Assembly (NCBI GenBank): GCA_902797035.1
Contig: CADBRH010000019.1
Span: 1-40,052, forward strand
Length of the DNA: 40,052 bases
Direction: 5' to 3'
Source: an uncultured Bacteroidia bacterium
GTDB lineage: Bacteria; Bacteroidota; Bacteroidia; Bacteroidales; UBA932
Shown here: piece after piece, positions 1-40,052 of the stretch
How positions within the stretch are numbered: the first letter of the stretch is position 1
Layout: each line of letters starts with the position of its first letter
Position numbers and translations under genes: made by a program
The notes under the pieces: model-generated
What the model was told of the DNA's origin: nothing
Databases searched by the model: none
What the model saw: only the letters and a program-made list of their open reading frames with translations

Positions 1-432
1 CTCCCAGTTGGCCTTCTCAGTGTCCAGCTGGTTGACAGCCACGATCATAGGCTTGTTGTACTGATCGGCATAACGGGCGAAAATCTCGGTACCTACCTCG
101 ACTCCCTGAGCGCCGTTGACGGTCAGGACAGCTGACTCGCAGACCTTGAACGCGGAGATCGCGCCACCGCAGAAGTCATCGGAACCAGGAGCGTCGATGA
201 TGTTGAACTTTGTGTTCATGAACTCGGCGTAGAGCGGAGTCGCGTAGACCGACTTCTGGTTTGTCTGCTCGAATTCGGTGTTATCGGAAACAGTGTTCTT
301 CCCTTCCACCGTACCCCTGCGGTCGACCACTTTGCCCTCGAAGAGCATGGCCTCTGACAACGTGGTCTTGCCTGATTTGGAGCTACCGATCAGAACCACA
401 TTGCGGATGTCTTTTGTTGAATATTCCTTCAT
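1..432 (-). CDS. EF-G-like translation factor GTPase (partial, N-terminal 144 residues)
   Basis: This is the N-terminal GTPase domain of an elongation factor G paralogue; the rest lies beyond base 1. The ATG at 432 opens MKEYSTKDIRNVVLIG. The P-loop reads GSSKSGKTT (EF-G proper has GHIDHGKTT), the G3 motif DAPGSDDF (usually DTPGHVDF) and the G4 motif NQLD (usually NKMD). These departures match the second, divergent EF-G found in Bacteroidetes, not the translocase encoded with rpsL/rpsG. Family knowledge suggests a ribosome-associated GTPase, but the precise role of this paralogue is not settled. It has its own promoter (484-515). Family call is secure; exact function is not. Confidence 0.85.
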   Translation of the reverse strand, partial: MKEYSTKDIRNVVLIGSSKSGKTTLSEAMLFEGKVVDRRGTVEGKNTVSDNTEFEQTNQKSVYATPLYAEFMNTKFNIIDAPGSDDFCGGAISAFKVCESAVLTVNGAQGVEVGTEIFARYADQYNKPMIVAVNQLDTEKANWE

Positions 433-483
433 TTCTATAAGTGATTAATTATGATCATTCTTTGGCTAAAGGGTATAACCGGG

Positions 484-515
484 CAAAGTTAAGAATAAAA
501 AGACCCATTAGCAAA
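484..515 (-). promoter_or_regulatory. Bacteroidetes-type promoter of the EF-G-like gene
   Basis: Read on the minus strand, TTTG (512-515) is followed after 20 nt by TAACTTTG (484-491), a perfect match to the sigma-ABfr consensus TTTG-N19/20-TAnnTTTG. It lies about 50 nt upstream of the ATG at 432. The same TAACTTTG box followed by the same bases recurs upstream of the glycosyltransferase gene (10499-10506). Confidence 0.7.
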
Positions 516-702
516 AATTAGAATGATAAAAGTCCACCAGTTCCGGCCCGCCGAAGCCGGTCTCCTCGAAAACCAGTTTGTCAAGGGTCCGGGCGTCAGC
601 GCCGATAGCGGCGCATATCTCCTCGAAACTCAGATCCAGGTACACTTTGTCCCTGTCCATAGCACGCTCGAAAGCGGCGTAATCTTCCATCAACTTTTCC
701 AT
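508..702 (-). CDS. Small uncharacterised protein, possibly HTH-like
   Basis: The reading frame encodes about 64 residues beginning MEKLMEDYAAFERAMDRDKV. The frame stays open upstream to 762, but that extension runs into the palindromic element at 721-836, so the ATG at 702 is preferred. The protein is acidic and predicted helical. The segment from LSFEEICAAIG to TLDKLVFEETGF has the spacing of a helix-turn-helix, as in short Bacteroidetes proteins that resemble the DNA-binding part of AraC/XRE regulators; this is a resemblance only. Its 3' end overlaps the -33 element of the EF-G-like promoter. The structured element upstream is the same type as the one before the Mrp gene. Confidence 0.5.
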   Translation of the reverse strand: MEKLMEDYAAFERAMDRDKVYLDLSFEEICAAIGADARTLDKLVFEETGFGGPELVDFYHSNFC

Positions 703-720
703 TCTTATTTCTTTTTCCGT

Positions 721-836
721 GGCAGGTATGGCCCCTCTAGGAACCACTGCCACCCTCGGCACGTTAAGAGGGGGGACCGGAGCGAAGCGAGCGGTGGGGC
801 CGCGAAGCGGCGGTTCCGGAGGGGCGCATACCTGCC
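721..836 (-). promoter_or_regulatory. Palindromic structured element, copy 1 (candidate leader RNA or mobile palindrome)
   Basis: The outer arms 721-745 and 812-836 are complementary over about 23 of 25 positions (outermost 10 bp perfect: GGCAGGTATG / CATACCTGCC). Inside lie two blocks shared with copy 2 at 4284-4399: plus-strand 801-816 (16/16 identical) and 741-772 (31/32 identical). The stretch between them differs but is itself hairpin-like (ACCG...CGGT). On the minus strand the element ends 18 nt before the ATG at 702, so it would lie in the leader of that gene. Confidence 0.7.
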
Positions 837-853
837 GCGAATATTAAAAGATA

Positions 854-945
854 AACCAAAAGTTAAGGTGGCAGGGAAGGGGTATATGGCGAATTATTTC
901 TGTATTTTATCGAAAAGATGTGTTTATTATTAACTTTTGGTTAAT
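854..945. repeat. 13-bp inverted repeat in the XRE gene upstream region
   Basis: AACCAAAAGTTAA (854-866) is repeated in inverted orientation as TTAACTTTTGGTT (930-942), with 63 AT-rich bases between. The right copy is also part of a smaller palindrome, ATTAAC-TTTTG-GTTAAT (929-945). Each copy carries a TAACTTTTG box facing outward, resembling a -7 element with one extra base, so divergent promoters or operator sites of the adjacent XRE regulator are possible. No gene is seen between 840 and 1017. Confidence 0.5.
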
Positions 946-1017
946 GGTGACAACTTTTCGTTTATCGGAATAGCGCCCGGCGATAGATATTTTCGCGTCT
1001 GAAGAAAACAGACCAAG

Positions 1018-1449
1018 ATGGATCCGGAGACGATAATGGACGAAAGCACGATCAGGGAGAACTTGAGGAAAGCCAGGGAAGAGCGCGGCTTCACGCAGGC
1101 AACCATGGCGGACACCCTCGACATCTCTGTGACAGCGTACCAGAAAATCGAGAGCGGCAAGACAAGAATCCTCAACAAGAACTTCTCAAGATGCGCCGAG
1201 GCGCTTGGCGTGTCCATGTCCGAACTTGTCAACGGATTCGTTCCCGTGAAGGACGCGGCGGAGACATTCGCCGACATGAAAGAGTCCTACGGTATGAAAC
1301 TGCGTGTCCAGGAGAACGGCTACCTGATGGAGATACAGCGCAGGGACCGGGAAATCGAGCGCCTGAACGAGATCATCAAGGACAAGGATGTGGCCATCGA
1401 GTCCCAGAAGATGCTGATCGACCAACTGATGAGCCGGTTCAAGGATTGA
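1018..1449 (+). CDS. XRE-family helix-turn-helix regulator with C-terminal coiled coil
   Basis: This is a 143-residue DNA-binding protein. Residues about 10-66 form a Cro/C1-type HTH (LRKAREERGFTQATMADTL ... TAYQKIESGK ... ALGVSMSELV). Residues about 88-140 form a charged heptad-rich helix (IQRRDREIERLNEIIKDKD), probably a coiled-coil dimerisation tail. Target and ligand are unknown. The ATG at 1018 is used here; the in-frame ATG at 1036 (MDESTIREN), preceded by GGAG, is equally plausible and would give 137 residues. It lies 38 nt upstream of rnhB on the same strand. Inverted repeats at 854-945 are candidate autoregulatory sites. Confidence 0.85.
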   Translation: MDPETIMDESTIRENLRKAREERGFTQATMADTLDISVTAYQKIESGKTRILNKNFSRCAEALGVSMSELVNGFVPVKDAAETFADMKESYGMKLRVQENGYLMEIQRRDREIERLNEIIKDKDVAIESQKMLIDQLMSRFKD

Positions 1450-1487
1450 CTTCTTTTTGATTATATTCGCGGAAAACAGGTCAGGTT

Positions 1488-2108
1488 ATGCCGCGGGAAA
1501 ACTCCTTGCTCCAATATCTGAAGGCCGGAAGGCTTGAGGCGGGCTGCGACGAGGCCGGGAGAGGTCCTCTCGCGGGACCGGTTTACGCGGCGGCGGTGAT
1601 CCTTCCCGAGGACTTCCGCCACCCTCTCCTGAACGATTCCAAACGAATGAGCGAGAAAGACAGGGACACGCTGCGACCCATCATAGAGAAGGAGGCGGTG
1701 GCGTGGGCCGTGGAGGCCGTGCAAGCGGATGAGATTGACAGGCTGAATATTCTCTGGGCCTCTGTTACCGGAATGCAACGAGCTGTGCTCCAGTTGGTTC
1801 CGAGACCAGACTTCCTCCTTATCGACGGCAACAAGTTCCGCCCTTTCGAGGATTTCGGTTTCAACTCTTACAAGACAGTGGTCCACGGCGACGCCACCTT
1901 CGCGTCGATAGCGGCGGCCTCCGTCCTGGCGAAGACCCACCGGGACGAGAAGATGCGCGCGCTGGCCCTTGAATATCCCCAATACGGCTGGGACCGCAAT
2001 TTCGGATACCCCACAAAAGAGCACATCGAGGCCTTGAGGAAATACGGGCCCACCCCCTATCACCGCCGCTCTTTTCACCCAAAAGAGCTTGAACCTTCGT
2101 TATTTTGA
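1488..2108 (+). CDS. rnhB: Ribonuclease HII
   Basis: RNase HII cleaves the RNA strand of RNA-DNA hybrids and starts removal of single ribonucleotides misincorporated in DNA; it is cytoplasmic and needs a divalent metal. The protein is 206 residues, normal for the family. The signature GCDEAGRGPLAGPV gives D21 and E22. LLIDGNKF supplies D113 and HGDATFASIAAASVLAK supplies D135, completing the DEDD metal site. A C-terminal YHRRSF segment is typical. The ATG at 1488 puts the DEAGRG motif at the expected distance from the N-terminus. The likely promoter of the next gene overlaps its 3' end. Confidence 0.96.
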   Translation: MPRENSLLQYLKAGRLEAGCDEAGRGPLAGPVYAAAVILPEDFRHPLLNDSKRMSEKDRDTLRPIIEKEAVAWAVEAVQADEIDRLNILWASVTGMQRAVLQLVPRPDFLLIDGNKFRPFEDFGFNSYKTVVHGDATFASIAAASVLAKTHRDEKMRALALEYPQYGWDRNFGYPTKEHIEALRKYGPTPYHRRSFHPKELEPSLF

Positions 2109-2117
2109 TTATTTTTG
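2088..2117 (+). promoter_or_regulatory. Probable promoter of the S46 peptidase gene
   Basis: TATTTTTG (2110-2117) matches the Bacteroidetes -7 box TAnnTTTG; CTTG (2088-2091) is a one-mismatch -33 element at 18 nt. It lies at the end of rnhB and about 30 nt before the ATG at 2149. Confidence 0.5.
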
Positions 2118-2148
2118 TAGAACCAACAAGACATTTATCACAGAAAAG

Positions 2149-4281
2149 ATGAAAAGAATACTTTGCTCAATCGCCGCCGTCCTTCTCATAGCGACGAGCG
2201 CGGTGGCCGACGAGGGAATGTGGCTTCTTCCCCTCATCCAGAAACTAAACGCCGAAGCCATCAAGGATCTGGGCTGCAGGCTCACTCCCGAACAGATCTA
2301 TAGCGTCAACCACTCGTCCCTCAAGGACGCCATCGTCAGCCTTGGCGGTTGCACCGCCGAGATGATCTCCGACCAGGGACTCATGGTGACCAACCACCAC
2401 TGCGGCTACGGCACCATCCAGAGACTCTCCACTGACGAGCACAACTATCTCGAGGACGGTTACTGGGCGATGAGCAGGGACCAGGAGCTCCCGGCCCCCG
2501 GAATGACCGCGACCTACCTGATCAGCATGACCGACGTGTCCGACGCGATGAACAAGGCCGAGGACCAGAACGCCGTCAGGCAGGCCCTCACCCAGGCCGC
2601 TCAGCAGAGCAATCCCAATTGCCGTGTCATGGTGACCTCCTTCTACAACGAGAACGTCTGGTACCTGATCGTCTCCAAGACCTACACCGACGTTCGTTTC
2701 GTCGGCGCCCCTCCGGCATCTGTCGGAAAGTTCGGCGGCGAGACCGACAACTGGATGTGGCCCCGCCATACCGGTGATTTCTCAATGTTCCGCGTCTATG
2801 CCGGTCCTGACAACGAGCCGGCCGCCTATTCTCCGGACAACAAGCCCTATGTCCCCGCCCAGTCCCTCAAGGTCTCCCTCAGGGGAATCAAGGAAGGCGA
2901 CTATTCCATGATCATGGGATATCCGGGCAGCACCCAGAGGTTCCAGACCGAGGCCCAGCTCAAGTCCATGCTTGACCGCCAGGGTGTCTCCATCGACGCC
3001 AGGACTCTCCGCCAGGACATCATGTGGAAGTGGATGGAGAAGGACCCCTCGATCCGTCTGAAGTACGCCAGCAAGTACGCCGGCAGCGCCAACGGCTGGA
3101 AGAAGTGGCAGGGTGAGAGGCTCGCTTTCAAGAACCTCGGCATCATCGAGAAAGAGCAGAAGAAAGAGGCTGACTTCATGAACTGGGTCGGTAAGAACAA
3201 GAAGCGCCAGGCTAAGTACGGCGACGCCCTCGCGAAAATCAAGGAGGGAGTCGAGTCCAACACCACAGCCCTTGACGTCCAGCTGATCGGCGAGACCGTG
3301 GCCAATATCGAGCTCATGGGATTCGCCTCCGGCATCCAGAACACCATGGCCATGGCCCTGAGGAACGGTCAGGATTCCGCCTCCGCCCTCAAGACCGCCG
3401 TCGCCGCCCAGGAGAGAAGGTACCAGGACTACTACGAGCCCCTCGACAGGGAGGAGGCCGCCGCCCTTCTGAAATATTACCGCGAGAAGGCCAAGCCTGA
3501 GTATTATCTCGTGAGCCTGCCTGAGGATTTCGCCACTCTCGACATCGACAAGTTCGTCAATGACATCTATGACAACAGCGTCTTCACCTCCCTCGACAAG
3601 CTCAAGGCCGCCGTGGAGGAGAAGGGCTTCAAGGCCGTCACCAACGATCCTGTCAACCAGCTGACCAACTCCATCCTGATGACCTACGCCAAACTCGGCG
3701 CCGGCGGAATGGGTGCCGGAGGCCGCAGGCCGGGCGGCAACGCAAACCCGGGACAGCAGCTGATCAGGGAAGGCTCCAAGGCTTTCACCGCCGGTCTGCT
3801 TGAGTGGCAGAAGGGCAAGGCCACCTATCCTGACGCCAACTCCACCATGAGGTTGACCTACGGAAGCGTCCTGCCTTATTCCCCGAAAGACGCCGTGACC
3901 TACAACTACTTCACCACCCTGAAGGGAGTCATGGAGAAAGAGGATCCGGACAACTACGAGTTCAAGGTCCCCGCCAAACTCAAGCAGCTCTATGAGGCCA
4001 AGGACTATGGCCAGTACGCCATGGCCGACGGCAACCTGCCCGTCTGCTTCCTCACCAACAACGACATCACCGGCGGCAACTCCGGAAGCCCTGTGCTCGA
4101 CGCTGACGGCGCCCTCATCGGCCTCGCGTTCGACGGCAACTGGGAGAGCATGTCCAGCGACGTGATGTTCGAGCCCGATCTCCAGAGGTGCATCTGCGTC
4201 GACATCCGCTACGTCCTCTTCCTGATGGACAAGCTCGGCGGCGCCGGCTACCTCCTGAATGAGATGAATATCTTGAAATAA
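2149..4281 (+). CDS. S46 family dipeptidyl-peptidase, DPP7-like
   Basis: This is a secreted serine peptidase that removes dipeptides from peptide N-termini in the periplasm; in Bacteroidetes it supports amino-acid catabolism. The ATG at 2149 begins a clear signal peptide (MKRILCSIAAVLLIATSAVA), leaving 710 residues, the usual S46 length. The triad is inferred as H84 (VTNHHCGYG), D210 (RHTGDFSMF) and S645 (GGNSGSPVL). The residue 18 positions after the serine is Gly (FDGNWE); DPP11 enzymes, specific for Asp/Glu, carry Arg there and DPP7 carries Gly, so broad hydrophobic specificity is predicted. A Gly-rich insert (GAGGMGAGGRRPGGN) sits near residue 525. The palindromic element copy 2 starts 2 nt after its stop. 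Confidence 0.95.
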   Translation: MKRILCSIAAVLLIATSAVADEGMWLLPLIQKLNAEAIKDLGCRLTPEQIYSVNHSSLKDAIVSLGGCTAEMISDQGLMVTNHHCGYGTIQRLSTDEHNYLEDGYWAMSRDQELPAPGMTATYLISMTDVSDAMNKAEDQNAVRQALTQAAQQSNPNCRVMVTSFYNENVWYLIVSKTYTDVRFVGAPPASVGKFGGETDNWMWPRHTGDFSMFRVYAGPDNEPAAYSPDNKPYVPAQSLKVSLRGIKEGDYSMIMGYPGSTQRFQTEAQLKSMLDRQGVSIDARTLRQDIMWKWMEKDPSIRLKYASKYAGSANGWKKWQGERLAFKNLGIIEKEQKKEADFMNWVGKNKKRQAKYGDALAKIKEGVESNTTALDVQLIGETVANIELMGFASGIQNTMAMALRNGQDSASALKTAVAAQERRYQDYYEPLDREEAAALLKYYREKAKPEYYLVSLPEDFATLDIDKFVNDIYDNSVFTSLDKLKAAVEEKGFKAVTNDPVNQLTNSILMTYAKLGAGGMGAGGRRPGGNANPGQQLIREGSKAFTAGLLEWQKGKATYPDANSTMRLTYGSVLPYSPKDAVTYNYFTTLKGVMEKEDPDNYEFKVPAKLKQLYEAKDYGQYAMADGNLPVCFLTNNDITGGNSGSPVLDADGALIGLAFDGNWESMSSDVMFEPDLQRCICVDIRYVLFLMDKLGGAGYLLNEMNILK

Positions 4282-4283
4282 AC

Positions 4284-4399
4284 CTTCCGGAAGGAGCAGA
4301 CCTTCTTGAACCGCCGCTTCGCGCCCCCCCCAAAGGGCCCCTCCCTCTTAACATGCCGAGGGTGGCAGTGGTTCAAGGAGGTCTCTCCATTCCGGGAAG
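4284..4399 (+). promoter_or_regulatory. Palindromic structured element, copy 2 (candidate leader RNA or mobile palindrome)
   Basis: It fills nearly the whole gap between the S46 gene and the Mrp gene. Outer arms 4284-4312 and 4370-4399 pair over about 27 bp with small bulges, yet their sequence is unrelated to the arms of copy 1 apart from the innermost GAACC/GGTTC. The conserved core blocks are 4308-4323 and 4343-4374; within the second, CCCTC and GAGGG can pair, and TGCC can pair with GGCA. A variable GC-rich hairpin (CCC-AAA-GGG) lies between the blocks. The element ends 9 nt before the ATG at 4409, with the same orientation to the gene as copy 1. Confidence 0.7.
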
Positions 4400-4408
4400 A
4401 ACAACATC

Positions 4409-5473
4409 ATGGAAGAAAAAAAGATAATGGGGTGGCTGCGGGAGGTTGTACATCCCGCGAAGGGGAGCAAGGATATAGTGGAGCTGGGGATAGTCGAGGC
4501 CATCTCCGTCGAAGGGGACAAGGTGACGGTCACCCTGGCCTTCCCCAAGCGGCGCGACCCTTTGACCGAATATCTTGTCGGGGCCACGAAGGCCACGATC
4601 ATCCGCAACGCCCCCGCCGGTACCGAGGTGGAGGTGAAGACTATCGTGAAGGACGAGACCCCCAAAAAGAAGCCCGGGTTGGATCTCGGTCTCGAGGAAC
4701 TCAACAACGTCCGCCACATCATCGGGATAGCCTCCGGCAAGGGCGGTGTCGGGAAATCCACTGTCGCCGTCAACCTGGCCGTGGCGCTCGCCCGGCTCGG
4801 CTACAAGGTCGGCCTCGCCGACGCCGATGTCTATGGGCCTTCCGTCCCTCTCATGACCGGAACCGGCGACGAGGTTCCTGGAGCCGAGGAGACGGGAGAG
4901 GGAAAGGAGGTTATCCTCCCCATCGAGAAATACGGGGTCAAATGGATGTCGATCGGCTATTTCGCGGAGCCTGGGCAGGCCCTGATCTGGAGAGGCCCCA
5001 TGGCATGTAACGCTCTCAAGCAGATGATCCTTCAGGTTCGTTGGGGAGTCCTTGACTTCCTGCTCATCGACATGCCTCCGGGCACCGGGGACATCCACAT
5101 ATCCCTCGTGAACGACATCCCGATGGAGGGCGCTCTCATCGTGACCACGCCTCAGGACGTCGCCCTGTCGGACGTTGAGAAAGGAGTCAACATGTTCCGC
5201 AACGAGAACATCAACAGGAAAATATTCGGCCTTGTCGAGAACATGGCCTGGTTTACTCCGGAGGAACTCCCTGACAACAAGTATTTTATATTCGGCAAAG
5301 ACGGCGGTCGCAGGATGGCGGAGAAGTACGGTATCCCCCTCCTAGGGCAGATCCCCATCGTTCAAAGCGTACGTGAGGGAGGCGACTCGGGTGAGCCATC
5401 CGCCCTCTCAACACGCCCCGACGCCCTCGCCTTCATCGACCTGGCCCGCGCCCTCGTCCAAGCCGCGGGGTGA
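4409..5473 (+). CDS. Mrp/NBP35-family P-loop ATPase (Fe-S cluster carrier type)
   Basis: Mrp/ApbC proteins bind ATP and are implicated in carrying Fe-S clusters to target enzymes in the cytoplasm. The 354-residue protein has an N-terminal MIP18/DUF59-like domain (residues about 5-85, with HPAKGSKDIVELGIV) and a deviant Walker A motif GKGGVGKST at 110-118 (SIMIBI class), then LADADVYGPS, LIDMPPGTGD and TTPQDVALSD. The CPxC motif that bridges a cluster in many homologues is absent: the equivalent segment reads ENMAWFTPEELPDNKYFIFG. Bacteroidetes members often look like this. The ATG at 4409 is preferred over the in-frame ATG at 4427. Its stop is separated by one base from the convergent lipoprotein gene. 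Confidence 0.92.
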   Translation: MEEKKIMGWLREVVHPAKGSKDIVELGIVEAISVEGDKVTVTLAFPKRRDPLTEYLVGATKATIIRNAPAGTEVEVKTIVKDETPKKKPGLDLGLEELNNVRHIIGIASGKGGVGKSTVAVNLAVALARLGYKVGLADADVYGPSVPLMTGTGDEVPGAEETGEGKEVILPIEKYGVKWMSIGYFAEPGQALIWRGPMACNALKQMILQVRWGVLDFLLIDMPPGTGDIHISLVNDIPMEGALIVTTPQDVALSDVEKGVNMFRNENINRKIFGLVENMAWFTPEELPDNKYFIFGKDGGRRMAEKYGIPLLGQIPIVQSVREGGDSGEPSALSTRPDALAFIDLARALVQAAG

Positions 5474-5474
5474 A

Positions 5475-6125
5475 TCACTTCCCTTTCTTGAAGGTGAACC
5501 CGGTCTTCATGCCGTCGTAACTATTGGCGAGCTTGGAGACAGCGGTAAGGTTTGACTGGTTGGACGTGGAGCCTATGACCCCTATAAGCCCGAGCAGCAT
5601 GCCGGAGTCATAAGTCATGGCCATCTGGTTCCCCACTATCGACAGGTAGGCCGACGGAAGCGGAAGAGGCCCGATCTTGAGAGTGAGTTTCTTGTTCACG
5701 TCGTCGAAGTCGTACGTCCCGTCCAGGGACCTGCCTCCTATGGAATAGGTGCAAGTGTTGTCCTTCCTCAAGTCCAGGGTTATGCCTCCGGTCTTAAGCC
5801 CGAGGGCCTCGAAATAAGGTGTGAGATTGTCGGCGACTGTCTGGCTGGCCACTACTCCTCCGGCCTGATCCAGCAAGTTTTTCGTCTCGAACTGGATGGC
5901 GGGCTCCTCGTAAGTCCATGTCCCGACGAGGGCCTTCTTAGTGGTAGTGTCGTAGAACTGGCCGAGGACAGAGCCGATTATCTTGACGATGGTAGTGACC
6001 GTCGAGGCTTTCTTGCGAATCCCGAAAAGGTTCCCCAGGGCGTTGGCCGCCCTGAAAAGGCCGCACCCTGATACTGTCAGGGCGCAGCACAAAAGAGCGA
6101 CGGCGGCGAAGCTGTGCCGTTTCAT
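5475..6125 (-). CDS. DUF4923-like lipoprotein
   Basis: This is a predicted lipoprotein of 216 residues with signal peptide MKRHSFAAVALLCCALTVSGC ending in a lipobox (Cys21). The mature part has an alpha-helical N-terminal stretch (RAANALGNLFG), then a beta-rich domain containing LVGTWTYEEPAIQFE, the opening seen in DUF4923/lipocalin-like Bacteroidetes proteins, and strands such as GITLDLRKDNTCTYSIGG. Function is unknown; a small beta-barrel binding fold is inference. It starts 2 nt after the EF-hand/repeat gene stop, so the two are probably co-transcribed. Confidence 0.75.
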   Translation of the reverse strand: MKRHSFAAVALLCCALTVSGCGLFRAANALGNLFGIRKKASTVTTIVKIIGSVLGQFYDTTTKKALVGTWTYEEPAIQFETKNLLDQAGGVVASQTVADNLTPYFEALGLKTGGITLDLRKDNTCTYSIGGRSLDGTYDFDDVNKKLTLKIGPLPLPSAYLSIVGNQMAMTYDSGMLLGLIGVIGSTSNQSNLTAVSKLANSYDGMKTGFTFKKGK

Positions 6126-6127
6126 GG

Positions 6128-6523
6128 CTAAGCCTCCTTCTCGTCCTTCTTCTCCTGGAACTTCTGCTTGGCCGTGTCGATCTTGTCGGCGGCCATCTCT
6201 TTCAGGTCAGCGGCCTTGTCCTTGGCCTCGGCGTACAGTTCCTTGCTCTTCTCGGCCACCTTGCCGGCGACCTCAACGGTCTTCACCTTAGCCTCGGCAT
6301 AAACCTCCTTGCTCTTCTCGGCCACCTTGCCGGCGACCTCGACAGTTTTCTCCTTGGCCTCGGCATAGACCACCTTGCCCTTCTCGGCCACCTTACCGGC
6401 GACCTCGGCGGCCTTCTCAGCGGCCTGGCCGGCGGCGTACTGCACTTTCTCGGTAAATGTGACTTTACCGTCCTTGTTCAGATCCCTGGGATCGAACGTC
6501 TCTTGGTTGGTGTTCTCCTCCAT
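6128..6523 (-). CDS. EF-hand plus tandem 22-residue repeat protein (LEA-like)
   Basis: This is a 131-residue, Ala/Lys/Glu-rich protein without a signal peptide. Residues 14-25 (DLNKDGKVTFTE) fit a 12-residue EF-hand calcium loop (D, N, D, G, E at the usual positions). Residues 40-105 hold three consecutive 22-residue repeats of the type EVAGKVAEKSKEVYAEAKVKTV, encoded by three 66-bp direct repeats at 6209-6406. Eleven- and 22-residue amphipathic repeats of this composition are typical of LEA/apolipoprotein-like helices. A desiccation or membrane-surface role is inference; no specific function is recognised. It lies 35 nt downstream of the YfhO-like gene and 2 nt upstream of the lipoprotein gene. 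Confidence 0.75.
   Translation of the reverse strand: MEENTNQETFDPRDLNKDGKVTFTEKVQYAAGQAAEKAAEVAGKVAEKGKVVYAEAKEKTVEVAGKVAEKSKEVYAEAKVKTVEVAGKVAEKSKELYAEAKDKAADLKEMAADKIDTAKQKFQEKKDEKEA
6209..6406 (-). repeat. Three in-frame 66-bp tandem repeats
   Basis: The repeats encode residues 40-61, 62-83 and 84-105 of the EF-hand/LEA-like protein. The middle and last units are almost identical at protein level, suggesting recent unit duplication, and unit number may vary between strains. Confidence 0.8.
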
Positions 6524-6558
6524 TGTGTTTGGTATTAGTTAGTTAGTAAGTTAAAATG

Positions 6559-9138
6559 TTATTTCTCTTTTTTCCGGATTATGACAATCCCGGCGGCCGC
6601 GGCGGCGAGCAGCAGGAGCAGCACTCCCGATGAGGCCCTGGAGACATTCTCGCTGACCGAATAGACCTCGGGGGCGAAGCGCATGACAATCTCATGTTCC
6701 CCAGCCGGAAGGACGGCGCCTCTCAGGATCCAGTCCGCCCGGAACAGATCGACCTCCTCGCCGTCGACGGTGGCGGTCCAACCCTCCGGGTAATAGATCT
6801 CGCTGAACACGGCGGGGCGCTCGACGGGAGTGGAATAGTGGTAACGGAGCTCGTTGGGGCTGTAATATGTCATCTGTATGGAGGAGAGGGCAGGATCCTT
6901 CGACTCGCCTACTAGATCCTTCGCTTCGCTCAGGATGACATGGGGGAGGGAGATTTTGGAGAGGGAGGATTTGAAGTCGGCGCCGATGATGGCGGTAGTC
7001 CGGAGATCCGTGGAATCTATCAAAGCGATCTCGTCGTCAGGAGTGGCCGCCTCGACAAAAGAGTCCACGAACCAGGCGTTACCGTAAGCGTGGCGGTTCC
7101 TCACCGGGGGAGCCTCTCCATTCACTATGAGGTACTTGGTGTTCAATGCGGAAAGCACCTTCCTCTCCGGAAGGATCCTCTCCATGTCCTCAATGGTGTT
7201 GGCTCCGGCGAGGACCTTGTAGAGATTCTCCACCTCCTTGGAGATGTACCTCTCAATGAGGTCCTGGTACCTCTGGAGTTTCGCCGGGCTGTAACCCCCG
7301 ACGCTCTTATGCCAATAGGGGTTGAAGGAGTCGTTGAACATGTCAGATGTCAAGTCCGCCACCCTGTAGGAAAGGGCATCGTCCTCGAGGATTATCTTGT
7401 CCACGGGACGGGTGTCGAACTGGCTCTTGAGCTGCCTCGGACTCGCGAAGCTGTCGTTGTTGAGGTATCTTTTGCCTACCGCGAACATATTCACGAGCAG
7501 CAGCAGGCAGATGGCTCCGACCGCCACTTTGGTTTTGGAGGAGTCCTTGAGAGTCCAGAAGATCAGGCCGTAGGAAAGAAGTATGAATATCATCGCCCAA
7601 AGGGCGTCCACCACCAGAAGATGCCTGCGGTCAATCATCAAGGCGTTCACGAAGGCTTCCGGCATGGAGGCGTCGGAGGCTCCACCGGTGAAAGTCCCGG
7701 CGATGCCGGGAACCAGGACGCAAAGAAGGCAGAACCCCGCCGTCAACGCGAGCGCGATGGTTCCGGAACGCGAATATTCGCTTTTTGAATATCCCTGTTT
7801 GAGAATACGGTCCAAGGTCAGGAAACCCAGCGCCGGCAAAGTGAACTGGAGGATGACCAGGGCCATCGAGACCGTCCTGAACTTGTTGTACATCGGCATG
7901 TGGTCGAAGAAGAGTCTCGTGAACCACATGAAATGGTTCCCGACGGCAAGGAATACCGCCAGGATGGTCGCGGCCAGAAGCCACCATTTCTCTTTCTCCT
8001 TGTAAAGGAACAGGCCCAGCAGGAACAAGAACACCGTGATCGCGCCCATGTACATCGGCCCAGCCGTGAAAGGCTGCGGCCCCCAGTACAACGGCATCGC
8101 CTTGGCGATCTCCCTGACGTTTTTCTGCCCCATCTTCTTGAGGACGGCGATCGCCGCGGACTTGTCCGGATCGACAGGCCCTGCCGAGGAGCCACCGTTG
8201 AAATTGGGAATCATCAGGTTGGGAAGTTCCTCCCAGCCGTAAGACCAGGCGGTGGCGTACTCGATCTGAAGGCCCTGGTTGTTGATCTGCCCGCCTGTGG
8301 GATGGGACAACTCGGAGCCTCCCCTCATCGTGTGCTTGGTATATTGATACAACGGGGCGAGCTTGTTGGCGTTAGTACCTATTCCCGCCAGTCCCATCAC
8401 CAGAAGGAAAGCGGAGGCGGCGAAAAACCTCCCGACCTTCTTCCCGCGGTCCTCCCCGGATAACGCGCTGACGAAAAGGACTATCACATAGACGACGATG
8501 ATCAGGGCGAGGTAATATGTGATCTGCTGATGGTTGGCCTTGATCTGCAGGCTCAGCGCCAAACCGAAAAGAGCCGAGCCGAGGATTGTGGACGGAAGCC
8601 ATCTCTTCCATCCACCGTCCTTCCCCATGGCGCTCTTGTATGTGAATATCACAGCCGCCAAGACCCATGGGAGCAGGGCCAGGGCCTGCATCTTCGTGTT
8701 GTGCCCGACCTGGATGATCTGGAAATTGTACGAGCAGAACGTGACCGCCACGGCGCCTCCTATCGCCAGGAACTTATCGACCCCGAGGGCCAGCATCAGG
8801 AGAAAGGCCCCGAGCAACGAGACGATAAGCCAGTTGGCGGGAATCTTCCCCTTGAAAAGAAGGCGGTAAAGAGGGTTCGTCCAGTCGCCCCTGGTGTCCG
8901 GGCGGAACGAGGTGTTCGGCATGCCGCCGAACATCGAGCCGGTCCATCTGGCGGGGTCATCAGGATGCTCCTTGTCCCAGGTGACAGTTTCCTGGGCCAT
9001 GCCTTTATATCCGGTTATATCGCTCTGGTTCACCACCTTCCCGCTCAGAACCTGAGGCACAAAGGAGTAAGCCAGAACCACGAAAAGCAGGACTATTCCC
9101 GCGTAAGTGAGGATATTCTTGACAAGTTTGTTGTTCAT
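6559..9138 (-). CDS. YfhO-family multispanning membrane protein
   Basis: YfhO-family proteins are large inner-membrane proteins with a GT-C-like architecture; in Gram-positives YfhO has been linked to glycosylation of cell-wall polymers, while the Bacteroidetes role is unknown. The 859-residue protein has an N-terminal TM segment (IVLLFVVLAYSFVP), a periplasmic loop with PDDPARWTGSMFGGMPNTSF, roughly a dozen further TM helices, a C-terminal soluble domain (SALNTKYLIVNGEAP) and a last TM helix near the C-terminus. The ATG at 9138 shares one base with the upstream stop (TGATG), indicating translational coupling to the glycosyltransferase. Residues about 734-749 are encoded by an inserted dispersed-repeat sequence (6893-6939). 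Confidence 0.85.
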   Translation of the reverse strand: MNNKLVKNILTYAGIVLLFVVLAYSFVPQVLSGKVVNQSDITGYKGMAQETVTWDKEHPDDPARWTGSMFGGMPNTSFRPDTRGDWTNPLYRLLFKGKIPANWLIVSLLGAFLLMLALGVDKFLAIGGAVAVTFCSYNFQIIQVGHNTKMQALALLPWVLAAVIFTYKSAMGKDGGWKRWLPSTILGSALFGLALSLQIKANHQQITYYLALIIVVYVIVLFVSALSGEDRGKKVGRFFAASAFLLVMGLAGIGTNANKLAPLYQYTKHTMRGGSELSHPTGGQINNQGLQIEYATAWSYGWEELPNLMIPNFNGGSSAGPVDPDKSAAIAVLKKMGQKNVREIAKAMPLYWGPQPFTAGPMYMGAITVFLFLLGLFLYKEKEKWWLLAATILAVFLAVGNHFMWFTRLFFDHMPMYNKFRTVSMALVILQFTLPALGFLTLDRILKQGYSKSEYSRSGTIALALTAGFCLLCVLVPGIAGTFTGGASDASMPEAFVNALMIDRRHLLVVDALWAMIFILLSYGLIFWTLKDSSKTKVAVGAICLLLLVNMFAVGKRYLNNDSFASPRQLKSQFDTRPVDKIILEDDALSYRVADLTSDMFNDSFNPYWHKSVGGYSPAKLQRYQDLIERYISKEVENLYKVLAGANTIEDMERILPERKVLSALNTKYLIVNGEAPPVRNRHAYGNAWFVDSFVEAATPDDEIALIDSTDLRTTAIIGADFKSSLSKISLPHVILSEAKDLVGESKDPALSSIQMTYYSPNELRYHYSTPVERPAVFSEIYYPEGWTATVDGEEVDLFRADWILRGAVLPAGEHEIVMRFAPEVYSVSENVSRASSGVLLLLLAAAAAGIVIIRKKEK
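6893..6939 (-). repeat. SEAKDL-type dispersed repeat inside the YfhO-like gene
   Basis: The segment encodes VILSEAKDLVGESKDP. On the plus strand it carries two direct copies of GATCCTTCG (6894-6902 and 6915-6923), the second followed by CTTCGCTCAGGATGAC. I recognise this as a short palindrome-like repeat dispersed in many bacterial genomes, usually intergenic, whose translations read SEAKDL or SFASLRMT. Here it is in frame, so the protein gains about 16 residues without truncation. Confidence 0.65.
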
Positions 9139-10472
9139 CAATTCGGTTTTTCGGTGATATCATTCAGCAGGGCCGCCAGCCTCTTGGTCAGCTTGCGTCG
9201 GCTGTACATGGAAATGTCGGAGGAGTTGTCTTTAAGCTCGTCGTTCTTGAACTCGTCCCACCAGAAGTCAACGCAGGTCCTCAGCTTTTTCTCATCGTCC
9301 CAGTCGTAAACCATCCCGGAACCTGTGTCCCTCACGATTCTAGCCATGGCCCCCTCGGTCTGGCCAATCCCAAGAATCGGACGACGGGAAGCGAGGTACT
9401 CGAATAGTTTTCCGGGGAGAACCGCTTCATATTCAGGCTCTTTCCTTAAGGGGAGGATCAAAACGGAGGCGTTCTTCTGCTCCGCCACGGCCACCTCGTG
9501 GCTCCGGTAGCCGAAGTCCATGAGGTTGGGGCCGAGACCGGCGGCCTCGATGGAGGCGATTATCTCCTTGTCGGTCTTCCCGACCAGACGAATTCTCAAA
9601 GACCTTTGGAACTCCTTGTCGGCTTGGCATTTGTCCGACAGGATCTTCCAGAGGGTCTCGGGGTTGCCGTCGGAGGCGAACAGGCCGGTGTGGGTGATGT
9701 TGAAGTTCTCGTCAAGGTCAAAATGGCGGTTGAAGTCTGTCTCGTCGAACCCGTTGGTGATCAGTTCGACCGGGGTGGATGTCATCGCCTCGAAATCCTT
9801 CCGGACCATCGGTGATACGGCGATCACCCTCGTGGCCCCGTCGAGAACCTTTTTCTCAAGTTCGCGGTGCTTTTTGTCAGCCTTTTGGGACAGGCCCAGA
9901 TGCTTGTAATAAAACATCTTGGTCCAGGGATCGCGGAAATCGGCCAGCCATGGCAGACCTGTCTCCCTGGAGAGTTCAAGGCCGATCAGGTGCATGCTCT
10001 GGGGCGGGCCGGTCGTGACGATGGCGTCTACCGGATGGGCTTTCAGATATTCCTTTAGGAACTTGACGGAGGGCTTGACCCATAGGATTCTCGGGTCGGG
10101 GATGAAGAAGTTGCCCCTGATGAAAAGCGAAAGCCTTTGTTTCCAAGACTTCCCGCCTCCGTTTAGAGGGTTGACCTCTCCCCCGTCGGAGCCGGCTGAT
10201 GTCAAGGTCTTCAGGTCGGTCGAGCTGCCCTTTCCCATCAGTTTGCGGTAGATCCCGTAAGGCTCGAGAATCCTTCTCTTGACTATCTCGGCCTCCGGGG
10301 GAATCTCGGCGGCCAAGGTCTTGTCCACCGTCGTAAGTTCCGGATTCTCAGGAGTGTAGATTACGGGCTGCCAGCCTTCCTTCGGAAGGTACTTGGCGAA
10401 CTTGACCCATCTCTGCACCCCGGAACCTCCGGATGGCGGCCAATAATATGTGATAATCAAGACTCTCTTCAT
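9138..10472 (-). CDS. GT4-type glycosyltransferase
   Basis: This is a predicted retaining GT-B fold glycosyltransferase, cytoplasmic, transferring a nucleotide-activated sugar to an unknown acceptor. The 444-residue protein opens with VLIITYYWPPSGGSGVQRWVKF, a typical GT4 N-terminal domain with the donor-side Gly-rich loop. PVELITNGFD begins the C-terminal domain, and EYEAVLPGKLFEYLASRRPIL is the conserved donor-binding segment. The ATG at 10472 follows a -7 box at 10499-10506. The stop overlaps the YfhO-like start by one base; this pairing suggests both serve one envelope glycan or glycolipid pathway (inference). Confidence 0.88.
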   Translation of the reverse strand: MKRVLIITYYWPPSGGSGVQRWVKFAKYLPKEGWQPVIYTPENPELTTVDKTLAAEIPPEAEIVKRRILEPYGIYRKLMGKGSSTDLKTLTSAGSDGGEVNPLNGGGKSWKQRLSLFIRGNFFIPDPRILWVKPSVKFLKEYLKAHPVDAIVTTGPPQSMHLIGLELSRETGLPWLADFRDPWTKMFYYKHLGLSQKADKKHRELEKKVLDGATRVIAVSPMVRKDFEAMTSTPVELITNGFDETDFNRHFDLDENFNITHTGLFASDGNPETLWKILSDKCQADKEFQRSLRIRLVGKTDKEIIASIEAAGLGPNLMDFGYRSHEVAVAEQKNASVLILPLRKEPEYEAVLPGKLFEYLASRRPILGIGQTEGAMARIVRDTGSGMVYDWDDEKKLRTCVDFWWDEFKNDELKDNSSDISMYSRRKLTKRLAALLNDITEKPN

Positions 10473-10498
10473 CTTCCGGCCCCATCAATCCTGCCTCT

Positions 10499-10506
10499 CA
10501 AAGTTA
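10499..10506 (-). promoter_or_regulatory. -7 promoter box for the glycosyltransferase operon
   Basis: On the minus strand the box reads TAACTTTG, a perfect TAnnTTTG and identical to the EF-G-like promoter box. It lies about 27 nt before the ATG at 10472. A good TTTG at 19-20 nt is missing (ATTG at 21 nt is the nearest). Confidence 0.45.
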
Positions 10507-10540
10507 AGAAAAAAGACGGAAAAAACTCAATAGGGATTCA

Positions 10541-13186
10541 TCACACTCCGAGCTCGTCTTTCATGGAGCGGAGGAGGTCGAAAGCCTGAAGGGGGGTCAT
10601 GTTGTTGAGGTCGGCGGAGGCGAGCTTGTCACGGAGGGACTCGAGAGTCGGGTCGTCCAACTGGAAGAAGGAGAGCTGGAGCGAGCCGTCGCTCTCGAGG
10701 GTGCCGGCCTTGGTCTGGACCGGCTTTCTGATCTGGCCTTTCCTGGCGCTCACAAGATGCTCTGAATCATTTATTTCCAAAGCCTTGAGCGTCTTCTCGG
10801 CGCTCTGGACAACCTCTTTCGGCATACCCGCCATCCGGGCCACATGTATTCCGAAACTGTGCGCCGTGCCGCCCTCTTTGAGCTTGCGGAGGAAAATCAC
10901 CTGGGTACCGACCTCCTTGACCGCGATATGGTAATTCTTGACCCTCGGGTACAGTTCCTCAAGGTCGTTCAGCTCATGGTAATGGGTGGCGAAAAGGGTC
11001 TTTGCGCCCTTGCCGTATTCATGGATATACTCCACGATGGCCCTGGCGATGGACATCCCGTCGTAGGTCGAAGTGCCGCGCCCGATCTCGTCGAGAAGAA
11101 CGAGGGAGCGGGGCGATAGGTTGTGCAGGATCATCGAGGTCTCGAGCATCTCGACCATGAATGTGGACTCGCCGCGGGAGATGTTGTCGGACGCCCCGAC
11201 ACGGGTGAATATCTTGTCGAAATACCCTATTCTGGCGCTCTCGGCGGGAACGAACGAGCCTACCTGGGCCATCAGGACGATCAGGGCGGTCTGGCGGAGA
11301 AGCGCCGACTTTCCGGCCATGTTGGGGCCGGTCAGGATGATGATCTGCTGACCCTTGTTGTCCAGCGACAGGTCGTTTGGGACATATTTCTCTCCCGGTG
11401 GCATCAGGGTCTCGATGACGGGATGGCGGCCGGCCTTGATCTCCAGGGAAAGGTCCTTGGTCATCTCCGGGCGATGGTAGCCGTTATCCGCCGCGAGGGC
11501 CGCGAAGCCCGAAAGGGTGTCCAGCCGCGCGATGATCCGGCAATTGGCTTGGATCGCGGCTATGTTCTTCTGTATCAGGGCGACAAGCTCGCCGTAAATC
11601 CTGGTCTCGATGGCGTAGATCCGGTCCTCGGCGCTAAGGATTTTCTCCTCATATTCCTTAAGCTCGCCGGTTATGTACCTCTCCGCCCCGACCAGGGTCT
11701 GTTTGCGGATCCACTCCGGAGGGACAAGGTCCTTGAAGGTGTTCCGGACCTCGATGTAGTACCCGAAGACGTTGTTGAAACCAATCTTGAGGGATGATAT
11801 CCCGGTCCTCTCGGCCTCGCTTCGCTGCAGCCTCAGGAGGTAGTCTTTTCCGCCTGAGGAGATGTCCCTCAACTCATCGAGCTCCTTGTCAACCCCCTTG
11901 CCGATCACGGGGCCCTTGCCAACGGCGGCGGCAGGCTCGGGATCCATGATCCTGACTATCTCGTCCTTGAGAGCGGTACAGTCCCTCATCCCGGCCGCCA
12001 GGCTCCCGAGGGCCTGGACGCCGCTGTCCCGGCATATTCCCGTGACGGGGACCATCCTGTCCAGTCCCCTGCTGAGCTGCATCACCTCCCTCGGAACAAT
12101 CCTTCCCATCGCCGCCCTCGAGACGATTCTCTCAAGGTCGCCTATTCCTCCTATAAGGTCCCTTACACTCTCCCGAGGCTCCTCATTCTCAACGAAATAC
12201 TGGACCGCGTCGAAGCGGCTGTTGAGTTCGGGAATATCCATCACCGGCATCGCGAGCCAATTCCTCAAGAGCCTCGCGCCCATTGGGGATGAGCTTCTGT
12301 CCATCACGCTCACAAGACTGACCCCGTCGCCGCCGGCGGAGGAGCCGAAAATCTCAAGGTTCCGCATGGTGAACTTGTCCATCCAGACGAACTTGTCTCC
12401 GTCGATCCTGGAGATGGAGCAGATGTTGCCGAGGCCGGTGTGCTGGGTCTGCTCGAGATAGACCATCAGTGCTCCGGCCGAGCATATACCGAGAGGATAT
12501 CTCTCCACCCCGAACCCCTTGAGGGAGTCGGTCTTGAGCTGCTTCTTGAGCCTCTCGACGGCGGCCTCGTGGACGAAAGCCCACTCCTCGACGGTGGAGA
12601 TGTAGAGGTTCTCGCCGAATTTCTCCTTAACGCCTTTCTCGTAGCCCCTCTGGACGACTATCTCCTTGGGATTCAGCGAGGAAAGCAGAGTGCCGATGTA
12701 ATCCAAGGAGCCCTGGGCGACCTGGAACAAGCCGGTAGAGACATCCAGAAAGGCGGCCCCGCACTCGTCCCTGTCGAAGGTCAGGCCGGCGAGGTAGTTG
12801 TTCTCCTTCTGGTTAAGCAACTGGTCGTTGAAGGCGATTCCTGGGGTGACCAGCTCGGTCACACCGCGTTTGACGAGCTTCTTGGCGAACTTTGGATCCT
12901 CAAGCTGGTCGCAGACAGCGACCTTGTAGCCCGCCCTGACGAGTTTAGGGAGATAATTGTCAAGGGCATGGTGCGGGAATCCGGCCATCTCGACATAGCC
13001 CTTGTCCCCATTGGATTTCCTGGTCTGGACTATTCCAAGGACCTTGCTGACAAGGACGGCGTCATCGGAGTAGGACTCGTAGAAATCACCCACCCTGTAA
13101 AGGAGCACCGCTTCCGGGTGCTGGGCCTTCACAGAGAAAAACTGTTTGATCAGAGGGGTGTCTTCAGGAGCCTTGCCTTTCGCCAT
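10541..13186 (-). CDS. mutS: DNA mismatch repair protein MutS
   Basis: MutS recognises mismatches and small loops in newly replicated DNA and recruits MutL. The 881-residue protein carries all domains: the mismatch-probing motif GDFYESY (F35, E37) in domain I, connector and lever domains, clamp, and the C-terminal ATPase with Walker A GPNMAGKSALL (from residue 620), Walker B LVLLDEIGRGTSTYDG and FATHYHELNDLE. The Ala in GPNMAGKS, in place of GPNMGGKS, is common in Bacteroidetes. The ATG at 13186 gives the expected MAKGK...TPLIKQFF N-terminus. It is transcribed divergently from the GH97 gene and ends 34 nt before the next promoter box. Confidence 0.98.
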   Translation of the reverse strand: MAKGKAPEDTPLIKQFFSVKAQHPEAVLLYRVGDFYESYSDDAVLVSKVLGIVQTRKSNGDKGYVEMAGFPHHALDNYLPKLVRAGYKVAVCDQLEDPKFAKKLVKRGVTELVTPGIAFNDQLLNQKENNYLAGLTFDRDECGAAFLDVSTGLFQVAQGSLDYIGTLLSSLNPKEIVVQRGYEKGVKEKFGENLYISTVEEWAFVHEAAVERLKKQLKTDSLKGFGVERYPLGICSAGALMVYLEQTQHTGLGNICSISRIDGDKFVWMDKFTMRNLEIFGSSAGGDGVSLVSVMDRSSSPMGARLLRNWLAMPVMDIPELNSRFDAVQYFVENEEPRESVRDLIGGIGDLERIVSRAAMGRIVPREVMQLSRGLDRMVPVTGICRDSGVQALGSLAAGMRDCTALKDEIVRIMDPEPAAAVGKGPVIGKGVDKELDELRDISSGGKDYLLRLQRSEAERTGISSLKIGFNNVFGYYIEVRNTFKDLVPPEWIRKQTLVGAERYITGELKEYEEKILSAEDRIYAIETRIYGELVALIQKNIAAIQANCRIIARLDTLSGFAALAADNGYHRPEMTKDLSLEIKAGRHPVIETLMPPGEKYVPNDLSLDNKGQQIIILTGPNMAGKSALLRQTALIVLMAQVGSFVPAESARIGYFDKIFTRVGASDNISRGESTFMVEMLETSMILHNLSPRSLVLLDEIGRGTSTYDGMSIARAIVEYIHEYGKGAKTLFATHYHELNDLEELYPRVKNYHIAVKEVGTQVIFLRKLKEGGTAHSFGIHVARMAGMPKEVVQSAEKTLKALEINDSEHLVSARKGQIRKPVQTKAGTLESDGSLQLSFFQLDDPTLESLRDKLASADLNNMTPLQAFDLLRSMKDELGV

Positions 13187-13204
13187 GGTAATATTTTGCT
13201 ATTA

Positions 13205-13212
13205 CAAATGTA
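13205..13212 (-). promoter_or_regulatory. -7 promoter box for mutS
   Basis: On the minus strand the box reads TACATTTG, a perfect TAnnTTTG, 18 nt before the mutS ATG. No clear TTTG is found at 19-20 nt. The same AT-rich 92-nt gap must hold the GH97 promoter; TACGTTTT at 13240-13247 on the plus strand is the best, imperfect candidate. Confidence 0.4.
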
Positions 13213-13278
13213 AGGAATTTTATGATAATTGTTTATTTTTACGTTTTAGAGTTCACCGGACAATAAACCTATGTTATC

Positions 13279-15285
13279 ATGAACAACACCATCAAATCAC
13301 TTCTTCTCGTCGCCATGTTGGCGATCTGTTTCCCGGCCGCTTCTTCCGCCGCCAGGAAATCATGGACATTATCCTCGCCTGACGGAAGAATCAAAGTGGA
13401 GATTAAAGCGGACGGAAATGTTTCATATTCAATAAGTTTTGATGGTAAGACCGTGCTATGTGACTCCGAGATCGGGATGAGGCTCACCGGAGGCGAAGTC
13501 TTCGGCGAAGGCAAGGTCACGAAGACATATTCCTGGAAAAACGAGGACAGGGGCATCCCGGCGGTCGCTTATAAGAAAGCGTCAGTGGACGATGTCTATA
13601 ACTGCCTCGCCCTGAGTTTCAAGAACCACGCTGTCGAGTTCCGCGCTTATGACAACGCGGTGGCCTACAGGTTCATCTCCACGGCCAAGAAAGGTGATTT
13701 TATAGTGGAGTCCGAGAAGGCGGAGTTCAATTTCCCGGAGGACTGGACATCCTGGGTGCCTTACGTCAGAACCGACAAGACAGAAAGTTTCGGGACCCAG
13801 TACGGCAACTCTTTCGAGAACTATTACGAGCACATCAACCTATCAGAGTGGAACCCAAGGCGGCTCGCTTTCCTTCCTGTCGTGGTGGACGCCTTCGACG
13901 GTGTGAAGGTCCTCATCACCGAGTCCGACCTTCGCGACTATCCCGGCATGTTCCTCAACAACGGCGATGGGGGCAAATCCCTCAAGGGTGTCAACGCGCC
14001 TCTTCCCAAAGACATCCAGCTGGGCGGCCACAACATGCTGCAGGGCGTGGTGAAGAGCCGTGAGAGCTTCATCGCGACCGCGGAGGCCGGGAGAAGCTTC
14101 CCGTGGAGGATCGTGGGAATATTCGAGGACGAGAAGGATCTCACGAACTCCGACCTGACCTGGCTGCTCGGCGCCCCAGCCGACAAGAATACCGACTGGA
14201 GTTGGGTCAAGCCCGGCAAGGTGGCCTGGGATTGGTGGAACGACTGGAATGTTTACGGGGTTGATTTCGAGTCCGGGGTCAACAACGAGACTTATAAGTA
14301 TTATATAGATTTCGCGGCCAAACATGGGATCGAGTATGTGATCCTCGACGAGGGATGGGCCGTCAACAAGAAGACGGACCTTTTCCAGGTAGTCCCCGAG
14401 ATCAACCTTGAGGAACTCATCGCCCACGCCGACTCCAAGAATGTCGGCCTGATTCTCTGGGCCGGATACAAGGCTGTGGACAAGGACATCGAGGGCGTGT
14501 TCAGTCACTACTCCAAGATGGGGATCAAAGGCTTCAAGGTGGACTTTATGGACAGGGATGACCAGCTCGTCATGAGGTTCTACGAGAATGTGGCGAAGAC
14601 CGCCGCCAAGTATCACCTGCTCATCGACTTCCACGGGGCGTTCAAGCCCGCCGGGCTCGAGAGGACATATCCGAACATCATCAATTACGAGGGTGTGGCC
14701 GGACTGGAGCAGATGAAATGGGGTGCCGATGAATATGACCAGGTGACCTACGACGTGACCGTCCCGTTCGTCAGGATGGCGGCCGGAAGGATGGATTACA
14801 CCCAGGGTGCGATGACAAACTGCGCGAAAGGCACAGCCTATCCGAACAACTCATCTCCCATGAGCCAGGGTACCCGTTGCCGCCAGCTCGCCGAGTACGC
14901 CATATTCGAGGCCCCGCTCACGATGCTTTGCGACTCCCCGTCCAATTATATGGCCGAACCGGAATGTACCGATTTCATAGCCACCTTCCCCACCACGTGG
15001 GACGAGACCGTGCCGGTCCGCGGCAAGATCGGGGAATATGTCGCCATCGCCCGCAGGAAGGGCAACGACTGGTACGTCGGGGCTTTGACCGATTGGAACG
15101 CACGTGACCTTGTCCTTGACCTCGGCTTCATCGGAAGCGGAAAGATGACCGTGTTCCAGGATGGGGTCAACGCCCACAGGGCCGCTCGGGACTACAAGAA
15201 GACCTCCATGGACCTGCCTTTGGACGGCAAAGTCCATATCCACATGGCTCCCGGCGGCGGCTGGGTGGCGAAGATCTCCAAATAG
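13279..15285 (+). CDS. GH97 glycoside hydrolase, retaining alpha-galactosidase type
   Basis: GH97 enzymes are calcium-dependent periplasmic alpha-glycosidases of Bacteroidetes; SusB-type members invert on alpha-glucosides and others retain on alpha-galactosides. The 668-residue protein has a signal peptide (MNNTIKSLLLVAMLAICFPAASSA), an N-terminal beta-sandwich domain, and a TIM barrel with WDWWNDWNVYGVDF, EYVILDEGW and GIKGFKVDFMDRDDQ. D422 in KVDFMD and E477 in VAGLEQMKW are 55 residues apart, the same spacing as nucleophile D415 and acid/base E470 reported for the Bacteroides thetaiotaomicron retaining alpha-galactosidase, so that activity is predicted. It is followed after 18 nt by the EEP gene. 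Confidence 0.93.
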   Translation: MNNTIKSLLLVAMLAICFPAASSAARKSWTLSSPDGRIKVEIKADGNVSYSISFDGKTVLCDSEIGMRLTGGEVFGEGKVTKTYSWKNEDRGIPAVAYKKASVDDVYNCLALSFKNHAVEFRAYDNAVAYRFISTAKKGDFIVESEKAEFNFPEDWTSWVPYVRTDKTESFGTQYGNSFENYYEHINLSEWNPRRLAFLPVVVDAFDGVKVLITESDLRDYPGMFLNNGDGGKSLKGVNAPLPKDIQLGGHNMLQGVVKSRESFIATAEAGRSFPWRIVGIFEDEKDLTNSDLTWLLGAPADKNTDWSWVKPGKVAWDWWNDWNVYGVDFESGVNNETYKYYIDFAAKHGIEYVILDEGWAVNKKTDLFQVVPEINLEELIAHADSKNVGLILWAGYKAVDKDIEGVFSHYSKMGIKGFKVDFMDRDDQLVMRFYENVAKTAAKYHLLIDFHGAFKPAGLERTYPNIINYEGVAGLEQMKWGADEYDQVTYDVTVPFVRMAAGRMDYTQGAMTNCAKGTAYPNNSSPMSQGTRCRQLAEYAIFEAPLTMLCDSPSNYMAEPECTDFIATFPTTWDETVPVRGKIGEYVAIARRKGNDWYVGALTDWNARDLVLDLGFIGSGKMTVFQDGVNAHRAARDYKKTSMDLPLDGKVHIHMAPGGGWVAKISK

Positions 15286-15303
15286 ACGCCTGGATATCCG
15301 AAT

Positions 15304-16176
15304 ATGAGAAAGATCCTTATACTATCCGCGCTCGCGGCGGCGCTAGCGTTTTCCGGGAACCCCGCCCTGGCAAAAAGCGAGAGCCTGAAGGCTTTGACTT
15401 TCAACATCAGAGGCCAGGAGAAGGACGAGGCCGGGGATTTCAGCTGGGAGGCCCGTAAGAAAGGCTGCATGAAAGCCATCAATAAATATGAACCGGACGT
15501 TCTTTTCCTTCAGGAGGCATACGGCTACCACAAGGCTGACCTCATCAAGGAGTTGAAGAAGCACACTCTCGTTGACCGGGGCTCAAAGCCCGGGATCGTT
15601 GACCAGGAGATCCTGTTCAACGAGAACCCGATCATGTTCAGGGCCGATCGCCTGGAGTTGCTGGACTACGGCTCTTTCTGGTTGAACGAGAAGCAGGAGG
15701 ATGACACTCCAGGCTGGGACGCCGGAAAGGTCAGGAACACCACCTGGGTGAAACTCCGCTACAAGAAGTCCGGGGTCATTCTTTTCTGTTTCAACACCCA
15801 GTTCGACGGGGCCGAGGAGGCCGGGAAGAAAAGCGCTGCTCTCATGGTTGACAAGATCAAGGAGATAGCCGGGGACGACGCCGTGGTGATAGTCGGAGGG
15901 GATTTCAAATCATCGGCCTCGGACAGGATCCTGACCCCGCTTGTCTCTTACGCCAAAGACGCGAACTTCTCCCTGAAAAAGCCCGACACAAGGGCCTCGT
16001 TCAACGGTTTCGGAAAGCCGGGGGACGCTCCCCGCTGGCCAGATCATTTCTTTTTCCGCAACGCCAAGGCGACCGCCTTCGAGGTCGTGGACAGCAAGAA
16101 ATTCGGGCCGAAGTACATCTCCGACCACTATCCTGTCTTCGCGGAGTTCGAGATCCCTATCCCGAAAGGGAAGTAA
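15304..16176 (+). CDS. Secreted endonuclease/exonuclease/phosphatase (EEP) family protein
   Basis: EEP-fold proteins are metal-dependent phosphoesterases; substrates range from DNA to phospholipids and inositol phosphates and cannot be fixed from sequence. The 290-residue protein has a signal peptide (MRKILILSALAAALAFSGNPALA). Motifs in order are TFNIRGQ (metal/phosphate Asn), DVLFLQEAYGY (metal Glu), VVIVGGDFKSSASD (GDFN variant with Lys at the Asn position), and a C-terminal ISDHYPVFAEFE (SDHxP catalytic His). It is 18 nt downstream of the GH97 gene and probably co-transcribed. Its stop is only 2 nt from the convergent aminopeptidase stop. Confidence 0.85.
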   Translation: MRKILILSALAAALAFSGNPALAKSESLKALTFNIRGQEKDEAGDFSWEARKKGCMKAINKYEPDVLFLQEAYGYHKADLIKELKKHTLVDRGSKPGIVDQEILFNENPIMFRADRLELLDYGSFWLNEKQEDDTPGWDAGKVRNTTWVKLRYKKSGVILFCFNTQFDGAEEAGKKSAALMVDKIKEIAGDDAVVIVGGDFKSSASDRILTPLVSYAKDANFSLKKPDTRASFNGFGKPGDAPRWPDHFFFRNAKATAFEVVDSKKFGPKYISDHYPVFAEFEIPIPKGK

Positions 16177-16178
16177 AG

Positions 16179-18002
16179 CTAAATAGGTTTTGTCTTATCC
16201 CGGAGCCAGGCGGCGACATCGGAGGGTAGGCGGGGCGAGAGGGTCAGGAATACTCTCTCGTTGTAGTCATTAAGCCACTTGACCTCCGAGTCGTCAAGCA
16301 GTTCCTTGACCACGACCGAGGTGTCGAAATGGCAGAGGGTCAACGGCTCGAACCTGAGCCATCGCCCGAAGTCGTTCTCCCCGGCATCCACGCAAAGGAT
16401 AAGGTTCTCGTGACGGATCCCGTGACGCCCTTCCCTGTATATTCCAGGCTCGTCGGAAGTGATCATGCCGGGCATCAACGCCTGCTTGTTGAAGTTCTGG
16501 CGGAATTCCTGGGGACCTTCATGGACGTTAAGGTAAAAACCGACCCCGTGGCCGGTCCCGTGGCCGAAATTCCGCTTTGAGTTCCACAGCGGTTCCCTCG
16601 CCAGAACATCCAGCTGACAGCCCGCGGTACCTTTCGGGAATACTATCTTGGACAGAGCTATGTGTCCCTTCAGCGTCAGGGTATAGTCCTCTTTCTCCAG
16701 AGGGGCGCAGGGTCCGAGCGGGACGGTTCGTGTGATGTCCGTGGTCCCGAAAAGATATTGTCCGCCGGAGTCGCATAGGTAGAGGCCGTTGGCGTACAAC
16801 TCCGCCGAATCCTCCTCCGGGGTGACATAATGCGGCAGGGCGGCGTTGGCCCCGTAGGCCGAGATGGTCTCGAAACTCTCTCCCCGGAACCCCTCGATCC
16901 CGGATCGGAGCTCATGTAGCTTGAGAGAACACTCATATTCGTTGAGTGGCTCCCCCGCCTGGACCATCTTCTCAAGCCAATAGAGGAACTTCTCCATGAC
17001 GAGGCCGTCCTCCAGATGAGCCTCCCTCATCCCGGCTATCTCCACCTCGTTCTTCACCGCTTTGCGAAGAGCCACGGGAGACTTGCCTGAGATGACATCG
17101 CCTCTCGGGACGTTCTCTTTCAGTATCCCGTAAAGGTCGTGGTTGAGGGTCGCCGTATCGACGAAGAGGCTTTTTACGTAGTCGTCATCCACAATCCCCG
17201 AAAGGGCCATCCCGGTGTCGGAATAATCCTGAATATTGACACCGTCGGCTGTCAGCTCGTGGAAACTGTCCTCGGTCTCTTTATCGTCCGGCGCCAAAGG
17301 CCCCTTGCGGACAAACCACTGGACGGTGTCCGGGGTGACCAGAAGATATGATATCACTACCGGATTGTAGTCCACATCGCTCCCCCTGACATTCAAGACC
17401 CACGCGATCTCGTCGAGAGCGGTGAGCAGGATGGCGTCATGGCCGTTCTCCCTGAGCCACTTCCGGATCCAGGTTATCTTCTGGGTACGGGACCATCCCA
17501 CCGTCTCGGCGCCGAGGGTGATTATCGGGGTCTGGGGAATAGCCGGACGGTCACTCCAAAGAGGTGAGAGCATGTCTGGGACATTCGCGATGGCAGTCCT
17601 GTCGGGCCCAATGGCCTCCCTTATCTCGGCCACGGCTGACGCGCTCATTCCCAACCCGTCCACGGCGATCACGACCTCGTCATAGCCCTCTAAGTGTCTT
17701 GAAAGCCATTCCGGGATCAGCACCTGATCCTGGACCCTTGTCTTATGAAGCTCTATTCCTGTGCCACGCAGCTGCCTCTCGGCCTGGATGAAATACCTTG
17801 TGTCGGTCCAAAGGCCGGCGTGGTCACCTGTAATGACAATAACCCCCTCGCCGGTGTAGCCCGACACCCACTCGACCTGACGCCAACGGGGCGCTGAATA
17901 CTCGCTGGCGTGCGGGTCGTTATTCGTCAGGATAACGGCGTCCCAGCCGCGGGCGCGCGACATCTCCCTGACAGTAGCGACCCTGTCTTTGAAACGGCTC
18001 AT
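16179..18002 (-). CDS. M24 family aminopeptidase P (Xaa-Pro aminopeptidase)
   Basis: This predicted cytoplasmic dimetal peptidase removes N-terminal residues preceding proline. The 607-residue protein matches the long three-domain aminopeptidase P form: two creatinase-like N-terminal domains (YTGEGVIVITGDHAGLWTDTRYFIQAE) and a C-terminal pita-bread domain. The five metal ligands are visible as D411 (YLCDSGGQY), D422 (GTTDITRT), H485 (GTGHGVGF), E518 (TSDEPGIY) and E532 (IRHENL). The ATG at 18002 overlaps the upstream small gene by 4 nt (ATGA), which indicates translational coupling to the YtxH/holin-like set. Confidence 0.95.
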   Translation of the reverse strand: MSRFKDRVATVREMSRARGWDAVILTNNDPHASEYSAPRWRQVEWVSGYTGEGVIVITGDHAGLWTDTRYFIQAERQLRGTGIELHKTRVQDQVLIPEWLSRHLEGYDEVVIAVDGLGMSASAVAEIREAIGPDRTAIANVPDMLSPLWSDRPAIPQTPIITLGAETVGWSRTQKITWIRKWLRENGHDAILLTALDEIAWVLNVRGSDVDYNPVVISYLLVTPDTVQWFVRKGPLAPDDKETEDSFHELTADGVNIQDYSDTGMALSGIVDDDYVKSLFVDTATLNHDLYGILKENVPRGDVISGKSPVALRKAVKNEVEIAGMREAHLEDGLVMEKFLYWLEKMVQAGEPLNEYECSLKLHELRSGIEGFRGESFETISAYGANAALPHYVTPEEDSAELYANGLYLCDSGGQYLFGTTDITRTVPLGPCAPLEKEDYTLTLKGHIALSKIVFPKGTAGCQLDVLAREPLWNSKRNFGHGTGHGVGFYLNVHEGPQEFRQNFNKQALMPGMITSDEPGIYREGRHGIRHENLILCVDAGENDFGRWLRFEPLTLCHFDTSVVVKELLDDSEVKWLNDYNERVFLTLSPRLPSDVAAWLRDKTKPI

Positions 18003-18232
18003 CTCGAGAGTCTTCTTTTGAGGCGCCGGACCGTGGTCAGAAGCAGGTTGTCCACGGGAATATACGAAGACACAGCGCGAAGCCCGGACAGCAACATGTT
18101 ACCCGGAGAATATGACTCCCTCATCTCATAGAAAGAGTCTTTGACGGCCTCTCCCTTATTCCTGATCCTTCTCTTGACTTGCTTTTGGGCTTCCTCAAGC
18201 TCGCTCATGGTCTTTATCTCACTGTACTTCAT
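17999..18232 (-). CDS. Small basic uncharacterised protein of the YtxH operon
   Basis: This protein of about 77 residues begins MKYSEIKTMSELEEAQKQVKRRIRNKG. The frame extends to 18256, but the ATG at 18232, 7 nt after the holin-like gene's stop, is preferred. It is very basic, with helical N- and C-terminal parts (LLLTTVRRLKRRL) and a central SYSPGNMLLSGLRAVSSYIP segment. Small genes of this type commonly follow a YtxH protein and a holin-like membrane protein in Bacteroidetes. No function is known. It overlaps the aminopeptidase P start by 4 nt. Confidence 0.65.
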   Translation of the reverse strand: MKYSEIKTMSELEEAQKQVKRRIRNKGEAVKDSFYEMRESYSPGNMLLSGLRAVSSYIPVDNLLLTTVRRLKRRLSR

Positions 18233-18239
18233 GGCTGGC

Positions 18240-18590
18240 CTATTTGTCGTCCTCAAAGAACATATTCACGAAAAGAGGAATGAACGTGTCACGGAAAAGC
18301 CTCTTCCTCAATAAGATCAGCGCGACGAGAAGAATAATGAAAAACGCGGCGACTATGCCGGCCCCGCCGGCGTAGCTGCCGATCAGCTCGCCTATCCACA
18401 TAACCCCGCCGATGGCGACGGAAGTGAGGATGATCGAGACCACGAACAGGACAAGCAGCATGTAAAGCAGCTTGCTTAAAGTCATTGAGAGGCCCTTCGC
18501 GGCCCCGAGTTTCAACTCGCTGATCCTCAGGTCGATATAGTCGGAGGCCTCCTTGCCCAGTTCCTCGACTGGTCTTGTGAACTCACTCAT
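18240..18590 (-). CDS. Holin-like (phage holin family 3_6) membrane protein
   Basis: This is a 116-residue inner-membrane protein with an amphipathic N-terminus (VEELGKEASDYIDLRISELKLGAAKG), two TM helices (LLYMLLVLFVVSIILTSVAI and GIVAAFFIILLVALILL) and a basic tail (RKRLFRDTFIP). The layout fits the PF07332-type putative holin superfamily. The genomic neighbours are chromosomal housekeeping genes, so a cell-envelope role rather than phage lysis is likely (inference). It sits 3 nt after the YtxH gene's stop and overlaps no other frame. Confidence 0.75.
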   Translation of the reverse strand: MSEFTRPVEELGKEASDYIDLRISELKLGAAKGLSMTLSKLLYMLLVLFVVSIILTSVAIGGVMWIGELIGSYAGGAGIVAAFFIILLVALILLRKRLFRDTFIPLFVNMFFEDDK

Positions 18591-18593
18591 CTT

Positions 18594-18989
18594 CTAGGCC
18601 TCCTGGTCGTCAGCCTCCTCAGGATCTTTCGCGAGAGCCTTCTCGAGTTTCTCCAATTGGGCCAGAATCTTCTCCCTAGCGTCCTCCTTAAGATCGGAGG
18701 CCTGATCGGTCAGAGTGGCCTTTAGGTTCTTGAGATCCCTGCGGGCGAGCCTGGCCCTGGCCCTCAGCCTGGTAGTGGCGCTCTCCGCGCCTTCCTTGAT
18801 ATCCTCGAAGGATTCCTTGGCCCTTTCCCAACCCTCGTCAGAGGCATCCATCAGCTCGTCCCAGCCCTCGACCGCGGCGGCCTTGACCTTACGGCGGGTC
18901 TCCTCACCTTTCTCGGGAGCGAACAAAAGACCGAGGGTCAGCCCGGCGGCGGCCCCGGCTATCAAAGCGAAAAACGAATCACCTTTCAT
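18594..18989 (-). CDS. YtxH domain protein
   Basis: This is a 131-residue protein starting MKGDSFFALIAGAAAGLTLGLLFAPEKGEETR, the typical YtxH pattern: a Gly/Ala-rich TM segment, then an APxKGEETR motif and a long charged coiled coil (residues about 35-131). It is probably anchored in the inner membrane and stress- or envelope-related; the molecular role is unknown. The ATG at 18989 is chosen because the frame upstream lacks this motif and runs past the promoter's -7 box (19021-19028). It heads a four-gene operon with the holin-like protein, the small basic protein and aminopeptidase P. Confidence 0.85.
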   Translation of the reverse strand: MKGDSFFALIAGAAAGLTLGLLFAPEKGEETRRKVKAAAVEGWDELMDASDEGWERAKESFEDIKEGAESATTRLRARARLARRDLKNLKATLTDQASDLKEDAREKILAQLEKLEKALAKDPEEADDQEA

Positions 18990-19020
18990 AATGTTGTTTT
19001 GTTTAATGTTTTGGTACTTA

Positions 19021-19052
19021 CAAATATAACAATAACCAAAGAACACGCCAAA
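19021..19052 (-). promoter_or_regulatory. Promoter of the YtxH operon
   Basis: On the minus strand TTTG (19049-19052) and TATATTTG (19021-19028) are separated by 20 nt, a perfect Bacteroidetes sigma-70 type promoter. It is divergent from the dnaE promoter, whose -33 element starts 32 nt away. Confidence 0.75.
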
Positions 19053-19084
19053 GCGGATGTTGATAACTTTTTGTCAGGTCCACC

Positions 19085-19115
19085 TTTGAACGATATGCCA
19101 TTTTCGATATATTTG
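19085..19115 (+). promoter_or_regulatory. Promoter of dnaE
   Basis: TTTG (19085-19088), 19 nt, TATATTTG (19108-19115): a perfect consensus match. The start codon at 19137 lies 21 nt downstream, so the leader is very short. Confidence 0.75.
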
Positions 19116-19136
19116 TAAGAGATAACGACCAATCCC

Positions 19137-22100
19137 ATGTCTTTCGTACACCTGCACGTCCACACCCAATACTCCATCCTCGACGGATTCTCGTCGATCC
19201 CCGCCCTGTTTGACCGGGCGGAGGCCATGGGCATGCCGGCCCTGGCCATCACAGACCACGGTAACATGTACGGTGTCAAGGAGTTCTTCAAATACGCGGG
19301 CAAGCACAGGGACAAGGACACTAAAGAATACAAGGTCAAACCCATCATCGGATGCGAGGTGTACGTGACCCGGCACTATGACCCAAAGCTCAAGGACAAC
19401 GAGCACAGGTCCTACTATCACCTTATCCTTCTCGCGAAAAACCTCGAGGGTTACAGGAACCTCTCGAACATAGTCTCCCTGGGTCATATCGAGGGCCTCT
19501 ACTACGGCAAGCCGAGGGTCAGCCACGAGATCATCGAGAAGTACCACGAGGGCCTTATCTGCTGCTCCGCCTGCCTCGCCGGAGAGATCCCCAAAGACAT
19601 CGTGGCCGGGAACATCGAGGCCGCCAGGAAAGCCATTGAGTGGCACAAGAGGGTGTTCGGGGACGACTATTACCTCGAGGTCATGCTCCACAAGACCGAG
19701 GTCCCCGGACTGTCGCTGGAAGTCTATGAGCAGCAGAAGAACAGCAACGAGGGAATATTCAAGCTCGCCGAAGAAATGGGCGTGAAGGTCGTCGCCACCA
19801 ACGACGTTCATTTCGTGGACAAGGAGGACGGCCCGGCGCACGACCACCTGATCTGCCTCAACACCGGCAAAAAGATATTCGAGGAGCCCCGACTCCATTA
19901 CACCCAGCAGGAATACCTCAAGAGCGGGGAGGAGATGGCCGCTCTGTTCCCCGACCATCCGGAGGTCCTGGCCAACACCCTCGAGATCGCCGGTAAGGTC
20001 GAGGTGTACAGCATCGATAGGGGACACGTGTTGCCGAAATATGAGATAGACCCTGACTTCCTGACTGGTATTGACGGTTATCTCAACAAATACAAAGACG
20101 TCATCGACGCCGGGAAGAACGACAAGGACGGGAAATACCGCGGTGACGAGTTCTGCCGTTCGGTGGCCTATCTGTGCCACCTTACCTACCTCGGCGCCAA
20201 GAGACGGTATGGGGAAACCCTCACCGAAGAACAGGCGGAAAGACTTGATTTCGAGCTTAAAACCATCTGCAGGATGGGCTTCCCGGACTATTTCCTGATT
20301 GTCCAGGATTACATCGCCGCCTGCCGGAAGGGAGGAAGCCTCGTGGGGCCGGGACGCGGGTCGGCCGCCGGGTCGGCCGTGGCCTACTGTCTTGGAATCA
20401 CCAATCTCGACCCCATTAAGTACCAGCTGCTGTTCGAGCGTTTCCTTAACCCTGACCGAATCTCGATGCCGGATATCGACGTGGATTTCGAGGACCTTGG
20501 GCTGGCACATAAATATGTCGACGACACTTACGGGAAAGACCACGTCTCCAGGGTGATCACCTTCGGGACAATGCTGGCCAAGGGTGCTATAAAGGATGTG
20601 GCCAGGGTTAGGGACCTTCCTCTTGACGAGTCCAACCGGCTCTCCGGGATGATTCCCGACCGCCTGAGCGAGAAGGTGGAGAAGGAATATCCCTTCAACC
20701 CAAAGCTGGACGAGCTGAAACCAGGCTTCAAGTCGTTCGAGAGAGACGGGAAGTGGTTCCAGAAGGGCATGGAGGAGACCGATGTCAAAATCACGCTGAA
20801 AAACTGTTATCGTCTCGTTCCCGACCTGAGGAACGCCTTGGAAAACGGCTCCGACCAGGTCAAGGAGGTTCTCAAATACGCCCTTAAGCTCGAAGGCTGC
20901 ATACGTCAGGTGGGAATGCACGCCTGCGCCACAATCATAGGCCGTGGCAGGCTGACCGACTACATACCTATCTGCCTGTCCCAGGACAAGGACACCGGGG
21001 AGCTTGTATGGACCAGCCAGTTCGACGGGCACTATATCGAGGACGTCGGGATGCTGAAGATGGACTTCCTGGGTCTCAACACCCTGACCATCATTCACAA
21101 GTGCCTGGACAACATTAAGTTGCGTTTCGGGAAGGACATAGACATCGAGGCTATCGACATCAACGACAAGCCCACCTACGAGCTTTACAGCCGGGGCGAC
21201 ACCGACAGCGTGTTCCAGTTCGAGTCTCCCGGGATGAAGACCTGGCTCCAGAGGCTGCGTCCGGAGCGTTTCGAGGATCTCATAGCCATGAACGCCCTCT
21301 ACCGGCCGGGCCCTATGGACTATATCCCCAATTTCGTGAACAGGAAGCTCGGGGTCGAGGCCATCGAGTACGACCTTCCGGAGATGGAGGAGTTCCTGAA
21401 AGACACCTATGGGGTCACGGTCTACCAGGAGCAGGTCATGCTCCTGTCCCAGCAACTCGCCGGATTCACCAAGGGTGAGGCGGACAAGCTCCGCAAGGCG
21501 ATGGGCAAAAAGCAGATCGACATCCTGAACGAGCTGAAAGACAAGTTCATGAGCGGAGGAATGGCCAACGGCCTTCCTGAAAAAACGCTGGACAAAATCT
21601 GGAAGGACTGGGAGAAGTTCGCCCAGTACGCCTTCAATAAGTCCCACGCGACCTGTTACGCCTGGGTCTCTTATCAGACAGGCTGGCTGAAATGCCACTA
21701 TCCCGCGGAGTTCTTCGCCGCCAACCTATCCTGCAACCTCGGCAACACCAGCGAGATCAGGAACATCCTCGCGGACTGCAAGGCCCACAAGATCAAGGTG
21801 ATGAACCCCGATGTCAACGAGTCTTACTCGCACTTCACGGTCAACAAGGACGGGATTATCCGTTTCGGCCTGAAGGGAATAAAGGGCTTCGGCACCAATG
21901 TGGCGGACGCTATCATCGACGGAAGGAAAAACGGGCCTTACAAGGATCTTTTCGACTTTGTGGAACGAATGGACGGTGTCCTCAACCGCAAGGCTCTGGA
22001 GTGTCTGGTCTATTCGGGTGGCTTCGACTCCTTCAAGATCAAGCGCCGCCAGTTCTTCATGCCATGCAAGAACGGGAACCTTTTCATTGACGAGCTCGCC

Positions 22101-22913
22101 CGTTACGCGGCCCTCTACAGCCAGGATTCGGTCGACTCAGGGATGTCCCTATTCGGGGATATGGAGGAAATGAGACCGGTCCGGCCCGAGATTCCCGAGA
22201 ACGTCGAGACCGATGACGAGATGGAGATCCTCCAGAAAGAGAAAGAATATGTCGGGATGTACATCTCCTCCCATCCGTTGGATAAGTATTCTTTTGAGAT
22301 AGAGACGTTCACCAACCAAGAGCTGGCCACACTCGGAAATCAGGTGACAGAATGCGAGGCCGCCAAGAGGAAGATGAAGGTAGCTGTGGCCGGTCTCGTG
22401 ACCGAGTCAGCGACACTAACCTCAAAGAACGGCAAGCCATATTCAAGGTCAAAGCTGGAGGACTACAGCGGCTCCTATGAGCTCACACTCTTCGGTAAAG
22501 ACCACGAGAAATTCATGACATACCTCCAGCCCCACTCCTGCCTCTTCATCGAGGGAGAGATCTGCGAGAAGTTCCCGCCCAGAAAGGATGAGATCGAACA
22601 GGGGAAGACCGTTCCGTTCACATTCAGGATCAACTCGATATCCCTGCTCGGCAACATCAACGAGAATAAGCTGGCCGGCTTCTCGATCTCGGTGACAACA
22701 CCGATGTTGACCGAGAGTTTCCGCAAGGATCTTGTCGCCCTGGTCAAGGCCAATCCCGGCAAGACTCCGCTCAAGATGTATTTGTTTGACCCGGGGACGA
22801 AGTACAACATCGAGTTCCACTCGACGAAGTTCATGGTCGCCGTCACCTCCGAGTTCGTCAGCGCCCTCAAGCTCCTCGGCGTCCAGTGCGCCCCGGTGCT
22901 CAAACACGCTTGA
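19137..22913 (+). CDS. dnaE: DNA polymerase III alpha subunit
   Basis: This is the catalytic subunit of the replicative polymerase. At 1258 residues it has the full DnaE1 layout: PHP domain (HLHVHTQYSILDG at 5-17, AITDHGNMYG), a palm with GPGRGSAAGSAVAYCLGI and PDIDVDFED, fingers, beta-binding region, an OB-fold (VAVAGLVTESATL) and a C-terminal tail. The catalytic aspartates correspond to D446 and D448 (PDIDVDF) and D643 (KMDFLGL). The PHP metal-binding residues look retained, so proofreading or pyrophosphatase activity of this domain is possible. The ATG at 19137 sits directly behind a strong promoter. Confidence 0.98.
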   Translation: MSFVHLHVHTQYSILDGFSSIPALFDRAEAMGMPALAITDHGNMYGVKEFFKYAGKHRDKDTKEYKVKPIIGCEVYVTRHYDPKLKDNEHRSYYHLILLAKNLEGYRNLSNIVSLGHIEGLYYGKPRVSHEIIEKYHEGLICCSACLAGEIPKDIVAGNIEAARKAIEWHKRVFGDDYYLEVMLHKTEVPGLSLEVYEQQKNSNEGIFKLAEEMGVKVVATNDVHFVDKEDGPAHDHLICLNTGKKIFEEPRLHYTQQEYLKSGEEMAALFPDHPEVLANTLEIAGKVEVYSIDRGHVLPKYEIDPDFLTGIDGYLNKYKDVIDAGKNDKDGKYRGDEFCRSVAYLCHLTYLGAKRRYGETLTEEQAERLDFELKTICRMGFPDYFLIVQDYIAACRKGGSLVGPGRGSAAGSAVAYCLGITNLDPIKYQLLFERFLNPDRISMPDIDVDFEDLGLAHKYVDDTYGKDHVSRVITFGTMLAKGAIKDVARVRDLPLDESNRLSGMIPDRLSEKVEKEYPFNPKLDELKPGFKSFERDGKWFQKGMEETDVKITLKNCYRLVPDLRNALENGSDQVKEVLKYALKLEGCIRQVGMHACATIIGRGRLTDYIPICLSQDKDTGELVWTSQFDGHYIEDVGMLKMDFLGLNTLTIIHKCLDNIKLRFGKDIDIEAIDINDKPTYELYSRGDTDSVFQFESPGMKTWLQRLRPERFEDLIAMNALYRPGPMDYIPNFVNRKLGVEAIEYDLPEMEEFLKDTYGVTVYQEQVMLLSQQLAGFTKGEADKLRKAMGKKQIDILNELKDKFMSGGMANGLPEKTLDKIWKDWEKFAQYAFNKSHATCYAWVSYQTGWLKCHYPAEFFAANLSCNLGNTSEIRNILADCKAHKIKVMNPDVNESYSHFTVNKDGIIRFGLKGIKGFGTNVADAIIDGRKNGPYKDLFDFVERMDGVLNRKALECLVYSGGFDSFKIKRRQFFMPCKNGNLFIDELARYAALYSQDSVDSGMSLFGDMEEMRPVRPEIPENVETDDEMEILQKEKEYVGMYISSHPLDKYSFEIETFTNQELATLGNQVTECEAAKRKMKVAVAGLVTESATLTSKNGKPYSRSKLEDYSGSYELTLFGKDHEKFMTYLQPHSCLFIEGEICEKFPPRKDEIEQGKTVPFTFRINSISLLGNINENKLAGFSISVTTPMLTESFRKDLVALVKANPGKTPLKMYLFDPGTKYNIEFHSTKFMVAVTSEFVSALKLLGVQCAPVLKHA

Positions 22914-22998
22914 ATCGTGTCTTGCGATAAAAGAGTGAATACTCGAGCCGAAAAAACCGAAATACTTATATTAAAAACAAAAATCATTTTCATTACCA

Positions 22999-23030
22999 CT
23001 TGCTGAGATGATTGATCCCGTTTAGTTTTG
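22999..23030 (+). promoter_or_regulatory. Promoter of the Rpn-type nuclease gene
   Basis: CTTG (22999-23002; one mismatch to TTTG), 20 nt, TAGTTTTG (23023-23030; perfect TAnnTTTG). The -7 box forms the left end of the palindrome at 23023-23056. Confidence 0.6.
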
Positions 23031-23056
23031 TGGAAACCACTTAAACCACAAAACTA
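23023..23056. promoter_or_regulatory. Perfect 11-bp-arm palindrome spanning -7 box to start codon
   Basis: TAGTTTTGTGG (23023-23033) and CCACAAAACTA (23046-23056) are perfect inverted repeats around a 12-nt centre, with a smaller GTGG-AAA-CCAC palindrome inside (23030-23040). The left arm is the -7 promoter element and the right arm ends on the A of the ATG. A repressor or autoregulatory operator is the simplest reading. Confidence 0.75.
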
Positions 23057-23952
23057 TGGAAACTTTATCAACTCTTCTTCAGCAGGCCCGCTCACAGGGT
23101 ATCGTGTTCATCGACCCTCGTATCGACTATGCGTTCAAACTTATCTTCGGGACTCCGGGCAACGAGGATCTCCTTCTACGTCTGGTCCAAGCCGTCATTC
23201 CGGAAAAAGACATCGTCACGGTATCCCTTGAGCCGCAGGAACAGGTCGGCTCAAGACCGGATGCGAGACGCTCTGTTGTCGATGTCAGGTGTGGAACGGA
23301 CTCTGGTGATGAGCTCATCATCGAGATGCAGGTGAAAAGCCAGAGCGACTTCACGGACCGCATGGTCTTTTATTCCTCCTTCCCCATCATCAACCGCCTC
23401 CAAAGAGGCGACAATTCCAGCTATAAGCTCACCCCTCTTTACATGGTGGGAATCACTGACTTCATCGTCCCTGGTGTCATCGCCAACAACGACATTGTCA
23501 ACCACTACACGATTCGCAACGTGAAAGATAATGGTATAGAGTTTACAGACAGCGTCCACTACATCACCGTAGAGCTACCGAAACTTACAGCCACGCTCCC
23601 AGAGGTCAAGGACACCCCGGAATGGATCCTGTACACAATCAAGAACATGTGGTCGATGAAGGAGATGCCCCCGGAATACCGGGGAAGCTATTTGGAAAAG
23701 ATGTTTGATTTATCTAACTTCGCTTCCATGGACGAGAAGAGTCAGAGAGAGTATCTTACCCGCTTCATGTGGGAAGTTGACCAGCGTAGCCAACTGCGCA
23801 CAGCCAAAGAGGAAGGTATTGCCGAGGGTCACGCTGAGGGCCATGCCGAGGGCCTACGTGAGGCCGCCAGGCGGATGCTGGCAGACGGGGTTGATTCGGT
23901 TCTCGTCCAGAAATATACCGGTCTTTCCTCCGACGACATTCATTCTCTTTAA
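23056..23952 (+). CDS. Rpn-family PD-(D/E)XK nuclease (PDDEXK_2)
   Basis: Members of this family are annotated as recombination-promoting nucleases or PD-(D/E)XK transposase-like proteins; E. coli Rpn proteins cut DNA and raise RecA-independent recombination. The 298-residue protein starts with FIDPRIDYAFKLIFGTPGNEDLL, the usual family opening. The active site is D76 (VVDVRCG) with E90-M-Q92 (ELIIEMQVKSQ), the ExQ variant of ExK. The C-terminal part includes REYLTRFMWEVDQ and an AEGHAEGHAEGLREAARRML segment, a short repeat typical of these proteins. It sits alone between dnaE and the serpin gene, bracketed by palindromes, and may be horizontally acquired. Confidence 0.9.
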   Translation: METLSTLLQQARSQGIVFIDPRIDYAFKLIFGTPGNEDLLLRLVQAVIPEKDIVTVSLEPQEQVGSRPDARRSVVDVRCGTDSGDELIIEMQVKSQSDFTDRMVFYSSFPIINRLQRGDNSSYKLTPLYMVGITDFIVPGVIANNDIVNHYTIRNVKDNGIEFTDSVHYITVELPKLTATLPEVKDTPEWILYTIKNMWSMKEMPPEYRGSYLEKMFDLSNFASMDEKSQREYLTRFMWEVDQRSQLRTAKEEGIAEGHAEGHAEGLREAARRMLADGVDSVLVQKYTGLSSDDIHSL

Positions 23953-23960
23953 TTCTTCGT

Positions 23961-23988
23961 GGAATCATGGACGTATTTCCATGATTCC
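23961..23988 (+). terminator. Hairpin downstream of the Rpn-type gene
   Basis: GGAATCATGGA (23961-23971), loop CGTATT, TCCATGATTCC (23978-23988): a perfect 11-bp stem starting 8 nt after the stop codon. The U-tract is poor (ACGTTTATGG), so it may be a weak terminator, an mRNA-stabilising 3' hairpin or an element end. Confidence 0.5.
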
Positions 23989-24023
23989 GACGTTTATGGT
24001 GTGGATTGATTCTATACCATAAA

Positions 24024-25265
24024 ATGAAAAAGTATTTATTCACTGTCATCGGGTTTGCCTCATTATTCCTTCTCGCCAACTGCTCTAAGGAAGATGCCGG
24101 GGAATTCCCCGAAAAGAACGACATCGTCCTCACTAGGGCCGAAGCGGAAGTCGTTGGGGCGGGGAACGCGTTCGCTTTCAACATGTTCGCCCTCCTCATG
24201 GACGAGTCCGGAGGCGAGGATCTGCTGTTCTCACCTTTAAGCGCCTACACGTCCTTGTGCATGCTCTCGAACGGGGCGAAAGGGGATACCTATGACCAGA
24301 TAATCAAGACGATCGGGTGCGATGGCAGCGAGAAAGGGACCATTAACTCGACTTTCAAAGCGCTAACCTCCGGACTGGGCAAAGCCGACAGGTCAACCAC
24401 TTTATCGCTCGCCAACTCACTATGGATCAGGAAGAACTTCCCTGTAAAGGACGGCTTCAAAGCCACCCTCGAGAAGGATTATGACGCCACTGTCAGAAGC
24501 CTGGATTTCAATTCTTCGGATGCGGTTTACGTCATTAACAAATGGGCTACTGACAAGACATACAAGATGATCCGGGAGGTTGTCAAAGAGTTGAATGGCG
24601 ACCTCGTCATCGCCAACGCCCTCTATTTCAAGGGTAAATGGAAAGAGAAATTCGACCCGTCCCGGACAAGGAAGGGCCATTTCGATATGCTGAAAGGAGG
24701 GCAATCCCGCATAGACTTCATGGTTAATGACGGGAATTATCCATACTTCCATGACAGTGAGAGCGGTGTCGAGATCCTTGAGATGCCTTACGGGAACGGC
24801 GCTTTTGTGATGGACGTCATCCTCCCGTACGCCGACAAGGATTTCATCCTGTTCATCAAGGACTTTGACAGTGTCTCGTATGATCGTCTGGTCTCGAGAC
24901 TCTCTGGAACTGGTTCAAACACCTTATATGTCAGCCTTCCCAAATTCAAGATCAAAACAACCAGGGTGTCTTTACGCCCATCGTTATCTGCCTGTGGCAT
25001 GGTGGACGCTTTCAGTTCGCTGAAAGCCGATTTCGGTGGTATGACAGATGCGGGGGTGTCGATCCAGGACATTCTCCAGAGTGCCGTCATAGAGGTTGAC
25101 GAGAACGGGACCAAGGCGGCGGCCGTCACCACCGTCCAAGGGAACGGTCTCATTCCCGGATCATTTATCGCCGACCATCCTTTCCTGTTTATCATCAGGG
25201 AGATGTCGTCAGGCGCGATCCTGTTCATGGGCGTCAACGCCTCAGGTAGCGGAAATCTCCAATGA
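24024..25265 (+). CDS. Serpin lipoprotein
   Basis: Serpins trap serine or cysteine proteases by a suicide conformational change. The 413-residue protein has a lipoprotein signal (MKKYLFTVIGFASLFLLANC, Cys20) and a serpin fold: NAFAFNMFALLM, LLFSPLSAYTSLCMLSNGAKGDTYDQI, LVIANALYFKGKW and FIADHPFLFIIRE. The reactive loop hinge is DENGTKAAAVTTV; with G362 as P15, P14 is Thr and P12-P10 are Ala, as in inhibitory serpins. Counting on, P1 is L376, suggesting chymotrypsin- or elastase-like targets (inference). The ATG at 24024 is preferred over the TTG at 24006. Its anchor places it at the envelope, where it could protect against host or competitor proteases. Confidence 0.93.
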   Translation: MKKYLFTVIGFASLFLLANCSKEDAGEFPEKNDIVLTRAEAEVVGAGNAFAFNMFALLMDESGGEDLLFSPLSAYTSLCMLSNGAKGDTYDQIIKTIGCDGSEKGTINSTFKALTSGLGKADRSTTLSLANSLWIRKNFPVKDGFKATLEKDYDATVRSLDFNSSDAVYVINKWATDKTYKMIREVVKELNGDLVIANALYFKGKWKEKFDPSRTRKGHFDMLKGGQSRIDFMVNDGNYPYFHDSESGVEILEMPYGNGAFVMDVILPYADKDFILFIKDFDSVSYDRLVSRLSGTGSNTLYVSLPKFKIKTTRVSLRPSLSACGMVDAFSSLKADFGGMTDAGVSIQDILQSAVIEVDENGTKAAAVTTVQGNGLIPGSFIADHPFLFIIREMSSGAILFMGVNASGSGNLQ

Positions 25266-25271
25266 GGATCA

Positions 25272-26393
25272 TCAGAAACTGAAATATAAGCCCGCCTTGA
25301 CGCTGAAAGTCAAGGGGTTCTCTGTCCTGTAGGTCAACAGGTTCGGGTTTTCCTGCTTGAAGTGCCAAGAGACCTCCGGGGCGAGATAGATCCCGACATT
25401 ATCAATGATGTCGTACCGGAGCCCAGCGTTAACCAAGGCCGACCAGTTGAAAGCGTTATCCTGTACCTTTTTGTTTCCGAACATCGCATAGACGCTCCTG
25501 TCAACCTTTCCCCCGGCCCCGATCCAGGAGGAGAAGCGCTCGCCTTGCCAGACGGTCCAGTCCAACCTCAAGGGAATGCCCAGATAGTATACCTTCTGCT
25601 CGACTTGAGTGGAACTTAAGACGGGTACTAAAAACCTTGATTTATAGACAGATAGCTCAATCCCTGACGTAATTGAAAGGCGGGGCGTCAAGGGATAGCT
25701 AACATCAAGCCCGAACGCCAAAGGGAAGTAATGGTCCGCCGTCGCCGAAGTTACGGAAGCGGGGCCTTCCCCGTCTTTCGGGAAAATGCCGCCGTTGCCT
25801 CTCAGGAGTCTGCCGAGAGACAAGCGAGTGTCGGCGGAGAGGGAGTTGGCGGATCCTCCGATGTTCGAGGAGAGCCTTATCCGCCTCCTATCCAGATTTC
25901 CCGGCCTTTCCGGAGTCTCAAATAAGTGGAATTCGCTGTCGCCCGCCGGCACCTTATCTGTCGCCATACTTTCTTCAGGGGCGTTTTCTTCTTTATGGAG
26001 TTTAGTGATTCCGGGTTCCGCCGGTTTAATCGAATCGTTTTCAGCGGTGGCCTCAACCGAAGGCGATAATGTGACTGACGAGATAGCGGAACTGATTAAT
26101 ATTCTTTTAATTGTGTCTTCCGGTTCTTCAATAGACTCTTCGGTTCCAGATTCCGCGACTATCGGTAGGACGCTGTCCGGTTGGACAGGCTCCTCGACAG
26201 AAGGACGGTTCAACACGAAGAGAGCGACGGCGGCCGCGGTGGCGACGGTCACCAACGAGGTGACCAGCGGAATAATCCGGCGACGTCTCCTGCCGGAAAG
26301 ATACTTCGCCTCGAAGGTTGCCCAGTCTTCCTGGGTGGACGGGATTTCAGCTCCTTCTATCCGCTCCTTAAGTATGTCTATCCATTCTTCCAT
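25272..26393 (-). CDS. Anti-sigma-like membrane protein fused to an outer-membrane-type beta-barrel
   Basis: This 373-residue protein is encoded with the ECF sigma factor and probably controls it. Residues 1-35 (MEEWIDILKERIEGAE...) are cytoplasmic and likely bind sigma. RRRRRIIPLVTSLVTVATAA starts a single TM helix (about 36-60), followed by a long Pro/Glu/Ser-rich periplasmic linker (about 62-175). From about 210 onward, alternating strands (FPLAFGLDVSYPLTPRLSI, YYLGIPLRLDW, SALVNAGLRYDI, FSVKAGLYFSF) resemble an OMP_b-brl_2 domain with terminal Phe. One chain carrying both an inner-membrane anchor and a barrel-like domain is unusual. Its start overlaps the sigma gene by 16 nt; its stop faces the serpin stop across 6 nt. 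Confidence 0.8.
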   Translation of the reverse strand: MEEWIDILKERIEGAEIPSTQEDWATFEAKYLSGRRRRRIIPLVTSLVTVATAAAVALFVLNRPSVEEPVQPDSVLPIVAESGTEESIEEPEDTIKRILISSAISSVTLSPSVEATAENDSIKPAEPGITKLHKEENAPEESMATDKVPAGDSEFHLFETPERPGNLDRRRIRLSSNIGGSANSLSADTRLSLGRLLRGNGGIFPKDGEGPASVTSATADHYFPLAFGLDVSYPLTPRLSITSGIELSVYKSRFLVPVLSSTQVEQKVYYLGIPLRLDWTVWQGERFSSWIGAGGKVDRSVYAMFGNKKVQDNAFNWSALVNAGLRYDIIDNVGIYLAPEVSWHFKQENPNLLTYRTENPLTFSVKAGLYFSF

Positions 26394-26977
26394 GTTTCCA
26401 ATTTAGCTATCAACAGTTTCTTGGCTTTCGCCAAAGTGGAGGAAGACGATTTCTCGGAGATACCAAGTCGCGAAGCTATCTCCTTATGGGAGAATCCGTC
26501 AAAGCAGAACATGTTGAACACTAGTCTCTTGGCCTCCGGTAGCTCCGAGATCATCCTTAACAACTCGGTGAGAGGAACGCTTCTCATCACCTCTGGTTCC
26601 GGAGGCTCAGCTATCAGAATGTCCTCCGTAAGGTTATGAAGGTCTAGCCGTCCGTCTCTCCTCAACCTGTCGATCGCCAGATTCACAGCCAATTTCTTGA
26701 GCCATGCGAAGAGGGAGCCTTTTCCCTTATAGTTAAAGCGACCAATCTCTCTCAAAGCTTTGATTATCGTGTCGTGCGTCAGATCCATGCCTTCCACCGG
26801 ACCGCCGGAGTATCGTGAACAGACCGCGCGGAGCCTGGCCGCATAACGGTTATACAGCTCCCTGATGGCCTCGCTGTCCCCTTTCGAACATAAAAGGGCC
26901 AGTTCCCGCTCGTCTATTCCTAACACGTTTCTCAATTTCTCATCATATAAACGCAGCATCTCCCGAAATACGGCCAT
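26378..26977 (-). CDS. ECF-type RNA polymerase sigma factor
   Basis: This is a 199-residue sigma-70 family factor with regions 2 and 4 only. Region 2 runs from ELALLCSKGDSEAIRELYNRYA through DLTHDTIIKALREIGRF and FAWLKKLAVNLAIDRLRR. Region 4 is LLRMISELPEAKRLVFNMFCFDGFSHKEIASRLGISEKSSSSTLAKAKKLL, with a normal HTH. The ATG at 26977 is the longest choice; the ATG at 26959 (MLRLYDEK) is possible. The 16-nt overlap with the next gene ties it to the membrane anti-sigma/beta-barrel protein, implying release in response to an envelope signal. No consensus housekeeping promoter was seen upstream, which would fit autoregulation. Confidence 0.93.
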   Translation of the reverse strand: MAVFREMLRLYDEKLRNVLGIDERELALLCSKGDSEAIRELYNRYAARLRAVCSRYSGGPVEGMDLTHDTIIKALREIGRFNYKGKGSLFAWLKKLAVNLAIDRLRRDGRLDLHNLTEDILIAEPPEPEVMRSVPLTELLRMISELPEAKRLVFNMFCFDGFSHKEIASRLGISEKSSSSTLAKAKKLLIAKLETWKNG

Positions 26978-26999
26978 AATAACCGCTCTTTTTCACATT

Positions 27000-27032
27000 A
27001 AAGCCATCCCCTCGAACCGAAGGGATGGCTTT
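27000..27032 (-). terminator. Intrinsic terminator after the GH2 gene
   Basis: AAAGCCATCCC (27000-27010) and GGGATGGCTTT (27022-27032) form a perfect 11-bp stem with an 11-nt loop. On the minus strand it starts 17 nt after the beta-mannosidase stop and ends in TTT. It separates that gene from the ECF sigma gene. Confidence 0.75.
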
Positions 27033-27049
27033 TCGGGATTTGGCGTCAA

Positions 27050-29416
27050 TTAGATCCCGGCCTTCTTCATCCAGATCTTGTACTTGGAGAAGTCAAAGGG
27101 CGGGGCGCCGTAGAGGTAGTGGTTGCGGTTCTTCTGGCCACCAGTCTCATATTCAATGAGAAGGACACCCTGGCCAGAGGGGACGGGAAGGCCCGCTACT
27201 AGCGCGCGGTCGTTGGCCCCGACCTTGAAGTCGCCCTTGAACACGACTTTTCCACTCTCCACATCAGTCACCTTGACCTTGCCTTCGGCGGGCTCGAGCG
27301 AGTCGTTGACCGCCCTCAGCGGCAGGACACCGTTCTCCTCGTCATTGATCAGGACGCAGATCGTCCTCTGGGCGTTCCAGAGGTAGGAATACGCCAACTT
27401 CTTTGAGTTGTAGTAGTCCACGATGGCGTCGGAGACGATCGGCCAGCCGTCGCGCACGTTCCACCAGATGATGCCGGTGCGGCGGAACCTCTCCCCGCGA
27501 AACTTCTCCACGAAGTACTTCATCGCCTCCGCCTGGGTGCTCTGAGAGGCGCCGATAAAGTCGTCAAGAGTCTTGGGCCTGAAGCCAAACAGCAAGTTTA
27601 TCTGCTTGGTCATCAGGTCGTTCCTTCCCTCGAACTCCACAAAGAACGGCAGCGGGCGGACCGATTTGGTCATCCACTCCTCGTTCCAGTCTCCGTCCTT
27701 TGTCCAAGGGTACTGACAGTTCTTGGTGAACATCTTCTCGATGGATTCCTTGTTGGGACTCCCGTGATAGCCTATCTCGCTGACGAATATCGCTTGTGTG
27801 TCCTTGTAGAAGGTATCCTTGTAGTAACCGCGTGGGCCCCAGAGGTGGTCTTGAGGAAGATCGGAGCGCTGGCAGCCGTTCTGGAAGGCCTCCTCACTGA
27901 AATAAGGGGAGCTAGGCAGGTAGGGCCTTGTCGGGTCGAACTCGTAAAGGACCTCGGGGATCATCTTTCGGCTGATCACGTCGCGGTTCGGGTCGATGTG
28001 GAAGGTCGGAAGGGTCCAGAGCAGGGAGTTGTCGTTCTCGTTATTCCCGGACCATATCGCGAGGGACGGATGGCCGCGGAACTTCACCACGACCTGCTTG
28101 ATCTCCTTCCTGAGTTTGGAGACGAACTCGTCGTCCTGGGGATAGATCACGCCGGCCATAGAGAAATCCTGCCAGACCATGATGCCCTCGCGGTCGCAAC
28201 GGTCGTAGAAAGGAGTGTCCTCATAGACGTTGCCGCCCCAGCAGCGGATCATGTTGCAGTTGAGGTCCACCACCATGTCAAGGGTGCTGTCCACCCATTT
28301 GGCGTCCCTGCTGTGGAAGCCGTCGAGCGGAACCCAGTTGGTCCCGCGGACGAATATCCTAACCCCGTTGACGAAGAAGCTGAACTCGCCCTCTCCGTCC
28401 TTAATCATCTCGCTGCGGTCAAGGCGCACGGTCCTGAAACCGACCTTGCGGGTGTCGGCGGCGAGGACCTTCCCGTTCTCGTCGGTCAGAGTGATAATCC
28501 CGTCATACAGAGCAGGTTCCCCATAGCCTTTCGGCCACCAAAGCTCGGCCTTGTCAAGAGTGAATTCCGTCCTCCAGGCGAAGGTCGGAAGGACCCTGGA
28601 CATCTCATAGGCGACTTTCCCGTCTTTCTTCAGGCAGACGTTCAGCTTGACCTTGTCTATCTTCGAGGCAGGGTATTTAACCTGCACATCCACGAAGGCT
28701 GAGACCTTGCCTGTGGCGGGGTCGGTGTCCACCGTCACCCATTCCACATCCGTTATGCTTACCGGTTCACGGACAATCAGGGACACATCCCTCCAAAGAC
28801 CGGCGCTGACAAGCCTCGGCATGATGTCCCAACCATAGCAATGGCGTGGCTTCCGGATCCAGACAGACTCGGTGTAGTGGCGGAAACTATAGGTGCCTAC
28901 AAGATATTTCTGGGCCTCGAGAACCGCGGAGCGTAATATGACCTGAAGTTTGTTCCCGCCAGCCTTGACTTTGCCCGTGACGTCATATTCGTGGGCGATC
29001 ATGGCGTCCTCGGCGGAACCGACCTTCTCCCCGTTGAGCCAGATGTCCGCCAGGCAGTCTATCCCCTCGAAATCGAGGATAAACCTCTGGCCTTCTTTTA
29101 GTTCCGGGGCGTTGAAAGTCTTGGAATACATCCACTGGCAGAACTCGTAGGGACGGAGGTCATAGATGTTGTTCCCTATAGAGGGGTCCTTGATTATCCC
29201 CGCCGCGAGAAGGTCCAGCTCGACATTTCCAGGGACCATGGCGGAGAGTTTGGTCGTCTTGAGCGAGGTGACGGCGGCGGGGTCGGTCACGGCCTCCCCC
29301 TCCTGCTCCCAGAACTCGAGATCCCAGGAACCGTTAAGGGATATTCTCTCCTGGGCGGCGGACAGGAAACCGAAAGCTGTCGCGAGGAAACAGATAGCGA
29401 GTATTCTTCTCATCAT
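27050..29416 (-). CDS. GH2 family beta-mannosidase
   Basis: This is a secreted exo-glycosidase predicted to release beta-linked mannose from mannan- or N-glycan-derived oligosaccharides. The 788-residue protein has a signal peptide (MMRRILAICFLATAFGFLSAAQ), an N-terminal jelly-roll domain (LNGSWDLEFWEQEGEA, LDFEGIDCLADIWLNGEKVG), a beta-sandwich, a TIM barrel and a short C-terminal domain. The acid/base is E460 in WSGNNEND and the nucleophile E547 in FVSEIGYHG, matching the GNNE and SE motifs of GH2 mannosidases. MIRCWGGNVYED is also typical of that branch. ATG codons at 29416 and 29413 are both possible. It follows uvrC by 10 nt, so it is probably read from the same transcript. Confidence 0.9.
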   Translation of the reverse strand: MMRRILAICFLATAFGFLSAAQERISLNGSWDLEFWEQEGEAVTDPAAVTSLKTTKLSAMVPGNVELDLLAAGIIKDPSIGNNIYDLRPYEFCQWMYSKTFNAPELKEGQRFILDFEGIDCLADIWLNGEKVGSAEDAMIAHEYDVTGKVKAGGNKLQVILRSAVLEAQKYLVGTYSFRHYTESVWIRKPRHCYGWDIMPRLVSAGLWRDVSLIVREPVSITDVEWVTVDTDPATGKVSAFVDVQVKYPASKIDKVKLNVCLKKDGKVAYEMSRVLPTFAWRTEFTLDKAELWWPKGYGEPALYDGIITLTDENGKVLAADTRKVGFRTVRLDRSEMIKDGEGEFSFFVNGVRIFVRGTNWVPLDGFHSRDAKWVDSTLDMVVDLNCNMIRCWGGNVYEDTPFYDRCDREGIMVWQDFSMAGVIYPQDDEFVSKLRKEIKQVVVKFRGHPSLAIWSGNNENDNSLLWTLPTFHIDPNRDVISRKMIPEVLYEFDPTRPYLPSSPYFSEEAFQNGCQRSDLPQDHLWGPRGYYKDTFYKDTQAIFVSEIGYHGSPNKESIEKMFTKNCQYPWTKDGDWNEEWMTKSVRPLPFFVEFEGRNDLMTKQINLLFGFRPKTLDDFIGASQSTQAEAMKYFVEKFRGERFRRTGIIWWNVRDGWPIVSDAIVDYYNSKKLAYSYLWNAQRTICVLINDEENGVLPLRAVNDSLEPAEGKVKVTDVESGKVVFKGDFKVGANDRALVAGLPVPSGQGVLLIEYETGGQKNRNHYLYGAPPFDFSKYKIWMKKAGI

Positions 29417-29426
29417 TATTGTGTTG

Positions 29427-31250
29427 TTATTCTTGTGTGGTTATTCTCGTGTTCAACTCTTCGAGAATAGTCTTCGCCAAAGCCGGCGAGACCATGGTTG
29501 AGAGGTCCTCAAGTGAAGCGGCGGCTATCCGCGCCACCGAGCCGTAACGCATCAGGAGGCGGCTCTCCGTCTGCTCCCCAACCCCCTTGATCTCACGGAG
29601 GGCGCTTCGGATCTGACCCTTTTCCCGAAGGGATCGGTGGAAGGTTATGCCGAAACGGTGAGCCTCATCCCTGATACGCATCAAAACCTTGAGGGCGTGA
29701 GAGTTACGGTCAAGGAATAAAGGATAGGGGTCGTTGATCCTGATAACAAGCTCCATCCTCTTGGCCAGGCCAACTACCATAAGGCGGTCGAGAATCCCCA
29801 GTTCGGCGAGGGCTTGGCGGGCATATTCAAGCTGCCCTTCTCCGCCGTCGATTACCACGAGTTGCGGGAGATCGTCTGGAGCCTCGTCAAGCATCCGTGA
29901 ATAGCGCCTGTTGACAACCTCTTTCATGGAGGCGAAGTCGTTGGCGCCTATCACTGTCTTTATCTTGAATTTGCGGTAGTCTTTCTTGGACGGGACGCCG
30001 TCCCTGAACACCACGCAGGAGGCCACAGGGTTCGTGCCCTGGATATTGGAGTTGTCGAAGCACTCGATATGGGTGGGTAACTCTTTCATCCCCAGCGCCT
30101 TCTGGAGGTCCTCCATCACGAGTCTCTTGTACTCGTCCGGGTTGACCCTCTCCTTTTGCTTCAGGGCGTTGAAATGATACTCCCGGGCGTTCTTGGCGCT
30201 CAGCTCAAGGAGGGAATACTTGTCCCCTTTGGCCGGGATCTTGAACTCGACCCCCTCGATCTCGACGTCGGGCAAGAAGGGCACGATGACCTCCTTGGCC
30301 AACTCGCCGAATTTGGACTCAATCTCGGCTATGAAAGCGCTGAGCACTGTGGCCTGGTCCTCCTCAATATTCATCTTGAACCCAAGGTTGAGGGACTGGA
30401 CGACGGCCCCGCCGCGGACCCTGAGGAAGTTCCCGAAAGCCTCCGAACCGTCGAAGACAAGGGAGAACACGTCGCGGGAAATGTTTGAAGCCGAGGATAT
30501 TATCGACTTGGAATAGTGCTTCCTGAGGGCTTCGGTCCTGTCCTTGAACACCTGGGCGTCTTCGAATCTAAGCTCGGCGGCGGCCTCCTTCATGGCCGTC
30601 TCATACTCACGGATTATCTCGTTAACGCCTCCCTTCAACAGGCGGGTGATCTCGCTGATCCAGGATGAATACTCCTCCCTGCTGACTCCCCCGACGCAAC
30701 AACCCTTGCAACGGCCGATATGCATCTCAAGGCATGGGCGGAATTTGCCCCTCAGGATGGCGTCGCCGGTGATTTTCAACTTACAGGAGCGAAGGGGGTA
30801 ATTCTTACGGAAAAACTCCAGCAGATAGTTGGCGTGGCTGACAGAGCTGTAGGGGCCGAAATAGGTCCCTGACTTGAGATCCACCCGCCTCGTGAGAAAG
30901 ACTTTCGGGAACTCCTCGTTGGTCACGACTATCCAGGGATAGGTCTTGGAGTCTTTCAAAAGTATGTTGTAATGAGGCTTGTACTGCTTGATAAGGTTGT
31001 TCTCCAGCAGCAGGGCGTCGGCCTCGGAATCCACCACCGAGAACTGGGCGTCGGCGATCTTCGAGACCAGGATCCTGGTCTTGACGTTAAGCCTTTCCGG
31101 AGGGACGAAATACTGGGCGACTCTCTTGTGGAGGTCCTTGGCCTTACCAACATAAATCACCTTCCCCGAGGAATCGTAGTAGCGATATACCCCCGGGGAA
31201 TGTGGAAACAGGGAGATTTTCTCCCTTAAAGTGAGAGTCTTTCCGTCCAA
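29427..31250 (-). CDS. uvrC: Excinuclease ABC subunit C
   Basis: UvrC makes both incisions around UvrB-marked DNA lesions in nucleotide excision repair. The 607-residue protein has an N-terminal GIY-YIG nuclease (SPGVYRYYDSSGKVIYVGKA), a four-Cys region (LRSCKLKI ... CLEMHIGRCKGCCVG), a UVR UvrB-binding motif (EAAAELRFEDAQVFKDR), the RNase H-like endonuclease domain (IECFDNSNIQGTNPVASCVVF, VVIDGGEGQL) and a C-terminal helix-hairpin-helix (LREIKGVGEQTESRLL). No ATG is available near the N-terminus; the best start is TTG at 31250, 2 nt after the stop of the thioredoxin-like gene, suggesting translational coupling. Confidence 0.95.
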   Translation of the reverse strand: MDGKTLTLREKISLFPHSPGVYRYYDSSGKVIYVGKAKDLHKRVAQYFVPPERLNVKTRILVSKIADAQFSVVDSEADALLLENNLIKQYKPHYNILLKDSKTYPWIVVTNEEFPKVFLTRRVDLKSGTYFGPYSSVSHANYLLEFFRKNYPLRSCKLKITGDAILRGKFRPCLEMHIGRCKGCCVGGVSREEYSSWISEITRLLKGGVNEIIREYETAMKEAAAELRFEDAQVFKDRTEALRKHYSKSIISSASNISRDVFSLVFDGSEAFGNFLRVRGGAVVQSLNLGFKMNIEEDQATVLSAFIAEIESKFGELAKEVIVPFLPDVEIEGVEFKIPAKGDKYSLLELSAKNAREYHFNALKQKERVNPDEYKRLVMEDLQKALGMKELPTHIECFDNSNIQGTNPVASCVVFRDGVPSKKDYRKFKIKTVIGANDFASMKEVVNRRYSRMLDEAPDDLPQLVVIDGGEGQLEYARQALAELGILDRLMVVGLAKRMELVIRINDPYPLFLDRNSHALKVLMRIRDEAHRFGITFHRSLREKGQIRSALREIKGVGEQTESRLLMRYGSVARIAAASLEDLSTMVSPALAKTILEELNTRITTQE

Positions 31251-31252
31251 GA

Positions 31253-32311
31253 CTATTTCACGGGCTTGACATACTTGGCCACCTCAGCCTCAATGTCGTC
31301 GCCGCGGAGATCCCTTTTGACGATGGTTCCGTCCGGTCCGAAAAGGATGATGTGCGGAATGCCGTCAATCCCGTAAAGATCGGTGGGAACGCTCTGGGCG
31401 TCAATAATCTGGCTCCAAGGAATACCGAGTGTCTTGATCGCGGCGTTGGTGTCGTCAACCTTATCCCAGACAGCGACTCCGAGAACGTCGAACTCAGGCC
31501 CGGCGTACTTCTCCCAGACAGCCTTGATGTTCGGCAACTCGGCCTTGCAGGGGCCGCACCAAGAGGCCCAGAAGTCAACGAGGACATACTTGCCGTCGCC
31601 TACATAATCAGAAAGTCTCTGATTGTTCACGGTGAAGTCGGAGAACTTCTTGCCTTCGGCTGTCGCTTTCCTCGCGGCCACGGAAGTGGCGAGGGCGGCG
31701 ATTGACGGAAGGTTCGCGATGGAGGTGTCAATGCCGGTGAGCACAGAGTCCATCTGATTGTTGGTGAGCAGGTAACGGAGGTTGCCGATCGCGGTCAATG
31801 TTAGGATGTTGTCCTTGTTGTCAGCGACAGTCGCGAGGCAAAGCCTCTTGACATCGTTCTGATAGGAGTCATAAAGCTTGTCCTCGGTGGCTTCATCCCC
31901 GGCGGACTCGATCTGGGGCTGGTAGTACGCCTGAAAGTCTTTCATGGACTTGTCGAAAACGTTGTACCGCTCCTGAACGGAGAGTTTAGGATACTTGGAG
32001 GCCACCTGGACTTTCTTGTCCTCTTTTATAGTGACTGTTAAAGGTGTCCCGTCGGAGATGAAAGAGCCTATAATATTCCCGGCCTTAATCCTGGACATGC
32101 CTTTCGTGTATCTCGGGACCTCGACTTTGAACTGTCCGTCCCTGACAGGCACGGTCTGGGTGAAACCCAAATCCTGGACGCTCACCTCGACCGACTCGGT
32201 GGGGTTGCTCTCGAAAACGCCAGTGACGACAGTCTTGTCCGATACTTTCCCGCCGCAGCCCGCCAATAACAAAGCGGTCGCCGACGCTAGAATAATCAAT
32301 CTGATTCTCAT
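31253..32311 (-). CDS. TlpA-like thioredoxin-fold lipoprotein (DUF4369 type)
   Basis: This is a periplasm-facing thiol-disulfide oxidoreductase of the TlpA/ResA group. The frame is open to 32389, but the ATG at 32311 begins a lipoprotein signal (MRIRLIILASATALLLAGC). The mature protein has an N-terminal beta-rich DUF4369-like domain (TVVTGVFESNPTESVEVSV, residues about 25-110), a helical middle, and a C-terminal thioredoxin domain with YVLVDFWASWCGPCKAELP; the active cysteines are C252 and C255. GIDGIPHIILFGPDG supplies the cis-Pro loop. Total length is 352. The redox partner is unknown. It is 43 nt after the DUF1080 gene and 2 nt before uvrC. Confidence 0.9.
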   Translation of the reverse strand: MRIRLIILASATALLLAGCGGKVSDKTVVTGVFESNPTESVEVSVQDLGFTQTVPVRDGQFKVEVPRYTKGMSRIKAGNIIGSFISDGTPLTVTIKEDKKVQVASKYPKLSVQERYNVFDKSMKDFQAYYQPQIESAGDEATEDKLYDSYQNDVKRLCLATVADNKDNILTLTAIGNLRYLLTNNQMDSVLTGIDTSIANLPSIAALATSVAARKATAEGKKFSDFTVNNQRLSDYVGDGKYVLVDFWASWCGPCKAELPNIKAVWEKYAGPEFDVLGVAVWDKVDDTNAAIKTLGIPWSQIIDAQSVPTDLYGIDGIPHIILFGPDGTIVKRDLRGDDIEAEVAKYVKPVK

Positions 32312-32354
32312 GCTTTCTCGTTTTATAAATACAGATCGCGAAGTTAGGAATTTT

Positions 32355-34799
32355 TTATTTCTTGTCACCAAGATCGAGGATTCTGACATTGCGGATCTTC
32401 AGTCCTTCCCCGTGGCCGCAGAAGGAGATGTATCCCTTCTTGTTGAACATGCCCGGGTGGTTCCTGTGATCAACGGTGTAAGGATTCTCATTCCCGCCCT
32501 TCGGGTCCACGTTGTGTCCCTTGCAGGCTGTACGGATATTCCCGTCCACAATCACCTCGCCGTTGACAGTGACCTTGATCCGGTCGCCCTCGACCCTGAT
32601 CTCCTCGGTGCTCCATTCGCCCAAGGGTTTGTGGACAATCCTCTTGGCGGGAATCACGCCGTAGACCGAGCCGTGGACCTGGTACTCTCGGAGGTTGGCG
32701 TACATCGGGGCGTCATGGTCAAGAATCTGCACCTCGCACATGCCGTCATACGCGGCGTCCACTCCCATAGGGGTACGGACACCCACTCCGTTGTTGACTC
32801 CTTCCCTGAGGAAGCAGAACTCGAACCGATAGACGAAGTTACGATACTCCTTCTTGGTATAGAGGTTCCCTGTGCTACCGTAGTTAGCTGACACATAAAT
32901 GGTTCCGTTGACAGGAATATAACCCTCAAGATCACCCTGCCACTTGTCCAGACTGGTACCGTCGAACAGCATCTCGAAGCCCTGCCTCTTCTCCTCGGCG
33001 GTCAGCTCATAAGGGACGAAAGGCTCGGCCTTCTCGAGAATCTGGTCAATCTCGCTGACAGCGTAGCCGTCGTCGGACACGCCGGTTCCCTTGAAGACTT
33101 CGGCGGCCTTGGTGAGGAACTTCTTAAGGTCGCTGTAGTTTATCTCCTCCTCCGTCTTTGACGCTATGTTCTTGACGGCGTTCGCGGCGGCGTAAGCGGC
33201 GTCCTTGTCATCAAGGTATTTGCCGGCGAGAAGGAATGACTTCATCGTCGGCACACCAGCTATGGCGTTAAGAGCGGCCTCCTTGAGACTCTTGGTGGTG
33301 GAAAGCGAGAGGGCTTCGGCAAGGGCCGCGCGCTTTTTATCAAGGTTGCTCTCGTTGTCGTTGACGAGGGATATGTATCTGGGAAGGAGAGCCGCGGCCT
33401 TGGAGGCGTCTCCCTTGACCGCTTTCAGGATTATCGGGGCCACCTTGTAGTTGTCCATCTGGGAAAGGGCGGCAAGGGCGCTCCCGTCGCCTCCGTCCCA
33501 AGCCTTTTCCAAATCAGCCACGGCCTCGTCGGTACCAGTGGAGGCGAGGACAGGGTAGAAGTTGGCCACATTCGAGGCGGTTTTAATCAGCCCGCTCACC
33601 TGGGTGTACTGGTCAGCTGGAGCAAGTGTATGGATGGCGGACTTGAGAGCGGAGACATAATCGGCGATGTCGTCTGCTTTGGCTCCGTCAAGAAGGGCGC
33701 CGACCTTGGCGATGTCATCCTTGCCCACGAAGTTGGACAGGACCTTGGAGCCAAGGCCTGAGACGGCCATGTCGGAGGAGCCTATCATCGAATATATCAC
33801 CGGGGCTATGTTCTTCATCTTCCTAGCGGAGGCAAGGGAGACCAGGTTGCCGAGGGCGGGCATATTCCCTTGACCCTTGGCAAGCTCAGCCACAAGGGCC
33901 GCTTTGACGTCTTCCTTAATGTCACCCTTGAAACTCTTGAGCGCGGTAAGGGCCTCGGCGCCGTTCTCGGCGCCAAGCTGGCCGATGAGGGCCTTGGCCG
34001 AGGCCGAGCCTCCGATCTTGCCTGCGGCGGCGATGGCTGCCCTGGCGACGTCACCACCGTCACCGAAGGAGTTGAGGACGAGGTCGCCTACCGAGGATAT
34101 CTTGTTGTTGCCGAACCAGTTGAGGACATCAACCTTGGCGTCGGGAGTGAGCTTCTTGAACTTCCCGGAAAAGAGAGGCACAAGGGCCGGGGCGCCCAGT
34201 ATCTTTGTGGCGTTGCTGATCACCGAGTTCCTGAATATCTTGTCGTCGCTCTTGAGAGCCGAGGCCATGGTCTTGACGGCCTTGGCGGGATCGGCGTTCA
34301 TTATGTTCCAAGCGGCGAGACACTTCTCGTGGGTGGAGCCGGACTTGAGGAGGGCTTTCGCTTCCTTAAGGGGCATCAAAGCCTCCTCCTCCGGGGCCAC
34401 GTATTCACCAAGCATCCTCTGCAGCGAGGTCAGTAACTCTTTATTGTAGGTGTCGCCGCAAGCGGCCGCCGCCTGCTGGAGACCCTTGAGCACATCCGCC
34501 TTCTTATCGTTATGGGCAGGGTCGTTGACATAGGAGACAAGGCCCTGGAGCGCATATTCAAAGATGGCGTTCTTGACACCTTCCCCGGCCGGCTTCATGA
34601 GTTTGGCGACCTCAACAACAGACTGGGGAGCGGCGGCGGCCAGGTCACCCATCTGGGTGGCGAAATCGGCGCTGTTCTGGGCCGGCATGGCGGCCAGGAC
34701 GTCGGCCACTATGGTCTGGACGGTCCTCTGCCTCGCGTCTTGGGCGTGAACGGCCACGGCGAGAGCGAGAAGCAATAATATCGAATAAAACTTTTTCAT
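32355..34799 (-). CDS. HEAT-repeat protein with C-terminal DUF1080 (3-keto-disaccharide hydrolase-like) domain
   Basis: This is a secreted protein of 814 residues with signal peptide MKKFYSILLLLALAVAVHAQ (ATG 34799; the ATG at 34805 is an alternative). Residues about 25-590 are Ala-rich helical HEAT-like repeats (VARAAIAAAGKIGGSASAKALIGQLG). Residues about 600-812 form a DUF1080 concanavalin-like domain: GFEMLFDGTSLDKWQG, YRFEFCFLREGVNNGVGVRTP, EVQILDHDAP, GEWSTEEIRVEGDRIKVTVNG. Pfam names this domain a putative 3-keto-disaccharide hydrolase. The gene follows the Gfo/Idh/MocA oxidoreductase by 14 nt; an oxidoreductase plus a keto-sugar hydrolase would fit glycoside cleavage through a 3-keto intermediate (inference). 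Confidence 0.88.
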   Translation of the reverse strand: MKKFYSILLLLALAVAVHAQDARQRTVQTIVADVLAAMPAQNSADFATQMGDLAAAAPQSVVEVAKLMKPAGEGVKNAIFEYALQGLVSYVNDPAHNDKKADVLKGLQQAAAACGDTYNKELLTSLQRMLGEYVAPEEEALMPLKEAKALLKSGSTHEKCLAAWNIMNADPAKAVKTMASALKSDDKIFRNSVISNATKILGAPALVPLFSGKFKKLTPDAKVDVLNWFGNNKISSVGDLVLNSFGDGGDVARAAIAAAGKIGGSASAKALIGQLGAENGAEALTALKSFKGDIKEDVKAALVAELAKGQGNMPALGNLVSLASARKMKNIAPVIYSMIGSSDMAVSGLGSKVLSNFVGKDDIAKVGALLDGAKADDIADYVSALKSAIHTLAPADQYTQVSGLIKTASNVANFYPVLASTGTDEAVADLEKAWDGGDGSALAALSQMDNYKVAPIILKAVKGDASKAAALLPRYISLVNDNESNLDKKRAALAEALSLSTTKSLKEAALNAIAGVPTMKSFLLAGKYLDDKDAAYAAANAVKNIASKTEEEINYSDLKKFLTKAAEVFKGTGVSDDGYAVSEIDQILEKAEPFVPYELTAEEKRQGFEMLFDGTSLDKWQGDLEGYIPVNGTIYVSANYGSTGNLYTKKEYRNFVYRFEFCFLREGVNNGVGVRTPMGVDAAYDGMCEVQILDHDAPMYANLREYQVHGSVYGVIPAKRIVHKPLGEWSTEEIRVEGDRIKVTVNGEVIVDGNIRTACKGHNVDPKGGNENPYTVDHRNHPGMFNKKGYISFCGHGEGLKIRNVRILDLGDKK

Positions 34800-34813
34800 A
34801 CTCATCCGGATTT

Positions 34814-36115
34814 TTAGATTGACCAAGGGCCGCGCATGGGCTGATTGATAAGAAGGTTAGCGGCGTCGTCCCCGATGAACCTTTGCTTGTCGGGATCGAA
34901 ATGAAGTGTCCTCCCGAGACGCAAAGCGCAGGAGCCGAGATTGACCACGGTGCAGCTGTAGTGGCCGTTCTCCTCGTTGAGGGCGAATTTCTGGCGGTTC
35001 TTCACGCAGTCGAGGAAGTCCACCTGACGAGGCTCCGGGTCGGGAAGCTCGTTTATGACGTCCATGACATTGGGGATCGTGCACTCGAAGCCCTTGTACA
35101 CCTTGCCGTTGGGACCCTCGATGTAGGGCACCTTGCCGGGGCTCTCGAAGCCCTCGCCCTCGAGGATGATCTTGCATCCGTCGGCGTAGGTGTAGGTGAT
35201 GCTTCTCCAAATGCCCACAGCGTCCGGGTGCTGCTGGGGAGCGTCAACCTCTACCTTCACGGGAAGGTCATTGTCTTTGCCCAGGAAATACTGGACAGGG
35301 TCAATATAGTGCTGACCCATATCGCCGAGTCCGCCGGACTCATAGTCCCAATAGCCGCGGAAGCTCTGATGCACGCGGTGGGGATGATAAGGCTTGACCG
35401 GGGCCGGTCCGAGCCACATGTCATAGTCGAGTTCTTGAGGCACAGGCTGGGGCTCAAGATTCTCCCTGCCTGTCCAATAGAACTTCCAGGCGAAGCCCGT
35501 GGCGCCTGAGATCCTCACGGTGAGAGGCCATCCCAGAAGGCCGCTGTCCACGAGTTTCTTAAGCGGCTCAACAGTGGTTCCGAGGCCGTAGAAGGTGTCC
35601 TTGAAGCGGAACCAGGTGTCAAGACGGAATATACGGCCGTACTTGTTGACGGCCTCGACGACTTTCTGTCCCTCGCCGATCGTCCTTGTCATCGGCTTCT
35701 CGCAGAAGATGTCCTTGCCGGCCTTCGCCGACTCGACGGCCATAAGTCCGTGCCAGTGGGAAGGGGTGGCGATGTGGACAATGTCCACATTCGGGTCATG
35801 GACAAGATCCCTCCAGTCATGGTAGGACTGAAGCTTTGTCCCGAATCTCTCCTGACCCTTCTGGAGGGCGTTGTCGAGGTGTTTCTGGTCGACATCGCAC
35901 ACCGCCACAAGACGGCAGCGCTCGTCGCTGGCGAAATGGAGGCTGCTCATTCCGATGCCTCCGACACCGATGATACCTCGTGTCATCTGGTCACTCGGAG
36001 CCACAAACTTGCTGGACGAGTCGCCCATCTTGCCGAACACCTCACGGGGAAGTATCGTCAGGGCGCCAAGACCCAGACCGGCTTTCTTGATGAAATCTCT
36101 TCTTGATTGTGCCAT
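34814..36115 (-). CDS. Tat-exported Gfo/Idh/MocA family oxidoreductase
   Basis: This is a predicted NAD(P)-dependent sugar oxidoreductase of 433 residues. The N-terminus MAQSRRDFIKKAGLGLGALTIL carries a twin-arginine signal (SRRDFIKK), so it is exported folded with its cofactor. A Rossmann domain (TRGIIGVGGIGMSSLHFA ... RLVAVCDVD) leads to DIVHIATPSHWHGLMAVESA and GKDIFCEKPM, the EKP cofactor/catalytic motif. The C-terminal domain includes WDYESGGLGDMGQHYIDPVQY with the conserved His. The substrate is unknown; pairing with the DUF1080 protein suggests oxidation or reduction at a sugar hydroxyl. It is first in a likely five-gene transcript running to the GH2 gene. Confidence 0.92.
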   Translation of the reverse strand: MAQSRRDFIKKAGLGLGALTILPREVFGKMGDSSSKFVAPSDQMTRGIIGVGGIGMSSLHFASDERCRLVAVCDVDQKHLDNALQKGQERFGTKLQSYHDWRDLVHDPNVDIVHIATPSHWHGLMAVESAKAGKDIFCEKPMTRTIGEGQKVVEAVNKYGRIFRLDTWFRFKDTFYGLGTTVEPLKKLVDSGLLGWPLTVRISGATGFAWKFYWTGRENLEPQPVPQELDYDMWLGPAPVKPYHPHRVHQSFRGYWDYESGGLGDMGQHYIDPVQYFLGKDNDLPVKVEVDAPQQHPDAVGIWRSITYTYADGCKIILEGEGFESPGKVPYIEGPNGKVYKGFECTIPNVMDVINELPDPEPRQVDFLDCVKNRQKFALNEENGHYSCTVVNLGSCALRLGRTLHFDPDKQRFIGDDAANLLINQPMRGPWSI

Positions 36116-36284
36116 AATGATATGTTATAGTGTTTTTAATTAATCAGCGAGTATCCGCTAAATTACGAAAAACCCTTGAATATGACAACAAGGGGGCGGT
36201 ATTTCAAAATATTAATTATATTTGCCCGCTTGGCAAACATTATTAACACTAAACTAATCACTAAAAAGTAATAACCGAATAAGG
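36116..36284. other. AT-rich divergent intergenic region
   Basis: This gap separates the minus-strand oxidoreductase from the plus-strand fimbrillin-like gene. It holds a small stem CCCTTG...CAAGGG (36173-36194), the -7 box at 36217-36224 and an inverted repeat TTTGCC-CGCTT-GGCAAA (36221-36237) overlapping that box. No convincing minus-strand promoter was found and no gene is seen. Confidence 0.5.
36217..36224 (+). promoter_or_regulatory. -7 promoter box of the fimbrillin-like gene
   Basis: TATATTTG is a perfect TAnnTTTG, 60 nt before the ATG at 36285. A TTTG at 19-20 nt upstream is missing, so the promoter may need an activator. The box overlaps the 6-bp inverted repeat TTTGCC/GGCAAA. Confidence 0.45.
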
Positions 36285-39200
36285 ATGAACATCAATTTTG
36301 AGAGGACAGCGAGAGCCGCGATGGCGGCTATAATAGCCACCGCATTGACGTTCGCGTTCAACGCCTGCTCCGAGGAAGAGACCGAGGAAAAAGGGAACAG
36401 GGTGTATTTCGGCGCCACAACCACTTATGACAACTTTCCTGAAACCAAGACTATATATAGCGGGGAAGAGTACATTGTCAGCGGCAAGGCGTACGAGAGA
36501 ATTAATTGGACGGGAACTGACAAGGTTGACGTGCTCAACTCCAAAAACGCTCAGTCAGCTGTCTTTTCAGTGACCACCCCCACGGGAGATAATAACAAGA
36601 GCGGCGCCGACCTGGTGTACGACGCCGGAGACGTGATGTACTGGGAGGCAGGTGAGAACACCTTCCTCTCGGTGTATCCCAGCGGAGCTTACAGAGCCGG
36701 GATCATTTCAGGGACTTTGCCGAAAGTCCAGGACCAGACAGAGTCACACGAGTCCACGATAGGACTGACCACATCAAACGCCTCTGAGACAGTGACCACC
36801 CCTTCCATGAGACTGGCCTACATGGTCGCCAAGGAGACTCTTCCCATCACGGAAAAGATCAAACTGCGCTTCCGGCCGGCGATGACGGCGTTCGAGTTCA
36901 ATGTCGCCTTCGCCGATGACGGGACGACAGCCCCCACTATCTCCAAGTTCCAGATGTGGTCAACTTCCACAGCGTTGACCGGGACATGGAAATGGGACGG
37001 TAAAAGATTCGACTGTCCGGATTTCCAGAAAGGGGTCAACGACACGATCACTGTCAACTTCAAAGATGTCCCCATAGACACAGCGAACCCGCTGCGTTTC
37101 ACTGTCTTCGCGCTGCCTCATGATATTACCGACGTGAAGGTGAGATTCTTCCTCAACACAGGTCCCAAGACCCTGTCGCTGAAAGATAACTCGGACACCT
37201 TCACCACTTTCGAAGCGTGCAAGAAATACCGCGTGTCCACGCCGAACGTGTCAGGTGACTGGACTTACAAATTCTCCACCACAGACCCCTCGCCCGTCGC
37301 CTTTGACGGATCGTCGGACGATTCCTATATTCAAGGAACCGTGACAAGTTTCAAGTACAGGGGAAAGCCTGCCAGCCATGATTATGTGGAAGAACCCGTG
37401 AAATGGATTGTGGAAGGGTACTACGCTGACGCCGAGTGTACCAAGAAGCTGCCTGGCAAACCCTATTGGGCCCCATATCTCTTTGGTGGCGACGAAAAAG
37501 AGGACCAAGGTACCGGATCGGTCGAGCGGGAGAAAGTGACCATCAAGTACGCCCACTCTCACGCTTCTGATTCCCTGGAGGTTATCACAACTGAAGCCAA
37601 TGATCTGAACAGCCTTGTCGGGAGCCGGTCAATGATCGGGTCAAGCTCGAGCTACCATAACCTATCCAACCCGACCAACCCGAATAGCGACTACATCGCG
37701 GAGAGCGCCAATAGTTACATCGTCAACGCTTGCGGTTACTACCGCATCCCGCTCGTTATGGGCAATGGCGTGAAAAACAACGCTCTTAATAATGAGAAAG
37801 TGTATAAGGGCGCTCAAGGTAACGGGACCGACGATTTCAGAATACTGTTCAAGAACTACAAAGGCAACAACATCCAAAGCCCTTACCTGCAGGATAACGG
37901 AGGGACTCCCACCAGCGCGGAGATTGTCTGGGAAGACGTTGAGGGCCTCATCGAGACCACTCTCGACAAGAATGGGGCAAACACCTATGACCTTCCCTCC
38001 AATTGCGTTTACCAAAGCGGCGGGGTGTACTGGTTAAGATTCCATGTGCCGACTGAAAGGCGTGGCCAGTGGATCTACAGGGATGATAACGGAAAGCTGC
38101 GGAACGAGCCGAGACAAGGCAACGCGGTGATAGCTGTCAAGGACGCCTCCGGTGACGTCATGTGGAGTTACCATATCTGGGTCACCGACTATGTGCCCAA
38201 AAACTATCCGAACTACTCCGCCTCGGTGAACAAGGATATAGACTTCGCCCTTCCCTATTATTTTGAGTCAATAGATGAGGTGGATGGAGGCTCAGGCATG
38301 AATGTCCATCATTTCATCAATTCCCTGCACTTGGGGTACAGGATCATGAACAGGGTCCTGGGCTACACAGTGTATGGAACAGAGGTGACCAGGAACTATC
38401 CCGCGAAGAAGGTATATGTCAAGCTGAGGCAGAACGACGGAGTCAGTCGCTTGACCACTGTCATGGCCATATCCCAGAACGAAGGCCGTTTGGTAAACTC
38501 CTTGAACAGAAGCCAGCCGTTCTTCCAGGCTCTCCGTAAGGACGCTTTCTGGCCAGGCGCCGGAAAGAGCGATCTTGATCCGGTTTGGTATGGCAAAAAA
38601 CCTCGCCTCAACACGACCAGAACGACCGAAGGGAAGCCGATTGACTATCTGATATCGAATCCCGGAGTCTGGGTTAACAGGACTGATGGCACCGGAAATT
38701 GTGTCAACCTGCCTTACTATGAGAATATCTGGAACGCTGACCTGCGGAAGAGCGAAGGGAGCGAGATCGTGACCTACCCCAGCGAATCCAACTTCGCGCC
38801 TACACTTCTATGCCCTTACTCCTTATTCAAGGGAGGAAAAACCATCTATGATCCCTGCCCTGCCGGATACAGTTTGCCGCCCCATCTCTCTTTGAGCCTC
38901 TTGTTCACCTCGATGAGTCCCGCGTCAGAACTGGCCAAGAACTTTGTGATAGGATGGTACGACAGAAGTTATAATCCGGCTCACTTCCCCACACAGGTGA
39001 GAAGAAGCGTTGATGAAGGCCTGATTTTCTACACCAATTTGAGTCAAACTAAGGAGATGTTCATCCCTTACACGTCAACCCGCGACGCTAAAGGCTCGTT
39101 AAGCCGCTATGACATACCTTTGGGTTTGTTCCATACCAATATGGTGTCGTATAACCCAGACACTGCCAATAGGGGTCACAGGAAGCCTATAGCCTATTAT

Positions 39201-39386
39201 GACTCATCCAAAGAAAGCGCCGGCGAGAGTTTCATCATGTCACAAGGAGCCACGGTCCTGCCTTTTGACGAGTCAGTCTATCCTACCATCGAAGACTTTT
39301 ATGACAATCAGGTCCTATACTCTTATTCGTTGACCGCCATTCTCGGGCGGTACACGCTGACGTATCAGGATCCCCAACTACAGTAG
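36285..39386 (+). CDS. Large fimbrillin-like surface lipoprotein
   Basis: This 1033-residue lipoprotein starts at an ATG preceded by AAGG; its signal ends in AFNAC (lipobox Cys28), then an acidic SEEETEE stretch typical of surface export signals in Bacteroidetes. Residues about 38-330 resemble the fimbrillin-family N-terminal domain (GNRVYFGATTTYDNFPETKT ... GKAYERINWTGTDKVDVL, AFEFNVAFADDG). The middle has VMWSYHIWVTDYVP and the C-terminal third has YDPCPAGYSLPPHL, the DPCPxGYxxP motif common in large Bacteroidales surface proteins. A fimbrial tip or minor adhesin subunit is the likely role; the ligand is unknown. It is a single gene, followed by a bidirectional terminator. Confidence 0.75.
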   Translation: MNINFERTARAAMAAIIATALTFAFNACSEEETEEKGNRVYFGATTTYDNFPETKTIYSGEEYIVSGKAYERINWTGTDKVDVLNSKNAQSAVFSVTTPTGDNNKSGADLVYDAGDVMYWEAGENTFLSVYPSGAYRAGIISGTLPKVQDQTESHESTIGLTTSNASETVTTPSMRLAYMVAKETLPITEKIKLRFRPAMTAFEFNVAFADDGTTAPTISKFQMWSTSTALTGTWKWDGKRFDCPDFQKGVNDTITVNFKDVPIDTANPLRFTVFALPHDITDVKVRFFLNTGPKTLSLKDNSDTFTTFEACKKYRVSTPNVSGDWTYKFSTTDPSPVAFDGSSDDSYIQGTVTSFKYRGKPASHDYVEEPVKWIVEGYYADAECTKKLPGKPYWAPYLFGGDEKEDQGTGSVEREKVTIKYAHSHASDSLEVITTEANDLNSLVGSRSMIGSSSSYHNLSNPTNPNSDYIAESANSYIVNACGYYRIPLVMGNGVKNNALNNEKVYKGAQGNGTDDFRILFKNYKGNNIQSPYLQDNGGTPTSAEIVWEDVEGLIETTLDKNGANTYDLPSNCVYQSGGVYWLRFHVPTERRGQWIYRDDNGKLRNEPRQGNAVIAVKDASGDVMWSYHIWVTDYVPKNYPNYSASVNKDIDFALPYYFESIDEVDGGSGMNVHHFINSLHLGYRIMNRVLGYTVYGTEVTRNYPAKKVYVKLRQNDGVSRLTTVMAISQNEGRLVNSLNRSQPFFQALRKDAFWPGAGKSDLDPVWYGKKPRLNTTRTTEGKPIDYLISNPGVWVNRTDGTGNCVNLPYYENIWNADLRKSEGSEIVTYPSESNFAPTLLCPYSLFKGGKTIYDPCPAGYSLPPHLSLSLLFTSMSPASELAKNFVIGWYDRSYNPAHFPTQVRRSVDEGLIFYTNLSQTKEMFIPYTSTRDAKGSLSRYDIPLGLFHTNMVSYNPDTANRGHRKPIAYYDSSKESAGESFIMSQGATVLPFDESVYPTIEDFYDNQVLYSYSLTAILGRYTLTYQDPQLQ

Positions 39387-39403
39387 ACCACACACATCAC
39401 AAA

Positions 39404-39431
39404 ACAGGGCGGCCTTTTCCGGTCGCCCTGT
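39404..39431. terminator. Bidirectional terminator between the fimbrillin-like gene and rpsC
   Basis: ACAGGGCGGCC (39404-39414), loop TTTTCC, GGTCGCCCTGT (39421-39431) form an 11-bp stem with one G-T pair. On the minus strand the stem runs into CTGTTTTG, a usable U-tract for rpsC; on the plus strand it is followed by CATTTTATC. Confidence 0.75.
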
Positions 39432-39450
39432 CATTTTATCAGGAATATCC

Positions 39451-40052
39451 TTACTCGGCGTTGCGGGAATCGCGACGACCTCCGCGGTCTCCGCGACGGT
39501 CACCCCTACGGTCTCCGCGACGATCACCCCTGCGGTCTCCGCGGTCTCCGCGGGGACGTCCGCCACCCTGGGCGTTGGCCGCCGTGGGGGCGTTGGGGGT
39601 AAGATCCTGCTTGCCGTAACGCTCACCGTTGCAAATCCACACCTTGATTCCGAGGCAACCGACCTTGGTGCTGGCGACCGCCAGAGCGTAGTCGATGTCG
39701 GCGCGGAAAGTGTGGAGAGGAGTACGTCCTTCCTTGAACATCTCGCTGCGGGCCATCTCGGCGCCACCGACGCGACCGCTGATCTGGACCTTGATGCCCT
39801 CGGCGCCTACCCTCATCGCGGAGGCGATGGCCATCTTGATGGCCCTGCGGTAGGAGACGCGGCCCTCAATCTGACGGGCAATGCTGTCAGCCACGATAGT
39901 AGCGTCGACCTCGTGTCTCTTGCCCTCGCTGATACTAATCTGGACGTCCTTCTTGGTGACCTTCTTCAGCTCTTCCTTGGGTTTGTCGACCTCCTGGCCG
40001 CCCTTGCCGATGATGAAACCAGGCCTTGCGGCGTGGATGGTCACGGTGCTGA
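39451..40052 (-). CDS. rpsC: 30S ribosomal protein S3 (partial, C-terminal part)
   Basis: S3 lines the mRNA entry channel of the small subunit. The visible 199 codons start inside the KH domain ([21 protein letters not shown], with the GKGG loop) and continue through the S3 C-terminal domain ([64 protein letters not shown]). A basic tail of about 45 residues follows, dominated by RGDR repeats. Basic S3 tails are normal in Bacteroidetes, but this one is notably regular. The N-terminus lies beyond the window end. A terminator and a convergent gene follow it where rplP is expected. Confidence 0.95.
39463..39565 (-). repeat. RGDR-encoding low-complexity repeat in rpsC
   Basis: GGTCTCCGCGACG-type units recur with changes (plus strand), encoding the [12 protein letters not shown] tail of S3. 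The 12-nt periodicity suggests slippage-driven expansion. Confidence 0.75.

Follow-up and report, generated by a model that had tools for sequence, protein, structure and literature searches.

The locus examined here raises the question of why two palindromes with a near-identical middle, and with unrelated arms that nevertheless pair within each copy, should stand just upstream of two unrelated genes. The window (the whole 40,052-nt stretch analysed, from an uncultured Bacteroidia bacterium whose genome we label G000) had been described preliminarily as holding two such copies, with a new cis-regulatory RNA and a mobile palindrome of the REP or MITE kind both proposed as explanations.

Results

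Both copies lie where they had been placed. Copy 1 occupies 721-836 on the minus strand (model match G000:C19:718-839:-, E 9.1e-22) and copy 2 occupies 4284-4399 on the plus strand (G000:C19:4285-4397:+, E 4.2e-17). Read in element orientation, copy 1 consists of a 5' arm (812-836) whose partner in the predicted fold is the 3' arm (721-745), hairpin A (799-811, GCCGC-TTC-GCGGC; predicted by folding, with hairpin covariation in the family), a hairpin B (776-795, ACCG..CGGT) assigned from the family alignment, and the conserved core (741-772, CCCTC-TTA-AC-G-TGCC-GAGGGT-GGCA-GT-GG-TTC), recognized by core match and by covariation in its stem D. Copy 2 has arms, again predicted by folding, at 4284-4312 and 4370-4399, a hairpin A plus a short hairpin B of the CCC-AAA-GGG type at 4313-4342 (from its alignment row, L003), and a core at 4343-4374 that differs from that of copy 1 only by A for G at the stem D bulge. 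This 32-nt core block, common to 741-772 (minus) and 4343-4374 (plus), appeared in 0 of 100 shuffles, and a 16-nt block, GAACCGCCGCTTCGCG, is also common to the two copies. The arms of copy 1 differ from those of copy 2 but are self-pairing within each copy, and the 116-nt strands fold with z-scores of −5.8 and −6.0 against dinucleotide shuffles, 0 of 200 of which folded as well.

Copy 1 is followed by a small ORF of 64 amino acids (508-702, minus) matching no Pfam family at E 1e-3, although the DNA of this region (521-705) shares 73-80% identity among the relatives compared. Copy 2 adjoins the end of an S46 peptidase gene (2089-4281, plus; TTG-extended ORF; PF10459, E 5.3e-222) and precedes a gene for an Mrp/NUBPL-type P-loop ATPase (4409-5473, plus; PF10609, E 1.2e-86). 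A scan of the window returned 0 Rfam families at gathering score, and the tRNA/tmRNA scan found none.

A 24-nt core with at most 2 mismatches occurs at 21 places in the genome of origin; 6 of the 119 relatives match as well, every one of them a member of the same genus. With covariance model R1, the element was found in 76 of 101 genomes of the genus, own genome included, at up to at least 30 copies per genome. In the family as a whole it turned up in 24 of 119 genomes, spread over 8 of 25 genera; the genome of origin gave at least 30 matches in the genus run and at least 27 in the family run. The copy numbers are lower bounds, at most 35 (genus run) or 30 (family run) candidates having been scored per genome, and the assemblies searched are of draft quality and in many cases MAGs. 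The core places and model matches within the genome of origin exclude chance as the source of the two copies, which are members of a dispersed palindromic family in one family of gut and rumen Bacteroidales. Viral contigs gave 0 exact matches to a 29-nt core pattern, and we recognized no earlier report of this element among the literature matches listed.

Loci L001-L131 gave 140 core hits at up to 2 mismatches (later steps allowed up to 3), from which 133 distinct rows with enough flank were kept, 129 of them for context and 128 with a hairpin A start; of these last, 59 passed redundancy and an arm score of at least 14 and 48 were aligned (alignment A2), a choice that favours pairing rows. The element usually measures about 113-155 nt (the model matches listed range from about 106 to 176 nt, most of them 113-140) and is built as follows: a long stem of arms with site-specific sequence, pairing over about 26-28 bp, closes three short hairpins, designated A, B and D. 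In stem D one base is bulged, and the loop, GAGGGT, is complementary to the CCCTC immediately 5' of the hairpin. Mini-hairpins of the d(GCGNAGC) type are unusually stable, a property given no weight in our argument. In a subset of 70 out of 124 copies, chosen for dissimilar 3' arms and thus biased toward lower consensus, the information at outer arm positions 21-40 does not exceed 0.10 bits. Positions 5-20 show a weak purine/pyrimidine consensus, and the notion that the arms are random sequence was therefore rejected.

Pairing is pervasive. In the arms it beats the best of 20 shuffles in 125 of 133 copies, and 553 two-sided cells were counted against 174.5 in shuffles, among rows chosen for pairing; two covariation measures (pairs with two-sided change, and further pair types) are no higher than in shuffles. 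Among 27 orthologous pairs (no element in common between pairs; arm identity of at least 0.55; L013/L107 and L042/L051, with a misplaced 5' arm, retained), 95 two-sided changes were found vs 42.3 expected, 60 of them from one Watson-Crick pair to another. Hairpin A covaries in the family alignment, and the three variable pairs of stem D are all Watson-Crick in 179 of 203 copies vs 92 when shuffled. The core differs at only 1.7% of its 32 nt between orthologous sites vs roughly 20% in the flanks. Such observations are what one would expect if compensatory mutation maintained the pairing of the arms, with mobility or function depending on a folded transcript or a folded strand. However, core identity among L019-L131 is partly a matter of ascertainment, since an exact 24-nt core served to retrieve these loci, and when stem D is counted by distinct sequence type only 6 of 18 versions are fully paired. 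Moreover, the two-sided changes are clustered (68 adjacent vs 42.1, sd 4.8, over 60 overlapping pairs), and isolated arm mismatches read on the core strand comprise A.C 57, C.T 28 and C.C 21 vs G.T 33, A.G 8 and G.G 4 (106 of 128 rows), with 25 vs 9 in a second set (57 of 66 rows, after removal of near-duplicates and a few other rows). G.U is thus not favoured on the core strand, so that the folded strand, if there is one, would be the other strand; RNA selection on the core strand was likewise not favoured by the mismatch spectrum. We therefore regard a selected RNA or DNA structure as possible but rather doubtful. The preliminary claim that pairing, not sequence, is selected stands insofar as pairing is kept, also within orthologous sites, but selection is not needed, as template switching between the arms would keep them paired without it, and the clustering of two-sided changes together with core inversion (see below) fits that process instead.

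The context of 129 copies, judged with a crude ORF caller, is mixed: 51 lie inside ORFs (24 on one strand, 27 on the other), and the 78 outside ORFs comprise 30 in convergent, 39 in co-directional and 7 in divergent intergenic positions and 2 with one neighbour unknown. The two window copies lie 9-18 nt 5' of an ATG and have stable folds, as would suit an RNA leader that controls the genes downstream of it in cis. As the preliminary description said, they also share one direction with respect to the gene that follows; elsewhere this common direction breaks down, the copy 1 site being reversed in relatives. Given the mixed orientation and setting, the intragenic copies, the patchy presence and differing orientation at orthologous sites and the absence of Rfam matches in the window, we consider such a leader extremely improbable. 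Random orientation and lack of covariation had together been named as grounds for abandoning the original interpretation; orientation is indeed random, but covariation is strong.

Orthologous sites show what was inserted. At the copy 2 site, where the window has a gap of 127 nt, the TAA abuts the ATG in G042 and G017, and the site is also empty, by coordinates, in G033; a stop codon directly abutting the ATG implies that arms and core arrived together. At 14 of 30 loci, counting that of G000, the gap between the S46 and Mrp genes could be read; 3 of these gaps hold the element, 1 holds another hairpin and 10 measure −2 to 9 nt. At the copy 1 site the element is reversed in G104 (identical in sequence to L040) and likewise in L054 and L097. 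G033 retains a degenerate relic of it, and no element was seen in G017, G137, G140, G081 or G042. The G042 site contains a short GC-rich remnant. Near-identical arms were found at different sites within one genome (L214/L215 in G145 and L197/L207 in G142), and arm likeness between non-orthologous pairs reached 0.89 among RUG14092 contigs, indicating that arms travel with the element. The possibility that the arms represent target site was rejected, both because they are absent from empty copy 2 sites and because related arms occur at different sites. Neither copy 2 nor L214/L215 showed a target-site duplication, with few exact empty sites to inspect. Many dispersed copies, intragenic insertion and empty sites together uphold the suggestion of a mobile, REP/MITE-like palindrome.

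Copies also lie in frame inside conserved protein genes, in both orientations. Sixteen distinct host proteins carry one (Pfam or NCBIfam E≤1e-5, some below the curated cut-off), and the genes include ispH, ksgA, purH, uvrA and fmt. The E2 gene was matched in 13 of 30 genomes; in 12 of these the gene itself was recovered, once in truncated form, and in G128 no more than an element-like stretch. Searched by protein, the element is forward in G000, G017, G137 and G045 (degenerate) and reverse in G033. The insertion loops of IspH and KsgA are too variable for position-exact target analysis.

At 31 sites, orthologous pairs are evenly divided between same (57) and opposite (55) orientation. One could envision this mixture as repeated independent insertion, in either direction, into tolerant gaps or loops. 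The elements and repeats found at the KsgA, IspH and E2 sites vary from species to species, the KsgA site tolerating several unrelated repeats. In the S46-Mrp gap, G024 (L136) and G007 (L161) have members that face opposite ways and whose arms are unrelated. Measured against 8015 background pairs, the arms of 37 of the 55 opposite pairs and of 34 of the 57 same-orientation pairs do not exceed the 99th percentile. However, 18 of the 55 opposite pairs, at 11 sites, do exceed that percentile, as compared to 23 of the 57 same-orientation pairs. In the clearest case, L021/L056 vs L037, both junctions and 0.93 of the arms are common, the core is reversed, and an inner asymmetric arm mismatch moves together with the core. 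Arms were kept and the core reversed at 3 (strict) to 11 (liberal) sites; against a class-matched background 2 sites pass, plus one cross-class site, L016/L047/L093. At the copy 1 site the arms of L054 are similar (2.1% of background pairs score as high), and those of L040 and L097 are dissimilar (76% and 8.8%). Repeated insertion as the source of the mixture is thus a serious possibility, if not the one we would choose, and at some sites the core, judging from these comparisons, may instead have been inverted in place with its arms retained. Hairpins A and B agree in type in 6 of 13 inverted pairs with kept arms vs 21 of 27 pairs of equal orientation, and with this lower agreement core replacement may also occur.

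We also considered what might move the element. Y1_Tnp (PF01797) is present in 69 of 76 element-bearing vs 9 of 25 element-free genomes (p 1.5e-7), whereas reverse transcriptase, found in 21 of the 76, shows no link (p 0.14); both comparisons assume the same 101 genomes throughout, count unlisted genomes as negative, and ignore kinship and completeness. A retron- or RT-borne element was rejected, the genome of origin (84% complete) having 0 matches to PF00078. From co-occurrence, a Y1 HUH (RAYT-like) transposase is the leading candidate mobiliser. One could go further and propose a REP-type element moved by a RAYT via a folded single strand, with inversion occurring within the transposition cycle, and the mismatch bias does point to one folded strand. 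Against this, the element lies within the fetched stretch at 2 of 30 Y1 loci (two of the 30 overlap others, L232/L250 and L237/L257), whereas RAYT genes are described as always REP-flanked in PMC2817692; the length, mostly 113-155 nt, and the intragenic copies are unlike REPs; the association takes no account of phylogeny and completeness; and G014 (70% complete) has at least 11 copies and no Y1 match. We thus think this version unlikely.

Discussion

The reading we favour, and hold to be probable, is that of a non-autonomous mobile element resembling the Rickettsia palindromic elements (RPEs), whose arms are kept complementary and whose core is inverted by template switching. The whole palindrome inserts between genes or in frame into protein loops and linkers, as empty sites and host genes show. 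Each arm would afterwards be repeatedly recopied from its partner and the core occasionally flipped in place, most likely by DNA-polymerase template switching between the inverted arms during replication, and the core would stay constant because every active copy needs it for the candidate mobilising enzyme. Insertion, arm recopying and core inversion would together yield a near-constant core, site-specific self-pairing arms and an even mix of orientations. The spacer, roughly 60-100 nt, is long vs the 2-5 bp usual for template-switch inversion in the yeast paper.

Alternatively, the element could be a separate class of mobile DNA, a folded single strand with a clade-specific core whose own excision and insertion cycle, and not chance template switching, rebuilds the arms as near-perfect complements and re-lays the core in either direction; its working strand would comprise the arms, the three hairpins and a possible GAGGG-CCCTC pseudoknot. 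Although we judge this quite improbable, it would mean, if true, that active maintenance preserves the palindrome and that it can be reversed, in essential genes included.

Protein-coding mobile palindromes, known from Rickettsia, now extend to a large gut-bacterial lineage, and their many orthologous sites offer a test of the disputed point of whether paired stem changes reflect selection for structure or template switching. Because a mobile palindrome here covaries strongly, covariation alone is no proof of functional RNA: what strong covariation makes look like an "RNA" motif may be a palindrome of mobile DNA. If in-place inversion holds, bacterial template-switching rates would be measurable from genomes.

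Among known systems, riboswitches differ from the element in that its orientation and position vary and the window has no Rfam match. MITEs of DDE transposons have common terminal inverted repeats, whereas the outer arms here carry at most 0.10 bits in the dissimilar copies compared. In REPs with their RAYTs, and in MITEs such as ERIC, Correia and RUP, it is the ends that are common to copies; here the middle is common, the arms differ, and no target duplication was seen. The likeness is that these, too, are small, non-autonomous, stably folding palindromes, some fused in frame to genes (PMC2229807, PMC2817692). A REP is described as a 20-40 bp extragenic palindrome (PMC3733652), and copies of it flank the rayt gene; the present element is longer, occurs also inside genes and was near 2 of 30 Y1 loci.

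Accounts of yeast genes and plastid hairpin-loop inversions describe template switching that homogenises inverted-repeat arms and reversibly inverts the spacer, also in coding sequence (PMC8604942; PMC2903610), and homogenised arms and an inverted spacer, coding sequence included, are what we propose here. In those cases the hairpin is single and native, and its spacer measures 2-5 bp in yeast and 25-27 bp in trnH-psbA, whereas ours is a dispersed mobile element at many sites with cores of roughly 60-100 nt. Nematomorpha mitochondria share intragenic inverted repeats, long ones whose arms stay complementary and for which template switching has been proposed; the available text mentions no common core or dispersed mobile family (PMC6649704), and both are present here.

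By analogy, the element may work most like RPEs, a likeness drawn from description and not from sequence comparison. RPEs are 105-146 bp long, form a long stem-loop and are dispersed both in frame in conserved protein genes and between genes, with a terminal inverted repeat tabulated at 12 contiguous base pairs (PMC2229807), and they are said to lose repeat identity with time (PMC6649704). The present element shares the approximate size, the long stem-loop, the dispersal and both kinds of insertion site, and its arms pair over about 26-28 bp in sequence that is not common to copies. It differs from RPEs in belonging to another phylum, in arms that are site-specific yet complementary around a near-constant core with a clade-specific stem, and in an orientation that varies at orthologous sites.

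Structure of the element

Both palindromes reported in the preliminary description were confirmed, copy 1 at 721-836 on the minus strand and copy 2 at 4284-4399 on the plus strand, the latter in the gap between an S46 peptidase gene and an Mrp-type ATPase gene. They do share a 32-nt core block, in which they differ at one base, and a second block of 16 nt, and the folding of each is about 6 standard deviations better than that of shuffles; Rfam gave no match at gathering score within the window. At 880-1017, ahead of an HTH gene, there are repeated TTAACTTTTGGTT-like motifs, which recur in relatives and are perhaps an operator of the HTH regulator.

From the outside inward, the element consists of an outer stem of ∼26–28 bp whose arms are free in sequence, hairpin A (GYCGC-TNC-GCGRC, or a longer form), a C-rich linker, hairpin B (types ACCG..CGGT or CCC..GGG) and, innermost, the core, CCCTCT.A-xy-b-NGCC-GAGGGT-GGCN'-y'x'-GG, inside which stem D pairs xy with y'x' and N with N' and has one bulged base, b. 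All three variable pairs of stem D are Watson-Crick in 179 of 203 distinct pattern-fitting copies, as compared to 92 in shuffles, with AC/GT in 134 copies and TG/CA, TA/TA, CA/TG, GC/GC or CG/CG in others; when each distinct version is counted once, full pairing is seen in 6 of 18. A pseudoknot between CCCTC and the loop GAGGG is possible because the two are complementary. In 125 of 133 copies the arms pair better than in any of 20 shuffles. In a selected alignment of 48 rows, two-sided changes were found at 26 of the 28 arm pairs, and 553 cells of the whole structure are altered on both sides (shuffles: 174.5). The share of paired cells is 88.5%, versus 62.4% when shuffled and 41–48% when slid; two measures, one counting pairs and one pair types, were not above shuffles in this alignment. 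Three loci of one genome, G142 (L200, L204 and L208), form a sub-family in which hairpin B is enlarged by ∼40 nt, nearly identical in all three.

Isolated arm mismatches of the classes A.C, C.T and C.C exceed G.U, A.G and G.G by 106 to 45, and by 25 to 9 in a second set (p 0.009), both counts including related copies and thus not being independent. This spectrum speaks against a selected transcript of the core strand, and any strand that does fold would be the complement.

Distribution and mobility

The core lies at 21 places in the own genome (≤2 mismatches), and the same search found it in 6 of 119 relatives, all from the own genus. At least 113 contig stretches from public genomes contain the exact 24-nt core; their titles name MAGs or isolates of Bacteroidales or Bacteroidia, and among the matches listed most come from ruminants. 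In viral contigs a 29-nt pattern of the core had no exact match. From the 128 analysed copies, 48 were used to build a covariance model. It matches 76 of the 101 genomes of the genus, the own one among them (up to 30 copies), leaving 25 without a match, and at family level places the element in 24 of 119 genomes and 8 of 25 genera.

Copy 2 sits in a gap that measures 127 nt in the window but 0 nt in the related genomes G042 and G017 (and G033, by coordinates), which shows that the arms came in together with the core and do not represent the target. At this site two further species carry other members, in opposite orientations (L136, E 5e-5; L161, E 5e-9). At the copy 1 site, there is no element in G017, G137, G140 or G081, nor, a short remnant apart, in G042; G033 retains a relic, and G104 and loci L054 and L097 have a reversed element. 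Compared with the copy 1 arms, those of L054 are similar (a score reached by 2.1% of background pairs), those of L097 hardly so (8.8%) and those of L040 not (76%). Recent spread, arms included, is evident from two sites in G145 whose copies are almost the same (L214/L215) and from copies in G142 that have their arms in common (L197/L207). No target-site duplication was seen at copy 2 or L214/L215, the cases inspected, exact empty sites being few.

Insertions within genes

A crude ORF caller was used to score the setting of 129 copies. Of these, 51 lay inside ORFs (24 on one strand, 27 on the other) and the others in gaps that were convergent (30), co-directional (39), divergent (7) or undetermined (2). 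The in-gene insertions are genuine: matches to known families at E≤1e-5 were obtained for every one of 16 different host proteins, some of these matches falling under the curated cut-off. Hosts include GH3 glycosidases, KsgA, IspH, PurH, MATE, aldehyde dehydrogenase, LL-diaminopimelate aminotransferase, UvrA, GHMP kinase, cardiolipin synthase, Fmt, an RsmF-like methylase, a NapH-like ferredoxin protein and an E2 subunit. In translations read by eye across the 16 hosts, forward copies yield the peptide ..PLNVPRVAVV.. and reverse copies ..TTATLGTLRG.., with single-residue variants. The element does not behave as a cis-regulatory RNA, one of the possible readings in the preliminary description.

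A second in-frame repeat, with a peptide like SERSDAGSLRGTPLSPPRG, adjoins some in-gene copies (L057, L101, L123). The KsgA loop between YLL and LKAIEID (L327-L334, L046, L035) is an insertion hot-spot, where different species carry at least two unrelated short repeats besides the element (peptides TPLHPQGGLRGVPLRH and PSVILSEAKNL). IspH of the own genome (L347, G000:C79) holds a diverged, longer family member, and in IspH of G042 (L345) apparently just a 5' arm remnant is left.

Arms and orientation at orthologous sites

Across 128 copies and 31 sites, 57 orthologous pairs (copies at the same site in different genomes) have equal and 55 opposite orientation, with no conflict within any site. 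Arm similarity exceeds the 99th percentile of 8015 background pairs in 23 of the 57 equal and 18 of the 55 opposite pairs, the latter spread over 11 sites. When the background is matched by class, two sites still pass, to which the cross-class site L016/L047/L093 can be added (arms 0.73–0.95); in the remaining pairs the arms are too different to separate inversion from a second insertion. The best case is L021 and L056 versus L037, where the junctions on both sides match, arm agreement is 0.93, and the core lies the other way round, with an inner arm asymmetry that travels with it.

Looked up by protein, regardless of the element, the E2 gene was present in 12 genomes (one truncated). Its element is forward in the own genome, G017, G137 and G045 (degenerate) and reversed in G033; G042, G081 and G104 (L271, L272, L273) have a reversed copy in which another repeat stands in place of the core, and G140, G099 and G048 have E2 without the element. 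The replacing repeat is a different palindromic one, beginning TTCTTCACAAGCCGGCATCAGCCGG, whose position is the same in these three species. Two-sided arm changes at orthologous sites number 95 versus 42.3 expected (arm identity ≥0.55; 27 pairs sharing no element), and they come in runs (68 versus 42.1; 60 overlapping pairs).

Mechanism and comparison with known systems

Template switching between inverted repeats is described in PMC8604942 as homogenising arms and inverting spacers, reversibly and also inside genes, and PMC8794818 proposes it as creator and maintainer of stems; in plastids, according to PMC2903610, inversions of palindrome-flanked hairpin loops are common. The most probable process in the present element is such switching between its inverted arms, which would keep the arms complementary and invert the core in place, and which fits both of its peculiarities.

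As to the mobiliser, Y1 transposases (Y1_Tnp; HUH, RAYT-like) occur in 69 of 76 element-bearing versus 9 of 25 element-free genomes (p 1.5e-7, not kinship-corrected), as compared to p 0.14 for reverse transcriptases, and element copies lie near only 2 of 30 Y1 loci. By this co-occurrence a Y1 transposase is the leading candidate for the enzyme behind insertion. Genus genomes bearing Y1_Tnp have 1–7 matches each, and the proteins read (L240-L259) are mostly ∼300–330 aa with HUH-like motifs.

The element is a mobile palindrome of Bacteroidales like the Rickettsia palindromic elements (RPEs), which, as portrayed in PMC2229807, likewise have in-frame seats in genes. It differs from RPEs in that the arms vary from site to site yet remain complementary, and in that the core is probably reversed in place at several sites.
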